DNA from: Bacteroidetes bacterium GWC2_46_850
GTDB taxonomy: Bacteria > Bacteroidota > Bacteroidia > Bacteroidales > Dysgonomonadaceae
Length of the DNA: 64,000 nucleotides
NCBI GenBank assembly: GCA_001768325.1
Contig: MENQ01000021.1
Coordinates: forward strand, 372,001-436,000
Direction: 5' to 3'
This document shows, one piece after another, positions 1 to 64,000 of the stretch; positions within the stretch are counted from its first letter, which is position 1; the number at the start of each line of letters is the position of its first letter. The translations under genes were made by a program, and so were the position numbers. Below the pieces are notes generated by a model, which was not told the origin of the DNA, did no database searches, and worked only from the letters and a program-made list of their open reading frames with translations.

Positions 1-1220
1 GTCAGATTGTTTCTGTTGAGGTCGGAGTTGGGTACCAACCCTTTGTTGGTCATATTAGAAAGCCCAAGTCGATAATTCACCTTTTCACTACTGCTCGATA
101 TGGCGACGCTGTTGGTTGTTGTGATGGCACTGCCCTTGATGAAATTTTTGTAGTTATCGGGATAGGAAACCAATTCGGTCGGTATTGCCACACCGTTGGC
201 GTCAAGTGGCGCAAAAGGTTGAACCTGCCAGTAGCCCTTATTCAGTTCCGGTCCTGCGCCGGCTTGTTCAGCTGCATTATAAGCAGGAATGATTTTACCT
301 GGAAAGGTTGTATCGGTATAGCTTCTGGCCCCAAATCCAAAACGGTTTTGAACGTCTAAGTATTTTGACGGCATATCGAAGACAGTATTTGAGACAACAT
401 CCACTTTCATACCCCCTTTGCGATCGGATTTCTTTGTGGTAATCAGTACAACCCCATTACCGGCACGTGTGCCATACAGCGCCGCCGCACTGGGTCCTTT
501 CAGAATGGAAACGCTTTCGATGCTCTCGGGATCGATGTCAGAGATGGCATTCCCGTAATCGACAAGATTGCCTCTCCCAAATCCACCCACATTATTTACT
601 GAACTGGTCATGGGCACCCCATCAATCACGAACAAGGGCTGATTGTCGGTGCTCATGGAGGTGGCTCCCCGGATGATCATGCTGACGGTGGAGCCAGTGC
701 CGCCGGTGGCGTTGATGGTCACTCCTGTTACTTTTCCAGCCATTGACGTAAGTACATTTTCGTGGACTACTTTGGCAATTTCTTCTGATCCGAGTTTCCC
801 CACGGCATAGCCGAGGGATTTTTCTTCACGTCCTATGCCGAGAGCGGTAACCACGACCTCTCCCAATGTTTCGGTACTCTCCTGCATAACCACATTGATG
901 CTGCTTTGTCCGGCCACCATGATCTCTTGTGTGATATATCCTATATAAGAAAAAACAAGTGTTGAATTTGCGGAGACAAGCATGGAATAATTTCCATCCA
1001 CATCGGAGACTGTACCCTCCGCTGTGCCCTTCACCACAACACTGACTCCGATAAGGGACATCCCGTCAACTGCCGATGTGACGTTGCCAGTAACAGTAAT
1101 CCTGTTTTGCCTGGTATCGGTTGTCTCAGCATAACCACTCCCCACAAAGAAGAAAAGCAGCACAGAAGAGATTATCACGCTGGACAGTCCTTTTTTTATA
1201 TTCTTTTGCAAAATTTTCAT
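1..1220 (-). CDS. SusC/RagA-type TonB-dependent outer membrane receptor (N-terminal part, runs off the window)
   Basis: About 406 N-terminal codons are present, starting at the ATG at 1218-1220; the gene continues past base 1. The order is a signal peptide, a CarboxypepD_reg-like beta-sandwich (text such as GVSVVVKGTAEGTVSDVDG), a conserved segment GEVVVTALGIGREEKS where SusC proteins carry the TonB box, and the plug domain (MIIRGATSM, LFVIDGVPM, LKGPSAAALYGTRAGNGV). SusC proteins import glycans or peptides across the outer membrane using TonB energy, with a SusD partner; that partner is probably beyond the window. The gene begins 22 bases after the PKD lipoprotein gene and is probably cotranscribed with it. 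The substrate cannot be told. The family call is firm. Confidence 0.93.
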   Translation of the reverse strand, partial: MKILQKNIKKGLSSVIISSVLLFFFVGSGYAETTDTRQNRITVTGNVTSAVDGMSLIGVSVVVKGTAEGTVSDVDGNYSMLVSANSTLVFSYIGYITQEIMVAGQSSINVVMQESTETLGEVVVTALGIGREEKSLGYAVGKLGSEEIAKVVHENVLTSMAGKVTGVTINATGGTGSTVSMIIRGATSMSTDNQPLFVIDGVPMTSSVNNVGGFGRGNLVDYGNAISDIDPESIESVSILKGPSAAALYGTRAGNGVVLITTKKSDRKGGMKVDVVSNTVFDMPSKYLDVQNRFGFGARSYTDTTFPGKIIPAYNAAEQAGAGPELNKGYWQVQPFAPLDANGVAIPTELVSYPDNYKNFIKGSAITTTNSVAISSSSEKVNYRLGLSNMTNKGLVPNSDLNRNNL

Positions 1221-1242
1221 TTTAAATTTTTTTGAATAAGTT

Positions 1243-2256
1243 TTAATTTACTGCTTCTAAAGTGAGTATTGCCGCGGTAGTGCTTAAGGCAATCAATGGA
1301 TTCTGGCTGACGATTGCTCTCGGGTCCAAAGTCATGAACATCACCACCCTCATGGAGTTGCTGGTTATTTTCTGCACAATGACTTTTCGATGAAAGTCCC
1401 GTATGCCGATAAATTCATTTGAATTGGGAAAACCGAGGGTCATCACACCCGGATAGGTGACAACCGGTATACCCGGAGGTTGTGTGCCCGTCGCAAAATT
1501 TGGAATGGTGGGGATGATGAAATGATCATTTTCATTCAATATAAATGTCGCATTTTCAACTGGGGAGTAGGTGGTCAATGCAAATACATCCTGACCGAAC
1601 ACTGCTTTACCACCTGTTTTGGTTATCTGTGCCTGTCCCGTCTGCTGCAATAACATTGCATAGACAATACCTCCAAAGGAAGATCCGTCGGTTGTTTTAT
1701 GCTTGAAGCGGCCATCATGATAAAATGTAAATTCATCGTTATAGGCTTCCTTCAAGCCGACATATACATCGAAGGCGCCGGCTGGTAACGAAGGAATGTC
1801 GTCATCGAGTAATGAGAAATTTGCATCGGAGTTTACCAGCTGATCGTTTACCGTATGCGACATGGTCAGCTTCCAGGTCTTCCCGTCATAACCTTCCGCT
1901 GTGTGATTTCCGGTGAGGAGGGCATACGGTGTGAGTGCCACTGCCAGGCTCACCTTTGTGTCTACCGATTTGCCGGACTGATCTTTTGCAGTTAAGGTGG
2001 CCACATAATAGCCGCCCTGTTCATACACATGCACTGGATTCTTTTCGGAACTGACGTTTCCGTCTCCAAAATCCCATTCCCAGTTCACAGCGCTATGGGT
2101 GAGCGCTGTAAAAGCAACCTGTTTTCCGTTTATGCTGTTAAAAATAACTGCCGAAAGCGGAAGGTCTGTTTGTGTCGCATCGTCTGAGCATGCTGTAAAA
2201 ATGAGAATCAGCAAGCCCATATGCAAGGACAAATGATAAAAAATGTTTCTTCTCAT
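1243..2256 (-). CDS. PKD-domain surface lipoprotein
   Basis: 337 residues. A lipoprotein signal peptide ends in FTAC, followed by acidic residues (SDDATQTD) that fit export to the cell surface. Residues about 35-105 form a PKD domain with the signature WEWDFGDGNVSSEKNPVH and the ending GGYYVATLTAKD. The rest (about 110-337) has a conserved-looking start, AEGYDGKTWKLT, but no fold I can name; it may be a beta-sandwich. PKD domains usually serve carbohydrate or protein binding, so a surface glycan-binding role is inferred. It lies directly upstream of susC, where many Bacteroidota loci place SusC first. No catalytic motif is visible. Confidence 0.75.
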   Translation of the reverse strand: MRRNIFYHLSLHMGLLILIFTACSDDATQTDLPLSAVIFNSINGKQVAFTALTHSAVNWEWDFGDGNVSSEKNPVHVYEQGGYYVATLTAKDQSGKSVDTKVSLAVALTPYALLTGNHTAEGYDGKTWKLTMSHTVNDQLVNSDANFSLLDDDIPSLPAGAFDVYVGLKEAYNDEFTFYHDGRFKHKTTDGSSFGGIVYAMLLQQTGQAQITKTGGKAVFGQDVFALTTYSPVENATFILNENDHFIIPTIPNFATGTQPPGIPVVTYPGVMTLGFPNSNEFIGIRDFHRKVIVQKITSNSMRVVMFMTLDPRAIVSQNPLIALSTTAAILTLEAVN

Positions 2257-2366
2257 ACGATTGTAGCATTTTTTGATTAATAACGTGGATGATTTTCGCT
2301 GTGATTATATATTATGTGCACAAATGGCGATAAAAGTATTTAATTTATGTTACAATATGATGAAGT

Positions 2367-3305
2367 TCAGGAGGGACTATCTTTGCGGAGCATTTTTGCT
2401 ATTACTGTCATTTCTTTTTTGATCCTGCTTCGATATTCCTTGTTGAAGGGTGTAAAAGGTATTGCCGGGAAATCATGGCAGATGCCGGCGACAGACAGGG
2501 CACATTTAAGACCTCTCAGGTAAGCGGAGGCATCGTTGCTTTGACAGTAAATACCGGTAGATATGTGCATCACCGTTTGTTGCAGCATCTTCACCTTTTC
2601 CATTTCATGTTTGCTTGCAGCATCATAAAGTTCCACATACAATTCAGGGAACAGGTTAGCTCCTCCGTTCACCCCGCCATTGATGCCCATCAGCACCATT
2701 TCGGCAGTCATCTCTTCCGGTCCGACAAAGATCATAAAATCGGGATTCTCTTTCATAATATTCATTACTGTCTGAAGATAAGTACCGTTGGCGGAGCTAT
2801 CCTTAAAGCCCACTACCTGATCGTATTGAGCGAGGTGCTTAATTGTTTCCGGATCGAAATTTATTTTTGTGTGCATCGGCATATTGTATAAAAACAATGG
2901 AAGCGGTAACAGGTGTATCAGATTCTCAAAATACGCAATCAGTTCTGGTTGGCTGATAGCAAAATAATAGGGAGCCGTAGCCACAACAGCATATGCCCCT
3001 GCCTCCTTCGCCTTTTCCGCCAGGAGGATACTGTCACCGATCGTTGTGTCGGAAATGCCGACCAACAGGGGTAGCCTATTCCTTATGATACGGCTTGTCT
3101 CCCAGATCATCTCTTCGCGTTGTCTTTTACTTAAACTCTGTGCTTCCCCGGTGGTACCCAGGATAAAAATGCCTTGTACTCCCCCCCGTATTACATGCTC
3201 TAATAGTTTTTTCAATCCTTTTTTGTCGATCTCGCCGTTGTCCGACAAGGGTGTAACCAGTGGAACAATGATCCCGTTTAATATCTCTGATGCTGCTTCC
3301 TTCAT
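2367..3305 (-). CDS. Aldolase of the dihydrodipicolinate synthase / N-acetylneuraminate lyase family
   Basis: 312 residues from the ATG at 3303-3305. A longer reading from a TTG at 3350 is unlikely because its first codons are the LacI operator. The TIM-barrel class I aldolase has all landmarks: GTTGEA at 50-55, the catalytic Tyr140 in LYNMP, and the Schiff-base Lys168 in GFKDSS. Family members cleave or condense pyruvate-containing sugar acids (Neu5Ac, 2-keto-3-deoxy acids) or make dihydrodipicolinate. Its place next to a LacI regulator and a SusC locus favours sugar-acid breakdown over lysine synthesis. The KDSS ending resembles keto-deoxy-acid aldolases more than NanA, but the substrate is open. 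Confidence 0.85.
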   Translation of the reverse strand: MKEAASEILNGIIVPLVTPLSDNGEIDKKGLKKLLEHVIRGGVQGIFILGTTGEAQSLSKRQREEMIWETSRIIRNRLPLLVGISDTTIGDSILLAEKAKEAGAYAVVATAPYYFAISQPELIAYFENLIHLLPLPLFLYNMPMHTKINFDPETIKHLAQYDQVVGFKDSSANGTYLQTVMNIMKENPDFMIFVGPEEMTAEMVLMGINGGVNGGANLFPELYVELYDAASKHEMEKVKMLQQTVMHISTGIYCQSNDASAYLRGLKCALSVAGICHDFPAIPFTPFNKEYRSRIKKEMTVIAKMLRKDSPS

Positions 3306-3332
3306 GTGATTTTTATTTTTTATTTCAACAAT

Positions 3333-3348
3333 GCTAAAACGATTTAGC
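3333..3348. promoter_or_regulatory. Putative LacI-family operator upstream of the aldolase gene
   Basis: GCTAAAACGATTTAGC is a 16-base palindrome, near-perfect around a central CG, the usual form of a LacI/PurR-type operator. It lies 28 bases upstream of the aldolase ATG and just after the end of the lacI-family gene. A second copy sits before that regulator gene. Binding by the neighbouring regulator is inferred from position and from the duplicated palindrome. Confidence 0.7.
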
Positions 3349-3387
3349 AAACAGACCTATATTTATTTACCGTGATTACGGTTCGTT

Positions 3388-4404
3388 TTATGGATTTCGT
3401 CTTGAGGATTGTTGAATGATTAATTCAGGCTCTAAAAACAGTTTTGTTGTATAATTGATTTTATTTATTTGTTTAATTAAAATATCTATCGCTTCCTTCG
3501 CTATCTGTTCCACGGGTTGTTTTATGTAGGTTATGGGCGCATAGAAGAGATCAAACGCATCACTTCCGTTAAATCCGACAACCGCAACATCCCGCGGTAT
3601 TTTTACATCCATTTCATTCAGACAATATAATCCATTGGTGGCAAGCATATTTGTCAAAAAGATAAGACCATCTATCTGTTCCTTATGAATCAACTCTTCC
3701 AAAGCTTTTCTAATATCTGGTTTTGAATTCAGAATATTCACTTTTCTAACATGTATGTAAGCCGACAGTCCTGCGATTTTCATCCTGTCCTCGTAACCGG
3801 AAATACGATCTAAAATATTCTGCATTTTTGTATTATAGGCAACAAGCGAGATGTTTCTGTAACCTTGACTGAGTAAATGTTCCGTTGCCATTTCTGCTGC
3901 CCTGTAATTGTCCAGACAGGATGAACTCAACTCCACATCGGGAAAATATCTATCCAGTAATACGGTCGGGAAATGGCTCTCCTGTAGCTTTCGAACAAGC
4001 TTCTTTGACCCGTCGCACGGCACCAGTATCAAACCTTCCACACCCTTGTTGAGCAATACTTCAACCAATCTTTCGGTGTTTTTCAGATTTTCATCGGTAC
4101 TACTTATCAAAACAGTATAATTCAACTCACTGGCCCTGTCTTCTACAATTCTTGCAATGGCCGAATAAAAAGGGTTGGAGATGTCCGTTACGATTAAGCC
4201 GATTAATTGTGTTTTTCCGGATCGCAGACTCTTGGCTACCATGTTGGGTACATAGTGCATCTCTTCGGCGGTCTCTTTTACCCGTTTGGCAACCTCTTCT
4301 CCAATTCTGTACTGTTTGGCTTTCCCATTCAATACCATGGAGACAAGAGAAGGCGAAACACCCACTATTTTCGCAATATCTTTTATGGATATTTTTTTCT
4401 CCAT
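3388..4404 (-). CDS. LacI-family transcriptional regulator
   Basis: 338 residues, full length for the family. Residues about 5-52 are the LacI helix-turn-helix and hinge (IKDIAKIVGVSPSLVSMVLN, then the hinge region MHYVPNMVAKSLRSGKT). Residues 60-335 form a periplasmic-binding-protein-like effector domain, starting IGLIVTDISNPFYSAIA and containing DRYFPDV, VVGFNGSDAFD and the C-terminal ITYIKQP. It should bind the two palindromes at 3333-3348 and 4444-4459, repressing itself and the aldolase and perhaps the downstream PKD/SusC genes until a sugar or sugar-acid effector binds. The effector is unknown. Confidence 0.92.
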   Translation of the reverse strand: MEKKISIKDIAKIVGVSPSLVSMVLNGKAKQYRIGEEVAKRVKETAEEMHYVPNMVAKSLRSGKTQLIGLIVTDISNPFYSAIARIVEDRASELNYTVLISSTDENLKNTERLVEVLLNKGVEGLILVPCDGSKKLVRKLQESHFPTVLLDRYFPDVELSSSCLDNYRAAEMATEHLLSQGYRNISLVAYNTKMQNILDRISGYEDRMKIAGLSAYIHVRKVNILNSKPDIRKALEELIHKEQIDGLIFLTNMLATNGLYCLNEMDVKIPRDVAVVGFNGSDAFDLFYAPITYIKQPVEQIAKEAIDILIKQINKINYTTKLFLEPELIIQQSSRRNP

Positions 4405-4443
4405 TCCCAGATGGTTATATAAAATATTTTACAAAAAAGAACT

Positions 4444-4497
4444 ATTAAAACGATTTAGCAAAATAAAATTATATGTTTTACAGCATAAAATGCAAAA
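4444..4497 (-). promoter_or_regulatory. Promoter and autoregulatory operator of the lacI-family gene
   Basis: On the minus strand a -33 box TTTTG (4493-4497), a 21-base spacer and a -7 box TAATTTTA (4464-4471, one mismatch to TAnnTTTG) are followed by ATTAAAACGATTTAGC (4444-4459, plus-strand spelling). The palindrome matches the 3333-3348 operator at 14 of 16 positions, with both mismatches in one outer end. It would overlap the transcription start, so a bound repressor would block its own promoter. Confidence 0.6.
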
Positions 4498-4523
4498 TTT
4501 TTCATAAAATTAAAATTATCGTG

Positions 4524-4531
4524 TACCTTTG
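4524..4531 (+). promoter_or_regulatory. -7 promoter element for the helix-hairpin-helix gene
   Basis: TACCTTTG fits the Bacteroidota -7 consensus TAnnTTTG and would place the transcript start about 20 bases before the ATG at 4561. No clear -33 TTTG is present. Confidence 0.45.
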
Positions 4532-4560
4532 GGTATGAATTAAAAATTCATATTGACCCG

Positions 4561-5295
4561 ATGAAATGGAAGGATTTTTTGCATTATCAGCGGGGATCGA
4601 GGCTTGCGGTAATTCTGTTGCTGATTCTTATCCTGCTGACCATGATTCTGAATGGCGTGCTTCGTTACGGTAGAAGATCGGAGATGGTGATCGTGCAGAA
4701 TGAAGAGCTGATCCGCGAGTTTGATTCTTTCCGGCAAACGCTGAGAAAACGTGAATCGCCTTCTCTGGTGAGAAACCGCCACGAAGGAAATGCCGGATAT
4801 GCAACAGAAAGTAAAACGTTTGGTGAAAAGGCTATTCGAAGTGAAGGGGATCGTGCAGCTGGGTTTACACCTTTTCCGACAACAGAAAAATTATCGGTAG
4901 GAGAGACCATCAGCCTCAATGAAACCGATACCACACAGTGGAAGAAAATACCTGGAATCGGCAGCAGCTATGCATCCCGGATTGTGAAGTACAGGGAGCT
5001 GCTGGGCGGCTATGTAAGACCGGAACAGCTGCTGGAGGTATACGGCATGGACAATGAGCGCTACGGCCGGATAGTTCCTTACATAGAAATCGATATCCAT
5101 ATAAAGAGGTTGAAAATCAATGAATTGGAGTTCCGGGAACTCCTGCGACACCCCTATCTAAATTACAAACAGGTACAGGCCATTGTTAGTCTGCGCAGGC
5201 GAAAAGGAGACATCGTTTCCATTGCCGAGCTGAGCATGCTCGATGAATTTACTAAGGACGACATTGACCGTTTAGCGCCCTATCTGGAATTTTAG
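4561..5295 (+). CDS. Membrane-anchored helix-hairpin-helix (ComEA-like) protein
   Basis: 244 residues. An N-terminal membrane helix (about 14-35, LAVILLLILILLTMILNGVL) is followed by a variable linker to about residue 115, then tandem helix-hairpin-helix motifs. WKKIPGIGSSYASRIVKYRE (about 127-146) is a classic one; a second follows at YVRPEQLLEVYGM and a third near VQAIVSLRRRKGD. These motifs bind DNA without sequence preference, and the layout matches ComEA-like anchored DNA receptors. A role in DNA uptake or repair is inferred only. The gene is divergent from lacI and convergent with valS. Confidence 0.75.
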   Translation: MKWKDFLHYQRGSRLAVILLLILILLTMILNGVLRYGRRSEMVIVQNEELIREFDSFRQTLRKRESPSLVRNRHEGNAGYATESKTFGEKAIRSEGDRAAGFTPFPTTEKLSVGETISLNETDTTQWKKIPGIGSSYASRIVKYRELLGGYVRPEQLLEVYGMDNERYGRIVPYIEIDIHIKRLKINELEFRELLRHPYLNYKQVQAIVSLRRRKGDIVSIAELSMLDEFTKDDIDRLAPYLEF

Positions 5296-5300
5296 ACGAA

Positions 5301-5320
5301 GCGAAAAAAGCACCGTTCGC
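5301..5320. terminator. Small hairpin between convergent genes
   Basis: GCGAA (5301-5305) pairs with TTCGC (5316-5320) in the 27-base gap between the helix-hairpin-helix gene and valS. The stem is short and there is no long T-run beyond it, so a terminator role is tentative. Confidence 0.25.
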
Positions 5321-5322
5321 GA

Positions 5323-7950
<2,628 letters not shown>

Positions 7951-7967
7951 ATGAACAGCGGAATAAC

Positions 7968-8029
7968 TCAGGATTTCTACATGAAATCCTGACTCGTTTG
8001 ATGATTATAAAATTGAAGATGCAAAAATA
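7968..8029 (-). promoter_or_regulatory. valS promoter element and leader hairpin
   Basis: On the minus strand TATTTTTG (8022-8029) fits the -7 consensus. Between it and the valS start lies a perfect 10-bp inverted repeat, TCAGGATTTC (7968-7977) and GAAATCCTGA (7983-7992), with a 5-base loop. In the mRNA the loop holds ATGTA, part of an ATG-TAG start-stop pair. The hairpin ends about 18 bases before the start codon and could affect translation, but no T-run follows it. Confidence 0.4.
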
Positions 8030-8115
8030 CAAAAAATAATGCAAAGCATTTTGTCGTTTTATTTTCTATGAAATTTTTGTTTTGCATTCTGTAGCTGACA
8101 CGCAAAGAATTTTTA

Positions 8116-8123
8116 TATATTTG
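8116..8123 (+). promoter_or_regulatory. -7 promoter element for the sensor-regulator gene
   Basis: TATATTTG fits TAnnTTTG exactly and leaves an untranslated leader of about 90 bases before the ATG at 8219. There is no good -33 TTTG at the usual spacing. Confidence 0.35.
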
Positions 8124-8218
8124 TACATCCGGTAAAGTATTTTAATGCGGGAATTGGACCATTTTATTTAATATTTAAATTATCGTCCGGAATTTGAATG
8201 TAAATTATTCACCATAAA

Positions 8219-11005
8219 ATGAAAATAAACATTATTCATCGTTGTTTATTTGCTGTCATGTTCTACTTATCTGCTTGTTATTCTTTTGGCTCGTCTTATG
8301 AGTTTAAAGGAATTACAAAGGCGGATGGGCTTTCTGATTTGTTGGTGAATGTTATTTATCAGGATTCAACCGGTTATATATGGTTAGGAACAGGTAAAGG
8401 GTTGGATCGTTTTGACGGTATCAGGATTAAACATTATCCTTTTGAAAACACGTTGCAGGAGCAGCGCATAAGAATCAATACCATCTGTGAAGCAAGCGAC
8501 GGGCAAATTTGGGTCGGCAATGCAGTTGGTTTGTGGAAGCTGGATGAAGATACAGGATTCTTGACCAGGGTTGTTCCCGAAACGATAAGCCATGCTGTAA
8601 ATACTCTTTTGTTCGATGGCAACAAACGTTTATACATTGGGACTGAGCGAGGCTTTTATGTGTATGATTCTACCAGTATCGAACAAATAAACCTAGATGA
8701 TAATCCTTTTTCTTCATCAAACCATATCAGAGGTATCACGAAGGATGATTCCGGATTGCTATGGTTGGTAACGGCAAGCAGTGTGATCAGATATGATTCT
8801 GTAAATGAGAATGCAACCGAGTACAGCTATCCGGACAACTTTCGCACAAAAGCAAATTTCAGAAATATTACGTATCTGGATCATACGCTCTATCTCGGAA
8901 CTTACAATATGGGTATTGTCTGTTTTGATGTCGGAACACAGCGTTATTCGAACTTTATCGATATAGGATCAGATATCATCTCTTCTGTTTCTACAGATGG
9001 CGACGATATGCTGTATGTTTCTACCGACGGCAATGGAATTTTTTTTATTTCACACAGTAAAAAAGAGATTATAAATAGTTTCCGCCATCAGGTAAATGAT
9101 CCGGAAAGTATTCGCTCAAACTCCATCTATTCGATGTTCGTGGATAAAATGCAGCGGATATGGATTGGGTATTATCAGGATGGTCTGGATTATAGCCTTT
9201 ATCAATCAGGGTTGTTTAAAGTATATGAACTGGATTCTGTTTTTAACTCACTGAATTTAACGGTTCGTTCTTTTGTGATGAACGGGCATGAAAAACTCAT
9301 CGGAACAAGAGATGGTCTTTATTTCATCAATGAGAAAGAAAAGCGAATAAAATATTTCAACAAATCCGTACTGCAATCCGATTTAATACTTTCTCTGACC
9401 TATTACCGCGATGAATATTATATAGGAACGTATGGTGCAGGGATGTATATATTAAATCCCCAGTCACTTGAGATTCGACGATTTTCTGGCAAGAATGGTG
9501 ACCTGTTACAAAATGGTCATATTTTCTGCTTTCGTCAGGATAAGCAAGGAAACCTGTGGATGGGATCTTCTCAGGGTGTGATTTACTACAACAGCTTGAA
9601 AGAAGAAATAGCCATGTTTACCAGTGCAAACTCTCAATTGCCCGACGGGAATGTGTATGAAGTATTTTTTGATTCAGAAGGCAAAGGATGGTTTTGTACC
9701 GACAATGGCTTGGCGTTGTTCGATTCAAATTCCGAAAGTATCAAGACAAATTTGTTTCCGCCTGATTTTTTTCATCAAGAGAAGATACATGTCATGTACG
9801 AAGATGGGCAACATCAGCTTTATTTTCTTCCCGAGAAAGGAGATTTTTTTATTTCAGACCTCAGCATGAAAGCATTTTCCAGGATCAACAAACTGCCGGC
9901 ACTTCAGGCAAATATTTATACTTCCGTGGTAGAAGATGATGCTGGGTGCATCTGGCTCACTTCAGACGGGGGACTGGTACGTTTTTGTGATGAAGCGTAC
10001 ACGGTATTCAATTATATGCACGGTATCCCGTCGCCCACTTTTACGCACTATACAGCCTACAGGGATCAGCATGGCATATTGTGGTTTGGAAATTCCAAAG
10101 GATTGTTGTACGTAGATCCGGCACAAATTTCCAAGACAGACCTGCAACCTTCTACTCTTGTGCTTTCCGATCTGCTTGTCAATGGCAACTCTTTATCTAT
10201 AAAAGATCTTAATAGTATAATAGAGGAAAAGCAGGCCACATTCGAGTACGATGAGAATAACATTGTCTTACGTTTTTCAGATTTATCCTATACCAATCCT
10301 TCGGCTATGATAGTTGAATATAAAATGGATAAGGTAGATGGCGACTGGAAGTTTATAACCGGACAGAATGAGATTTCATATTTTAATCTTCCTTCCGGGA
10401 AATACATATTTCGTATGCGTGTTCCTGGAAATGATGATTCTCAAGTCTCCTTTGCCATTCAAATAAGACAATTTCCCTTTTTAAAATCCCGGACTTTCCT
10501 GTTTTTTTTGTTTGGCTTTTTATTGATTGCATTGCTATATTATGTAACCATATTGTTAAAGAATAAAGTTGCTGTAAACCCGGACGATAATGTATTGGCA
10601 GCTGATTTGTCTGATAAAGAAGAGGAAAAATACAAGATGAATCGGATGAGTACCGAAGAGTGCGATGTTCTTCATGAGGCACTCAATAAATATATGCAGG
10701 ATGAAAAACCATACATGAATAAGGAGCTTAAAATAGGAGATTTAGCTGATGCACTTCATACTTCATCACACTCATTGTCCTTTCTTTTTAATCAGTATCT
10801 CAATGTTTCTTATTATGATTTTGTGAACGAATGGCGCATTGCTGAATTTAAGAAGTTAGTGGCCGAAGATACTTTTTCCAAATATACCCTGGAAGTATTG
10901 GCTGATTTATGTGGATTCAGTTCTCGTGCGTCCTTTTTCCGTTCGTTTAAAAAGAGCACGGGTATTACCCCCAATGAGTATATTAAAAGTCTGAGAGGTC
11001 ATTAA
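8219..11005 (+). CDS. One-protein PUL sensor-regulator: periplasmic propeller, membrane helix, AraC-type HTH, no kinase
   Basis: 928 residues. A signal peptide precedes many two-component-regulator propeller repeats (GYIWLGTGKGLDRFDG, GQIWVGNAVGLWKLD, GNLWMGSSQGVIYYN, GCIWLTSDGGLVRF, GILWFGNSKGLLYVDP) to about residue 640. A Y_Y_Y domain follows at about 660-750 (IVLRFSDLSYTNP, YFNLPSGKYIFRMRV). One membrane helix lies near 758-780, and an AraC-type double helix-turn-helix at about 810-928 ends in CGFSSRASFFRSFKKSTGITPNEY. It thus looks like a hybrid two-component regulator missing its histidine kinase, ATPase and receiver domains, and probably signals directly across the membrane, as SusR does by a different design. 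It most likely activates the SusC gene downstream on binding an oligosaccharide. Confidence 0.88.
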   Translation: MKINIIHRCLFAVMFYLSACYSFGSSYEFKGITKADGLSDLLVNVIYQDSTGYIWLGTGKGLDRFDGIRIKHYPFENTLQEQRIRINTICEASDGQIWVGNAVGLWKLDEDTGFLTRVVPETISHAVNTLLFDGNKRLYIGTERGFYVYDSTSIEQINLDDNPFSSSNHIRGITKDDSGLLWLVTASSVIRYDSVNENATEYSYPDNFRTKANFRNITYLDHTLYLGTYNMGIVCFDVGTQRYSNFIDIGSDIISSVSTDGDDMLYVSTDGNGIFFISHSKKEIINSFRHQVNDPESIRSNSIYSMFVDKMQRIWIGYYQDGLDYSLYQSGLFKVYELDSVFNSLNLTVRSFVMNGHEKLIGTRDGLYFINEKEKRIKYFNKSVLQSDLILSLTYYRDEYYIGTYGAGMYILNPQSLEIRRFSGKNGDLLQNGHIFCFRQDKQGNLWMGSSQGVIYYNSLKEEIAMFTSANSQLPDGNVYEVFFDSEGKGWFCTDNGLALFDSNSESIKTNLFPPDFFHQEKIHVMYEDGQHQLYFLPEKGDFFISDLSMKAFSRINKLPALQANIYTSVVEDDAGCIWLTSDGGLVRFCDEAYTVFNYMHGIPSPTFTHYTAYRDQHGILWFGNSKGLLYVDPAQISKTDLQPSTLVLSDLLVNGNSLSIKDLNSIIEEKQATFEYDENNIVLRFSDLSYTNPSAMIVEYKMDKVDGDWKFITGQNEISYFNLPSGKYIFRMRVPGNDDSQVSFAIQIRQFPFLKSRTFLFFLFGFLLIALLYYVTILLKNKVAVNPDDNVLAADLSDKEEEKYKMNRMSTEECDVLHEALNKYMQDEKPYMNKELKIGDLADALHTSSHSLSFLFNQYLNVSYYDFVNEWRIAEFKKLVAEDTFSKYTLEVLADLCGFSSRASFFRSFKKSTGITPNEYIKSLRGH

Positions 11006-11690
11006 CCGAAGACTTTATCCTTTCCGATATAGGTTTCCAAAAGAATCATCTAATTTGTTTTTATCTTTGTCCCGGTTTTACCAAAACTGAGTTTTGTGCA
11101 TTCTTTCTTTCAGGCAAGGTATAGAAAGAGCAATGTTTATTTTGAAAAATCTTCTATTTATTTTATGTTTTTTTACTGATAGAATGGTGGACAAGCCTTC
11201 GATTTTCCAACGCATGAGAATCCGTTCGGTTATCTCGTAGTGTTAAAATAAGCTTATAATGTTTTGCTTCGAGTCTCAAATAATTTTTTGATACCTTGTG
11301 TTTGTGTTGTGTATTTTGCTGTAAATAAATATTTTAATATATATCTTGTCCTAATGGATTGTTTGAGACAGATCTCGCTGAATTTAACTATTGTTTTAAT
11401 CAATGAGACCATATATTTGTACTGTTCAATTGAGATCTGGAGTCCTTATTATATAAAGTTCATCAGTTATTGTAATACCAATTGTGCAAAAAGAATAAAG
11501 AAATCTAATGCGGAAAGGATGTGGTCGCACAGCAATGAATAAGCGGAGAATTTAATAAACAAAAAAAAATCTTCATTTCGATTTTTATTCTACAAATGAG
11601 GATAGTATTTAATTCATAATAAATGAGAGGATTAATAAATTTTGGAATAAGTAAATTGAGTAACCGTCATTAAAAATTTTAGTTTGATTT
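11006..11690 (+). promoter_or_regulatory. 685-base intergenic region with candidate SusC promoter and long 5' leader
   Basis: AT-rich and without a convincing gene; one 92-codon open frame at 11264-11542 has no family features and spans the candidate promoter. The best promoter is a -33 TTG at 11391-11393, an 18-base spacer and TATATTTG at 11412-11419, giving a leader of roughly 265 bases before the SusC ATG at 11691. A 6-bp hairpin, CAAAAC/GTTTTG at 11082-11096, may end the sensor transcript but lacks a T-run. I found no clear direct repeats for the AraC-type regulator. Confidence 0.4.
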
Positions 11691-14600
11691 ATGAAAACAT
11701 TGAAACTTGTGTTAACGTGTGCATTGATATTCTGTATATCAATGATTTTTGCACAAACAAAACATCTCACGGGAACTATATCTGATGAGAGTGGAGAGCC
11801 CATTATAGGGGCAAGCGTGATGTTGAAAGGAACCACTACTGGTACTGTGACAGGTGTAGATGGTGACTTTTCATTGAATGTACCAGAAGATGGTAAATTG
11901 GTAATTTCCTATATTGGTTACAGAGGTCAAGAAATACCTGTAGCTGGCAAGAATGTAGTGAGTATCATATTGCAGGAGGATACTGAATTGCTTGATGAGG
12001 TAGTGGTCGTTGGGTATGGAGTACAGAGAAAAGCCTCATTGACGAGTGCCATCTCACAGATCAAAGCAGACGAAGCTCTTATGAACAAAGGTGTCAACAA
12101 TGTTTCGGTAGCCCTTCAGGGTGAAATACCAGGACTTGTGGTCACCCGTAATTCAACCCGACCCGGTAGCGAGGGTGCCGAGATGAAAATCCGTGGTGAT
12201 ATTTCGATAAATGGCAACTCAAGCCCGTTGGTGTTGATTGATGGTATTGCAGGTTCACTCGATGAATTGAATCAGATGGAACCTAGTGATATCGAAAATA
12301 TCACCGTTCTCAAAGATGCCTCGGCAGCCATTTACGGAGCGCGCTCCGCTTCCGGTGTTTTGTTGATAACTACCAAACGCGGTAAAAAAGGTGGTGCGCG
12401 GATTACTTATAATGGTTCGGTGAGTACAACCATTGATGGTATAAGAATGCCCATTACAAGCAATGCCGAATGGCTCGATATGTTTTATGATGCGCAGTAT
12501 CGCGATGCTATGGCAATCAATCCTACCATATCTGATCCAGACGAGATAAGAAAAAGAATGAACTGGTGGATACTGGCAACCAACAGTGTTCTATCGGGAA
12601 CTATCGTTGAGACTGGTGAAGCCATTGGTGATGAAGTGCTCTGGCAAGCCTTACGTGACGGAAAAACCATGAATATTCTAAGAAGTAACGGATGGGTACA
12701 TCGTTATGAACCGGATAACTATATTATGGATGAACTTTATGAACAGGCGACTTCACACAAACATTCACTCAATATTTCAGGCGCTGACGATAAATTTGGC
12801 TATATGGCTTCGTTAGGTTTTGCTGACAATCAATCTCAATTAAGAGTGGCAGAAGATGGTGAAAAAAAGTATAGTGGACGTTTGAATATGGATTATCAGG
12901 CAACTGATATTCTGAAGTTTGAAACAGGGATGTCATATGAGGTGCGGGACATTACAACACCCAGTACCGACGTAGGAGCCGGTTGGGCAGATCCATGGTT
13001 ATGGTCCTTCTATAGCAAGACAGGTAATTTTTATGACAGTTTCGATGGTAAACGCAGTCCGTTAGGGGGATTGATTGCCGGTGGACATGTAAAAACAGGT
13101 TTCACCACTTTACGTGGTAATCTTAAAGCCACACTTGACCTATCGCAGGTTACACAAGGCTTGTCATTGTCGGCAACTGCCGGTTATAAATCGGTAGGAA
13201 AGAATATTCAAACCCTGAAGAATAGAATCCAGTATTACGACTGGGAAGATAATCCGACCGGAAATAAACAAGGCCCTGGTTCATTAGCAGAAGAAATAAA
13301 TACCTGGAAAAGCATAACCCTCGGCGCTTTTGCCGACTATAACCGTGTATTTAATCAAATACATAATGTCAGTGCTATGGCGGGAATGACATCCGAGGAG
13401 GAAAATTGGAAAAAAGTAGTTGCATCCCGTAACAATGGGCCGTTGTATGGAGGCTCCGGTTTAGTTGATTTGGAAGCAATGATAAGCCACACGAATAATG
13501 GCGCAGGAGGCGGACAAAGTTCATGGGCATTCTTATCCTATATCACCCGGTTGAATTATAATTATGACAACAGGTATCTAGTTGAATTCCTCGGACGTCG
13601 CGACGGTTCTTCAAAGTTGTCCATCAATCAGCGGTGGAAAAATTTCTACTCTGTTTCGGGTGGATGGGTTCTGTCCAATGAAAGTTTTATGAGAGACATC
13701 AATTGGTTAAGTAACCTGAAAGTTCGCTACAATTATGGAAAGACGGGGAATGTCACAGGGATTGACAACTATGAACGTTATGCGATCTTAAATACCGGCT
13801 CGGCCTATTTTGGACAAGGTCCCACTTTGACCGCTCATCCATCTTTATGGCTTGAAGGAATGACCTCAGATTCCAGAACATGGGAAACTATAATCAGCCA
13901 TAATGCGGGTGTGGATTTTGCTTTCCTGAGAGGCCGATTGTCCGGTTCGTTCGATTATTTCAGCAAAACGAACAACGGGATGTTTATTCCGGTAAGCTAT
14001 CCGGCTGTGTTGGGTGCAAACGCTCCAAAAACTAATAACGGTAAATTTGGCGCAAATGGTTGGGAATTTGCACTCAATTGGCGGGATAAAATCGGTGATG
14101 TGTCGTACAATATCGGGGGTTTTATTGGCGATGTTAAGAATAAGGTGATTACACTCGAAAATAATGAAAACGTCCCCAATCCAGGTAAAAATTCTAACCG
14201 CCTCATTGGGAAGCCGCGCGATTCGTTTTATGTGTATGAAACGGCAGGTATATTCTCTACACAGGCAGAAGCAAATGAGTACTATGAAAAATATTATTGG
14301 AATGCAGATCATACTGGGCCAAAAGCCGGAAATATCCTACCGAAACCTGCAGATACTGGAACCAACCGTCTTCGCCCTGGATCACGTATATTGGCCGACC
14401 GTAATGGTGATGGTGCTATCACCACCAAGGACACCTATTATGCTGGTGATTCTGCACCGCATTATACTTTTGGTTTCAAGCTTGGAATGGATTATAAAGG
14501 ATTGGACTTCCAGGCTTTTTTCCAAGGTGTTGGTCAGCAAATTGTTTTACGTGGTGGACACTTCCGCGCTCCTTTTGCCACAAGCTGGACTTTGCAAAAC

Positions 14601-14942
14601 AGCTCCTTTATCGGTAAGACCTGGACTGAAGAGAATACCAACACAGACTATACAGTCATTTCGAGGGATGGAGGATTCAATTCTTTCAATTATGATAATA
14701 AGGATATTAGTATACAGCGTTCAAGTTATATGCGTCTGAAATCGTTGGTAATTGGCTATACTATCCCTAATAGTTTAATTACCAAGGCTGGATTGAGTCA
14801 GTTGAGAGTATATGTGTCGGGCGACGACCTCTGGGAATGGACAAGCATAAAAGATGGATACGATCCAGAATATGGTGAGCAATCAAACAATACGTTTCCC
14901 TTTTCCCGATTACTTTCTGCAGGTATAAATATCTCATTCTAA
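11691..14942 (+). CDS. SusC-type TonB-dependent glycan importer
   Basis: 1083 residues. Signal peptide ending near IFAQ, CarboxypepD_reg-like domain (about 25-100, GTISDESGEPIIGASVMLKGT), then DEVVVVGYGVQRKASLTSAI at the usual SusC conserved segment, plug domain (MKIRGDISING, LVLIDGIAG, VLKDASAAIYGARSASGVLLITTKRGKKG) and a C-terminal outer-membrane barrel ending in an aromatic-rich strand (LLSAGINISF). It is the transport half of the SusC/SusD pair and should import oligosaccharides from the acidic arabinose-rich glycan that the downstream enzymes appear built for. SusD follows after 22 bases. Confidence 0.97.
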   Translation: MKTLKLVLTCALIFCISMIFAQTKHLTGTISDESGEPIIGASVMLKGTTTGTVTGVDGDFSLNVPEDGKLVISYIGYRGQEIPVAGKNVVSIILQEDTELLDEVVVVGYGVQRKASLTSAISQIKADEALMNKGVNNVSVALQGEIPGLVVTRNSTRPGSEGAEMKIRGDISINGNSSPLVLIDGIAGSLDELNQMEPSDIENITVLKDASAAIYGARSASGVLLITTKRGKKGGARITYNGSVSTTIDGIRMPITSNAEWLDMFYDAQYRDAMAINPTISDPDEIRKRMNWWILATNSVLSGTIVETGEAIGDEVLWQALRDGKTMNILRSNGWVHRYEPDNYIMDELYEQATSHKHSLNISGADDKFGYMASLGFADNQSQLRVAEDGEKKYSGRLNMDYQATDILKFETGMSYEVRDITTPSTDVGAGWADPWLWSFYSKTGNFYDSFDGKRSPLGGLIAGGHVKTGFTTLRGNLKATLDLSQVTQGLSLSATAGYKSVGKNIQTLKNRIQYYDWEDNPTGNKQGPGSLAEEINTWKSITLGAFADYNRVFNQIHNVSAMAGMTSEEENWKKVVASRNNGPLYGGSGLVDLEAMISHTNNGAGGGQSSWAFLSYITRLNYNYDNRYLVEFLGRRDGSSKLSINQRWKNFYSVSGGWVLSNESFMRDINWLSNLKVRYNYGKTGNVTGIDNYERYAILNTGSAYFGQGPTLTAHPSLWLEGMTSDSRTWETIISHNAGVDFAFLRGRLSGSFDYFSKTNNGMFIPVSYPAVLGANAPKTNNGKFGANGWEFALNWRDKIGDVSYNIGGFIGDVKNKVITLENNENVPNPGKNSNRLIGKPRDSFYVYETAGIFSTQAEANEYYEKYYWNADHTGPKAGNILPKPADTGTNRLRPGSRILADRNGDGAITTKDTYYAGDSAPHYTFGFKLGMDYKGLDFQAFFQGVGQQIVLRGGHFRAPFATSWTLQNSSFIGKTWTEENTNTDYTVISRDGGFNSFNYDNKDISIQRSSYMRLKSLVIGYTIPNSLITKAGLSQLRVYVSGDDLWEWTSIKDGYDPEYGEQSNNTFPFSRLLSAGINISF

Positions 14943-14964
14943 CAACCTTTTGATTAAAAATAAA

Positions 14965-16974
14965 ATGAAATATATACATATTAACATAGTAACGATGCTG
15001 CTGGCAATAATGGTTTTTGCAGGATGCAGCGATTTTCTCGACAGGGAGCCATTGTCGTCAGGTACTGAGGCCATTTTTTATAAGACTCCAGAACATTTTG
15101 TACAGGCAGCAAATGCACTTTACAATTTGGAGGGTTGGAAGAATTACGATAACAAGGAATCCTTGAGAATGGATCAAGGAACGGATATTGCGGGGCTTAG
15201 TAGTAATGGTGGCACCTCGGCAGGTGAAAATGATTGGCGTTGGGATAAACCTTATAGTTTTATCCGCGGGTGTAATATTCTGTTGCAAAAAGCCGAAGAA
15301 TATACCGGGAACAGGGAAGATTTAAATATGTCTGTCGGTACTGCCTATTTTTTCCGTGCCTGGCAACATTTCTATCTGTTGCAACTTTTCGGAGGAGTGC
15401 CCATTATGGATCATGTGCCCGACGTGGTTGATCCTGTCGTTCATGGGCCTCGAAACAGCCGCTACGAAGTGGCACAATTCATTATCAATGATCTGCGTAC
15501 AGCCATTCCCCTGTTGCCGAAAGAGACCACAATCCCTGCGTCTGACAAGGGAAAAGTTTCTCAGGAAGCAGCAAAGGCGTTTCTTTCTCGTGTACTTCTT
15601 TACGAAGCCACATGGGAAAAATATGTACCGAGCATTGGTTATGAACTTGATGGTGATGGAAATTCCGTCGGTGCTGGAACTGTCAAACCTACTGGCTATC
15701 CGTCAGTCGAAGATATGCTCACAGAAGCAAAAAAATGGTCTGGAGAGGTAATCACCGAGTCCGAAAAGGGCACATTTGAACTATGGAACGAATGCGATAC
15801 ACTGTCCTATTATTATTTATTCAGTCTTGATGACAAAGGTGGAAATGTTTCGAACTTCTTGAATAAAGGTAAAGCTACCAATAAAGAATTTATCTTCAGT
15901 GTAAAGTATGATCCGGATATTAAGAGAGGAGATGTTGCTTTAACAACAGCTATATCTCGTTGGGCCGGAAGTAACATCAGTACCTATTTGGGAGAAATGT
16001 TCCTTTGCCGGAATGGGTTACCCATTTTTATCAGCAGTGATGGTGTTGCACGTGAAAAAAATCCTGAATTTCTTGGATTTGAAAGATTTATGGATGAATT
16101 TCGAAACCGTGATTACCGCTTTATTAGCAGCACTCATTTACCCGACCGTAAGACATGGGTAGGAGCTGGAGCCGCCGAAAATCAGTTTCCCAATACTGCA
16201 GCAGGAAAACCTTATCCTGATCCCGTTTATCCTAAGTTCCCCTATGATCCAAGTGATCCGGCATTTAGTAACAGGGCTACAATCTATACGCCAAATCTGT
16301 TGACAGTAAATTTTACACACAATGCTTACGGCAGCCGTAAATTTATGCCGGAAGGTACACGGAATACCTTCTATGAATCCCCTGACTATCCCCTCATCCG
16401 TCTGGCTGAGGTCCATCTCATATATGCTGAAGCAGCCGTTGAATTGGGGAATGGTTCAATCTCAGATGCAGATTTGAACTTTTCGATCAATAAGAATCGC
16501 ACTCGTGCAAGAGTGGCCCCGCTTAGCAATGCACTTATTGCAGGTTTGTGGGATGCAGGCTATTGGGATCATGAACAAAACAAAACTATCATCAAGAAAA
16601 TGAATATGATTGATGAGATACGTCGTGAACGTGCCTGTGAATTGTTTGGTGAAGGATTTCGTGAAAATGACCTTAAACGTTGGGGTATAGCGCATATCAA
16701 CCTGCGTGGTCAAAAACTTGGTCGTTTTGTTTATGGAACAGAATATCTGACGGCAATAGCCAACGATGCTAAGCATTATGGTGAACCGGTTTATCAGCCT
16801 GATAGGTATCCTTCATATTATGGTATTTATGAAAATACAAATAGCTTTGATCATGGTCGCACTATTGCGAACTTACCGGGTAATTTACTATATTCGCAGA
16901 GAGATTATCTTGTGCCCATTCCACTTACGCAGATTCGCCTCAATCAGGCGTTGACACAAAACCCAGGATGGTAA
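14965..16974 (+). CDS. SusD-like surface glycan-binding lipoprotein
   Basis: 669 residues from the ATG at 14965; a TTG five codons earlier is a poor start. The signal peptide ends in a lipobox at VFAGC (Cys21), followed by SDFLDREPLSSG. The TPR-like SusD fold shows in the N-terminal text HFVQAANALYNLEGW and in the C-terminal signature IRRERACELFGEGFRENDLKRWG, ending LVPIPLTQIRLNQALTQNPGW. It is longer than usual for SusD (about 500-600), with inserts around 150-330. It caps the SusC barrel and delivers glycan. A strong terminator hairpin follows. Confidence 0.96.
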   Translation: MKYIHINIVTMLLAIMVFAGCSDFLDREPLSSGTEAIFYKTPEHFVQAANALYNLEGWKNYDNKESLRMDQGTDIAGLSSNGGTSAGENDWRWDKPYSFIRGCNILLQKAEEYTGNREDLNMSVGTAYFFRAWQHFYLLQLFGGVPIMDHVPDVVDPVVHGPRNSRYEVAQFIINDLRTAIPLLPKETTIPASDKGKVSQEAAKAFLSRVLLYEATWEKYVPSIGYELDGDGNSVGAGTVKPTGYPSVEDMLTEAKKWSGEVITESEKGTFELWNECDTLSYYYLFSLDDKGGNVSNFLNKGKATNKEFIFSVKYDPDIKRGDVALTTAISRWAGSNISTYLGEMFLCRNGLPIFISSDGVAREKNPEFLGFERFMDEFRNRDYRFISSTHLPDRKTWVGAGAAENQFPNTAAGKPYPDPVYPKFPYDPSDPAFSNRATIYTPNLLTVNFTHNAYGSRKFMPEGTRNTFYESPDYPLIRLAEVHLIYAEAAVELGNGSISDADLNFSINKNRTRARVAPLSNALIAGLWDAGYWDHEQNKTIIKKMNMIDEIRRERACELFGEGFRENDLKRWGIAHINLRGQKLGRFVYGTEYLTAIANDAKHYGEPVYQPDRYPSYYGIYENTNSFDHGRTIANLPGNLLYSQRDYLVPIPLTQIRLNQALTQNPGW

Positions 16975-16996
16975 ACATTTTCTGATTACGAAGTCA

Positions 16997-17039
16997 ATAC
17001 GGCTGACTTGGGGTCACTTAAGTCAGCTGTATACTTTTT
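16997..17039 (+). terminator. Intra-operon intrinsic terminator after susD
   Basis: ATACGGCTGACTT (16997-17009) pairs with AAGTCAGCTGTAT (17020-17032) through 13 bp with one G-T wobble, loop of 10, then TTTTT at 17035-17039. Partial termination here would keep SusC/SusD transcripts more abundant than those of the enzyme genes downstream. Confidence 0.75.
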
Positions 17040-17084
17040 GAATTGAGTTTTGCTACTATATGAAATTTTCGTTAAAATAATGGT

Positions 17085-18542
17085 ATGGAAAAAAATAAGA
17101 GAAATAGCAGGTTTACATCAATCTTTAAGTGTTGTGTTGCATTGTCCTTGTTTTTAATGATGGGATCAATAAGCTATCCGAGTGACAAACTGGTAACATA
17201 TACCGCTCCACAGGGTGCATTACTTAACAAGGATTTTTCAATTCGTGTCAGGCAACCCGGAAAGGAATGGCAGGCAGTACCAAATCATCTTATTAAAGTG
17301 GACGAGGTACGAGAAACTAATCATCATGTAGAGGAGTCCTCGATGGCTTATTTCGATTTTTCGGGAGAAGTGGAAGTGTCTGTTACGTTCAACAACGGAC
17401 CTGTCCGAAAGGCACGGATAAGACCCCTCTCTTATGGGATAGAGCCTACAGTGAAAGGGAACAGCCTGACTTTTATACTGGATCGACCACGCAACCTCTC
17501 GGTAGAGGTAAATGATGATCTCTTCCATAATCTGCATCTCTTTGCCAATCCGATCATAAAGGATATACCGGAAAGGAACGATCCGGACGTGATATTCTTT
17601 GGCCCGGGTATCCATGAGTTCGAAGATGATAAATTTGAAGTGCCTTCCAACAAAACAGTCTATGTTGACGGTGGAGCCATTCTTCGCGGACAGTTGCTGA
17701 TACACGATGTACAAAATGTAAAAGTGATAGGAAGCGGCATGGTGGAACATACGGTGAAGATGGGAGTACATATTTCCAATGCGAAGAATATCGAGGTGGA
17801 AGGAATCTTTACCACACAGTGTGCCACGGGAGGCTCGGACAGCGTGACCATCCGGAATGTGAAAAGTATCAGCTACTATGGATGGGGAGACGGACTGAAC
17901 GTTTTTGCCAGCAACAATGTATATTTTGATAGGGTGTTCTGTCGCAATTCCGACGATTGTACCACGGTCTACGCGACCCGCAAAGGATTCGAAGGTGGAT
18001 GCAAGAACATTGTGATGGAGAATTCTACCCTGTGGGCTGATGTGGCACATCCCATCATGATTGGTATTCATGGCAATGCACAAAACTTTGATATTATTGA
18101 AGATCTGGTCTATCGGAATATCGATATTTTGGACCACAAAGAAGCTCAGCTTGATTATCAGGGTTGTCTTGCCATCAATGGTGGTGACAACAATATTATT
18201 CGTAACGTGCTGTTTGAAGATATCAGAATTGAAGATTTCCGTCAGGGACAACTCTTTAACATCCGTATTTTTTATAATCAAAAATATTGCGAAGCTCCCG
18301 GTATGGGAATCGAGAACGTGCATTTCAAGAACATAAATTATACTGGTAAGAATGCCGAATTATCAATCATTGCAGGTTATAACAGCGACAGAATGGTGAA
18401 AAATATCACCTTCGAAAACCTGAGAATAAACGGAAAGCTTATCACTGACGATATGCCCGGAAAACCGGCCTGGTATAAAACCGGTGATATGGCACGTATT
18501 TTTATTGGAGAACATGTAGAGGGAGTCTCTTTTGTAGAGTAA
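17085..18542 (+). CDS. Secreted right-handed beta-helix glycoside hydrolase (GH28/GH49-like)
   Basis: 485 residues with an N-terminal signal anchor (about 14-30), an N-terminal beta-sandwich-like part to about residue 180, then parallel beta-helix rungs (VYVDGGAILRGQLLIHDVQN, NVKVIGSGMV, NIEVEGIFTT). Candidate acidic residues are Asp269 in GWGDGLN and Asp290/Asp291 in RNSDDC, arranged much as in clan GH-N enzymes; HPIMIGIHG at 322-330 sits where GH28 has its GHG segment. GH28 enzymes cut galacturonan or rhamnogalacturonan, GH49 dextran-like glucans. I cannot fix the family. As the first enzyme gene after susD it may attack the backbone or a uronate side chain. Confidence 0.65.
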   Translation: MEKNKRNSRFTSIFKCCVALSLFLMMGSISYPSDKLVTYTAPQGALLNKDFSIRVRQPGKEWQAVPNHLIKVDEVRETNHHVEESSMAYFDFSGEVEVSVTFNNGPVRKARIRPLSYGIEPTVKGNSLTFILDRPRNLSVEVNDDLFHNLHLFANPIIKDIPERNDPDVIFFGPGIHEFEDDKFEVPSNKTVYVDGGAILRGQLLIHDVQNVKVIGSGMVEHTVKMGVHISNAKNIEVEGIFTTQCATGGSDSVTIRNVKSISYYGWGDGLNVFASNNVYFDRVFCRNSDDCTTVYATRKGFEGGCKNIVMENSTLWADVAHPIMIGIHGNAQNFDIIEDLVYRNIDILDHKEAQLDYQGCLAINGGDNNIIRNVLFEDIRIEDFRQGQLFNIRIFYNQKYCEAPGMGIENVHFKNINYTGKNAELSIIAGYNSDRMVKNITFENLRINGKLITDDMPGKPAWYKTGDMARIFIGEHVEGVSFVE

Positions 18543-18566
18543 TTAAATGAAACTAATCCTATTCCC

Positions 18567-20576
18567 ATGATGAGAAAATATATATTCATTTTGCTACTGA
18601 TAGCAGTCCTGCCTAAAATTGAAGCACAGTCTATCCTGGAAGAAACCAGGAAACAGCTTCTTTCACCCGATGGTCATTACCTCTTTACATTTTATCAAAG
18701 ACAATCTCACGCAGGAAGTAAACAAATGTACTATACGCTGTCATATAAAGGGAAAACGGTGATTGAAGAATCTGAACTCGGTGTGCTCATAGAGAATCAA
18801 CTCTTTGAATCGGCGTTGGCCATTCCGAATGATACCAGTAAACTATGGGGTGAAAATCTTTTGCTTACCTCCGTCGAGGCCACAACAACGGATGAGACAT
18901 GGCGGCCTGTTTATGGAGAAAGAGAAGAAGTGAGAGATCATTACAACGAACTGGTGCTGAAGTTTCAAAAAGGAGGTGTTCCGGAAACAGAAAGTAACTC
19001 AACCGCCTCGACTGCCGGGCATGGACAAGCCTACGACAAAAGACAATATTATTATATGAATCTTATTGTCCGGGCATATGATCAGGGTGTTGCTTTCCGT
19101 TATTTCTTTCCAGAAGCCACCAACGGTTTGTTTCTCCATATCGTGGGAGAACAAACACAATTTACGCTGCCTGAAGGTACATCGGCTTATTACGAACGTT
19201 GGGCACAGGGACCATACAAACTACTGCCTTTAAAAGATTGGAAAGATGAAAGTGAACGTCCCCTGACAATGAAACTTCCCAATGGGTTGGCGGCTGCATT
19301 GCTGGAAGCAGAGATGGTCGATTATGCCCGCATGAAATTCCGTCTGGCAAATGAAAATAGTTTGCAGGTTTCATTATACAGTTCGGTAGATCTGATTACA
19401 CCCTATGCCACACCATGGCGTGTAATCATGGCAGCCGAAAAAACATCGGATCTTATTGGATACAAGGATATCGTTTTGAACCTGAATCAGGCGAATAAAA
19501 TTAAAGATACCTCATGGATAAAACCCGGCAAGGTAATCCGTGTGGCACGCCTCACCCAGGCCGATGCTATTAAATATATAGATTTTGCAGCTGAACATGG
19601 TTTGCAATATATCCATCTTGATTCCGGCTGGTATGGTTCCGAAGTGTTGATGAGTTCAGACGCCACTTCTGTCGCGGAGAATCGTGATTTAGATATGTCG
19701 AAATTAATAAATTACGCTACATCGAAAGGAATAGGTGTATGGGTGTACGTGAATCAACGTGCACTGGTACAGCAGTTGGATGAACTGCTTCCGCTCTATC
19801 AGAAATGGGGAATAAAAGGAATTAAGTTCGGCTTTGTGCAAATCGGGAACCAGCATTGGTCCACCTGGCTGCACGATGCGGTCCGCAAATGTGCTGAATA
19901 TGAGATCATGGTCGATATTCACGATGAATACAGACCGACAGGTTTTAGCCGTACTTATCCCAATCTGTTGACTCAAGAGGGCATAAGGGGGAATGAAGAG
20001 TTTCCCGAAGCCACCCACAACGTTACTTTGCCTTTCACTCGCTTTCTGGCCGGGCCAGCAGATTATACCATCTGTTATTACGATAAGCGTTTAAAAACAA
20101 CCTATGCGCATCAGCTGGCCATGGCGGCGGTATACTATAGCCCCTTGCAATTTCTGTACTGGTATGATCAGCCATCGGCTTATCAGGGAGAACCGGAAAT
20201 TGAGTTTTTCGACAACGTGAAAACCGTGTGGGACGATACCAAAGTGCTGGGTGGTGAAATTGGAGAGTATGTAACCATTGCACGGAGAAGTGGAGAAGAA
20301 TGGTTTGTTGGGTCGATGACAAACAACGATTCGAGAAAAATAAGCATTTCACTCAACTTTTTGGACAACGGTAAGAAATACGTTGCCAACTTGTATACCG
20401 ATGATGAAACAGTGCAGACAAGGACAAATGTTCGTATCACCCGGGTGATTGTAGATAGCAATTCGGAACTGTCGTTTCAATTGAAAGCAAGCGGCGGATG
20501 CGCGACTCATCTTACTCTTGCGAGCAAGGAGGACTTGAAAAAATACAAACGATACAGGAAAAATCAGGTATTATAA
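18567..20576 (+). CDS. GH97 family glycoside hydrolase (alpha-glucosidase/alpha-galactosidase type)
   Basis: 669 residues with a signal peptide ending near KIEAQ. The GH97 N-terminal beta-sandwich (LLSPDGHYLFTFYQRQ) leads into a TIM barrel (YIHLDSGWYG, GIGVWVYVNQRA, KGIKFGFVQIG, MVDIHDEYRPTGFSRTYPN, EGIRGNEEFPEATHN) and a C-terminal sandwich. Retaining GH97 members use an Asp in the IKvDF position; here it is Gly422, and Glu residues follow in the 470-481 region, as in the inverting SusB type. An inverting enzyme is therefore inferred. A low-complexity insert (about 136-155, rich in Ser/Thr/Gly) is unusual. It probably removes a terminal alpha-linked hexose or beta-L-arabinopyranose. Confidence 0.92.
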   Translation: MMRKYIFILLLIAVLPKIEAQSILEETRKQLLSPDGHYLFTFYQRQSHAGSKQMYYTLSYKGKTVIEESELGVLIENQLFESALAIPNDTSKLWGENLLLTSVEATTTDETWRPVYGEREEVRDHYNELVLKFQKGGVPETESNSTASTAGHGQAYDKRQYYYMNLIVRAYDQGVAFRYFFPEATNGLFLHIVGEQTQFTLPEGTSAYYERWAQGPYKLLPLKDWKDESERPLTMKLPNGLAAALLEAEMVDYARMKFRLANENSLQVSLYSSVDLITPYATPWRVIMAAEKTSDLIGYKDIVLNLNQANKIKDTSWIKPGKVIRVARLTQADAIKYIDFAAEHGLQYIHLDSGWYGSEVLMSSDATSVAENRDLDMSKLINYATSKGIGVWVYVNQRALVQQLDELLPLYQKWGIKGIKFGFVQIGNQHWSTWLHDAVRKCAEYEIMVDIHDEYRPTGFSRTYPNLLTQEGIRGNEEFPEATHNVTLPFTRFLAGPADYTICYYDKRLKTTYAHQLAMAAVYYSPLQFLYWYDQPSAYQGEPEIEFFDNVKTVWDDTKVLGGEIGEYVTIARRSGEEWFVGSMTNNDSRKISISLNFLDNGKKYVANLYTDDETVQTRTNVRITRVIVDSNSELSFQLKASGGCATHLTLASKEDLKKYKRYRKNQVL

Positions 20577-20582
20577 AATTGT

Positions 20583-22187
20583 ATGAAAAAATATCGCTTG
20601 CTTTTTGTGTTGTTCCTGTTGAGCACCACTTCAACGAAAGCCGGTGTATACCAATGGTCGGTGAAGCTGGATGGTTACATTTCCAGTGAAATAAAAGATA
20701 ATCCCGATGCTTTTTTGTGGATTCCCCACAATTGCAAACAAGTGAAAGCGGTAGTGGTTAGCCAGCAGAATATGTGTGAAGAGACACTCTTCGATCATCC
20801 CCGCTTTCGTGAAGCAATGTCGGAACTTGATTTTGGCATCATATGGATTGCCCCCGGAATCGATCATCAGTGGGATGTTACAAACGTCTGTCAGGAGGTT
20901 TTTGACAAGATGCTGGCAGATCTGGCAGAAATAAGCGGTTATCATGAAATCATATATGCACCGATAGTTCCTCTCGGCCATTCGGCCATGGCTACTTTTC
21001 CATGGAATTTTGCGGCCTGGAATCCAACGCGAACATTGGCCGTCGTCTCTTATAAGGGTGATGCTCCCCGGACAAATCTGACAGGATATGGACGGGAAAA
21101 CCTCGAATGGGGCAGGACGCGAAATATTGATGGCATTCCCGGACTAATGATAGAAGGGGAATATGAATGGTGGGAAGCACGTGTAAATCCGGCTTTGGCT
21201 TTTCGAATGATGTACCCCGAGAGTTGTATCTCTTTTTTGTCTGACAGGGGTCAAGGTCATTTCGACGTGTCGGACAAGGTTGTAAATTATATCATGCTCT
21301 TTCTGCGAAAGTCGGCGAAATACCGCTTACCGGAGAATCATCCATTGGATGAACCCGTCGAACTGATAAAGCTGGATCCCCAAAAAGGATGGCTTGCCGA
21401 ACGTTGGCGTGAGAACCGGCAAAAACGATCGAAGCCAGCGCCATATGTCGATTATAACGGAAACAGACACGATGCTTTCTGGTATTACGACAAAGAAATG
21501 GCAGAGGTGACAGAGCATTATTATCAAGAAATACCCAATAGAAAGGAGCAATATATCAGTTTCCTTTCAGAGGGAAAGTGGATCGATTTCGATGAAGACA
21601 GCCATTCCCAATACGACTTTACGCCAAATATTGCCGATGACCTCACCTTTAATATCTCGGCAATATATTCGGATGTCAGTCATTCAAAACCGGCTCAAGA
21701 TCATTCCAAGCGAAAAATACAGATACACAAGGTGAATGGCCCTGTTGAGAAAGTAAATGACACCACTTTTGTATTACGCTTTTACAGAACGGGATTCAAT
21801 AACATAAAACGAACCGGTGGAATATGTCTTTATGCGCAAGGTCCGGAGGATAACAAGTACAAAAGTGCGGTTCAACAAATCTATTTGAAAATCCCATTTC
21901 CTTTGACACAGGGTGAAAGACAATATATCCTGTTTCCCGGCTTGCCGGATATATCGTCAGGAACGGAATCGGTCATGCTGGATGCCGTAAGCGACCAAGG
22001 TCTGGATGTCTCCTATTACGTAAAGGAGGGACCGGCTGAGGTTGAGGGAAATAAGTTAGTTCTAACCAAGATTCCACCCCGGGCCAAGTTCCCGTTAAAA
22101 GTTACGGTTGTAGCGTGGCAGTATGGGTTGAAAGGTAAAATACAATCCGCGGAACCAGTGGAACGGAGTTTTTTTATAACTAAATAA
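20583..22187 (+). CDS. Secreted alpha/beta hydrolase, possible carbohydrate esterase
   Basis: 534 residues with a signal peptide (about 1-20). Residues 40-245 have the alpha/beta-hydrolase pattern: the nucleophile elbow LGHSAMA with Ser134, a likely acid in EGEYEWWE (about 191-198) and His226 in DRGQGHFDVSD. The C-terminal half (about 290-534) is a separate beta-rich region I do not recognise. It starts 6 bases after the GH97 stop, inside the polysaccharide operon, so removal of acetyl or other ester groups from the glycan is a fair inference. No esterase family can be assigned from sequence alone. Confidence 0.6.
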   Translation: MKKYRLLFVLFLLSTTSTKAGVYQWSVKLDGYISSEIKDNPDAFLWIPHNCKQVKAVVVSQQNMCEETLFDHPRFREAMSELDFGIIWIAPGIDHQWDVTNVCQEVFDKMLADLAEISGYHEIIYAPIVPLGHSAMATFPWNFAAWNPTRTLAVVSYKGDAPRTNLTGYGRENLEWGRTRNIDGIPGLMIEGEYEWWEARVNPALAFRMMYPESCISFLSDRGQGHFDVSDKVVNYIMLFLRKSAKYRLPENHPLDEPVELIKLDPQKGWLAERWRENRQKRSKPAPYVDYNGNRHDAFWYYDKEMAEVTEHYYQEIPNRKEQYISFLSEGKWIDFDEDSHSQYDFTPNIADDLTFNISAIYSDVSHSKPAQDHSKRKIQIHKVNGPVEKVNDTTFVLRFYRTGFNNIKRTGGICLYAQGPEDNKYKSAVQQIYLKIPFPLTQGERQYILFPGLPDISSGTESVMLDAVSDQGLDVSYYVKEGPAEVEGNKLVLTKIPPRAKFPLKVTVVAWQYGLKGKIQSAEPVERSFFITK

Positions 22188-22227
22188 CTAAAGTTTTACA
22201 AAATGTCGTCAGTTGATCACTTTAGTT
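22186..22227 (+). repeat. Inverted repeat between the esterase and GH127 genes
   Basis: AACTAAAGT (22186-22194) is exactly complementary to ACTTTAGTT (22219-22227) with a 24-base loop. It starts at the esterase stop codon and has no T-run after it. It could be an mRNA stability hairpin or a protein-binding site. Confidence 0.35.
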
Positions 22228-22262
22228 GTATATGACTTGCGAAACCTAAATAAGATAAAACA

Positions 22263-24200
22263 ATGAATAAAGCAATACTAACCCTACTTTGTATAACAGT
22301 TTTTTTTGCGGCCTCAATGGCGCAATCAGTTTATCCCGGTCAGCACGAGAGAAAGATAACATTGCCTTTGCAGGGAAAAGTAAAAGCATATTCCTTTGAT
22401 TTAAAGGATGTCCGCTTGCTCGATTCACCGTTCAGGCAAAATATGGAACGTGATTCGAAATGGATCATGTCGTTGGGTACAGATCGTCTGCTACATAGCT
22501 TTCGCACTTCCGCAGGTGTGTTCGCAGGGCTTGAAGGAGGATATTCTTTCGTGAAAAAGCTGGGCGGATGGGAATCACTCGACTGTGAATTGCGTGGACA
22601 TTCAACGGGGCATATTTTGTCTGCATTGTCTTATCTATACGCTTCCACGGGCGATGAAGCATATAAACTGAAATCCGATAGCTTGGTCAATGGATTGGGG
22701 GAAGTACAGGATGTACTGTTGAAAAACGGTCATAATGGCTATTTGAGTGCTTACCCGGAAAATCTGATCAACCGAAATATTGCCGGACAACGTGTTTGGG
22801 CTCCCTGGTACACACTGCATAAAATTTATGCGGGACTGATTGACCAGTATCTCTATTGCGATAGCGAGAAAGCATTGGATATTGTGACCAAAACGGCGCA
22901 ATGGGCCTATGACAAACTGATGCCATTGAGCGAAGAGCAACGGAAGCTGATGATCCGCAATGAATTTGGCGGAGTGAACGAGGCGTTCTATAACTTATAT
23001 TTCATCACGGGTAATCCCAAACATAAAGAATTAGCAGAATTTTTCTATCACAACGATGTGCTTGATCCGTTGGTAAATAAAGAAAATAACCTGGCGAGCA
23101 AGCACGCCAATACATTTATACCCAAAGTGATTGGTGAAGCCCGCAATTATGAAATAGCGGCCGATACACGTTCCAAAGATATTGCCCTTTTTTTCTGGGA
23201 TAGTGTCATTGAGCATCAAACTTACTGTACGGGTGGCAACAGCCAGAAAGAAAAATTTATTCCTTCGGATAGCATTTCGAAATATCTGACCGGTTACACG
23301 CAGGAGACATGCAACACCAACAACATGTTGAAACTGACCCGTCATCTTTTCTGTTGGGATGCCAACCCTAAGTATGCCGATTACTACGAAACTGCCTTGT
23401 ATAACCATATTTTGGGGCAACAAGATCCAGAATCGGGAATGGTTGCCTATTTCTTACCGTTACTGCCTGGTGCACACAAGGTGTACAGTACGCCGGAACA
23501 TTCTTTCTGGTGTTGCGTAGGTACCGGTTTTGAGAATCATGCCAAGTATGGTGAAGCCATCTATTACCGAACCGAAAATGCATTGTACGTGAACCTTTTT
23601 ATTCCGTCTGAGATGACGTGGGAAGAAAAAGGTTTGAAAGTACGGCAAGAGACCAATTTTCCCGAAGACGGTAAAGTAAACCTGAAAATTGAAGTGAAGA
23701 CACCCACAAAAGTGGCATTGAATCTGCGATATCCTGCATGGACACAAAATGTGGAGGTAATGGTGAATGGGAAGAAAGTAAGCGTAAAACAGTCATCCTC
23801 CAGCTATATCGTGGTGGATAGAACCTGGAAGAACGGCGATAAGATAGAAATATATTACCCGATGTCACTGCAGGTTGCCGAAGCCAATGACAATCCCGAT
23901 GTCTTTGCGGTGAAGTACGGTCCGATTGTGTTGGCAGGCGTGATGGGTACCGAGGGGATGCATGCCCCCGCACCATTTTCAGACCCGCATAAGCACAACG
24001 ATTACTATACCTATGATTACCATGTTCCTGCTAATCTGACGACAGCACTGAAACTCGACAAAAAGAACCTGAATCGGTTTATCAAGCCTTCGAACAATGA
24101 AAAATTAGTATTTCATGTATTAAATGAAAATATTCGCCTTGAACCGCTTTACAACATACATCAACAGCGGTACGTGGTATATTGGAACTTATTAAAATAG
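22263..24200 (+). CDS. GH127/GH146-type beta-L-arabinofuranosidase (DUF1680)
   Basis: 645 residues, secreted (signal peptide ending near SMAQ). The DUF1680 fold shows in CELRGHSTGHILSALSYLYA and APWYTLHKIYAGLIDQY. The zinc-thiolate active site known from Bifidobacterium HypBA1 is complete: Glu348 and Cys350 in QETCNTNN, and Cys417/Cys418 in SFWCCVGTG, with Cys417 the likely nucleophile; Glu330 in GGNSQKEKF is the likely acid/base. Members hydrolyse beta-L-arabinofuranosides from plant cell-wall glycoproteins and pectic side chains. It starts 75 bases after the esterase and 6 bases before the lyase. Confidence 0.93.
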   Translation: MNKAILTLLCITVFFAASMAQSVYPGQHERKITLPLQGKVKAYSFDLKDVRLLDSPFRQNMERDSKWIMSLGTDRLLHSFRTSAGVFAGLEGGYSFVKKLGGWESLDCELRGHSTGHILSALSYLYASTGDEAYKLKSDSLVNGLGEVQDVLLKNGHNGYLSAYPENLINRNIAGQRVWAPWYTLHKIYAGLIDQYLYCDSEKALDIVTKTAQWAYDKLMPLSEEQRKLMIRNEFGGVNEAFYNLYFITGNPKHKELAEFFYHNDVLDPLVNKENNLASKHANTFIPKVIGEARNYEIAADTRSKDIALFFWDSVIEHQTYCTGGNSQKEKFIPSDSISKYLTGYTQETCNTNNMLKLTRHLFCWDANPKYADYYETALYNHILGQQDPESGMVAYFLPLLPGAHKVYSTPEHSFWCCVGTGFENHAKYGEAIYYRTENALYVNLFIPSEMTWEEKGLKVRQETNFPEDGKVNLKIEVKTPTKVALNLRYPAWTQNVEVMVNGKKVSVKQSSSSYIVVDRTWKNGDKIEIYYPMSLQVAEANDNPDVFAVKYGPIVLAGVMGTEGMHAPAPFSDPHKHNDYYTYDYHVPANLTTALKLDKKNLNRFIKPSNNEKLVFHVLNENIRLEPLYNIHQQRYVVYWNLLK

Positions 24201-24206
24201 ACTGGT

Positions 24207-26954
24207 ATGAAAAAGATACGGACGATCATAATTGCTATTTTGTTTTGTGCCTCTGTCACGGCGCAGCATACAATCCCATTACCTGACAATCTGCCGCAGG
24301 GTCATCCGCGATTGATGACGACCGACGGGAAGAGAGAAACGGTTAAACAACAAATAAAAAACGAAGAGTGGGCAGAAAACGTGATGAAGGGAATTCTAAA
24401 ACGCATCGTCCCCTATGTGGAAAAAACTGTACAGCAACCCGACTGGATGTATTCCCGACTGATGATGTACTGGAAGAGCAAGGCTACCCAGGTATATATC
24501 AACGGGGGAGTATACTCCCATGCCGACGGTGAAGCGCCGGTGCCTACCGTCCGTTTTGGTAGTACGCGCGGAGTGAGCTCACCCATTAAACGGCCTAAAT
24601 TAGAAGATATTATTCCTTATATGGATGATACCAAAGGTGTCTATTTCCATAATACTGCAAAAGAAGGCAATCCGCTGGAATGGTCGGAGCAATCGAATGT
24701 GTCGGGTAGTGCCATCGAAAGTGTCAATGAAGAGATCGTGAAGTTGGCAAAAGATGCGTCCTTTGTCTACTGGTTGACCAAAGACGAGAAATACGCCCGT
24801 TTTGCCTTTGATGTATTCCACACCTACATGATGGGTATGTATTACCGGAACGAACCGATCGATCTGGGCAACGGCCATGCCCAAACGCTGGTCGGTTTAT
24901 CCACTTTCGAAGTCATTCAGGAACGTATTCTCAATGAGCTGGCCTACACCTACGATTTTCTGTATGGTTATATGGAAAAGAATCATTCAGAGAACATCGA
25001 TAAGTATGCCACTACCTTTAAGAAATGGATCGATATTTCCATTCAGAATGGCGTGCCACACAATAACTGGAACCTGCACAAGTCCAAATTCATATTGAAC
25101 GTGGCCATGGTGCTTGAGGACAATAATCATTATGGTGATGGCAAAGGACGGGAATATTATATAGACTATATACTCAATAGAACATCGGCACGCCAATGGT
25201 CGCTTACGGATTTTATGGCGTATGGTTATGATTTAGAAACCGGGATATGGAATGAATGCCCCGGCTACGCGCAGGGTGTTACACGCGATCTGGTAAATTT
25301 TATTCGCGATTACGACAATACCTTCAACCAAAACCTCTTGCCTTATACACCTGTCATGAAAAAGGCAGTGGCAGCATTGCCGCAATATCTGTTCCCGAAC
25401 AACATGACAACGGCCTTCGGTGATACCCACTACGGGGGTATTAATACGGAAGCATTTGCAGGGCTGATCAACTTGGCTCAGAAGTACAATAACCGGGAGG
25501 ATGAGATACTTTTTACGAAGATGTGGCAGCTGTTTGATCAGAACGTGGAACGACAGCACCGGGAAACACCAAGCCTTCCGGCACAGATCACTTCTTTCTT
25601 TACGGCAAAACCGGTTTCACCCGATAAACGCATTGAAAAAGGCAAACTGACTGATTATATCACGCCAACATTTTATGCACCCAACGTGAGCTGGTTCGTA
25701 CAACGTAATAAATATGATGACAAGCAGAATGGGCTGATGATTTCGCAATATGCCTCCTACGGCAACCACGCGCATTCAAATGGTATTGCCATGGAACTTT
25801 ACGGTAAAGGATACGTACTGGGGGCTGAATCGGGCATTGGCTCTTCCTACTTCGAAAAACCATACTTGGAGTACTACTCCCAATTTCCCGCCCACAACAC
25901 AGTGATGGTAGACGGCATATCAAAATATCCCGAGATGCTGAGTAATCATCCGTTCGACCTTCTTGGTCGTTATCCCGATTCCGGTCAGAAAGAAGGTTAT
26001 TATCAGGAACTGACTTATTCTGAGGTCTATTTTATTGAACCCGAAAGCCGCAGTGATCAGAACCGGCTTCTGAGTATCGTCAGCACCGGCAAAACAACCG
26101 GATATTATGTCGATATCTTTCGTTCGAAGAAACAACGGGGAGGCGATAAATTTCACGATTACTTCTACCATAATCTGGGTCAGGAAATGTTTATCCGTGA
26201 TATAAAAGGAAATACGCTGGACCTGCGACCAAGCAATGAGATGGGTTTTGCAGGTGGACATCTGTTCGCACTGGATTATATGTGGGATAAGCAGTCGGCA
26301 AAAATAAACGATGATTATCAGGCTGTATGGAAAATGAGTTTCCCGGATGGGAATCATGTATATATGAATTTGTGGATGAAGGGGTATGAGGGACGCGAAG
26401 TCTTCTCCATCAAAGCGCCACCCTGCAAGGCATTTCGTGGCAATCAAGGATTTCCGTATGAAGTTGATAAGGAACCGTACCTCACCATTGCTGCCCGTCA
26501 GCATGGCGAAGCATGGGATCATCCGTTTGTTTCTGTATTCGAGCCAACCACGGAAAGCGAGGGGAGATCGATCGAAAAAATCACCTCGTTTGACCCAGAC
26601 AATAAACAAAGTATTTCCCCCGATTTCGTAGGGTTAGAAGTAAAAAGCAAATCAGAGCGTACCGATTATATCTTTTCGTCGGTAAAGGATGAAAAAGTAG
26701 CCTATAACGGTGTGTCTGCAAACGCGACTTATGCTGTTGTAACCGAGGAAGGCGATGATTTTACCCTCTTCATGGGTAACGGAACCTTTATCGAGGGAAA
26801 AGGGTTCAGCATAGCATCGGCAGAGAGAACAAACGTAGTATTAGAATATAGAAACGGTAAGTATTATTTTATGTCTGAAGGTACTGTGACCATTATCACG
26901 AATAAGGGAAAGAGAATAAAAATAGAAGCTATTGGTTACGGAAATGTTGTATGA
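24207..26954 (+). CDS. Heparinase II/III-family polysaccharide lyase
   Basis: 915 residues, signal peptide ending near SVTAQ. An alpha/alpha toroid (about 30-470; NNWNLHKSKFILNVAM and WNECPGYAQGV are typical) precedes the heparinase II/III beta-sandwich (about 490-800) with GNHAHSNG at 519-526, YGKGYVLGAESGIG and AHNTVMVDG at 562-570. Family lyases cut next to uronic acids by beta-elimination, leaving a 4,5-unsaturated uronate. The GH88 enzyme at the end of this operon removes such residues, which supports a true lyase activity here. The substrate is probably glucuronate- or galacturonate-bearing; the PL family number cannot be assigned. Confidence 0.88.
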   Translation: MKKIRTIIIAILFCASVTAQHTIPLPDNLPQGHPRLMTTDGKRETVKQQIKNEEWAENVMKGILKRIVPYVEKTVQQPDWMYSRLMMYWKSKATQVYINGGVYSHADGEAPVPTVRFGSTRGVSSPIKRPKLEDIIPYMDDTKGVYFHNTAKEGNPLEWSEQSNVSGSAIESVNEEIVKLAKDASFVYWLTKDEKYARFAFDVFHTYMMGMYYRNEPIDLGNGHAQTLVGLSTFEVIQERILNELAYTYDFLYGYMEKNHSENIDKYATTFKKWIDISIQNGVPHNNWNLHKSKFILNVAMVLEDNNHYGDGKGREYYIDYILNRTSARQWSLTDFMAYGYDLETGIWNECPGYAQGVTRDLVNFIRDYDNTFNQNLLPYTPVMKKAVAALPQYLFPNNMTTAFGDTHYGGINTEAFAGLINLAQKYNNREDEILFTKMWQLFDQNVERQHRETPSLPAQITSFFTAKPVSPDKRIEKGKLTDYITPTFYAPNVSWFVQRNKYDDKQNGLMISQYASYGNHAHSNGIAMELYGKGYVLGAESGIGSSYFEKPYLEYYSQFPAHNTVMVDGISKYPEMLSNHPFDLLGRYPDSGQKEGYYQELTYSEVYFIEPESRSDQNRLLSIVSTGKTTGYYVDIFRSKKQRGGDKFHDYFYHNLGQEMFIRDIKGNTLDLRPSNEMGFAGGHLFALDYMWDKQSAKINDDYQAVWKMSFPDGNHVYMNLWMKGYEGREVFSIKAPPCKAFRGNQGFPYEVDKEPYLTIAARQHGEAWDHPFVSVFEPTTESEGRSIEKITSFDPDNKQSISPDFVGLEVKSKSERTDYIFSSVKDEKVAYNGVSANATYAVVTEEGDDFTLFMGNGTFIEGKGFSIASAERTNVVLEYRNGKYYFMSEGTVTIITNKGKRIKIEAIGYGNVV

Positions 26955-27027
26955 TAGATAATTGATATACCAAATACAGGGAGAATTACTGTTCCCTTAA
27001 TTTGTTTTTAGTTTAAAAAATATAATT

Positions 27028-30000
27028 ATGACGAAGATAAATCTTTTATATCTTTTGTTGGTGGTTTTGACTTATTCGTATTTTCCGGCAAAGGCGCAGG
27101 AATATCCTAAAACCATATTGCCGGGAGATTATCCTGACCCTACTATTGTACGCGACGGTGCGGATTATTACATGACCCACTCGCCGTTTTATTATATGCC
27201 GGGATTCCTGATCTGGCATTCGCAGGATCTGATAAATTGGGAGCCCATAATCCGTGCCGTGCCCGAATATGAGGGTTCGGCAATGGCGCCCGACCTGATC
27301 AAGCATGAGGGACGGTTTTATCTCTATTTTCCGTCAGCAGGTACCAACTGGGTGGTTTGGGCGGACGATATTAAAGGCCCCTGGAGTAAACCTGTCGATT
27401 TGAGAGTAACCGGCATCGACCCCGGACATATCTTGGGAGAAGACGGTAAACGCTATCTGTATGTAAACGATGGACGCATGATTCAACTCTCTGATGACGG
27501 TCTTTCTACCGTCGGAGAACTGAAAAAAGCGTATGACGGTTGGGAATTTCCCAAATCCTGGGAAACTGAAGGTATGTGGCTCGAATCGCCCAAATTCCTA
27601 AAAAGGGATGGCTATTATTATCAGATTTCTGCACAGGGCGGAACGGCAGGCCCACCGACAAGCCATATGGTGGTGGTTGCCCGCTCGAAAAGTGTGCATG
27701 GACCTTGGGAAAACTCGCCTTACAACCCGATTGTCCATACCTATAGTGTCAATGATAATTGGTGGTCGAAAGGGCACGGGACGATTATCGACGACGTAAA
27801 CGGCAACTGGTGGATTATTTATCACGCCTATGCCAACGGCTACCATACGTTGGGACGGCAAACGCTCTTGGAGCCTATCGAATGGACTTCCGACGGCTGG
27901 TACAAACTGGCTTACAAAGCACAGCCTATCGTTCCGCAGGCGCAGATAAAACACGGCTTGGAACTTTCCGACAAGTTTGACGGAAACAAATTGTGGCTTC
28001 AATGGACGTTCTGGAAAGAATACGCGCCAGAATCGGTTGTTATAAAAGGAAATACACTGAGCTTAAATGCCAAAGGCACAAGTCCTGCGGATGCACGTAA
28101 GTTGTTAATTACGGCTACCGGCAAAAACTACGAAACGCAGGTGGAGGTGCAAACGGCAAAAGGAAATAAAGCGGGGTTGGTCTTGTTTTATAATGAAAAA
28201 GCATACGCCGGAATTCTGGCTGACGAAAAGCAGTTCACCATTTACAAAGACGCGGAGACTTCATTTAACGTTTCCCACAAATTGGGGAAACGCTTTTTCC
28301 TGAAAATAGAAAACAGGGGAAATACCTGCATTTTTTCGGCAAGCAAGGACAACAAAAGCTGGACGGTATTAGCCGAAGACATCGACGTATCGGAATTTCA
28401 TCACAATAAATACAAAGAATTTTACGCCTTGCGCCCCGCCTTGGTTTCTTCGGGAAAAGGCAAAGCCCTGTTCCGCGATTTTGGTTATTCCGATGCCGTA
28501 CCAACGGAAGATGACATGAGCGTCTATCTGATGGTGTTTCATAATGACGGCACACATAGTTTACACATGGCGCTAAGCGTTGATGGATACAGCTTTATGG
28601 CACTCAATGACGGTAAGCCAGTTATTGCAGGCGACACGATTGCTGATCAGAAAGGTATCCGCGATCCGCATATTGTACGGGGCCCCGATGGCGCTTTCTA
28701 CATGGCGATGACTGACCTGCATGTGTTTGGTAAACGCGATGGAGTGCGTGATTCTGAATGGGAGCGCGATAGAAACCTGTATGGTTGGGGTAATAATCGT
28801 GGGCTGGTACTGATGAAGTCCTGGGATTTGGTGGATTGGAAGCGGACCAATATTCGTTTTGATGAACTGTCGGCACAGTTCAAGGAAGTCGGGTGTGTCT
28901 GGGCACCCCAAACTACTTATGACGAAGAGAAAGGTAAACTGATGATCTATTTTACCATGCGTTATCAAAACGAACCTAACAAACTGTATTATACCTATGT
29001 GAATGAAGCTTTCGATTGCTTAGAGACCACACCTCAGATTTTGTTTGAATATCCGGATGAGAAAGTGTCCGCCATCGATGGCGACATCACGAAAGTGAAC
29101 GGCAAGTACCACTTGCTCTACGTTTCGCACGATGGGCAGGCGGGCATCAAGCAAGCCGTTTCGGATAAAATAAACGGCGGTTACGAGTTCGACCCGCGCT
29201 GGTACGACCCCGAAGAAAAAGCTTGCGAAGCTCCGAATGTATGGAAACGCATCGGCGAAGAAAAATGGGTGCTGATGTACGACTGTTACGGCCAAGCAGT
29301 GCACAATTTCGGGTTCAGCGAAACCTCTGACTTTGTCAATTTTAAAAACCTCGGGCAGTTCAACCAGGGCGTGATGAAAACGACCAATTTTGCATCGCCC
29401 AAGCACGGCGCGATTATTCAGATAACAAAACAGGAAGCCGACCGCTTGGCAAAGCACTGGAGATTGGATATAGAATTCCCGACTGCGGAAGAGTTCAGGA
29501 GCAATATAAGTAATCGTCCGGCGGATTTGTCGGAAGCGCCGAATGTGAGCAATCCTGTCCTGCCGGGGCTTTATGCCGACCCCGAAGTGCTGTATTCCGA
29601 AAAAACAGGTAAGTATTACATCTATCCTACCAGTGACGGTTTCAAAGGCTGGACAGGAACGTATTTCAAAGCCTTTTCTTCCGATGATTTGAAAACGTGG
29701 AAAGATGAAGGGATTATTCTTGATCTGGAAAAAGATGTATCATGGGCAGACCGTAATGCTTGGGCGCCTGCCATTATTGAGAAAAAAGATAAACACGGGA
29801 ATTATAAGTACTACTATTACTTTACCGCCGCGCAGAAAATCGGCGTTGCCGTGGCAGACGATCCCCTGGGGCCTTTTATTGATTCGGGTAAGCCGCTGAT
29901 CGACCAACGTCCAGAAGGCATGACGCGCGGACAAAACATCGATCCGGCGGTCTTTACCGATCCGAAAACGGGAAAAAACTACCTCTACTGGGGCAATTAT

Positions 30001-30450
30001 TTCATGGCGGTATGTGAACTGAACGACGACATGGTATCGGTAAAGCCTAATACAACGCGAATATTAATACCGGACGATGAATTTCACAGCGAAGCGGTTT
30101 ACGTCTTTTATCGGGACGGATTTTACTACTTCATGTGGTCGAAGAATGATACCCGTAGCCCTGATTATGAAGTCCGTTACGTGAAGTCTAAATCTCCGGT
30201 AGCCCCTATCGATGCTTCTGAAAGCAAGGTTGTGTTATCAAAAGCTCTGGAAAAGGGAATCTACGCGACAGGGCATCATTCTGTGCTACAGATGCCTGGG
30301 ACAGATGAGTGGTATATTGTCTACCATCGTTTTCAACGCCCGGATGCAATCAAATTAGGAAGAGACGCCGGCTACAACCGGGAAGTGTGTATCAATAAAA
30401 TGACGTTTGACGATAACGGATACATAATGGTAATAACCCCCACGTTGTAA
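27028..30450 (+). CDS. Three-module GH43 enzyme (GH43 - beta-sandwich - GH43 - GH43)
   Basis: 1140 residues, signal peptide ending near AKAQ. Three separate five-bladed GH43 propellers can be read, each with a candidate catalytic triad. Module 1 (about 25-305): Asp37 in YPDPTI, Asp131 in GIDPGH, Glu186 in WLESPKF. A beta-sandwich of the kind following GH43 xylosidases spans about 310-490. Module 2 (about 495-810): Asp546 in GIRDPH, Asp684/686 in AIDGDI, Glu734 in CEAPNV. Module 3 (about 835-1140): Asp851 in YADPEV, Asp972 in NIDPAV, Glu1022 in HSEAVY. GH43 enzymes are inverting arabinofuranosidases, xylosidases, arabinanases or galactanases. Three apparently intact modules in one chain suggest sequential trimming of several side-chain linkages. 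It follows the lyase by 73 bases. Confidence 0.9.
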   Translation: MTKINLLYLLLVVLTYSYFPAKAQEYPKTILPGDYPDPTIVRDGADYYMTHSPFYYMPGFLIWHSQDLINWEPIIRAVPEYEGSAMAPDLIKHEGRFYLYFPSAGTNWVVWADDIKGPWSKPVDLRVTGIDPGHILGEDGKRYLYVNDGRMIQLSDDGLSTVGELKKAYDGWEFPKSWETEGMWLESPKFLKRDGYYYQISAQGGTAGPPTSHMVVVARSKSVHGPWENSPYNPIVHTYSVNDNWWSKGHGTIIDDVNGNWWIIYHAYANGYHTLGRQTLLEPIEWTSDGWYKLAYKAQPIVPQAQIKHGLELSDKFDGNKLWLQWTFWKEYAPESVVIKGNTLSLNAKGTSPADARKLLITATGKNYETQVEVQTAKGNKAGLVLFYNEKAYAGILADEKQFTIYKDAETSFNVSHKLGKRFFLKIENRGNTCIFSASKDNKSWTVLAEDIDVSEFHHNKYKEFYALRPALVSSGKGKALFRDFGYSDAVPTEDDMSVYLMVFHNDGTHSLHMALSVDGYSFMALNDGKPVIAGDTIADQKGIRDPHIVRGPDGAFYMAMTDLHVFGKRDGVRDSEWERDRNLYGWGNNRGLVLMKSWDLVDWKRTNIRFDELSAQFKEVGCVWAPQTTYDEEKGKLMIYFTMRYQNEPNKLYYTYVNEAFDCLETTPQILFEYPDEKVSAIDGDITKVNGKYHLLYVSHDGQAGIKQAVSDKINGGYEFDPRWYDPEEKACEAPNVWKRIGEEKWVLMYDCYGQAVHNFGFSETSDFVNFKNLGQFNQGVMKTTNFASPKHGAIIQITKQEADRLAKHWRLDIEFPTAEEFRSNISNRPADLSEAPNVSNPVLPGLYADPEVLYSEKTGKYYIYPTSDGFKGWTGTYFKAFSSDDLKTWKDEGIILDLEKDVSWADRNAWAPAIIEKKDKHGNYKYYYYFTAAQKIGVAVADDPLGPFIDSGKPLIDQRPEGMTRGQNIDPAVFTDPKTGKNYLYWGNYFMAVCELNDDMVSVKPNTTRILIPDDEFHSEAVYVFYRDGFYYFMWSKNDTRSPDYEVRYVKSKSPVAPIDASESKVVLSKALEKGIYATGHHSVLQMPGTDEWYIVYHRFQRPDAIKLGRDAGYNREVCINKMTFDDNGYIMVITPTL

Positions 30451-30469
30451 ATGGGTAAAACTTTAAGTT

Positions 30470-32131
30470 ATGAAGAATATAATTATCATAATAGGATTAT
30501 TGATATGCACGCACCTGAGTACGCAATACCAATCGGAGGTATGGGTATCTGATCAGGGCGACGGTACGTACAAAAATCCTGTCCTTTATGCCGATTACTC
30601 CGATCCCGATGTGATCCGTGTGGGCGATGATTATTATATGACCGCATCGAGTTTTAACTGTGTGCCCGGTCTGCCGATATTGCATTCCAGAGATATGATC
30701 AACTGGCAGATTGTCAATTACGCATTAAAGGATCTGAAGCTGGATGGTGTTCCCGAAGGTTTTTTCGACAAGCCGCAACACGGCAGGGGCGTTTGGGCTC
30801 CATGTATCCGGTATCACAAAGGAGAATACATGATTTATTGGGGTGATCCCGATTTCGGTATCTATGTGGTAAAGACAAAAGATATGCTCGGTGCCTGGGA
30901 TAAGCCGATCCTTGTCCTTCCCGGCAAAGGACGTATCGACCCGAGTCCGCTTTTTGATGACGATGGAAAAGTATATCTCACACTTGCCTGGGCAGGAAGT
31001 CGTGCTGGTTTGAACAGCATCATAACCGTTTGTGAAATGAATGCCGACGGCACAAAGATAATCGGTGAAGAGACATTGATCTTCGATGGTAACGATGGTA
31101 TCAACCATACCGTTGAAGGTGGCAAATTCTATAAGAAAGATGGCTATTACTACCTGCTCGCACCTGCTGGCGGGGTGGAGATGGGATGGCAACTTGCTTT
31201 GCGTTCAAAAAATATTTACGGTCCTTATGAGGTGAAAACAGTGCTGGCACAGGGTAGCACGAATATAAACGGCCCACATCAGGGAGGATTGGTAGAAACG
31301 CAGACGGGCGAATGGTGGTTCTTGCACTTTCAGGATCAGGGTGCCTATGGACGTGTTGCTCACTTGCAGCCGGTCACCTGGAAAGATGGATGGCCCGTGA
31401 TGGGGATCAATGATAAAAATTATGGTGGAGAACCGGTGCGCGTGTATAAAAAACCCCACGTGGGGCCCACTTACCAGGTAGAAACACCTGTAGAGAGTGA
31501 TGAATTCAACTCGCCCAAACTGGGTTTGCAATGGTCCTGGCATGCCAATCCACAGCAAGCCTGGGCATTTCCCTCATCAAATGGCTATTTGCGCATGTAC
31601 GGACAATACCATCCCGAAAATTTTGTCAATTTCTGGGATATCCCCAATCTGTTGCTTCAAAAACTTCCCGCTCCTGTGTTTACAGCGACCGCGAAATTGT
31701 CGGCTGTCTTGTTGAACGAGGGTGACAAAGCAGGATTGATCATGATGGGGTGGGATTATGCCCATATATCTCTGGTGAAAACAAAGGAGGGGTATGCTAT
31801 AGAGTACGCCACCTGCAAAGATGCAGAACAGAAGACGCCGGAGCAACTCGTTTCGATGACGGAACTGAAAAAGATAAAGGTCAACAAGAAATACAATTAT
31901 AAGACCCTTATACCCGATGCGGAAATTTGGTTGCAGGTCAAAGTTGGCGATGGAGGAATCTGCACTTTTGCTTACAGTGTTGATGGAAAGAACTATCAGT
32001 CGCTTCCCGAAACATTCAAAGCACGTCAGGGCAAATGGATCGGTGCCAAAACCGGTTTGTTCATCCTGAATAAGGACCAGGGAACAAGTCGTTCCTGGGT
32101 CGACGCAGACTGGTTCAGAATAGAAAAATAG
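30470..32131 (+). CDS. GH43 beta-xylosidase / alpha-L-arabinofuranosidase with C-terminal beta-sandwich
   Basis: 553 residues, secreted. The propeller (about 30-330) has Asp45 in YSDPDV, Asp157 in GRIDPSP and Glu216 in HTVEGGKF, plus WWFLHFQDQGAYGRVAHLQPV, features of the two-domain GH43 group that includes subfamily 12. The C-terminal concanavalin-like sandwich (about 345-553) supplies a substrate loop in characterised relatives. It is expected to remove terminal arabinofuranose or xylose from oligosaccharides. Start is 19 bases after the triple GH43 gene. Confidence 0.93.
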   Translation: MKNIIIIIGLLICTHLSTQYQSEVWVSDQGDGTYKNPVLYADYSDPDVIRVGDDYYMTASSFNCVPGLPILHSRDMINWQIVNYALKDLKLDGVPEGFFDKPQHGRGVWAPCIRYHKGEYMIYWGDPDFGIYVVKTKDMLGAWDKPILVLPGKGRIDPSPLFDDDGKVYLTLAWAGSRAGLNSIITVCEMNADGTKIIGEETLIFDGNDGINHTVEGGKFYKKDGYYYLLAPAGGVEMGWQLALRSKNIYGPYEVKTVLAQGSTNINGPHQGGLVETQTGEWWFLHFQDQGAYGRVAHLQPVTWKDGWPVMGINDKNYGGEPVRVYKKPHVGPTYQVETPVESDEFNSPKLGLQWSWHANPQQAWAFPSSNGYLRMYGQYHPENFVNFWDIPNLLLQKLPAPVFTATAKLSAVLLNEGDKAGLIMMGWDYAHISLVKTKEGYAIEYATCKDAEQKTPEQLVSMTELKKIKVNKKYNYKTLIPDAEIWLQVKVGDGGICTFAYSVDGKNYQSLPETFKARQGKWIGAKTGLFILNKDQGTSRSWVDADWFRIEK

Positions 32132-32171
32132 AGAATTAAAGCAAATAGATAACAATTTTTTAGCGATAAAG

Positions 32172-33374
32172 ATGGAAATCAAAAATGTGATGTCGGGATT
32201 GGTGATGGCCATTTCCTTGTGTGCGTGTACACCGAAAGCAGCCAATCCTACTTTCGATGTGGATAGTGAATTAGATTACTGTAATGTACAAATTAACAAA
32301 ACATTGAGTCACGTAGGCGACGCCACCATGATGCCGCGGAATATCCTGTCCGGACAATCTGTTTGGAATCTTGTTCCCGTCAGGATAGAAGAGTGGACGG
32401 CTGGTTTCTGGCCCGGCATATTGTGGTACGACTACGAAAACACGAAAAGTGAAGAAGCACTGAACGCGGCCAGACATTACACAGATATGTTGGAACCATT
32501 GACCACACTTCCTGCGTACGATCATGATCTGGGCTTTCAACTGTTTTGCAGTTATGGTAACGGATACCGCCTAACGGGAGACGAGAAATACAAACAAATC
32601 ATCCTGAATGCTGCCGATACACTGGCTACCTTATTCAATCCCAAAGCAGGTACGATCCTTTCATGGCCCCGTGAAGTGGAACCGAACAACTGGCCCCACA
32701 ATACCATCATGGATAATATGTTAAACCTTGAAATGTTATACTGGGCCGCTGCAAACGGGGGAAACAAAGAACTTTATGATATTGCCACAACGCATGCCGA
32801 AACAACCATGAAGTACCAGTTCAGGGAAGATGGCGGCAATTACCATGTGGTTGTCTACGATACCATCGACGGGCATTTCATCAAAGGTATCACGCATCAG
32901 GGTTATGCCGATGAAACTATGTGGGCACGTGGTCAGGCATGGGCAATTTATGGTTACACGATGGTATATCGGGAAACAAAGGATAAAAAATTTCTTCGAT
33001 TTGTTGAAAAAATAACGGATATCTATCTGAGACGGCTACCCGAGGATTATGTCCCTTACTGGGATTTCGACGCGCCCAACATTCCCGATGAACCCAGGGA
33101 TGCATCAGCAGCCGCTATTACAGCCTCTGCACTCGTTGAGCTGGCACAGTTGGAAGATACACCCGCGAAAGCGAAAGCATATCAGGATGCAGCGCTCAAT
33201 ATGCTGATTTCCCTTTCCTCAGCCGAGTATCAAAGCAGGAATAAAAATTCGGCTTTTCTACTTCGCTCGGTGGGACATAAACCCAACGGTTCGGAAGTAA
33301 ACGCATCAATCAATTATGCCGATTATTATTACATTGAAGCGTTGACCCGACTGAAGAAATGGATAAAAAATTGA
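32172..33374 (+). CDS. GH88 unsaturated glucuronyl/galacturonyl hydrolase (lipoprotein)
   Basis: 400 residues; the N-terminus has a lipobox-like SLCAC (about 15-19). The alpha/alpha-barrel carries both catalytic aspartates of unsaturated glucuronyl hydrolases: Asp119 in YDHDLGF and Asp181 in IMDNMLNLEML. WPREVEPNNWPHN and GYADETMWARGQAW are typical. The enzyme hydrates the double bond of a 4,5-unsaturated uronate and so releases it. It is the last gene of the polysaccharide operon and the natural partner of the lyase at 24207-26954. Confidence 0.93.
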   Translation: MEIKNVMSGLVMAISLCACTPKAANPTFDVDSELDYCNVQINKTLSHVGDATMMPRNILSGQSVWNLVPVRIEEWTAGFWPGILWYDYENTKSEEALNAARHYTDMLEPLTTLPAYDHDLGFQLFCSYGNGYRLTGDEKYKQIILNAADTLATLFNPKAGTILSWPREVEPNNWPHNTIMDNMLNLEMLYWAAANGGNKELYDIATTHAETTMKYQFREDGGNYHVVVYDTIDGHFIKGITHQGYADETMWARGQAWAIYGYTMVYRETKDKKFLRFVEKITDIYLRRLPEDYVPYWDFDAPNIPDEPRDASAAAITASALVELAQLEDTPAKAKAYQDAALNMLISLSSAEYQSRNKNSAFLLRSVGHKPNGSEVNASINYADYYYIEALTRLKKWIKN

Positions 33375-33378
33375 TAAA

Positions 33379-33404
33379 AAAGAACCCCTCTAATGGGATT
33401 CTTT
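33379..33404 (+). terminator. Terminator-like hairpin after the polysaccharide operon
   Basis: AAAGAACCCC (33379-33388) and GGGATTCTTT (33395-33404) form a stem with one mismatch. Only a short T-run is included in the 3' arm. It sits 5 bases after the GH88 stop, where the operon should end. Confidence 0.5.
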
Positions 33405-33427
33405 CATAGATGTACTATACTTCTCAA

Positions 33428-33601
33428 TTATCTGGAAACAATCTCATTGGTAACGATAACTGACCGATTCTTCATTATTTCAGATGTTGTGTTTTTTACA
33501 ACTGAGTTATCATGAAATAGTTTCGTACTAAATGAATTAGTGGACATTTGAATTTTGGGATTATACCCTGATTTTTGTGTTGTAGAATTTTTTGTTTCCA
33601 T
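33428..33601 (-). CDS. Small hypothetical protein next to a gene remnant
   Basis: 57 codons plus stop from the ATG at 33599-33601 (METKNSTTQKSG...). It is rich in Ser, Thr, Asn and Lys and shows no motif I know. It begins just after the stop of the frameshifted remnant upstream and is very AT-rich. It could be a real small gene once cotranscribed with that remnant, or a chance frame. Confidence 0.25.
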   Translation of the reverse strand: METKNSTTQKSGYNPKIQMSTNSFSTKLFHDNSVVKNTTSEIMKNRSVIVTNEIVSR

Positions 33602-33602
33602 A

Positions 33603-33954
33603 TTAATTTTCGTGTTTCCAGCCTTCATTAGTTCTACTATCGCTCAAATTTATTTGTGGTAGCAGCACACCTGGAACGTTAAGAATTTGTTTACTTAGAA
33701 TGCCCTCACTTAAAATTACATCAGTCCCATTATACAGTGACTCTATTAAACACCTTCTGAAAGAGTATTGAATCATATCACTGTTGTTCAACATTATTGC
33801 CGGATTATAAGGATTCTCCAACTCCATCTCGTTGCTGATATCATCATATATTTTTTAATGATGGTATATAGCGTATCATCTGATTTTTCAATAGGTAAAC
33901 CTAAGCTTTCAGCGGCTTCTTTCGTCAGAGTAAATGAAGTATAAGAATAACGAA
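33603..33954 (-). pseudogene. Frameshifted, N-terminally truncated gene remnant of unknown function
   Basis: Directly after the stop of the NamZ-like gene, one frame reads YSYTSFTLTKEAAESLGLPI and continues to YTIIKK; the sense then passes to another frame, IYDDISNEMELENPYNPAIM, and on to a stop after SDSRTNEGWKHEN. One extra A in the AAAAAA run near 33855 would join them. There is no start codon belonging to this frame outside the NamZ gene. The stretch is more AT-rich than its flanks. I do not recognise the family. A sequencing error in the A-run would remove the frameshift but not the missing N-terminus. Confidence 0.45.
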
Positions 33955-35121
33955 TTATTCCTGATATAGCAGGTAGGGTTTGCGTTGCTGTTTGAACTTT
34001 ACTACGTCGCAAAACCATTTTGCTTTGATCTCCTCAGCCGTTTTTCCGGCGATGATCTCTTCGCGGATGTAGTCCACGCCGACCAGCTTCTCAAAAAAAG
34101 AGGTGAAGAACTTGTCGCCCATGTTCAGGTTGTGATATGCATCGATTACATGCGACAGGTCGAAGCCATTTTGAATAATTTTTTCGTCCGGCAGAGCTCT
34201 CAGATCCACACCATAACACTTTTTGTTGATCAGCGGTGGATTCTTGGCGCCCGGCACGCTGCGAGGTGTAAAGGTAAAGTCGGAGCCTTTGTAATTGGGA
34301 TGTCCATACACCTCAAACGGGAAGGAGGTACCTCTGCCCAGGCTCATCACCGTACCTTCAAACAGGCAGGTGGAGGGATAGAGATAGATTGCATGGTTGT
34401 TGGGCAGGTTGGGGGAGGGGGATATCGGTAGCTCATAGCGGGTTTGATGGGTGTAATTTTCGCAGGGTACGACTGTTACATCGCACACCCGGCCACCAGG
34501 CAGCCATTTTTCTCCGTTGATCATCAACGCAAGTTCTCCCAGCGTCATGCCATGCACCACGGGGATAGGCAGCCAGCCGACACCCGACTTGTGTTTCATG
34601 TCGAGAATGGGTCCGTCCACATACATCCCGTTGGGATTGGGCCTGTCCAGCACAATCATCTTTTTGTCATGTTCCGCGCAGACATCCATCAGCCGGGCCA
34701 TGCTGGCGTAATAGGTATAAAATCGGAGCCCCACATCCTGCAGGTCGAACAGCAGCACATCGAACCGTTTCATTCTATCGGCTGCAGGCTTACCGCTGCC
34801 GCTTCCGTAGAGCGACCAGATGGGGATACCTGTTTTCTGATCCACCGAGCTGGCTACATGTTCCCCGGCGTCGGCCGTACCCCGAAATCCATGTTCGGGA
34901 GAGAAAATTCCCACCACATTGAAGTGGTTTCTGATCAGCATATCCACCAGGTGCTCATCACCTGCTATGCCGGTCTGGTTGGTCATCACTGCCACCCGTT
35001 TCCCTTTCAGCAGGGGGAAATAGGCATCGGTAACTTCGGCACCTGTCTTGACCGCTGTTTCGCTCTGTGCACCGATTATTGTAGAAAAGAATATGAAAAG
35101 CAGCAAATAAAATTTTCTCAT
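33955..35121 (-). CDS. DUF1343 protein, NamZ-like exo-beta-N-acetylmuramidase (GH171)
   Basis: 388 residues with a signal peptide ending near IIGAQ. The DUF1343 family is recognisable by VAVMTNQTGIAGDEHLVD, GIFSPEHGFRGTADAGE, LLFDLQDVGLRFYTYYASM and VLDRPNPNGMYVDGP. NamZ of Bacillus, a characterised member, releases N-acetylmuramic acid from the non-reducing ends of peptidoglycan fragments, which points to wall recycling in the periplasm. The merR gene lies 3 bases upstream, so the two are probably cotranscribed. Confidence 0.88.
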   Translation of the reverse strand: MRKFYLLLFIFFSTIIGAQSETAVKTGAEVTDAYFPLLKGKRVAVMTNQTGIAGDEHLVDMLIRNHFNVVGIFSPEHGFRGTADAGEHVASSVDQKTGIPIWSLYGSGSGKPAADRMKRFDVLLFDLQDVGLRFYTYYASMARLMDVCAEHDKKMIVLDRPNPNGMYVDGPILDMKHKSGVGWLPIPVVHGMTLGELALMINGEKWLPGGRVCDVTVVPCENYTHQTRYELPISPSPNLPNNHAIYLYPSTCLFEGTVMSLGRGTSFPFEVYGHPNYKGSDFTFTPRSVPGAKNPPLINKKCYGVDLRALPDEKIIQNGFDLSHVIDAYHNLNMGDKFFTSFFEKLVGVDYIREEIIAGKTAEEIKAKWFCDVVKFKQQRKPYLLYQE

Positions 35122-35124
35122 ACT

Positions 35125-35520
35125 TTATTCTTCTGTGGCGTGTTTTGCATATTTCTGCTGTGTATGCAGTTGATCAAACTCCTCCTCAAGCAGCAGCAGT
35201 TCCTTTTTAATCTCGGTGAGCCTCGTCACTGCCTCTGCCCGTTTTGTCTGGTCATCCTTGTTCGATTTCAGGGTTTGTCGTGCACCTTCCAGCGTCATCC
35301 CCTTCTCTTTCACGAGATGGTATACGATCTCCACCTCCCGGATGTTGTCTCGCGTATACTGGCGGGTGCCACCTGCCGTTTTTTTGGGGTTGATGTTGTC
35401 AAACTCTTTCTCCCAAAAACGTAGCAGGGATACATTTACCGCGAAATGATCGGCTACTTCCTGAATGGAGTAGTAGAGTCGCTTCTCATCGAATTGGATC
35501 GGTTTTTTTCGTTTGCCCAT
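35125..35520 (-). CDS. MerR-family transcriptional regulator
   Basis: 131 residues. Residues about 16-85 are a MerR winged helix-turn-helix (YYSIQEVADHFAVNVSLLRFWEKEF, then RQYTRDNIREVEIVYHLVKEKGMTLEGA). The short C-terminal part is a coiled coil (LTEIKKELLLLEEEFDQL) for dimerisation and has no effector domain or metal-binding cysteines. Targets are unknown. It is the first gene of a pair with the NamZ-like gene and divergent from alaS. Confidence 0.9.
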   Translation of the reverse strand: MGKRKKPIQFDEKRLYYSIQEVADHFAVNVSLLRFWEKEFDNINPKKTAGGTRQYTRDNIREVEIVYHLVKEKGMTLEGARQTLKSNKDDQTKRAEAVTRLTEIKKELLLLEEEFDQLHTQQKYAKHATEE

Positions 35521-35563
35521 AATTTTAGTTTTTCAGCAGTCAGCAGTCAGTGATAGTACTTCT

Positions 35564-35595
35564 CAAAAATACTGTTTTCCGGGAGAAAAGACAAA
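35564..35595 (-). promoter_or_regulatory. Promoter for the merR-namZ pair
   Basis: On the minus strand TTTG (35592-35595), a 20-base spacer and TATTTTTG (35564-35571) match both Bacteroidota promoter boxes. The start of transcription would fall about 35 bases before the merR ATG. Confidence 0.6.
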
Positions 35596-35735
35596 TTTTT
35601 TTGTCGGCAGCATCAGGCATCAAATGCGAATTAATTGAATTGTTTGTAGAATTCAATTTTTGGCGAACTGCAAACCCGGGTTGTTGTGCGTATCATCACG
35701 GCGACCAGGGGCTGTCGTGGTTTTTGTTCATACAC

Positions 35736-35766
35736 TTTGGGATACGAAGTTTTTCCCGTATTTTTG
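35736..35766 (+). promoter_or_regulatory. alaS promoter
   Basis: TTTG at 35736-35739, a 19-base spacer and TATTTTTG at 35759-35766 match both boxes of the Bacteroidota consensus. The predicted transcript start near 35773 supports translation from 35811 and rules out the open frame extending back to 35550. Confidence 0.65.
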
Positions 35767-35810
35767 CAGTTTGTTTCAAATATAAGATAAAGCGCAAAGA
35801 AATTATTTGT

Positions 35811-38444
35811 ATGATGACCTCCAAAGAGATTCGCCAGTCGTTTAAAGACTTCTTTCAGACGAAAGAACACCACATAGTGCCCTCGGCGCCGATGGTGATC
35901 AAGGATGACCCCACGCTGATGTTCACCAACGCCGGCATGAACCAGTTCAAAGATATAATCCTGGGAAATGCCCCGGTGAAATACCCGCGGGTAGCCGATT
36001 CGCAGAAATGCCTGCGTGTGAGCGGGAAACACAACGACCTGGAAGAGGTGGGACACGATACATACCACCACACCATGTTCGAGATGCTGGGTAACTGGTC
36101 TTTTGGTGACTACTTCAAAAAGGAGGCAATTGCCTGGGCATGGGAATACCTGACGGAGGTGCTCGCGCTGGACAAGGAACGTCTTTATGTTACTGTGTTC
36201 GAGGGTGCGGCCGATGAAAAACTGGAGCGGGACGATGAGGCAGCTTCCTACTGGGAGGCATACCTTCCCAAAGAGCGGATCATCAACGGAAACAAGAAGG
36301 ATAATTTCTGGGAGATGGGTGATACCGGCCCCTGCGGCCCCTGCTCAGAGATTCACGTGGATATACGACCGGAAAGCGAACGGGCTGCAGTGGACGGACT
36401 CACCCTGGTGAATCAAAGTCATCCGCAGGTCATCGAGATATGGAACCTGGTCTTCATGCAGTATAACCGTAAGGCCGACGGTTCGCTGGAACCCCTTCCC
36501 GCAAGGGTAATCGATACCGGCATGGGATTCGAGCGCCTCTGCATGGCGGTGCAGGGTAAGCTGTCGAACTACGACACCGACTTGTTTCAACCGATCATTC
36601 AAAAGATAGGAGAAATCAGCAACGCCAGCTACGGCAATGATGTCAAAAAAGATATCGCCATGCGGGTCATTGCCGACCACCTGCGCACCATCGCTTTTTC
36701 CATCACCGACGGACAGCTGCCCTCGAACGCCAAGGCTGGCTACGTGATCCGCCGCATCCTGCGTCGGGCAGTACGTTATGGCTACACCTTCCTGGGTATG
36801 CACGAGTCGTTTATGTACCGCCTTATCCCCACACTGATTGATGTGATGGGGGAAGCTTATCCCGAACTGCATGCCCAGCAGACGCTGATCGGAAAAGTGA
36901 TGAAGGAGGAGGAGGAATCTTTCCTGCGCACCCTGGAGACCGGCATCAAATTGCTGGAAAAAAATATGCCCACAAAAGAGGGGGGCGTGCTGAGCGGCGA
37001 GGTAGCCTTTCAGCTATACGATACGTTCGGGTTTCCGCTCGACCTGACCGAACTGATCCTCCGGGAACATGGCATGCAGGTGGATGTGGCCGCCTTCAAT
37101 GCCGAGATGCAGCAACAGAAGGAACGTGCCCGCAATGCGGCTGCCGTGGAGACGGGCGACTGGACAAAGGTTCACGACGGAGAACCGGAATTCACCGGCT
37201 ACGATGAGACAGAAAATGAGACCCGTATTCTCCGTTACCGTGAAGTAAAACAGAAAAACAGGAAATTTTACCAGATTGTCCTCTCCCGTTCTCCCTTCTA
37301 TGCGGAGATGGGGGGACAGGTAGGCGACACGGGCTGGCTGATCACCGAGGAAGGCAACAAAATTGAGGTGTTCGATACCAAACGGGAGAATAACCTGGCT
37401 GTTCACCTGACCGACAAACTGCCGGAGAACACGGCGGGCATGCTTACTGTCAAAATCGACGCGGATAAAAGAACGGCAACCGAGTGCAACCACTCCGCTG
37501 CCCACCTGATGCACGAGGCGTTGCGTGAGGTGCTGGGAAAACACGTCGAACAAAAAGGATCCTATGTGTCTCCCGAGGTGCTGCGGTTCGACTTCTCCCA
37601 TTTCCAGAAGATGACCCCCGAAGAGATTCGTGCGGTAGAGAGAGCGGTTACTGCCAAGATAAGGAGCAATTTCCCCATCGAGGAACATCGGCATGTGCCG
37701 GTTGAAGAGGCCAAAGCCCAGGGAGCGATGGCGCTTTTTGGGGAAAAGTATGGTGATGATGTGCGGACCGTGCGTTTTGGCTCCTCCATTGAACTTTGTG
37801 GCGGCACCCATATTTCTTCCACCGGGCGCATCGGCACCTTCCGCATTGTGAGCGAGAGTGCCATCTCGGCAGGTGTGCGACGCATTGAAGCCGTGACGGC
37901 AAAGGTGTGTGAGGATTATCTCTATGCGAAAGAAGATGCTTTGCTGGAGATCAGAAATATGCTCAACAATGTCCCCGACATCATGCAAGGGGTACACAGG
38001 CTCATTGCGGACAATGATGAAATGAAAAAGGAGCTGCAAGGCTATGTGAAAGAAAAAACTGTGCAGCTGAAACAGCGGATTGTTGAAAGAAAAGAACAGG
38101 TGAACGGCATCAATCTCTTCCGTGTGATGTTGCCCATAGGTGCCCCCGATGTGGTAAAAGATATCGCCTTTCAACTGAAAGGAGAGTTTCCGGAAAAGAT
38201 GTTCTTCGTCGCTGGAACCGCCACAAACGATAAGCCCACCCTCACGGTCATGTTGAGCGACGACTTGGTCGCCGCGGGATTTCACGCCGGCAACATGGTG
38301 CGCGAAGCGGCCAAACTCATTCAGGGTGGCGGTGGGGGGCAACCTCATTTTGCGACAGCCGGCGGAAAAAATACCGACGGGCTGCCGGCAGCCGTGGAGG
38401 CGATTGTGAATCGGTTGAAGCAAGATGGATTACCGCTTATCTGA
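35811..38444 (+). CDS. alaS: Alanyl-tRNA synthetase
   Basis: 877 residues from the ATG at 35811 ([15 protein letters not shown], the expected AlaRS N-terminus). It charges tRNA-Ala. The class II catalytic core has [17 protein letters not shown] and the [20 protein letters not shown] region. The editing domain keeps its zinc ligands in [11 protein letters not shown] and [10 protein letters not shown]. The C-terminal DHHA1 domain ends in the glycine-rich [17 protein letters not shown]. The 3' end overlaps the convergent acyltransferase gene by 15 bases. Confidence 0.98.
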
Positions 38445-39752
38445 AAGCAAGGTAAGCTTCAGAACCTGTTCCCACAAGTGAGGGTGCTGCTTTCTGAACC
38501 GGGCTGTCTTGCGGTCTCGCAGGGCTGACTTCCACCATTTGCGCCAGTAGAGGGCAAAATAAAAAGTGGCCGGCATCACCAGGAAATAAACAAGCGACAG
38601 GAGCCAGTCTTTGGTCAGAGTGCCGAGGAGCAACGACTGAATCAAATCGAAAATAGGTATAAAGATCAGACCGGATGCATATCTCACAGAAGGAACAAAC
38701 TGTTTATCCTTGAAGAGACTGAGCAGTTTTTTATTGATCAGCAGCGGGAAAAGTCCATTCAGGAATCCAAAAAGCATCAGCGGAGATGTAAGAACAAGCG
38801 CCTTAAAACGGATGAAAAGATTTAGATTACTCGACGTTACCCACAGTCGATCCTTTGTGGTGAGACCATGTGTCTGCAAAATATTGTAAGCTTCCCGGAA
38901 TCCGGCTATGCGGGTATCGAATGCCGGGCGGTCATTTTGGTAAAGATCGTCCAAGCTTCGCACAATATGGAGCGATGATTGTAGGAACCCATCTTTTCTG
39001 TCGGAAAATTTATCTTTTGCAATTTTATCTCCATTCCAGTCGATGGCATGGCGGTATTCATTGTAAAATTCATCATTCCATATATCCACGACCATCGATT
39101 TCAAACTTTTCTCCAGTTCCAGTCGCAGCTGATTAGTAGCTAATCCCGGGTTTTTACCGTAGACTTCCTTGTATTTCGACACCTCGATGGGGGTACCAAA
39201 AGTCACATAGGCATCGGAAAGGAAGCCAGAGATGTCACGGTAATAGATTGATACGGGCACGATCTGGCTGTTGAGTTCAAAAGCACAGGAGGCCTCGGTG
39301 GGTAGCACGATGCGGGGTACAGCCTTTTGAACGGGGAGGAGTGACTGTTTCGGGTTGTGTCTTGCCTCGGGAAAGATGGCAATGGGATTGTTGTTCTTGA
39401 GAATCCTGGCGGCATTGTCGAAAATCTCGTTGTTCCGGTTCAGGTTATCCTTTCCGTCGCGTATCCTGAATACCGGGATGATGCGCATTCCACGGAGTAT
39501 CCAAGCTACAAACTTCTGTTTGAAGATGTCGGCACGGGCTAGAAAAACGACCTGCTTCAGGGGGTATCCGGCATAGACCAGCATCAATGCGTCAAGCAGT
39601 GCGTTGCGGTGGTTGGGGGCAAAAATTACCGGTCGTTCTTTTGATACATTTTCCTTCCTTCCTGTAAAGACCAGTTTTCTGAAGTTCAGCCTCAAGGTTG
39701 TTTTGACCGGGATTTTTGCCAGTGTGTACCGAAAGTCGTAATGGTAAAGCAT
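38430..39752 (-). CDS. PlsC-type glycerolipid acyltransferase
   Basis: 440 residues. The acyltransferase domain (about 10-220) has the NHx4D block in [14 protein letters not shown] and the second block [14 protein letters not shown]. The C-terminal part contains likely membrane helices around 310-410 ([41 protein letters not shown]). Members transfer fatty acyl groups to lysophosphatidate or related lipids at the inner membrane. The long C-terminal membrane part is typical of Bacteroidota homologues. It lies 26 bases after the BASS transporter gene and is probably cotranscribed with it. Confidence 0.85.
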
Positions 39753-39778
39753 GCGTGAAAGCTTTTAGGATGTATTTT

Positions 39779-40744
39779 TTATTCGTTTGTTGCCGCGATT
39801 ACCGGACGTCTTCTCCAGTAAAACGCCAGTATGAGCCCTGCCACGATGTGCCATACCCCCCACCAGGCAGCGACCATTGCCATACCCCCCAGTTGCAGTT
39901 CGGGAGGAAAAATCTTCGGGTTGAAGATCAGGGCGAGTCCCAATCCTGAATTTTGTATTCCTGTTTCAATGGAGATGGTTCTGCACGCAATTTCGTTTGC
40001 TTTACACATTTTGGGAAGGAGATATCCGGCAAGGAAAGCCAGGCCATTATGCAGCAGCACCAGCAGGAATATCAGGTGAATGTAATTGAGAAAAATATGG
40101 AAGTTACCTGCCAGTGCAGCCACGATAAAACCGATAAAGAAGATGACTGAAGTCATCTGGATGGGTTTGTCCATTCTTCTGGAGAATCTGGGAAACTTCA
40201 TTCCCACAAAGATACCCAGAAGGACAGGGATGCCCAGAATCAGAAATACCGTGCGGAACATTTCTATCGGGTCAATGGAAATAGGAACCAGCAGCGGGGA
40301 GTGTTTGGCATACAGGCTGCCCCAGAAAGCAAAGTTCAATGGCGTCATGAAAAGACTTATGACTGTGGTGATTGTGGTTAGACTAACCGATAGGGTGACA
40401 TTAGACTTTGAGATGGATGAAATGAGATTGGATACATTTCCGCCGGGACAGGCCGCAACCAGGATCATGCCCATCGCGACCGGCGTGGAGGGGCGGATAA
40501 CCAATACGAGCAGGTAAGTAAGTGCAGGCAACAGGATATATTGTGAGACAACTCCAATCGCCACCGGTTTGGGGTGGGTGAACAGCGTTCGGAAGTGGTC
40601 GGGCTTGATGCTCAGGGCAACGCCGAACATGATAAAGGCAATGGCCAGGTTCATCAGGTTGACACTTTCCTGGTTGAAGTTCAACTGCACCTGATCGAGC
40701 TGCTCCATGTTCCCGAAAAGGGATAACAAGGGATTAAATTCCAT
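39779..40744 (-). CDS. Bile acid:sodium symporter (BASS/SBF) family transporter
   Basis: 321 residues with about nine or ten hydrophobic segments. Family marks are NLAIAFIMFGVALSIKPDHF, the crossing-helix region AACPGGNVSNLISSISKSNVTLSVSLT, and the second repeat EIACRTISIETGIQNSGLGLAL. Members carry organic anions with sodium; the true substrate in non-gut bacteria is often not bile acid but small acids such as pantoate. Nothing nearby identifies the substrate. Confidence 0.9.
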   Translation of the reverse strand: MEFNPLLSLFGNMEQLDQVQLNFNQESVNLMNLAIAFIMFGVALSIKPDHFRTLFTHPKPVAIGVVSQYILLPALTYLLVLVIRPSTPVAMGMILVAACPGGNVSNLISSISKSNVTLSVSLTTITTVISLFMTPLNFAFWGSLYAKHSPLLVPISIDPIEMFRTVFLILGIPVLLGIFVGMKFPRFSRRMDKPIQMTSVIFFIGFIVAALAGNFHIFLNYIHLIFLLVLLHNGLAFLAGYLLPKMCKANEIACRTISIETGIQNSGLGLALIFNPKIFPPELQLGGMAMVAAWWGVWHIVAGLILAFYWRRRPVIAATNE

Positions 40745-40767
40745 CTGACTGTTTGATTTTTAAGCGG

Positions 40768-40794
40768 CAAAGTTACGAAAATTACCTATATTTG
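40768..40794. promoter_or_regulatory. Divergent promoter elements between the BASS transporter and rarA
   Basis: TAACTTTG on the minus strand (40768-40775) and TATATTTG on the plus strand (40787-40794) both fit TAnnTTTG and point away from each other in a 63-base gap. The plus-strand transcript would start about 40801, a few bases before the rarA start codons. Neither has a good -33 box. Confidence 0.45.
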
Positions 40795-40813
40795 TAAATA
40801 AAAATGAATGCCC

Positions 40814-42082
40814 ATGAGTGCTCCTCTCGCAGAACGGCTCAGGCCTCAGAATCTGGATGAATTTATCGGCCAGAAACATCTGGTCGGCAAGGGGGCTGTG
40901 TTGCGCCGGATGATTGATGCGGGGAGGATACCTTCCATCATCTTCTGGGGTCCTCCGGGCGTGGGAAAGACCACCCTTGCCCACATTATTGCCAATGCGG
41001 TAAACGCTCCTTTTTATAAGCTGAGTGCCATCAATTCCGGTGTGAAAGATGTAAGGGAGGTCATTGAGAAAGCAAAGAACAACCGTTTTTTTGAGACTGC
41101 GGCGCCCATCCTGTTTATTGATGAAATACACCGCTTCAGCAAGTCGCAGCAGGACTCGCTGCTAAATGCCGTGGAGACGGGCACCGTGACCCTCATCGGG
41201 GCTACCACCGAAAACCCTTCCTTTGAAGTCATACGACCCCTGCTATCGCGCTGTCAGGTCTACGTGCTTAAATCGCTTGAAAAGGGTGATCTGCAAGAGT
41301 TGTTGCATCGCGCGCTCACCGAAGACCTTATGCTGAAAGAGATAGAGATTGACCTGCAGGAGACCGACGCGCTGTTCCGCTTCTCGGGCGGTGATGCCCG
41401 CAAGCTCCTGAATATTCTGGAGCTGACGGTGCAGGCGGATGGCGACGGGAAGGTTGTGATCACCGACAAGACGGTGACAGAACGGCTTCAGGAGAATCCT
41501 GCGGCATACGACAAAGGAGGGGAGATGCATTACGACATCATCTCGGCCTTTATCAAATCGATCCGGGGAAGTGATCCGGATGCGGCCATCTACTGGCTTG
41601 CCCGGATGGTGGCCGGTGGCGAAGACCCCAAGTTTATTGCCCGGCGGTTGGTGATTTCTGCCGCGGAAGACATCGGCCTGGCCAACCCCAACGCCTTGCT
41701 GCTGGCCAACGCCTGCTTCGATACCCTGCAGAAGATCGGCTGGCCGGAAGGACGTATCGTGCTGGCAGAGACAACCATCTATCTTGCAGCATCACCCAAG
41801 AGTAATTCGGCCTATCTGGCCATCGACGCGGCCATTGCAAAAGTGGAACAGACGGGTAACCTGCCTGTCCCCTTGCATCTGCGGAATGCACCGACCGCCC
41901 TCATGAAGGAACTCGATTATGGCAAGGAGTACAAGTATGCGCACGACTATGAAAACAATTTTGTAAGGCAGGAGTACTTGCCCAAAGAATTAAAAGGCAG
42001 CCGGTTTTGGGAGGTACAGTCCAACCCTGCGGAGGCGAAGATGTATGAGTTGATGAAGAAGCTCTGGGGAGGTAAGAAATAA
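40814..42082 (+). CDS. rarA: Replication-associated recombination protein A (AAA+ ATPase)
   Basis: 422 residues from the ATG at 40814 (MSAPLAERLRPQNLDEFIGQKHLVG, the usual RarA start); ATGs at 40808 and 40804 are alternatives, the first in frame. Walker A is GPPGVGKTT, Walker B LFIDEIHRF, sensor 1 IGATTENPSF. The C-terminal MgsA/WRNIP1-type tetramerisation domain has YDIISAFIKSIRGSDPDAAIYWLARM and ISAAEDIGLANP. RarA acts at stalled replication forks in the cytoplasm. Its stop codon abuts the convergent lptD stop with no gap. Confidence 0.96.
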   Translation: MSAPLAERLRPQNLDEFIGQKHLVGKGAVLRRMIDAGRIPSIIFWGPPGVGKTTLAHIIANAVNAPFYKLSAINSGVKDVREVIEKAKNNRFFETAAPILFIDEIHRFSKSQQDSLLNAVETGTVTLIGATTENPSFEVIRPLLSRCQVYVLKSLEKGDLQELLHRALTEDLMLKEIEIDLQETDALFRFSGGDARKLLNILELTVQADGDGKVVITDKTVTERLQENPAAYDKGGEMHYDIISAFIKSIRGSDPDAAIYWLARMVAGGEDPKFIARRLVISAAEDIGLANPNALLLANACFDTLQKIGWPEGRIVLAETTIYLAASPKSNSAYLAIDAAIAKVEQTGNLPVPLHLRNAPTALMKELDYGKEYKYAHDYENNFVRQEYLPKELKGSRFWEVQSNPAEAKMYELMKKLWGGKK

Positions 42083-44989
42083 TTAATACCAATCCATGCC
42101 GCGGTCGTACGGTGAGTTGCGTTGTTCATACTTCAGGTCTTGCAGGAGTGAAGAATTGGCGCGGATGGTAAAATTGTATGATTTATACGGGCCAATGGGG
42201 ATGAAGCTGGCCGACATGCTCCAGCAGTGCAGGTTTCGCGTAAGGGTACAGTTGATGTTCGTGAATTTCTTCAGATCAAAATTGTAATCGGTGTTGAAAG
42301 TGAAGTTCCAGTTCTTGGTCGGCTGGAGCGAACCACTCAGTCCGAAGTTGTGGGTCAGCTTCCCTTTGTACTCCAGTCGTTCCTTATCGAACTCGCCATA
42401 ACCATAACGCAATGAATAGTTGAAAGAGATATTCCAGTTCACCGGATTCTTCAGGTAGCCGTCGCTGTCGAACTCCCCAGCAGTGTCATCGGGTTGTTCC
42501 TGTGCATTGCCCTGTTGTGCCGACTCGTAAGGATTTCCTCCCATGGTGCCATCGTCGGGCAGTTGATTCTTCGGGTCCGTACTGTCACCTTCTTTACCCT
42601 CCTTTTCACCGCGGGAAAATAATTTCTTAAACGTATCCTGATTCAGGGAATAGGAGAAGGAAGTTCCTGTATTCATCAGTTTTCCGAATCCTTTGCCGTT
42701 CAGTATCCTGAGCTTATCTACCGGTCGCGGGGTTCCGTTTTTATCCAGTTGATAGAGATAGGGATCCCAGGTTGCATTCAGGCTGAGGGTATATGATTTG
42801 GAAAGCTTCAGACGGATATTTGAGTTGATCATGCTCCATTTCATGGAGTCGGCCATCATGTTATAATTGAAGCTGATGCCCAGGTCGTCGATCAGGCTGA
42901 CCTTCCGTACGCCGGTGGAGTCCTTATCGCTCCTGATTTTCATTTCAAGGTTATTTTTGAAATCAAAGCCGATGCTTCCGCTTTGTCCGGAGGGAGCCGT
43001 CCCGAACATCATGGAGGAGTAGGGGGAATAGGTATATTCCACATCATCACCGTATTCGTTTTTGTAGGTGTAGGTCTCGTAAAAGTTGTATTTGGGATCG
43101 CTGAAATCGGGTCTGTAATTCAGGCTGATGCTTGGAGAGAAGACGTGGCGGATGGCCTGTACTTTGTCACCAAATATCTTCCAGGGGGTATACATGCCGT
43201 ATAATTTTGTCTGGGCACTGAGCGAGGTGCTGTAGTCGTATATCCGTTTGAATCCGTATACGGTGTCGATCGGAACGTTTCTTTTGGCAACAGGGTCCCA
43301 TGCCTGCATGTGGGCGCCGGTGTACCAGCGTTCGGTATAATTGATGGAAGGCGAAAGCTGTATGTAATCAAACAGTGTGAAGGTGGCGCTGACCGGAATG
43401 CTGTGGCGCATGCCGTTGGTCCAGTCGCGTACAAGGTTTGCATTCAGAAACTTGTCTTCCTTCGTCGTGATTGAGTTGCGAAACTCACCGGAGTAGCTTA
43501 CGGATATCTTCTCATACCACCGCTCTTCACCCACCATATCCTTTCTTTTGAAGGGGTTGATGCGACTCATGGTGAGGGAGACGTTGGGCAGTGTGGCGGC
43601 AATGGTGGAGTCACGCGATACCTGGTTGATGTTCATCGTAGCCGACATGCTCCAGGGTGAGTCGGGAAAACGCTGTGTGAGGTTCACGCTCGAGCTCTTG
43701 GTATTGTTGGATGCCTCCCGTGAGTAGAGGCGGCTCAGATCGCGGTGGTTGTTCCGGCTGGTGGAGAAGTTGACGCTTGCTGAGAGGGTGCGGTACATGT
43801 TGGCTTTGGGGTCCTGGGAATGGGTCCAGTTGATGCGCAGGTCCTTTGCTACCGAATAGGCTTCCGGCACCACCTCTTTCAATTCCTTCTCCCCGGTGAC
43901 GGTGCTCAGATAGTATACATTGAAGTTTCCTGAATATTTATACCGTTTGCGGTAGTTGGATCGTGCTCCGGCTCCCCATGATCCTTTTGTGTAGATCTCA
44001 CCGGTCACGGAGAGGTCGATGTAATCGCTCAGCGCAAAATAATAACCGCCATTCTGGAGGTAGAACCCGCGGGTCATCTCATCGCCGTAACTGGGCATGA
44101 TGATTCCCGATGAGTAGGATTTGGTGAATGGGAAAAAGGCGAAGGGGAGGACCACTGGAAACAAGGGTACATCGGCCACTACGAGCCATGCCGGGCCGGT
44201 CACCACATCCTTCTCGGGGCGTACCTTGGCTCTCGACAGGTTCAGGTAAAAGTGAGGGTGATCATGCCTGTCGCAGGTGGTGTATTTTGCGTTCCGCATG
44301 TAAAAAGAGTTGTCGGCATTCATCTTTGCCTCATTGGCTACGATGTTTCCTTCACCCTGCTGTGTGACGACGTGATGGATGAATGCTTTCCGTGTTTCGA
44401 AGTTGTAACGGACCTTCTTCATCTCGTACTCCGTACCTCCTTCTGAAAAGACCGGCAGACCGAATTCCTTACCCACCGAATCCACGCCAAAGGTGGAGGA
44501 AATAACGCTGCTGTCCATATCCATGGTAATGTATTCTCCCTTGATGCCCATTTCACCATACTTGATGTCGGCATCACCATAGAGGTATCCCATGTTGTCG
44601 CTGGTAAATATCATGGAGTCTTGTGCCGTGTAGTAGACGGCAGCTTTCAGGGTCTGGTCCTCCATCGACAGACTGTCTTGCTTGCTGACGGACAAACTGT
44701 CTTGTCTGGCGAGGGATAAGGAATCGGGTGTCTTGGTCAAGAGCGTATCGGTTTTTGCGGCAACCGAAGCGGTATCGGAAGGTGTCTGCTCCGCCCGAGA
44801 AACATCCGCCGGGGTGATGGTTGTATCGGGCACGGCAACATCAGCTGTCTCCGTGTTGTGCAATGAATCAGCCAATGCGGAACTTTGCCTCATTTGTTTC
44901 GTCGCTTCAGTAGCCTTTCGGACAGAAGAGCATTGCAATGAGATTATCAGGACGAAAAGCAGAAATATGAAACGGTAAAGTTGCCTCAT
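42083..44989 (-). CDS. lptD: LPS-assembly outer membrane protein LptD
   Basis: 968 residues. The N-terminus has a lipobox-like ISLQC (about 16-20), followed by a Ser/Thr/Ala-rich spacer to about residue 105. The OstA/LptA-like beta-jellyroll spans about 110-260 (DNMGYLYGDADIKYGEMGIKG, ARKA-type FETRKAFIHHVVTQQGEG). The conserved LptD segment PVVLPFAFFPFTKSYSSGIIMPSYG follows, then a large barrel rich in aromatic strands. With LptE it would insert lipopolysaccharide into the outer leaflet. It is downstream of thrC on the same strand but has its own promoter candidates. Confidence 0.88.
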   Translation of the reverse strand: MRQLYRFIFLLFVLIISLQCSSVRKATEATKQMRQSSALADSLHNTETADVAVPDTTITPADVSRAEQTPSDTASVAAKTDTLLTKTPDSLSLARQDSLSVSKQDSLSMEDQTLKAAVYYTAQDSMIFTSDNMGYLYGDADIKYGEMGIKGEYITMDMDSSVISSTFGVDSVGKEFGLPVFSEGGTEYEMKKVRYNFETRKAFIHHVVTQQGEGNIVANEAKMNADNSFYMRNAKYTTCDRHDHPHFYLNLSRAKVRPEKDVVTGPAWLVVADVPLFPVVLPFAFFPFTKSYSSGIIMPSYGDEMTRGFYLQNGGYYFALSDYIDLSVTGEIYTKGSWGAGARSNYRKRYKYSGNFNVYYLSTVTGEKELKEVVPEAYSVAKDLRINWTHSQDPKANMYRTLSASVNFSTSRNNHRDLSRLYSREASNNTKSSSVNLTQRFPDSPWSMSATMNINQVSRDSTIAATLPNVSLTMSRINPFKRKDMVGEERWYEKISVSYSGEFRNSITTKEDKFLNANLVRDWTNGMRHSIPVSATFTLFDYIQLSPSINYTERWYTGAHMQAWDPVAKRNVPIDTVYGFKRIYDYSTSLSAQTKLYGMYTPWKIFGDKVQAIRHVFSPSISLNYRPDFSDPKYNFYETYTYKNEYGDDVEYTYSPYSSMMFGTAPSGQSGSIGFDFKNNLEMKIRSDKDSTGVRKVSLIDDLGISFNYNMMADSMKWSMINSNIRLKLSKSYTLSLNATWDPYLYQLDKNGTPRPVDKLRILNGKGFGKLMNTGTSFSYSLNQDTFKKLFSRGEKEGKEGDSTDPKNQLPDDGTMGGNPYESAQQGNAQEQPDDTAGEFDSDGYLKNPVNWNISFNYSLRYGYGEFDKERLEYKGKLTHNFGLSGSLQPTKNWNFTFNTDYNFDLKKFTNINCTLTRNLHCWSMSASFIPIGPYKSYNFTIRANSSLLQDLKYEQRNSPYDRGMDWY

Positions 44990-45023
44990 GCGGAAATTGC
45001 AGCCTGCGTATGGTTTTTACACA

Positions 45024-45062
45024 CAAAACTACGCAATAATGAATGATTTCACCGCAAAATTA
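45024..45062 (-). promoter_or_regulatory. Candidate lptD promoter elements
   Basis: Two minus-strand -7 matches, TAGTTTTG (45024-45031) and TAATTTTG (45055-45062), lie between thrC and lptD. The second also offers TTTTG about 23 bases before the first. Which is used cannot be told. Confidence 0.35.
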
Positions 45063-45074
45063 ATAAAAAGAAAC

Positions 45075-46379
45075 TTAAGTCAGATTGATTAAGGTTTTTT
45101 TAAACAGATTATAGTCGTTCTCGAGTGGATAGGTTTGTTTTTCGTGTTGCATAAAGGCAGCCAGACCGTTTGGTATCTGCAACGAGGAACCGATGCATGC
45201 TTCCACAGTTTCTTTGAATTTTGCAGGATGGGCGGTTGCAAGGAAAATACCTGTTTCGCCCTGTTGCAAACTCTCTTTCAGTGCCATGTAGGCACAGGCG
45301 CCATGCGGGTCGAGCAGGTAGCCTGCTTTCAGATTTACCTCCCGGATGGTCTGTTTTATTTCCTCGTCGGTATATCTGTATGCGGAGATATCTCCTGTAA
45401 TGGCTTCGTGAGCATGGCCATACAGATCAAGGATACGGTCGAAGTTGCTTGGGGCACCCACGTCCATGGCATTGGCCACGGTCTGCACCGATGCTCTCGG
45501 GGAGTAATTTCCCGTCTGCAGATACTCCCTGAAGACATCATTCCGGTTGTTGGCAGCGATAAAGCGTTTCACCGGCAGACCCATTCTTTTGGCAAAAAGG
45601 CCGGCAGTCAGGTTGCCCAGGTTGCCACTTGGCACGGAAAAGACAACCTCTCCGGCAACAGCCTGTCTGATCAGTTGCGCGTAAGCATGGAAGTAATAAA
45701 ATGACTGGGGCAGGAACCGCGCCACGTTGATGGAGTTGGCCGAGGTGAGGTTTAACTGACTGTTCAGGCTGTGATCCATAAATGCCGACTTTACCAGTGC
45801 CTGGCAATCATCGAAAGTACCGTCTACTTCCAGCGCCACAATATTTTGTCCCAGCGTGGTAAACTGAGCCTCCTGTATGTCACTTACTTTTCCCGAGGGA
45901 TAAAGTACGAAGACCTGAATTCCTTCCACACCCAGGAAGCCATTTGCCACGGCACTGCCGGTATCACCCGAGGTGGCTACCAGCACCTTCACATCCTGCT
46001 GTCCCTCTTCCTTCACGAAGTGGGATAGCATGCGCGCCATAAACCGGGCGCCCACATCCTTGAAGGCGAAGGTGGGTCCATGGAACAGTTCCAGCACATA
46101 AATACCCTCTTCAATTTTTTTCAGTGGGATATCGAAACTGAGCGTGTCGGTGACAATCTCATCCAGCCGTTCTTTTGGAATGTCTCCGCCGAAGAAGGCC
46201 TCCGCGACTGTTTTGGCGATATCCGGCAAGCTGAGATCGGCCATCTTCGCATAAAAGTCTGCAGGTAGTTGTTGTATTCTTTCGGGCATATAGAGTCCCC
46301 TGTCCGGTGCAAGCCCCTTCACCACCGCTTCCTGCAGTGAAACGGAGGGGGCTTTTTTATTTGTACTGTAGTATTGCAT
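45075..46379 (-). CDS. thrC: Threonine synthase
   Basis: 434 residues. This PLP enzyme converts O-phosphohomoserine to threonine. The Schiff-base lysine lies in HGPTFAFKDVGARFMARML, the phosphate-binding loop in VATSGDTGSAVANGFLG, and the substrate-side motif in SVPSGNLGNLTAGLFAKRMG. The N-terminal domain (YYSTNKKAPSVSLQEAVVKGL) is of the long, E. coli/yeast-like type. It is the last gene of the threonine operon, 78 bases after the mutase-like gene; that gap holds a GTCAGC-type repeat. Confidence 0.97.
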   Translation of the reverse strand: MQYYSTNKKAPSVSLQEAVVKGLAPDRGLYMPERIQQLPADFYAKMADLSLPDIAKTVAEAFFGGDIPKERLDEIVTDTLSFDIPLKKIEEGIYVLELFHGPTFAFKDVGARFMARMLSHFVKEEGQQDVKVLVATSGDTGSAVANGFLGVEGIQVFVLYPSGKVSDIQEAQFTTLGQNIVALEVDGTFDDCQALVKSAFMDHSLNSQLNLTSANSINVARFLPQSFYYFHAYAQLIRQAVAGEVVFSVPSGNLGNLTAGLFAKRMGLPVKRFIAANNRNDVFREYLQTGNYSPRASVQTVANAMDVGAPSNFDRILDLYGHAHEAITGDISAYRYTDEEIKQTIREVNLKAGYLLDPHGACAYMALKESLQQGETGIFLATAHPAKFKETVEACIGSSLQIPNGLAAFMQHEKQTYPLENDYNLFKKTLINLT

Positions 46380-46457
46380 GTTGTCAGGATTCAGCTGTCA
46401 GCTTTTTTTGTGAAATGTTTTTGGCTTTCAGCGGTCGGTGATCAGCGATTGACTGAA

Positions 46458-47672
46458 TTATTTTGAAAATATTGTTTTCATGAGTTCGTTTTCTTTCCGT
46501 AAACCAAAACTTCCTTCCCGTGCGGCAAACTCGTCATAGGTCTGCACGCTGTCGGGCTCTATTCCTTTGTGCCAGATCAGAAAGGGGATGGCATCGCGGG
46601 TGTGGGTACGGATGGCGCAGGGAGTGGGGTGATCGGGCAGGATGGTGATGGTGACCGGCACGTCCCAGGTGAGAGTCTCCTCGTAAATGGTCTTCACGAT
46701 ACGGGCATCGAGGTACTCAATTGTTTTCACCTTCAATGGTACGTCGCCTTCATGGCCCGCTTCATCGCTGGCCTCAATGTGGAGGTAGACGAAATCTTTT
46801 TCCTTCAACGCATCGAGTGCCGCCCTTGCTTTGCCCTCGTAGTTTGTGTCGTAGAGGCCGGTAGCTCCCTCGACCATGATCACCTCCAGTCCGGCATATA
46901 CGCCGATGCCCCGGATCAGGTCTACTGCCGAGATCACTGCTCCGCTCTTGATAGGATAGAGTTCACTGAGTGGTTTCATCTGTGGACGATAACCGGGTGA
47001 CCAGGGCCAGATGCTGTTGGCCGGATCTTTTCCCGTTGCTGTTCTTTTTCTGTTGATGGGATGATCGCGCAGCAACTCCTGCGAGGCGAGAATCAGCTTG
47101 TTCAAAGCATCGGCCGTAGCTGTGGCTTCTGCATGGTCTGGTTGAATGAGATGCGGGCGGAATGGCTGTTCCGGAATGTCATGGGGTGGTGTGCAGTGCA
47201 ATCGCTTGTCGCCACCTTTCATTTTCAACAGATGCCGGTAAGATACGCCGGGGTGAAAGCTGAAGAGATCGTTTCCCAGTTCCTTTTCCAGATATCGGAT
47301 CAGTTCCGCCGCTTCCGGGCTGGAGATATGTCCTGCCGAATGGTTTTTAAGTCGGTCGCCCTCAATGCATACCAGGTTGCAGCGCATGGCCATCTCTCCC
47401 GGCAGGATGTCCACACCCATGCTGGCTGCTTCCAGTACGCCCCGTCCTTCATATACCGAAGGAACATCGTATCCCAGTACCGAGAGGTTGGCAATCTCGC
47501 TCCCTGGTGCAAAACCATCGGGAACCGTGTTCAACAGGCCGCTTCTTCCTTTTTGGGCGAGCAAATCCATGTAGGGGGTGTGGGCCACTTGCATAGGTGT
47601 TTTGTTCCCCAGTGAGGCAATGGGCTCATCTGCCATGCCGTCGCCCAGGATGATGATATTTTTTGGTGTCAT
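46458..47672 (-). CDS. ApgM-type phosphoglycerate-mutase family protein, probable homoserine kinase of the threonine operon
   Basis: 404 residues of the alkaline-phosphatase-like metalloenzyme superfamily, with the first metal site and nucleophile region in IIILGDGMADEP, EGRGVLEAASMG, and the later metal ligands in YLHIEASDEAGHEGD and ITILPDHPTPCAIRTH. The sequence type is annotated as 2,3-bisphosphoglycerate-independent phosphoglycerate mutase. There is no GHMP-type thrB in this operon, and this gene sits exactly between thrA (1-base gap) and thrC. From memory, the equivalent gene of Bacteroides thetaiotaomicron was shown by genetics to supply homoserine kinase activity. I infer the same role here. 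Confidence 0.8.
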   Translation of the reverse strand: MTPKNIIILGDGMADEPIASLGNKTPMQVAHTPYMDLLAQKGRSGLLNTVPDGFAPGSEIANLSVLGYDVPSVYEGRGVLEAASMGVDILPGEMAMRCNLVCIEGDRLKNHSAGHISSPEAAELIRYLEKELGNDLFSFHPGVSYRHLLKMKGGDKRLHCTPPHDIPEQPFRPHLIQPDHAEATATADALNKLILASQELLRDHPINRKRTATGKDPANSIWPWSPGYRPQMKPLSELYPIKSGAVISAVDLIRGIGVYAGLEVIMVEGATGLYDTNYEGKARAALDALKEKDFVYLHIEASDEAGHEGDVPLKVKTIEYLDARIVKTIYEETLTWDVPVTITILPDHPTPCAIRTHTRDAIPFLIWHKGIEPDSVQTYDEFAAREGSFGLRKENELMKTIFSK

Positions 47673-47673
47673 G

Positions 47674-50118
47674 TTATCGGATGTTAGCGATGGAGATGAT
47701 GTCTGAAAAGACCCCTGCGGCGGTGACCGTGGCGCCGGCGCCGTAGCCCTTGATGACCATCGGGTATTCGTTGTAGCGCTCGGTGGTGATCATGATGATG
47801 TTGTTGCTCCCTTCCAGGTCGTAGAAAGGATGTCCCTGTTCCACTTCGCGCAGTCCCACTTCACATGCACCATTGTCATAGGAAGCCACGAAACGCAGTT
47901 TCTTGCCATCTTTGGCCAGCTCCTTGCGGCGTTCTTCAAATGAAGAGTCGAGTTCTGAGATGGTCTGCCAGAATTCATCGAGCGAGCCTTCAAAATATTT
48001 CTGGGGTACAAACAGCTTTTTATGTACGTCGGACTGGTTCACACGGGCGCCTGCTTCCCGCGAGAGGATTACCAGCTTGCGGGTCACATCGAGGCCGCTG
48101 AGGTCGATTCTCGGATCGGGCTCGGCAAACTGGGCTTCCACAGCCATCTTGACAGCCTTGCTGAAAGGAATCTCCGCATCCAGCGTATTGAAAATAAAAT
48201 TCAATGTTCCTGAGAGGACGGCTTCAAGTTTTACGATCCTGTCTCCCGAGTTGATCAACGAATTCATCGTGTTGATGATCGGCAGCCCGGCACCTACGTT
48301 TGTTTCGAAGAGGAACTTCACGCCTGCTTTCCGGGCTGTTTCTTTCAGGTGACGATAGTTCTCATAATCGGAGGAAGCGGCAATCTTGTTGGCCGTGACC
48401 ACGGAAATATTCCGTGCCATTAGCTCATCGTACAGCGCGGCAATGTGGGGGCTTGCGGTGCAGTCGACCACCACCGAATTGAAAATATTCATCTTCAGGA
48501 TCTCGTCACGGATCAGATCGGGAGAACTCTTCTGGCCGTTTGTCATCAGATTCTCAAAGTATCCTTCAAGCGGGATACCCTCTCTGGCGAACAGGGCTTT
48601 GCGTCCGTTGGCAATCCCCACGATATTGATCCTGAGCTTATTTTGTTCCTTGAGCGTGCTTTGTTGCTGCCTGATTTGTTCCAGCAGCTTTCCACCCACT
48701 GTTCCGATGCCAATCACAAACAGGTTCAGCTCCTGGTATGGCGACAGGAAGAAGGAGTCGTGGATCACGTTGAGTGATTTCTTCAGATCGGAACGGGCAA
48801 TTACACAGGAGATATTGGTTTCGCCGGCTCCCTGTGCGAGGGCAATCACGCTGATACCGTTTCTTCCCAGGGCGCCGAAAAACTTGCCGGCAATACCGGG
48901 TACATGTTTCATGTTTTGTCCCACGATGGCGATGGTGGCCAGGTCATACTCGACCATGATCTCGTTGATGCTGCCCATGGCGATCTCGTGGGCGAACTCC
49001 TTGTTGAGTACTTTTTGCGACAACGCTGCATCCTGTGAGCGGACGCCGATGGAGGTACTGTTTTCGGAAGAAGCCTGGGAGACAATAAAAACGCTGATAC
49101 CGTTATCTGCGAGTGCGGAGAAGATTCTTTTGTTTACGCCGATGACGCCCACCATGCCCAGTCCCTGAATGGTAATCAGTGCCGTGTCGTTGATGGAGGA
49201 GATGCCTTTGATGATCTTTCCGTTGCGGGTGGGCTTGATGTCGCGTATGCGTGTTCCCTTCTCTTCCGGATGAAACGTATTCCTGACATAGATGGGGATA
49301 TTCTTGTGATAAACGGGGAAGATGGTGGGGGGATAGATCACCTTTGCCCCGAAGTTGGATAGTTCAATGGCTTCCGTAAAAGACAACTCATCGATCACGT
49401 AGGCAGAATTGATGATCTTTGGGTCGGCAGTCATAAACCCGTTCACATCGGTCCATATCTCCAGTACCGTGGCATCGAGTGCGGCGGCAATGATGGCAGC
49501 GGTGTAGTCCGAGCCGCCGCGGCCCAGGTTGGTGATGTCGTTGTTTTCACAACTCGATGAGATGAAGCCCGGCACGACCGCCACATGGGGTGGTGGCATC
49601 TCGGAAAAAGTCTTTCTGATCAGTTCGTTGGAACGTGCCAGATCGGGTATGTGGCTGTGGAATTGCTTGTTTGTCTTGATGAATTGTGTGGCGTCATACA
49701 ATTGGGCGCCTTTGATGACCTTGCCGACAATGAATGAGGAGAGCCTTTCCCCGTAACTCACAATCTTGTCGGATGTTTTTTGGGAGAGATCGCCTATCAG
49801 GAAAACGCCGCGCAGGATATTACGCAGATCATCGAACAGCAGTTGCGTTTTTTGCACCACCTCCTGTTTATCGGCGGGTGAGGTAATCAACTTTTCGATG
49901 ATCTCCTCATGGCGGGCAATAATTTCGTCCAACAGCGGTTTGTATCCTGAGTTGTTGTTGCGCGCAAAATCGGCAGCCAGAAGAAGACGATCTGTGACAC
50001 CGTTTAGTGCTGAAACTACCACGATAACGGGCTCCTGTTCATTTTCAACAATGCTCTTCACCAACTGTAGACTTTCGGGACTTCCCACGGAGGTACCTCC
50101 GAATTTCATCACTTTCAT
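47674..50118 (-). CDS. thrA: Bifunctional aspartate kinase / homoserine dehydrogenase
   Basis: 814 residues from the ATG at 50116-50118 (MKVMKFGGTSVGSPE), the standard ThrA start; the open frame extends upstream but that part is leader sequence. The N-terminal aspartokinase (1-290) has KFGGTSVGS and NLGRGGSDYTAAIIAAALDA. Paired ACT domains follow at about 310-460 (LITIQGLGMVGVIGVNKRIFSAL). The homoserine dehydrogenase (about 465-814) has FVIGIGTVGGKLLEQI and NVGAGLPIINTMNSLINSGD. It catalyses the first and third steps of threonine/methionine synthesis from aspartate. It is the first structural gene of the operon, behind a Thr/Met-rich leader peptide. Confidence 0.97.
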   Translation of the reverse strand: MKVMKFGGTSVGSPESLQLVKSIVENEQEPVIVVVSALNGVTDRLLLAADFARNNNSGYKPLLDEIIARHEEIIEKLITSPADKQEVVQKTQLLFDDLRNILRGVFLIGDLSQKTSDKIVSYGERLSSFIVGKVIKGAQLYDATQFIKTNKQFHSHIPDLARSNELIRKTFSEMPPPHVAVVPGFISSSCENNDITNLGRGGSDYTAAIIAAALDATVLEIWTDVNGFMTADPKIINSAYVIDELSFTEAIELSNFGAKVIYPPTIFPVYHKNIPIYVRNTFHPEEKGTRIRDIKPTRNGKIIKGISSINDTALITIQGLGMVGVIGVNKRIFSALADNGISVFIVSQASSENSTSIGVRSQDAALSQKVLNKEFAHEIAMGSINEIMVEYDLATIAIVGQNMKHVPGIAGKFFGALGRNGISVIALAQGAGETNISCVIARSDLKKSLNVIHDSFFLSPYQELNLFVIGIGTVGGKLLEQIRQQQSTLKEQNKLRINIVGIANGRKALFAREGIPLEGYFENLMTNGQKSSPDLIRDEILKMNIFNSVVVDCTASPHIAALYDELMARNISVVTANKIAASSDYENYRHLKETARKAGVKFLFETNVGAGLPIINTMNSLINSGDRIVKLEAVLSGTLNFIFNTLDAEIPFSKAVKMAVEAQFAEPDPRIDLSGLDVTRKLVILSREAGARVNQSDVHKKLFVPQKYFEGSLDEFWQTISELDSSFEERRKELAKDGKKLRFVASYDNGACEVGLREVEQGHPFYDLEGSNNIIMITTERYNEYPMVIKGYGAGATVTAAGVFSDIISIANIR

Positions 50119-50160
50119 CGTGTATGAATATAATTTAACCGTGCTAAAACGGCGTGAAAT

Positions 50161-50219
50161 AAAAAATGTGAATTGTAGGTCGCAAACCGGTCGGTTTGCA
50201 AGAGGCAAGCAACGCTGCC
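50161..50219 (-). promoter_or_regulatory. Hairpins in the thr leader, possible attenuator
   Basis: Between the leader peptide and thrA the minus-strand transcript can fold a hairpin from GGCAGC/GCTTGCC (50204-50219, one bulge), then a perfect GCAAACCG/CGGTTTGC hairpin (50182-50199), followed about 15 bases later by a T6 run (50161-50166). The distance to the T-run is larger than in a standard intrinsic terminator, so the attenuation mechanism is unproven. Confidence 0.4.
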
Positions 50220-50235
50220 GTTCGGATGTGAAAAT

Positions 50236-50310
50236 TTACATAACCCCCCAAGGGGTCATGGTCATTGTAGTAGTGAAGTATGTTGAATACAATCTCTGCA
50301 TTTCGAACAT
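50236..50310 (-). CDS. thrL: thr operon leader peptide
   Basis: 24 codons from the ATG at 50308-50310 to the TAA at 50236-50238. The peptide starts MFEMQRLYSTYF and continues TTTMTMTPWGVM. It has 6 Thr and 5 Met; the tight TTTMTMT run names the end products of the pathway encoded downstream. The last Thr codon runs into a CCCC/GGGG hairpin. Length, position about 120 bases before thrA and composition match attenuation leader peptides such as E. coli ThrL, although the sequence is unrelated. Too short for ordinary gene calling. Confidence 0.75.
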   Translation of the reverse strand: MFEMQRLYSTYFTTTMTMTPWGVM

Positions 50311-50329
50311 CTTTGATGTAAATTTGATG

Positions 50330-50337
50330 CAAAGATA
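50330..50337 (-). promoter_or_regulatory. -7 promoter element of the thr operon
   Basis: TATCTTTG on the minus strand fits the consensus exactly and would start the transcript about 12-15 bases before the leader peptide ATG. A clear -33 TTTG is missing. Confidence 0.5.
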
Positions 50338-50368
50338 GCGGAATAATTGATAAAGTGAAATAAAAACT

Positions 50369-50402
50369 AAAAAAAAGAGCTCGTCTGTTTGACTTCGAGC
50401 TC
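50369..50402 (-). terminator. Intrinsic terminator after the M14 peptidase operon
   Basis: GAGCTCG (50377-50383) and CGAGCTC (50396-50402) form a 7-bp stem with a 12-base loop; on the minus strand it is followed by T8 (50369-50376). It ends the operon read from 60030 down to the M14 gene and insulates the thr promoter just beyond. Confidence 0.8.
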
Positions 50403-50508
50403 CTTTCTAAATAATCATTTTCCAGATGACCGGCCCGTAGTACTTATTTTATTGTATTCCGGTTAGCAATAGGAGCTATAATCCAACTATGGACGTAACA
50501 TGTCTGTT

Positions 50509-53031
50509 TTACCTGTTTGAAACGCTATTGCCGAACAGAACTGCGTTCACGAAAGTGCGTGTTGTGGCGTCCCATATTCCGCGGAACAGCGGATCCTCCA
50601 CGAAAAGAATCACGTTTCCCCTGTCTGATCTGTTGACCGATATGGAGGTGGATCCTTTTATTTTTTCCAGTTGTTCCCCCGGGATGTAACCGTTCAACAG
50701 CGGGTCGTCACTGTATAAGGATACCGAATTTTCCGAGTGAGCCAGGAAGAAGCGATTTTCTCTTGCCACCGGTAGATGGGGGCTGGTGAGTCCAAAGGCC
50801 AGTGGATGTTCCAGATCAATGCGGGTTTGAAATACCGATGTGGGAAGTTGCTCTCTCAGCCGGGATCCGGGTTGCCGTTTTTCACCCGATGTAATGCTAT
50901 CAACTGAATTTACAATCTTTTCGGAAGACAATTTCGCATTCACAGCCCATCGGGAGGCGCGGTTCACGGTGATCAGTGTCCCTCCGTTTCTGATCCAGTA
51001 ATTCAGTTCCTCCAATTGCCTTTCACCCAGGAAGTCGTAGTTACCGCTCACAAAGATGATCCGGTTGAATTCATGAAGAGGCACCCGGGCGAGGTTGTCA
51101 CTGTCGATCCGCGTGAGGGGATACCGAAGCTGCTGATCGAACAGATGCCACACTTCGCCTGCTTCGGTGGAGGAGATATCGCCGCCGGTGACGACCAGCA
51201 CCTTCGGTTTTTCCACCATGCTGAAAGCACTACTACCCAGGTCGACCCCCCGCACATTGAGCCCGGTGGTGACCGGGATGATTTCCACCTTCGCCTGCTC
51301 ACCCGCCTTTCTGAGAATTTCATGCAGTTCCCGGGAACTGATTGGCTGGTTGCTGACCGGAATAAGCAGGCTGCCATAGGAGAAGTCGTGCTCACCCGCT
51401 TCAGTTTTCACTGAAAATGGTTTGGAGGCGGTTTTAATGAGAATATTATTTTCCAGCAATGTAAAGAGTAGGGATTGACTTCCTGAATTACGGTAGTCGA
51501 CCAGGTAGGCATAAGGTGATTCCTGCAGGGTGGGGAGCGTGGGATCCGGCACCTCCGTTATCCGGTTGCCCCGTCTGGCGGAGGAAGTTTCCCCATAGGA
51601 AAGCCCCGTGGAAAAGACCACCGAGAATCCTGCTCCGTAGCCTAGTTTGTCGGCAATCTCATCGGCATAATCTTTTTTGTTGTCAAATATGATTCCCACC
51701 AGCGCGCTATTGGCCTGCCCTGCAGGAATAATATATGATTTGCCGCGTTCATAAAGCAGGCTGTCGATCACGAGGTCTGCGTTGTTTTCATACACCTCCA
51801 GCCGGTGGGCGAGCAGCAGTCCGATAAACTTGTTCAGACGGGAACGGTCGTGGCTATCGCCTACCACATAAGCCCTCGCTGCTTCCCTCCCGGTTGCCGG
51901 CTGGAAAAACTCCTGCTGCAGATCGAACAGCGCCTCCCTGTTCGCAAGCGCAGCCTCCACAGTAGCGAGTGTCGTAACCAGTTGGTTGCGTATGGTAAAG
52001 GGGTAGGTCACCAGCCCGTTTTCCGATTCCTGTTGTATTCCTCTCGATGAACCCTGCTCGAAGAGGATTCCCACACCGCCGTTGTAATCGGGATAAGTGG
52101 ATCCGAAGTTGGGATTTTTGTTGTCGTACGACTCTTTCGTGTAATAAAATGAACCGATCCTGTCGAGTGCCTTCGCGTAATAATCGGCAAAGAGGCGGTT
52201 CAGTTTGTAATTGGATTGTGGCACAAAGCGGCTCTCATTCCCCTCAGGGTCGGTCGGCTCAAAGAAGAAAGAGGAGTTGGTACCCATCTCGTGATGGTCG
52301 GCCTGTACATGGGGCAGCCATTTCTGATAAAGCGCTACCCGTGCCCTGCTTTCGGGATGTACGAGGTTCACCCAGTCGCGGTTCAGGTCGAACCAGTAGT
52401 GGTTCCCCCGCCCCCGCGGCCAACCCTCGGTATGTTCCCGGTCATAGGGGGAGGTGTTGTGTCCGTTCAGGCTGACGTTTGCATTGATCCAGGAGGCAAA
52501 CCGTTCCAGCCCGTCGGGATTCCGTACCGGATCGATAAACCAGATGCCCTCCTCCAGTTGTCTCTCCACCTCATTTCCCCGGGCGGCGGTGAAGTAGTAG
52601 GCTGTCAGCAGGGCAGCATCGGCAGAGGAGCTTTCGTTGCCATGTACCGCGTTGCCCAGGAAAATAATTAGCGGGGTGTCGGGCCTTTCACCTTTCCGCG
52701 CTCCTTCGCGAGACGCCCTGTATCGGTCGAAGTTGCGAATATTCTCGGGAGAAGAGGCCACCAGTACATATAATTTCCGGTTCTCATGCGTTCTTCCGAT
52801 CTCCAGCAGGGTTGTCCTGTCGGAGAGTTCGTTGAGCCGCTCGTAATAGGCGTTGATACGACTGTGTTCGCTTATCCGGCTCCCGATGGGATATCCAAGG
52901 AACTCTTCCGGCGTAGGGATGGCGGAGTCGAAGGTGATATGGGGGGAGAAATAATAATCCAGTCCTTCGGCTCTTAGTGGTGCTTCTGAAAAAAATAACA
53001 AAAGTGCCACAATCAGAATAATCTGCTTCAT
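50509..53031 (-). CDS. Secreted M14-family zinc carboxypeptidase
   Basis: 840 residues with a signal peptide ending near PLRAEG. The M14 domain (about 45-340) has zinc ligands His130 and Glu133 in AVHGNESSSAD, a later His in QADHHEMGTNSS (about 245-250) and a likely general-base Glu in GVGILFEQGSSRG. A large C-terminal part (about 370-840) includes a ThuA/GAT-like region (VLVVTGGDISSTEAGEVW, INRIIFVSGNYDF-like text, NYWIRNGGTLITVN). It should trim peptides in the periplasm or outside the cell. It is the last gene of the binding protein-SusC-SusD-TlpA operon, 15 bases after tlpA. Confidence 0.9.
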   Translation of the reverse strand: MKQIILIVALLLFFSEAPLRAEGLDYYFSPHITFDSAIPTPEEFLGYPIGSRISEHSRINAYYERLNELSDRTTLLEIGRTHENRKLYVLVASSPENIRNFDRYRASREGARKGERPDTPLIIFLGNAVHGNESSSADAALLTAYYFTAARGNEVERQLEEGIWFIDPVRNPDGLERFASWINANVSLNGHNTSPYDREHTEGWPRGRGNHYWFDLNRDWVNLVHPESRARVALYQKWLPHVQADHHEMGTNSSFFFEPTDPEGNESRFVPQSNYKLNRLFADYYAKALDRIGSFYYTKESYDNKNPNFGSTYPDYNGGVGILFEQGSSRGIQQESENGLVTYPFTIRNQLVTTLATVEAALANREALFDLQQEFFQPATGREAARAYVVGDSHDRSRLNKFIGLLLAHRLEVYENNADLVIDSLLYERGKSYIIPAGQANSALVGIIFDNKKDYADEIADKLGYGAGFSVVFSTGLSYGETSSARRGNRITEVPDPTLPTLQESPYAYLVDYRNSGSQSLLFTLLENNILIKTASKPFSVKTEAGEHDFSYGSLLIPVSNQPISSRELHEILRKAGEQAKVEIIPVTTGLNVRGVDLGSSAFSMVEKPKVLVVTGGDISSTEAGEVWHLFDQQLRYPLTRIDSDNLARVPLHEFNRIIFVSGNYDFLGERQLEELNYWIRNGGTLITVNRASRWAVNAKLSSEKIVNSVDSITSGEKRQPGSRLREQLPTSVFQTRIDLEHPLAFGLTSPHLPVARENRFFLAHSENSVSLYSDDPLLNGYIPGEQLEKIKGSTSISVNRSDRGNVILFVEDPLFRGIWDATTRTFVNAVLFGNSVSNR

Positions 53032-53046
53032 GATCTCTGTTGATTT

Positions 53047-54030
53047 TTAATTGAGTAACTCTTCCAGTGTTTTGTGCAGGTCTTCCCCTTTCAGGTTTTT
53101 TGCAACGATGATGCCATGCTCATCAATCAGGAAATTTGCCGGGATGGCCCTTACACCGTAAAGTTTTGCCGGTCCGCTATCCCACAGCTGCAGGTCGGAC
53201 ACCTGTGTCCATGTCAGGCTGTCTTTTTCGATCGCTGCCAGCCAGCTTTCCCTGTCGCGGTCGAGTGATACGGCGAAGATATCAAAACCTTTGTCTTTAT
53301 ATTTCTGATAAGCGCTGACGATATTGGGGTTCTCCCTGCGGCAGGGTCCGCACCAGGAGGCCCAGAAATCAAGGAACAGGTATTTGTTTTTGCCGATGTG
53401 GTCAGAGAAATTAACTGCTGTACCCTCGCTGTTGTTTACCCTGAAGTAGGGGGCAGGATTGCCGACTGCTACTTCTTCGAGCGTGGGTATCAGCTCCTCC
53501 AGCTGTTGAACGTAGGGTGTATTCCATAGTGAGCTGTCGAGCAGTTGAATGTTATATCTGATTTCATCGGGCGACAAACGGTAGGAGAAGTCGCGATACA
53601 GGGCGTAGGCCGAAACCAGGGAGGCTGGATGCTGTTGTATAAAGGAGTCTATGGCAACGGAACGTTGTTCCTTGTAGGCTGCATACAGATCGTGCAGCTC
53701 CGAACCCGTTATCTTCGAATTGCGGTAGTTGCGCGATGAATCAAGGGCAACGGTTGCCGGATTTTCATCGAAGAAAACCAGAAAGGAGCCTTTCAGCGTA
53801 TCGAGTGACAAACCATATATTTCCGGGAGTTCCACATTTTTGGAAAAGCTGAATTGGCCATTCACAATTTCTGCGGAGTCAATGACGAAGAAAAACTTGT
53901 TGCGGAACTTCTGTAAGTAGACCGTTCCGGATTCAACTCCCTCCGTGTGGCCTGTAACGTTCAGATTGTTTTTGTCGTTGCAGGAGAATGCTACAAATGC
54001 TGTTACCAGGAATAATAAATACTTTTTCAT
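53047..54030 (-). CDS. TlpA-like thioredoxin-fold lipoprotein with DUF4369-type N-terminus
   Basis: 327 residues; lipobox at FVAFSC (Cys17). Residues about 24-110 resemble DUF4369 (VESGTVYLQKFRNKFFFVIDSAEIVNGQFSF). Residues about 190-327 are a TlpA/ResA-type thioredoxin domain with the redox motif WCGPC at 226-230 in FLDFWASWCGPCRREN and the cis-Pro region VRAIPANFLIDEHG. It probably reduces disulfides in the periplasm. In an operon with a Cys/Met-rich leader, a SusCD pair and a peptidase, reduction of disulfide-bonded peptides is an attractive inference, but many Bacteroidota carry such genes beside SusCD. Confidence 0.92.
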   Translation of the reverse strand: MKKYLLFLVTAFVAFSCNDKNNLNVTGHTEGVESGTVYLQKFRNKFFFVIDSAEIVNGQFSFSKNVELPEIYGLSLDTLKGSFLVFFDENPATVALDSSRNYRNSKITGSELHDLYAAYKEQRSVAIDSFIQQHPASLVSAYALYRDFSYRLSPDEIRYNIQLLDSSLWNTPYVQQLEELIPTLEEVAVGNPAPYFRVNNSEGTAVNFSDHIGKNKYLFLDFWASWCGPCRRENPNIVSAYQKYKDKGFDIFAVSLDRDRESWLAAIEKDSLTWTQVSDLQLWDSGPAKLYGVRAIPANFLIDEHGIIVAKNLKGEDLHKTLEELLN

Positions 54031-54112
54031 ATGATTTTTTTATTATGGTGTATGGAATTCGCGGTAATCATGTTCTTGGGTATAACTGTTTACCTGCTCG
54101 TTTCATACGATT

Positions 54113-55615
54113 TTATAAATTAGGGTTGTTATTGATTTCATTCAGTGGAATAGGGAAAAGAAAATATTTACTGTTGGGTACAAGCGGGGAGCCGTCGGGA
54201 AAAGTGGTAAACCAGTGTCCCCGCACTGCGACTGTATTGTTCTCATCATCGACAAATGTTTCTGTCGACTCCCGCCGTACCGGTGCGGTCTGTAAACGTA
54301 GGATGTCATACAGTCTGAACCCTTCGCCCCATAATTCGCGACGTCGTTCCAGCAATATCTCCTCCAGGATACGCTCCTTATTGAAGTCTGCGGGAGAGAG
54401 GTCGGCCAGATTCCTGTTTCGGCGCAGTTCATTCAATGTCTCAACTGCCCCGGTCAGGTTATTCAATCTTGCTTTGCTTTCGGCTTCAATCAGGATCATT
54501 TCTGCTGCACGCATCAAGACAATATGCCCGTCGTGATGAGGATATTTGTTTCTGAATTTTTTGTTCCTGTAGTGGCTGTATAACGCTTCATTGGGTTGTG
54601 TCGCTACTTCAAGAAGCGATTTGCGGATATCACCATCTTCAAAGATTTGAACATACCAGGGATCAGGCATGATGCTGTTATATCCATAATAGAGATTGGT
54701 GCCATTGGCATTGGTGGTGTACGGGGTTGTTTCGATATAGGCCAGGTAGGAGGCTCCTCCTCTATTTTGGGTCTGTGTCTGTGGATGTCCCCATATCCAT
54801 TCCGGGTTACTCACATCATTGAAACCTTCGGTATATTGTTCCGGTGTCATCACCGGGTAGCCGGTGCGTGCTCTTTCTGCATATTCAGCCGCCAGTTCCC
54901 ATTCACCCAATGTCTGGTAGACACGGGCAAATAGTCCCCGTACCACGTTCAGGTCGGGTCTGTTTTTTACCGTTCGTTCAAACCCGGACAACAACTTCTC
55001 AGCCTCAGTTAAATCATCCAGGATCACCTCATATACCTCGCTGACCGATGAAAGCGGATTGGGTTCTGTTGCCGGCGTCGTGGGGTGTATATATACCGGG
55101 ATTGCTTTCGCATTGGGATCCTTCGCATAGGTAAACTGGTACTGGCGTACCAGATTGAAGTAGTTGTATGCCCGCAAGGCGTATGCCTGGCCTTTGAGAT
55201 GTTTTAGACGCTGACTGCTTTCCTCTTTGATCTCAATATGGGCAATGATGTTGTTGGCATGATCGATGGATGTATATTGCAATGTCCAGAAAAAGAGTGC
55301 ACGGCGGGTGGTGTTGTCAAACGGGTCGCGGTAGGGGTAAGAGTCACGGTATCCATACCGTCCGTCACGGGCAAAAGCATCCTCACCCATTACCTCGTGA
55401 GTAAGAAAAATAGTCGGTAATCCCGGGTTGTCCTGTGAAGTACTGTTTTCCATCAGATAACGGATGGCTCCGTTAATGAAGGCGTCGATGTTGTTCTCGG
55501 AGGAGAAAACCTCCTGGGTGGTGATCTGGGTTGCTGGTGAAGTCTCAAAGAAACTGTCGTTGCAGGATAGAACCAAAACCCCTGTGATCAGCAGATATAT
55601 TGTTTGTATTTTCAT
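54113..55615 (-). CDS. SusD/RagB-like surface lipoprotein
   Basis: 500 residues; lipobox LVLSC (Cys18) followed by NDSFFETSPATQITTQEVFSSE, the usual SusD opening. The TPR-like helices include LKGQAYALRAYNYFNLVRQY and VRGLFARVYQTLGEWELAAEYAE; the C-terminus has LLERRRELWGEGFRLYDILR and ends SKYFLFPIPLNEINNNPNL. It partners the SusC encoded 18 bases upstream. The bound nutrient is unknown; the neighbours (binding protein, thioredoxin, carboxypeptidase) favour peptides or a sulfur compound over polysaccharide. Confidence 0.96.
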   Translation of the reverse strand: MKIQTIYLLITGVLVLSCNDSFFETSPATQITTQEVFSSENNIDAFINGAIRYLMENSTSQDNPGLPTIFLTHEVMGEDAFARDGRYGYRDSYPYRDPFDNTTRRALFFWTLQYTSIDHANNIIAHIEIKEESSQRLKHLKGQAYALRAYNYFNLVRQYQFTYAKDPNAKAIPVYIHPTTPATEPNPLSSVSEVYEVILDDLTEAEKLLSGFERTVKNRPDLNVVRGLFARVYQTLGEWELAAEYAERARTGYPVMTPEQYTEGFNDVSNPEWIWGHPQTQTQNRGGASYLAYIETTPYTTNANGTNLYYGYNSIMPDPWYVQIFEDGDIRKSLLEVATQPNEALYSHYRNKKFRNKYPHHDGHIVLMRAAEMILIEAESKARLNNLTGAVETLNELRRNRNLADLSPADFNKERILEEILLERRRELWGEGFRLYDILRLQTAPVRRESTETFVDDENNTVAVRGHWFTTFPDGSPLVPNSKYFLFPIPLNEINNNPNL

Positions 55616-55633
55616 TTTTTTTTGTTGTAATAG

Positions 55634-58600
55634 TTAGAATGATACATTCACTCCCAATGTATATGATTTCTGCGCCGGGTAACGGTAGAATGTTGATCCT
55701 GAAACGGTCTGTTCAGGGTCCAATCCTTTATGTTCGTAGAAAGTTAAAATATTTTCTCCTGTAAGGGACAATCTGATATCGGTCAGATTCCAGCCTGCAA
55801 CCAACTTTTGAGGCAGCGCGTAGGAGAGCGAGAGATTCTTGAGTCGTGCATAGGTGGCGCTATACAAAAACCTTGTTGAGGGGATCGTATTCCAGGCGTC
55901 CGACACATAGGAGAGTCGCGGGAAGTCGGTATCCCTGTTTTCCGGAGTCCAGCGTGTTATTGCCTCCTTCGACCAGTTTCTTCCCGGGGCATATCCCAGG
56001 TGCATGATCATTGGCTGATCCCCGTCGAAAATCTTACCCCCTATACTATAAGCGAGGAGAAACGACAACTCAAGGCCTTTGAAGGATAAATTGTTGTTTA
56101 ACCCTCCATAGAGGTCGGGCAGTGAACTACCCTGAAAATAGGGTGTTGCTTCGGTTTGATTTTCGGTTGTCGTCCGGCCGGTGATGTTCCCGCTTTCATC
56201 CACGACATCCTTATACCAGGTCGCTTTACCATTTTCAGGATTGACTCCCGCCCACTCCTTGATGTAAAAATCATATACAGAACCTCCTTCTACCATCTTC
56301 TTGGTGTTACCATACTGCCCGATTGATCCGGTTAGAATTTCCTCCTGGGGTAACTTTGTGATCCTGTTGGTATAGTGACCGAAGTTGAGGGTGATATCCC
56401 AGTTGAAATATTTGTTCCTGACAGGGGTGGCAGTTATCTGTCCGTCAATCCCCCTGTTGCTCAGGGAGCCGATGTTTGCGTTGATACCACTGTAGCCTGT
56501 GGATGGAGAGAGCGGTCTCTGGAAAAGCAGATCTTTCGATTGCCTGTTGTATAGATCCAATTGGGCAATCAGCCGGTTATCAAACAGGGAGATGTCTACT
56601 CCCACATTGAAATTCAGGTTAGTCTCCCACTTCAGGTTGGGAGTCGGCAGGTCAGAAGGCAGCAGGCCCAGCAAATCGAGGCTGTTATAGATTTCGTAGA
56701 ATCCGCCATAGGCATAATTTCCGACATTGTCGTTGCCCTGGGCACCATAGCTAAACCGCAGATTCAGATTGTCAATATCCCGTACGTCCTGCAGGAAATC
56801 TTCCTTCTTCAGGTTCCAGGCTGTTCCTACCGACCAGAAGTTGCCCCATCGGGACTCCTTGCTGAATCGCGAAGAACCGTCGCGTCTGAAGCTGGCCGAG
56901 AGATGGTAGCGGTCGAGATATCCATAATCCACTTTGCTCAGCCAGCTTGCGAGGCGGTAGTTGTCGGAACTTCCAAAGAAGGTGCCGCTCGTGGAACCGG
57001 CCGAAGGTTCTGTCTTACCCAGGACCTGGAACCCGGTTCGGCTGCCGGACAGGGAGGAGGTATTGTTCACGTAAACCTCGGGCCCTGCCAACAGATTCAG
57101 GGAGTGTGATTTATTCGGGTTGAAGGTATAGTCGATAAAACTGTTCACCGTGTAGTTGAGTGTCCTGCTTGCACTTCTACTGGCCGTGCCGGCACCTTCG
57201 GAGATTACGCCAGTGCTGTAATATGAGTGTGAGTAAGCATGTGAGCTGCCTGTCCGGTAATCAATGCTTGCGGTGGTTCGTAACAACAGCCCTTGCAGAA
57301 AGGTAATGTTCAGGTTGGTGCTGAGCAGGGCCGCTTCCGTCTTGCTGCCCGAAATGGCGTGTTCTGCATTTCCGAGAATATTCACCCCGCTGGCTGCGGT
57401 GGTAGGACGCCACACGCCATAGTCCCACTTTTTATTTCCGTTTTCATCCAATGCATAGCTACCATCCGGATTGCGTTCATATACCGGGTAAATATTCGAG
57501 ATAAGCCGTTGGAAATTGGCAAAGTTTCCCTGGCTGCTGTCGCTTTGAGAGGGTGCTTTTTGGTAGCTGGAGGAGAGCGATGCATTTGCACCGATGTCGA
57601 ACCATTGGTTGACTTTTGACTGGATGTTGGTTCGAAAGTTAAAGCGCTCAAAATCAGATGTCCGTATCCATCCCTCCTCGTTCAGATAGCCACCGGAAAA
57701 GAAATAACGGGTATGGGCACTCCCTCCTGCGATGCTTAAATCGTACTGCTGACGGATGCCGGTTCGTGAGATCGCTTTACCCCAGTCGTCGTTCCACAAC
57801 GGAATCGCTCCGGACGCTAACCTACCGTCTGTTCCTACAGGCTTCGGGTATTGGGGACCGTAAATATTTACCTTGAGTGCACCATCCACAAGATAATCGG
57901 TTGCATATTGAGCCGCTTCCGCAGCTGTTTTGCCCTGATCGACCCGGGTGTTGCGGATTGCCTCCCACTGCAATTCATAATATTCATTTGGCGAGAGGTA
58001 TTCATAATCTTTCACAGCGCGGCCGGTGAATCCGACACTGGCTGATAAGCTGACCTGTGGCTTTGCATTCAGATTTCCCGATTTGGTGGTGATGACGATC
58101 ACGCCATTGGCACCTCTTGATCCGTAGAGGGCGCTTGCAGAAGCATCTTTCAGGATGGAAATTGACTGAATATCTTTGCCGCTAATCTGGTTGGGATTTG
58201 CTCCGGGTATACCATCCACCACATAGAGTGGAGCCGTGGAAGCGTTCACCGATCCGATCCCTCTGACAAAGAGCGAGGCGTCGCTACCCGGTTGCCCTGC
58301 GGTAGCAATGGATTGAAGCCCTGGTACTGTTCCCTGCAATGCTTTTCCGATAGAGGTAATCTCTAACTTCTCCAGCGCTCGGGCTCCTACCACCGCGACA
58401 GACCCGGTGTATCGTGATTTCTTTGCGGTGCCATACCCTACGACCACCACCTCATCGAGGTAATTCACATCTTCGGTGAGGGTGATGTTTACCGGAACGT
58501 TTGCTTCGTATACATAAACCTCCTCGGTCTTGAATCCCAGGAAGGTGATGGTCAAGATTACCGGTAGCGGCTGTTCGGTGGCGAGACTGAACGCTCCGTT

Positions 58601-58783
58601 CACATCGGTGATGGTGCCGCTGGCGGTGGATTCGACATAAACCGTGACTCCCGGTATGGGCTGTTTGGCCCTGTCCACAACCGTGCCGCGAATAGTCTGC
58701 TGCGCAATAGCACTGAGTGAAAAGAAGAGGAGAAAAGAAACAAAAAGAGGTTTATTCTGAAAGAAATGTGATATATTTGTCAT
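55634..58783 (-). CDS. SusC/RagA-type TonB-dependent importer
   Basis: 1049 residues. Signal peptide ending near SAIAQ, CarboxypepD_reg-like domain (about 30-110, GTVVDRAKQPIPGVTVYVEST), NYLDEVVVVGYGTAKKSRYTG, plug domain (SLFVRGIGSVNAS, LYVVDGIPGANP, ILKDASASALYGSRGANGVIVITTKSG) and barrel ending in SYTLGVNVSF. With the SusD downstream it forms a gated outer-membrane importer. No glycoside hydrolase gene is in this operon, unlike the polysaccharide locus. A large hairpin separates it from the binding-protein gene. Confidence 0.97.
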   Translation of the reverse strand: MTNISHFFQNKPLFVSFLLFFSLSAIAQQTIRGTVVDRAKQPIPGVTVYVESTASGTITDVNGAFSLATEQPLPVILTITFLGFKTEEVYVYEANVPVNITLTEDVNYLDEVVVVGYGTAKKSRYTGSVAVVGARALEKLEITSIGKALQGTVPGLQSIATAGQPGSDASLFVRGIGSVNASTAPLYVVDGIPGANPNQISGKDIQSISILKDASASALYGSRGANGVIVITTKSGNLNAKPQVSLSASVGFTGRAVKDYEYLSPNEYYELQWEAIRNTRVDQGKTAAEAAQYATDYLVDGALKVNIYGPQYPKPVGTDGRLASGAIPLWNDDWGKAISRTGIRQQYDLSIAGGSAHTRYFFSGGYLNEEGWIRTSDFERFNFRTNIQSKVNQWFDIGANASLSSSYQKAPSQSDSSQGNFANFQRLISNIYPVYERNPDGSYALDENGNKKWDYGVWRPTTAASGVNILGNAEHAISGSKTEAALLSTNLNITFLQGLLLRTTASIDYRTGSSHAYSHSYYSTGVISEGAGTASRSASRTLNYTVNSFIDYTFNPNKSHSLNLLAGPEVYVNNTSSLSGSRTGFQVLGKTEPSAGSTSGTFFGSSDNYRLASWLSKVDYGYLDRYHLSASFRRDGSSRFSKESRWGNFWSVGTAWNLKKEDFLQDVRDIDNLNLRFSYGAQGNDNVGNYAYGGFYEIYNSLDLLGLLPSDLPTPNLKWETNLNFNVGVDISLFDNRLIAQLDLYNRQSKDLLFQRPLSPSTGYSGINANIGSLSNRGIDGQITATPVRNKYFNWDITLNFGHYTNRITKLPQEEILTGSIGQYGNTKKMVEGGSVYDFYIKEWAGVNPENGKATWYKDVVDESGNITGRTTTENQTEATPYFQGSSLPDLYGGLNNNLSFKGLELSFLLAYSIGGKIFDGDQPMIMHLGYAPGRNWSKEAITRWTPENRDTDFPRLSYVSDAWNTIPSTRFLYSATYARLKNLSLSYALPQKLVAGWNLTDIRLSLTGENILTFYEHKGLDPEQTVSGSTFYRYPAQKSYTLGVNVSF

Positions 58784-58802
58784 ATTCTAAGCTTTTTAGA
58801 AG

Positions 58803-58847
58803 TAAGCGCTCCCTCATCCGACTGCAATTGGTTCCTGGGAGCGCTTA
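58803..58847 (-). repeat. Intercistronic hairpin between the binding-protein gene and susC
   Basis: TAAGCGCTCCC (58803-58813) and GGGAGCGCTTA (58837-58847) are a perfect 11-bp inverted repeat with a 23-base loop. No T-run follows on the minus strand, so it is more likely an mRNA processing or stability element than a terminator. Confidence 0.6.
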
Positions 58848-58851
58848 TCCA

Positions 58852-59784
58852 TTAATTTGTACTGGCTGTGAATGCTAAGTTATCTATCTCTTTTAACTGG
58901 GCAGCCAGAATTTTATCTTCAACCGGCAGAAAACCATATGTCTTGTTGTATTGCTGACCTTCCGACAGGATCCAGGTCAGGAATTTTTGCGCCTGGCTAT
59001 TGTCATTCCGGTAAATAAATCCAAAATTCAGCACCGGGATTAGTTGTATCTGCTCCCTTTCGAGGAGGGCTATTGTTTGATCCATATCGGCCTGTTTCAA
59101 TACTTCCCGTTGTTCTTTTCTCACATCAAGCGGTATCAATGCCAGTCCCTCTTTCAGTTTCCGCGTCTCTATGTCAAATAAATAGCTGAGATTGTTGAAG
59201 GTGACACCCACATGGTCATTTTGCACTGCATGAATGAGAAAAATGTCATCTCCTGAGATCTTTTTGCCCTTCAACTCGACAGGAGAATGACCGAAATAAG
59301 CAGAAAAGGAAGCAGAAAAGGAGTTTGCATTATTTCCGGAATAGATGATCACATCATGTTTCTGCTCTTTCGCCGATTCTGAATCAATTTCTAAGCCATC
59401 CTTTTCAAAAAACAGTTCTTTCAACCGGTTGCTGTTTAACCCTTTTCTGTTGAACGCATCCAACAGCGGGTTTTCTTCATTTGTGACCGGGAGCAGGGCA
59501 TATCGACCGGTATAGAACAGAGGCTGACTTGCTGGGAACGTTCCATCCTTTCCGAAACTCACCAGACTCAGGTCGGCAGCCTCACCGGAAGTTTTTTCCC
59601 CTGTCAGCACAATTTCTATACCGGGATTTGCTTTTTCATACTCGGACGCCCATTTCTCAATCAGTGGAATGGCAAACCGGGAACTTTCAATATAAAGTTT
59701 CTCTGTGGGTCTTGTCCCGGCCTTGATGGCCGTTGTGAACAAGAGTAGAACCGTCGCTAACTGAATAAACCTAAAACTTTTCAT
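58852..59784 (-). CDS. PstS/ModA-like periplasmic substrate-binding protein
   Basis: 310 residues from the ATG at 59782-59784; an upstream in-frame start would overlap the attenuator. The signal peptide ends near AIKAG. The rest has the two-lobed type II binding-protein pattern: LYIESSRFAIPLIEKWASEYEKANPGIEIVL, then DLSLVSFGKDG, FYTGRYALLPV and a C-terminal YRNDNSQAQKFLTWILSEGQQYNKTYGFLPV. Relatives bind oxyanions such as phosphate, sulfate or molybdate. No ABC permease or ATPase gene is near, which is unusual for such a protein. As first gene after a Cys/Met-rich leader and terminator, a sulfur-containing ligand is a hypothesis only. Confidence 0.75.
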   Translation of the reverse strand: MKSFRFIQLATVLLLFTTAIKAGTRPTEKLYIESSRFAIPLIEKWASEYEKANPGIEIVLTGEKTSGEAADLSLVSFGKDGTFPASQPLFYTGRYALLPVTNEENPLLDAFNRKGLNSNRLKELFFEKDGLEIDSESAKEQKHDVIIYSGNNANSFSASFSAYFGHSPVELKGKKISGDDIFLIHAVQNDHVGVTFNNLSYLFDIETRKLKEGLALIPLDVRKEQREVLKQADMDQTIALLEREQIQLIPVLNFGFIYRNDNSQAQKFLTWILSEGQQYNKTYGFLPVEDKILAAQLKEIDNLAFTASTN

Positions 59785-59810
59785 CGCGCTTTTTTTAAAA
59801 ATTAATGAAT

Positions 59811-59842
59811 AAAAAAACTCCACCGATATGCATCGGTGGAGT
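59811..59842 (-). terminator. Intrinsic terminator between leader peptide and operon (attenuator)
   Basis: ACTCCACCGAT (59817-59827) and ATCGGTGGAGT (59832-59842) form a perfect 11-bp stem with a 4-base loop, followed on the minus strand by T7 (59811-59817). It lies 30 bases after the leader peptide stop and 27 bases before the binding-protein ATG, so it must be passed for the operon to be transcribed. I could not find a clear antiterminator partner by eye. Confidence 0.85.
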
Positions 59843-59872
59843 TCCCTATAAAATTGTATTTAATATGATCTC

Positions 59873-59965
59873 TTATCCTTTCCCGACACGACAGCGTTTT
59901 ATGAACATACACATGTCCATAGAACAACAACACATCATCATGGATGAAGTATGTGTACCTGTCAT
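59873..59965 (-). CDS. Cys/Met-rich regulatory leader peptide
   Basis: 30 codons from the ATG at 59963-59965, the only ATG between the predicted transcript start and the peptide, to the TAA at 59873-59875. It opens MTGTHTSS, then MMMCCC (residues 9-14), SMDMCM (15-20) and ends FIKRCRVGKG. Seven Met and five Cys make 12 of 30 residues sulfur-containing, far above chance. A two-box promoter lies before it and a perfect intrinsic terminator after it, the layout of an amino-acid attenuator. Ribosome stalling on consecutive Met and Cys codons when charged tRNA is scarce would be the signal. Alternatively the Cys/Met cluster binds copper or another thiophilic metal as it emerges. I know no named family for it. 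Confidence 0.75.
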   Translation of the reverse strand: MTGTHTSSMMMCCCSMDMCMFIKRCRVGKG

Positions 59966-60029
59966 ATCTTGTGAAAAAGCTTTCAAAATTATTCTGTTCT
60001 TAAAACAAATTAGTTTTTCTTTCGAAAAA

Positions 60030-60061
60030 CAAAGATAAAGTAATTTATTTCTTCTTTCCAA
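60030..60061 (-). promoter_or_regulatory. Promoter of the Cys/Met-leader operon
   Basis: TTG (60059-60061), a 21-base spacer and TATCTTTG (60030-60037) on the minus strand match the Bacteroidota boxes. The transcript would start near 60023, about 58 bases before the leader peptide ATG. Confidence 0.6.
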
Positions 60062-60278
60062 GCGATAAATAAATTTTTTTCTCATGAAATAAATGAAATT
60101 CTGGAAAAATGATCGTTTAAACTCCTTTTTTGTGTAATTATTCTACTGAGTATGTGGGCATATGCGGGAGGCTGCCTATCCATCATAGATATTATTTATA
60201 AATGCATGCCCACCAGCATTATCGGTCAGAAACATAAATAAAAGATTCCATCTGGGGGATATTTTGTTGCGGATGTTC

Positions 60279-60286
60279 TATATTTG
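60279..60286 (+). promoter_or_regulatory. -7 element for the GH123-like gene
   Basis: TATATTTG fits TAnnTTTG and would start transcription about 15 bases before the ATG at 60310. The 210 bases between this box and the divergent leader promoter hold no gene or strong hairpin that I can see. Confidence 0.45.
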
Positions 60287-60309
60287 CATTAAAGTTAATA
60301 CCTGTTTTT

Positions 60310-62088
60310 ATGATAAGTTCCAAACCATTTATTACGCAATTGATTTCAATTATCGTGCTGGGTGCCGCTATAATAGGTTTAGTTTCCTGTGAAAGCAAGA
60401 GACCCAAAAAAGAGTTGATCACCTTCGAAGAAATGGCTGATCCTACCGTGGACACGCTGTCGGATTGGTCAAATGTGCCTTCTGGTTTACAGGCTTCGTT
60501 TATCACCACGGATGAGAGAATCCCTAAATCAGTGGCTCCTGAGGTGACAATGGCAAAGAGCATCAAAGTTACCGGATGGAAAGGAGAGAGCGTATCGGCA
60601 CAGTTGCTCTTGTGGTCTGCAGAAAAGGTAAATCAGGTAGAATTGGAATTTGATGAATTCAGATCGGATGCTGCACTGCTGCCTGCATCGGTCGCGCAGG
60701 CCCGATTTGTACGTTACGTGATGACCGATGAATTTGCTTCGGGTTGCGGACACCGGGAGCCTGAAAATTTCGCAGCATCGCTTTCAGCCGATATGCTCGA
60801 CAATCTGGACCACTTTGACATCGAAGCCAAAACTGCAAGACCAGTCTGGCTCACTTTCAAAATTCCTTCCGATGCGACACCAGGGGTATATAAAGGGAGA
60901 CTGAATCTTTATGCCGAAAGAGGTTTTGCTGAGGATTTTGAGATCGAAATTGAGGTGGTGGACAGGTTGCTGCCTGAACCATCGGAATGGGCTTACCATC
61001 TCGATCTGTGGCAACATCCCTCTGCCGTGGCGAGGGTACATGATCTGGAAATGTGGAGTGATGCCCATTTCGAGAAGATGAAACCGCTGATGCAAATGCT
61101 GGCCAATGCCGGTCAAAAGGTGATTACCGCTACTTTGAATATCGATCCGTGGAATAATCAATCCTTTGATGCATATGCAGATATGATTATATGGACCAAA
61201 AACAAGGATCAGAGCTGGAGTTTCGATTATACCATTTTCGACCGCTGGGTGGAGTTTATGATGGACATGGGCATCGACAAGATGATCAACTGTTACTCGT
61301 TGCTTACCTGGAACAACAAGCTCCATTACAACGATATGGAAAAGAAGGAGCTGGTTACCCTGGAGCTGAAGGCTCAGTCGGACGAGTATGTCGAACTGTG
61401 GAGTATATTTCTGCAGGATTTCACGCGGCATCTGAAGCAGAAAGGGTGGCTGGAGATAACCAATATTGCCATGGATGAACGGGCTCCAGCCGATATGCAG
61501 GCGGCCATGAAGGTACTGGCAAGTGCAGCTCCTGAACTGGGTATTTCACTTGCTGACAACCACAAAAGTTATAAATCGTATCCCGCGATCAGGGATATTA
61601 GCGTGGGTGCACGCAGTGCTGTTGACCGGGAAGATATTGTCGCACGCAGGTCCAAAGGGTTGGTAACCACCTGGTATGTTTGTTGCGCGGATCCCTTTGC
61701 CAATATGTTTACCTTCTCGGCACCTGCAGAAGCGGTCTATGCCGCCTGGCACACGGTTGCGGCCGATCTCGACGGCATGCTTCGCTGGGCCTATAATTCG
61801 TGGGTGGAGAATCCGCTGACCGATTCCCGATTCAGAACATGGCCGGCGGGTGATACCTACATGGTCTATCCCGATGCACGCAGCTCCATCCGCTTTGAGC
61901 GGCTTGTTGAGGGAATTCAGGACGCCGAAAAGATTCGCATCCTGCGCAAACAATACACGGATATAAACAGTCCCGAATCGCTGGCGAAGCTACAAAAGCT
62001 GGAAGAGGCGATTGCCTTCTTCGATACGCTGGAGCCGGCTTCCGACTGGCAGGAGCGGCTCAACGCTGCGAAAAAGTTGCTGAATTAG
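60310..62088 (+). CDS. GH123-like (DUF4091) lipoprotein, possible beta-N-acetylgalactosaminidase
   Basis: 592 residues; lipobox GLVSC (Cys27). An N-terminal beta-sandwich (about 80-220; SVSAQLLLWSAEKV, VWLTFKIPSDATPGVYKGRL) precedes a TIM-barrel domain of the GH123/DUF4091 type (HLDLWQHPSAVARV, VITATLNIDPWNN, INCYSLLTW, LEITNIAMDERAP). The adjacent Asp389-Glu390 pair in AMDERAP fits the Asp/Glu dyad of GH123 substrate-assisted hydrolysis of beta-GalNAc. The C-terminus has LRWAYNSWVENPLTDSRF and the WPAGDTYMVYPD segment common in the family. Two sulfatase genes lie convergent to it, so a sulfated amino-sugar glycan is a reasonable guess. Confidence 0.75.
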   Translation: MISSKPFITQLISIIVLGAAIIGLVSCESKRPKKELITFEEMADPTVDTLSDWSNVPSGLQASFITTDERIPKSVAPEVTMAKSIKVTGWKGESVSAQLLLWSAEKVNQVELEFDEFRSDAALLPASVAQARFVRYVMTDEFASGCGHREPENFAASLSADMLDNLDHFDIEAKTARPVWLTFKIPSDATPGVYKGRLNLYAERGFAEDFEIEIEVVDRLLPEPSEWAYHLDLWQHPSAVARVHDLEMWSDAHFEKMKPLMQMLANAGQKVITATLNIDPWNNQSFDAYADMIIWTKNKDQSWSFDYTIFDRWVEFMMDMGIDKMINCYSLLTWNNKLHYNDMEKKELVTLELKAQSDEYVELWSIFLQDFTRHLKQKGWLEITNIAMDERAPADMQAAMKVLASAAPELGISLADNHKSYKSYPAIRDISVGARSAVDREDIVARRSKGLVTTWYVCCADPFANMFTFSAPAEAVYAAWHTVAADLDGMLRWAYNSWVENPLTDSRFRTWPAGDTYMVYPDARSSIRFERLVEGIQDAEKIRILRKQYTDINSPESLAKLQKLEEAIAFFDTLEPASDWQERLNAAKKLLN

Positions 62089-62137
62089 ACTCTTCTATTA
62101 CCTCCAGGATTCCGGATGGGTATTGTTTACAGCACGC

Positions 62138-62168
62138 AAAGGGTTGCCGGTGAGGCCGGTAACCTTTT
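62138..62168. terminator. Bidirectional terminator hairpin between GH123-like and sulfatase genes
   Basis: AAAGGGTTGCCGG (62138-62150) pairs with CCGGTAACCTTTT (62156-62168) with one bulged G and one G-T wobble, loop of five. It lies in the 90-base gap between convergent genes, with a short T-run on the plus strand. Confidence 0.6.
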
Positions 62169-62178
62169 ACGTTTGAAT

Positions 62179-63771
62179 TTATTTGGCAGTCTTGTGATCC
62201 AGGAATTTCTGTAGAAAACGATGATTCAGCTCGTCGCTGTCGCCATACTGTGTCCGCAGTTCTTCCAGCCTTTTGTGGAGGTTTTTCCGTACTTCCGCAT
62301 AGGCAGGGTCGTCATAAATATTCGACATCTCTTTTGGGTCTGCTTTCAGGTCGTACATCTCCCACTCGTCGATATCATAATAAAAATGAATCAGCTTATA
62401 GCGGTCTGTGGAGATGCCGTAGTGCCGTTTTACCATGTGTTCCGCAGGGTATTCGTAGTAGGTGTAATAGACCGCATCACGCCACTGATCTGTTTTTCCG
62501 GCGACAAGCTTGCGGAACGATTCACCCTGCATCTCTTTTGGAGCGTCAATACCGGCGTAGTCGAGCAGGGTGGGGGCAAAGTCGAGGTTCTGTACCAGCT
62601 TGTCGATTACGGTACCTGCTTTGATCTCTTTCGGATAGCGGATCAACAGCGGTGTCCTGAACGATTCCTCATACATGAACCGCTTGTCGAACCAGCCATG
62701 TTCACCCAAGTAAAAGCCCTGGTCGGAAGTGTAGACAACAATGGTATTTTCTGCCAGGCCTGATTCTTCCAGATAATCGAGCAGTTCACCCACGCCATCG
62801 TCTACCGACTTGATGGTGCGCAGGTAATCTTTGATATAACGGTTATATTTCCAGCGCGCGATCTCTTCGTCGGTCATGTGGGCGTAGTTGGCTTTAAACG
62901 CTTCGTTTTTGGGTGTGTAGGCGGCAAGCCAGTCGGCCTTCTGTTGAGGCGTAAACCGCTTCAGTTGATTGTAGAATCCGGTGCTGTCGCCATCGGGGTC
63001 GACGATCATCTTGAAGTCGTGTCCCCATTTAGCATGTCCGTGAATCTGCATCTCCTGTTCTTTGGCGGCGGTTCCTCGCCCTTCGTACTTGTCGAAGAAG
63101 GTCGTGGGAGGCTCAAAGGTCACATCATCGTATAGTGTCAGGTACTCGGGTGCCGGCTGCCAGTTGCGGTGGGGTGCTTTCTGGTGATAGAGCACGCAGA
63201 ACGGTTTCTCGGGGTCGCGTTTGTTTTTTAACCAGTCGAGTGTCTCTTCCGTGATGATGTCGGTGCAATAACCCTCTTTTCGCACCCTTTTGCCATCGAT
63301 GAGGAAGTCGGGGTTGTAATACTCACCCTGACCCGGCAGCACCATGGAGTAATCGAAACCCTGCGGAATGCCATCGAGGTGTATCTTTCCGATCATCGCC
63401 GTCTGGTATCCGTTTGCCTGCATCAGTTTCGGGAAGTTGGGCTGATCCCAGTCGAAAGGTTGTAAATTATCAACTTTCCCGTTGACAAAACTATGTTTCC
63501 CGGTAAGCAGCACCGCCCTGCTGGGTGCGCTGATGGAGTTGGTGACGGTGGAGCGGGTGAACATGGCTCCCTCCTCTGCCAGCCGGTCGATGTTGGGTGT
63601 CTGATTCAATCCGTGTCCGTAAGCGCTGATTGCCTGATAGGCGTGATCATCACTCATGATGTAGATTATATTCGGCCTTTGCTCTTTTTTTACCTGATTC
63701 TGGCAGGATCCAAGCAGGGCACTTGAACTTACACCAAATAAAGTTGCGGCGGTGATAAAATTAGTCTTCAT
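62179..63771 (-). CDS. Serine-type S1 family sulfatase (lipoprotein)
   Basis: 530 residues; lipobox LLGSC (Cys23). The metal-site opening is RPNIIYIMSDDHAYQAIS (Asp41/Asp42) and the sulfatase signature is SAPSRAVLLTGKHS, residues 81-94. The residue that becomes formylglycine is Ser81, so maturation needs an anaerobic sulfatase-maturing radical SAM enzyme, not seen in this window. VVYTSDQGFYLGEHGWFDKRFMYEESFRTPLLIRYP and the C-terminal WEMYDLKADPKEMSNIYDDP are typical of Bacteroidota carbohydrate sulfatases. It removes sulfate from a glycan in the periplasm or at the surface. A second sulfatase gene lies 31 bases upstream. Confidence 0.95.
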   Translation of the reverse strand: MKTNFITAATLFGVSSSALLGSCQNQVKKEQRPNIIYIMSDDHAYQAISAYGHGLNQTPNIDRLAEEGAMFTRSTVTNSISAPSRAVLLTGKHSFVNGKVDNLQPFDWDQPNFPKLMQANGYQTAMIGKIHLDGIPQGFDYSMVLPGQGEYYNPDFLIDGKRVRKEGYCTDIITEETLDWLKNKRDPEKPFCVLYHQKAPHRNWQPAPEYLTLYDDVTFEPPTTFFDKYEGRGTAAKEQEMQIHGHAKWGHDFKMIVDPDGDSTGFYNQLKRFTPQQKADWLAAYTPKNEAFKANYAHMTDEEIARWKYNRYIKDYLRTIKSVDDGVGELLDYLEESGLAENTIVVYTSDQGFYLGEHGWFDKRFMYEESFRTPLLIRYPKEIKAGTVIDKLVQNLDFAPTLLDYAGIDAPKEMQGESFRKLVAGKTDQWRDAVYYTYYEYPAEHMVKRHYGISTDRYKLIHFYYDIDEWEMYDLKADPKEMSNIYDDPAYAEVRKNLHKRLEELRTQYGDSDELNHRFLQKFLDHKTAK

Positions 63772-63802
63772 ATCAAAATTGTCTGTTCAAAATCGTTTGT
63801 CT

Positions 63803-64000
63803 TCAAAGGTCCAGTTCTGTCCCTCTGCTTTTCTCTTCTTCCAGTATCTGTTTCATCCAGCGCAGCATGAGTTTGTTTTTATTCGCCAGATTATCATATT
63901 CACCCCTGTCTGATCGCATGTCATAGAGTTGGTCGACGGGCCTGTTTCCCAGTTCGGTGCGGGTAAGTCTGTTGTAGGGACGACCATTGCTGGGTTCAAT
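63803..64000 (-). CDS. Sulfatase, C-terminal fragment (gene runs off the window)
   Basis: The last 65 codons and the TGA (63803-63805) are present. The text RPVDQLYDMRSDRGEYDNLA matches the sulfatase C-terminal subdomain, and LRWMKQILEEEKSRG is the usual terminal helix. The stop codon lies 31 bases before the start of the sulfatase at 62179-63771, so the two form a tandem operon. The catalytic part is outside the window. Confidence 0.85.
   Translation of the reverse strand: MEPSNGRPYNRLTRTELGNRPVDQLYDMRSDRGEYDNLANKNKLMLRWMKQILEEEKSRGTELDL

Follow-up and report, generated by a model that had tools for sequence, protein, structure and literature searches.

In the window, which is the whole 64,000-nucleotide stretch of DNA analysed here, a SusCD operon on the minus strand begins at 59784 with the ATG of a gene for a substrate-binding protein (SBP). 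The genes of the operon were assigned as listed below, with the supporting family matches in brackets.

58852..59784, minus strand: substrate-binding protein (SBP), 310 aa, distantly PstS-like (TIGR00975, E 4.7e-4, far below the cut-off)
55634..58783, minus strand: SusC/RagA TonB-linked outer membrane protein (TIGR04056, above cut-off)
54113..55615, minus strand: SusD family protein (PF07980, PF14322)
53047..54030, minus strand: protein with DUF4369 and a thioredoxin-like domain of TlpA/ResA type (PF14289, PF00578)
50509..53031, minus strand: M14 zinc carboxypeptidase (PF00246)

The profile scan found no Pfam family in the SBP, a profile search against the PDB returned marginal matches only (PstS2 at E 0.04), and the AlphaFold model, with a mean pLDDT of 51.9, was too poor for a fold search. 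Related clusters gave further context. Further genes follow in the G022 cluster: one is C39-peptidase-like, one encodes an M20 amidohydrolase and one an SDF-type symporter akin to transporters of neutral and excitatory amino acids. Elsewhere, a cysteine desulfurase gene is followed by a set of SBP, SusC, SusD and M14 genes, in which SusCD and M14 were identified by reading the sequence, and in a genome of another family (G042) a PstS-like relative lies between cysK-like and pstCAB-like genes, followed by cysH (NF002537 above cut-off). This context would fit the uptake of a sulfur compound; the likeness to PstS could also point to an anion. The PstSCAB-like genes of G042, flanked by cysK-like and cysH genes (L030 7141-11597), perhaps encode a sulfur-anion transporter of PstS type.

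Upstream of the SBP gene, the first-pass annotation had described a two-box promoter, a 30-codon frame in which 12 residues are Met or Cys, a perfect 11-bp hairpin with seven T and then the binding-protein ATG of a SusCD operon. Each of these was recovered on the minus strand, and pairing partners for the hairpin were added to the feature list.

60061-60059 and 60037-60030, minus strand: promoter-like boxes TTG and TATCTTTG (sequence)
59986 or 59965 to 59873, minus strand: leader frame, from TTG 59986 (37 codons) or ATG 59965 (30 codons) to TAA 59875-59873 (sequence, conservation)
59956..59980, minus strand: region 1, putative protector strand, pairs with region 2 (duplex test, p = 0.010 in the window locus, L002, and p = 0.002 in L003)
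59906..59941, minus strand: putative control codons MMMCCCSMDMCM (CCC-x-M-x-M-C-M or close forms in relatives)
59876..59898, minus strand: region 2, the last leader codons, with the candidate antiterminator core GTGTCGG at 59889-59883 (duplex, alignment, folding)
59829..59847, minus strand: region 3, the terminator 5' arm and part of its loop, with the core CCGATGC at 59836-59830 (duplex, alignment)
59812..59847, minus strand: intrinsic terminator with a run of T, formed by regions 3 and 4 (hairpin scan; it also forms in the computed fold)

Bacteroidota promoters have the form TTTG / TAnnTTTG. The exact box TATCTTTG occurs at -253 from the SBP ATG in both the window locus and L003, at -222 in L007 and at -221 in L008, and the distal leader of L004-L006 is preceded by TACTTTTG. 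The exact box was absent from the 500 nt taken at L009 and at L010; in both, the distal leader lies near the edge of that stretch. An extra promoter-like match, TAATTTTG, stands at -207, at the start of the leader, in L002 and L003, which counts against the assignment of the boxes.

Met or Cys makes up 40% of the 30-codon leader (MTGTHTSSMMMCCCSMDMCMFIKRCRVGKG). As background, 699 frames of 20-60 codons running from a start to a stop were taken from the window, and the highest Met plus Cys share among them was 26.1%. Translation may begin upstream at TTG 59986, since relatives carry TTG or GTG followed by AAA there when compared by eye. The terminator has 11 perfect pairs (ACTCCACCGAT/ATCGGTGGAGT), a loop of 4 and seven T, the first of which is paired; the hairpin scan gave a stem of 16 pairs at 59847-59812. 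It stands between the leader and the first gene of the operon, a feature by which membership among amino-acid attenuators is judged.

Orthologs of the SBP were found in 10 of 37 Proteiniphilum genomes. Leader and terminator were both kept in all nine of the orthologous loci in the genus that had upstream DNA (terminators identified by script); the tenth, L011 in G033, offered 40 nt of upstream DNA only. Two leader-terminator units stand in series in L004, L005, L006, L009 and L010. The pattern CCxMxMCM, with at most one mismatch, was present in 10/39 genomes of the genus and the reversed-pattern control in 0/39, and all ten matches lay in a frame of fewer than 100 codons with its stop 24-30 nt before a terminator. 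One of these ten genomes, G062, was not part of the first ortholog search and likewise carries an SBP gene behind two units. G007 has an additional leader before a second SusCD operon that is without a binding protein. At that leader (L023 12019) the later Cys codons are Tyr codons, giving MYMYMYMYM; the replacement of the later Cys codons by MYMYMYMYM in L044 counts against the attenuator reading.

The conserved part of the leader was its Cys/Met stretch. All nine orthologous loci retain both Cys and Met, and across the final 24 codons of 15 genus leaders these residues are held while the spacer residues drift. Cys was encoded there by 66 TGT and 19 TGC codons, with synonymous swaps at conserved positions, so that the codon-level conservation of Met and Cys for which the first-pass annotation had proposed an alignment was observed. 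The end of the leader behaved differently. It holds an RNA core (GTATCGG, with close variants) that is complementary to the 5' arm and loop of the terminator and that, counted by eye, nine units read as xGT ATC GG and six as GTA TCG G. Because one core occurs in two reading frames across units, the end of the leader is kept as RNA and the Cys/Met part as codons. Among SBP relatives outside the genus (L012-L021, of which L014 had little upstream DNA), the leader was not seen.

By eye, when the segment 59812-59986 of the window is compared with L042, its leader resembles the distal unit of the tandem pairs and its terminator the proximal one. The window element may have arisen by deletion between tandem units.

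The first-pass annotation had found no clear antiterminator. A pairing of region 2 with the terminator 5' arm and loop was detected when the region after the control codons was tested for duplex formation against that arm and loop, using 1000 dinucleotide shuffles. The sample consisted of 38 leader-terminator units from 26 loci, picked for Cys/Met content and a hairpin; 29 loci had been entered, of which three from Flavobacterium with the hairpin 45 nt past the stop (L103, L106, L114) gave no unit, and L006 was omitted as near-identical to L005. The duplex reached p<0.05 in 31/38 units, many of them close kin and so not independent tests, against 3/38 for a control using the 3' arm (300 shuffles). 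By group, the significant units were 14/15 in the genus, 17/21 before Met genes and 0/2 for the others, which are clostridial (L157 and L188). In addition to these two, the misses were four Gillisia metY units and the window itself, the only unit of the genus among them.

The competing stem, for which the earlier annotation had called for a fold prediction, is thus a property of the family and was not significant in the window, where GTGTCGG with CCGATGC gave a weak duplex (dG -11.8, p = 0.129), the weakest in the genus. The protector helix of the window, 59980-59956 with 59898-59876, was strong (dG -19.8, p = 0.010). Protector helices were significant at p<0.05 in 12/38 units, with one more at 0.050.

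When the 15 genus units were aligned, 92.5% of the cells of a nine-pair antiterminator core were paired, compared with 28-49% after sliding, and changes on both sides were seen at three pairs. Covariation was modest: shuffles matched the value for cells paired in 24/500 cases and the covariation score in 87/500. In the genus units, 9-18 nt separate the last control codon from the start of the helix. Judged against the size of the ribosome footprint, the helix would begin roughly at the point up to which a stalled ribosome covers the RNA. Folding with a masked ribosome raised the number of region 2:3 pairs by two or more in the stalled position relative to the stop in 33/38 units, a result that the masking favours by construction. 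For the window, 4.5 region 2:3 pairs were expected with the ribosome stalled and 2.3 with it at the stop, a position that masks region 2. At equilibrium the complete terminator won in all units except L188 stalled at its first CC. The choice between antiterminator and terminator must therefore be kinetic, and kinetic choice between hairpins is a property of known attenuators.

A strongly folded leader of this kind could also be a riboswitch or a terminator bound by a protein, acting independently of translation and encoding Cys and Met by chance. The folding of the leader region is indeed strong overall (z -4.29), and the protector helix could act alone. The window gave 0 matches to Rfam families at the gathering score, however, and the 15 related loci gave only SAM, SAM-II and tRNA, all at other places. 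The open frame is preserved through the synonymous changes of its Cys codons, and other lineages encode the same residues with another RNA sequence. We regard this explanation as very improbable.

The results point to a ribosome-mediated, translation-coupled Cys/Met transcription attenuator in front of a presumed importer of organosulfur compounds, a reading to which we give a probability of roughly 0.8 from comparative sequence analysis and folding. Membership in the class of attenuators is supported at the level of the family. In the proposed sequence of events, RNA polymerase would start near 60025 and a ribosome would follow on the Cys/Met-rich leader. With ample Cys-tRNA and Met-tRNA the ribosome would reach the stop codon and cover region 2, the terminator at 59847-59812 would form, and transcription would end ahead of the SBP gene. 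Under a shortage of Cys, and probably of Met too, the ribosome would stall in MMMCCCSMDMCM and leave region 2 free to pair with the terminator 5' arm and loop; the terminator would be delayed and the SBP-SusC-SusD-TlpA-M14 operon transcribed. If the leader is not translated, region 1 would be able to sequester region 2. What the operon would import is an organosulfur nutrient such as cystine, peptides containing Cys or Met, or another thiol or disulfide compound, and the thioredoxin-like protein and the carboxypeptidase would act on it.

The genes found behind the same motif in other lineages bear on the signal that is sensed. A scan of GTDB species genomes with the exact CCxMxMCM pattern returned at least 117 stretches, and among the matches listed 27 had a hairpin no more than 90 nt from the stop. 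In 18 of these 27 a Met-synthesis gene lay downstream: metY in 16, metX in one (Bacteroidetes SZAS-90) and metK in one (Pseudobutyrivibrio). The 16 metY cases among the matches listed came from Kordia (4), Gillisia (5), Flavobacterium (3), another member of the Flavobacteriaceae, a member of the Saprospiraceae, a genome titled Sphingobacteriales and one of the Ignavibacteria. Identity as metY was confirmed by TIGR01326 above cut-off in four of the 16 (L076, L082, L097 and L103), and the other 12 were called by reading the N-terminal sequence. The metX gene (L144) had MetX as its best match (TIGR01392, below cut-off), and metK (L157) matched TIGR01034 above cut-off. Tandem units were present before metY in the four Kordia loci, L148, L076 and L152, with stops 162-225 nt apart. 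The remaining hairpin-bearing matches listed were six at the Proteiniphilum operon, one before transporter-like genes that were without family confirmation (L188), and two, L098 and L160, that look like chance. As to whether the genes downstream supply the sensed amino acid, those of the metY, metX and metK relatives do, and the SusCD operon would do so by its context.

The first-pass annotation had offered copper or a similar metal as an alternative signal. On this reading a nascent Cys/Met peptide would bind the metal and thereby alter translation and termination, as CruR does ahead of a TonB receptor gene in Bordetella. A peptide rich in both Cys and Met does adjoin a TonB-dependent transporter here, and the spacing CCC-x-M-x-M-C-M is itself conserved among relatives, which simple control codons would not demand. 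The window leader has neither a CXXC motif nor a RAPP end, though some relatives do contain CXXC, for instance as CCMC in the distal leader of L004. Across the family the end of the leader is complementary to part of an intrinsic terminator, that end is retained as RNA in two reading frames and not as peptide, and no copper family was found among the neighbours scanned. The occurrence of motif and hairpin before metY, metX and metK favours sulfur amino acids over copper, for which we see very little chance.

Wider samples showed how far such leaders extend. In a class-wide sample, metY matched at E<=1e-100 in 12 of 60 genomes, giving 11 loci besides that of the own genome, of which L235 and L236 were not placed. 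A Cys/Met-rich frame lay upstream in 7/9 placed loci, compared with 0-5/200 for shuffles of the DNA of each and 1/9 (L234) on the opposite strand; a terminator was close by only at L226. Cys-rich frames, one with CCCCCC, precede metY at L226-L234 in several families of Bacteroidia; at most of these loci no intrinsic terminator was recognised. Across the remainder of the order, 24/392 genomes besides the own genome matched the pattern with at most one mismatch, and none of the 27 loci (L045-L071) had a Cys/Met leader with a convincing terminator, the hairpins of L053 and L061 being weak. In a phylum-wide sample the pattern was present in 8/395 genomes, the own genome included; L220-L223 are metY or metX leaders, at L219 a long inverted repeat follows a short frame, and L225 lacks a hairpin. 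At L224, in the same sample, a Cys/Met leader and terminator precede a gene that reads like a sulfurtransferase and has no NCBIfam match at 1e-60.

Within Proteiniphilum, metY matched in 36/39 genomes, and a Cys/Met-rich frame preceded it in 0/30 loci. The own genome has a MetY relative without a leader; CysK is also present, with no leader found directly before cysK. No match to CysH was obtained in this genome, which is rated 100% complete, and 11/14 control genomes, Bacteroides included, were positive. Sulfate assimilation by the CysH route is therefore doubtful in this organism.

Directly behind cysK, the own genome carries another leader and terminator followed by susC, susD and a thioredoxin-like gene.

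L240 15250-15600 (G000:C5), also L245 and L255: second Met/Cys leader (MKPVFNNMQSLVKMSPTSRMTMVMCCHRHRHQSLLYA) and terminator between cysK and susCD

A gene for a Cys/Met PLP enzyme (PF01053) lies near this leader. The order cysK-leader-susCD was found in three genomes (own, G025 and G027). The motif of this leader matched in 17/39 genomes of the genus, with a real leader only in those three; the other matches look like chance. Its antiterminator was not significant (dG -9.8, p = 0.35). Together with the conservation in nine of nine loci and the motif before metY, metX and metK, this second leader beside cysK supports the sulfur-amino-acid attenuator that the first-pass annotation had put forward.

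The second leader also bears on which residue would dominate, as it is Met-rich and has two Cys only. The elements may sense mainly one amino acid, either Met only, or Cys only with the Met codons a by-product of pairing or of an ATG-rich RNA. Poly-Cys frames with few Met codons before metY in L228 and L230 agree with such a division, and the presence of both residues at nine of nine orthologous loci speaks against it; the metY relatives from the pattern scan tell little here, since the pattern demanded both. We consider a single sensed amino acid possible, though rather unlikely.

For the family as a whole, we lean towards a picture in which Cys and Met attenuators, often in tandem, are widespread in Bacteroidota, read the overall sulfur state of translation and usually control metY-metX. 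In Proteiniphilum this control would have moved from synthesis to uptake and would act on at least two SusCD systems, that of the window and that behind cysK. Most SusCD systems are credited with the uptake of glycans or peptides, and many have no assigned substrate. By showing which amino acids are sensed, a leader would give a direct, testable hint that some SusCD systems serve sulfur nutrition; if the proposal is true, some SusCD pairs are sulfur scavengers, and such leaders would point to their substrates. Before metY, a Cys/Met leader would then be a general means of sulfur-amino-acid control in Bacteroidota beside SAM riboswitches.

The classical amino-acid attenuators are those of trp, his, thr and leu/ilv. 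Like them, the element has a leader with putative control codons, followed in the same order by putative protector and antiterminator regions and a terminator. New here are the pairing of Cys with Met codons, the tandem units and a SusCD import operon, not synthesis genes, as the target. The closest case for Cys is the uORFC-8-2 motif before cysS in Rhodobacterales, described in the accessible part of its source as a tandem-Cys leader with two stems and a U run, for which stalling at low charged Cys-tRNA was proposed (PMC8632094). That text names only Cys codons, with cysS as the target in Alphaproteobacteria, whereas the window operon is SBP-SusCD. In Actinobacteria, too, short upstream frames with runs of Cys codons precede sulfur genes: cys operons in Mycobacterium and in P. 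acnes, and cbs in B. longum (PMC1262725). In contrast to the present family they have no conserved terminator hairpin, and the text consulted names no Met codons. CruR of Bordetella is likewise a Cys-containing upstream frame before a TonB-dependent transporter operon, and differs, as far as the accessible text describes it, in its DUF2946 protein, CXXC motif, C-terminal RAPP arrest motif, dependence on Rho and response to copper (PMC9426467), while the window has an intrinsic terminator.

Attenuation-like leaders are mentioned for Flavobacterium psychrophilum (PMC9723704) and B. thetaiotaomicron (PMC7366714), in neither case, in the sections seen, as a Cys and Met leader before SusCD, and leader genes have been treated in general (PMC4833913). 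In the open-access literature, in so far as its text was available and with subscription papers mostly outside the scope, no description of a Cys/Met leader before SusCD or metY was found; this excludes the 64 structured 5' regions of F. psychrophilum (PMC9723704 supplement), which possibly include such leaders.

At the far end of the operon, a terminator-like hairpin was noted by eye 3' of the M14 gene. The thrA gene beyond it has a leader of its own, MFEMQRLYSTYFTTTMTMTPWGVM, which follows a TATCTTTG box (window 50120-50330, minus strand, by eye). Because of the hairpin and of the promoter-like box and leader that thrA has for itself, this gene probably lies outside the SBP-SusCD operon. L022 and L026 retain its leader with a CCCCTTGGGGGG stretch, and this looks like a Thr (and Met) leader.
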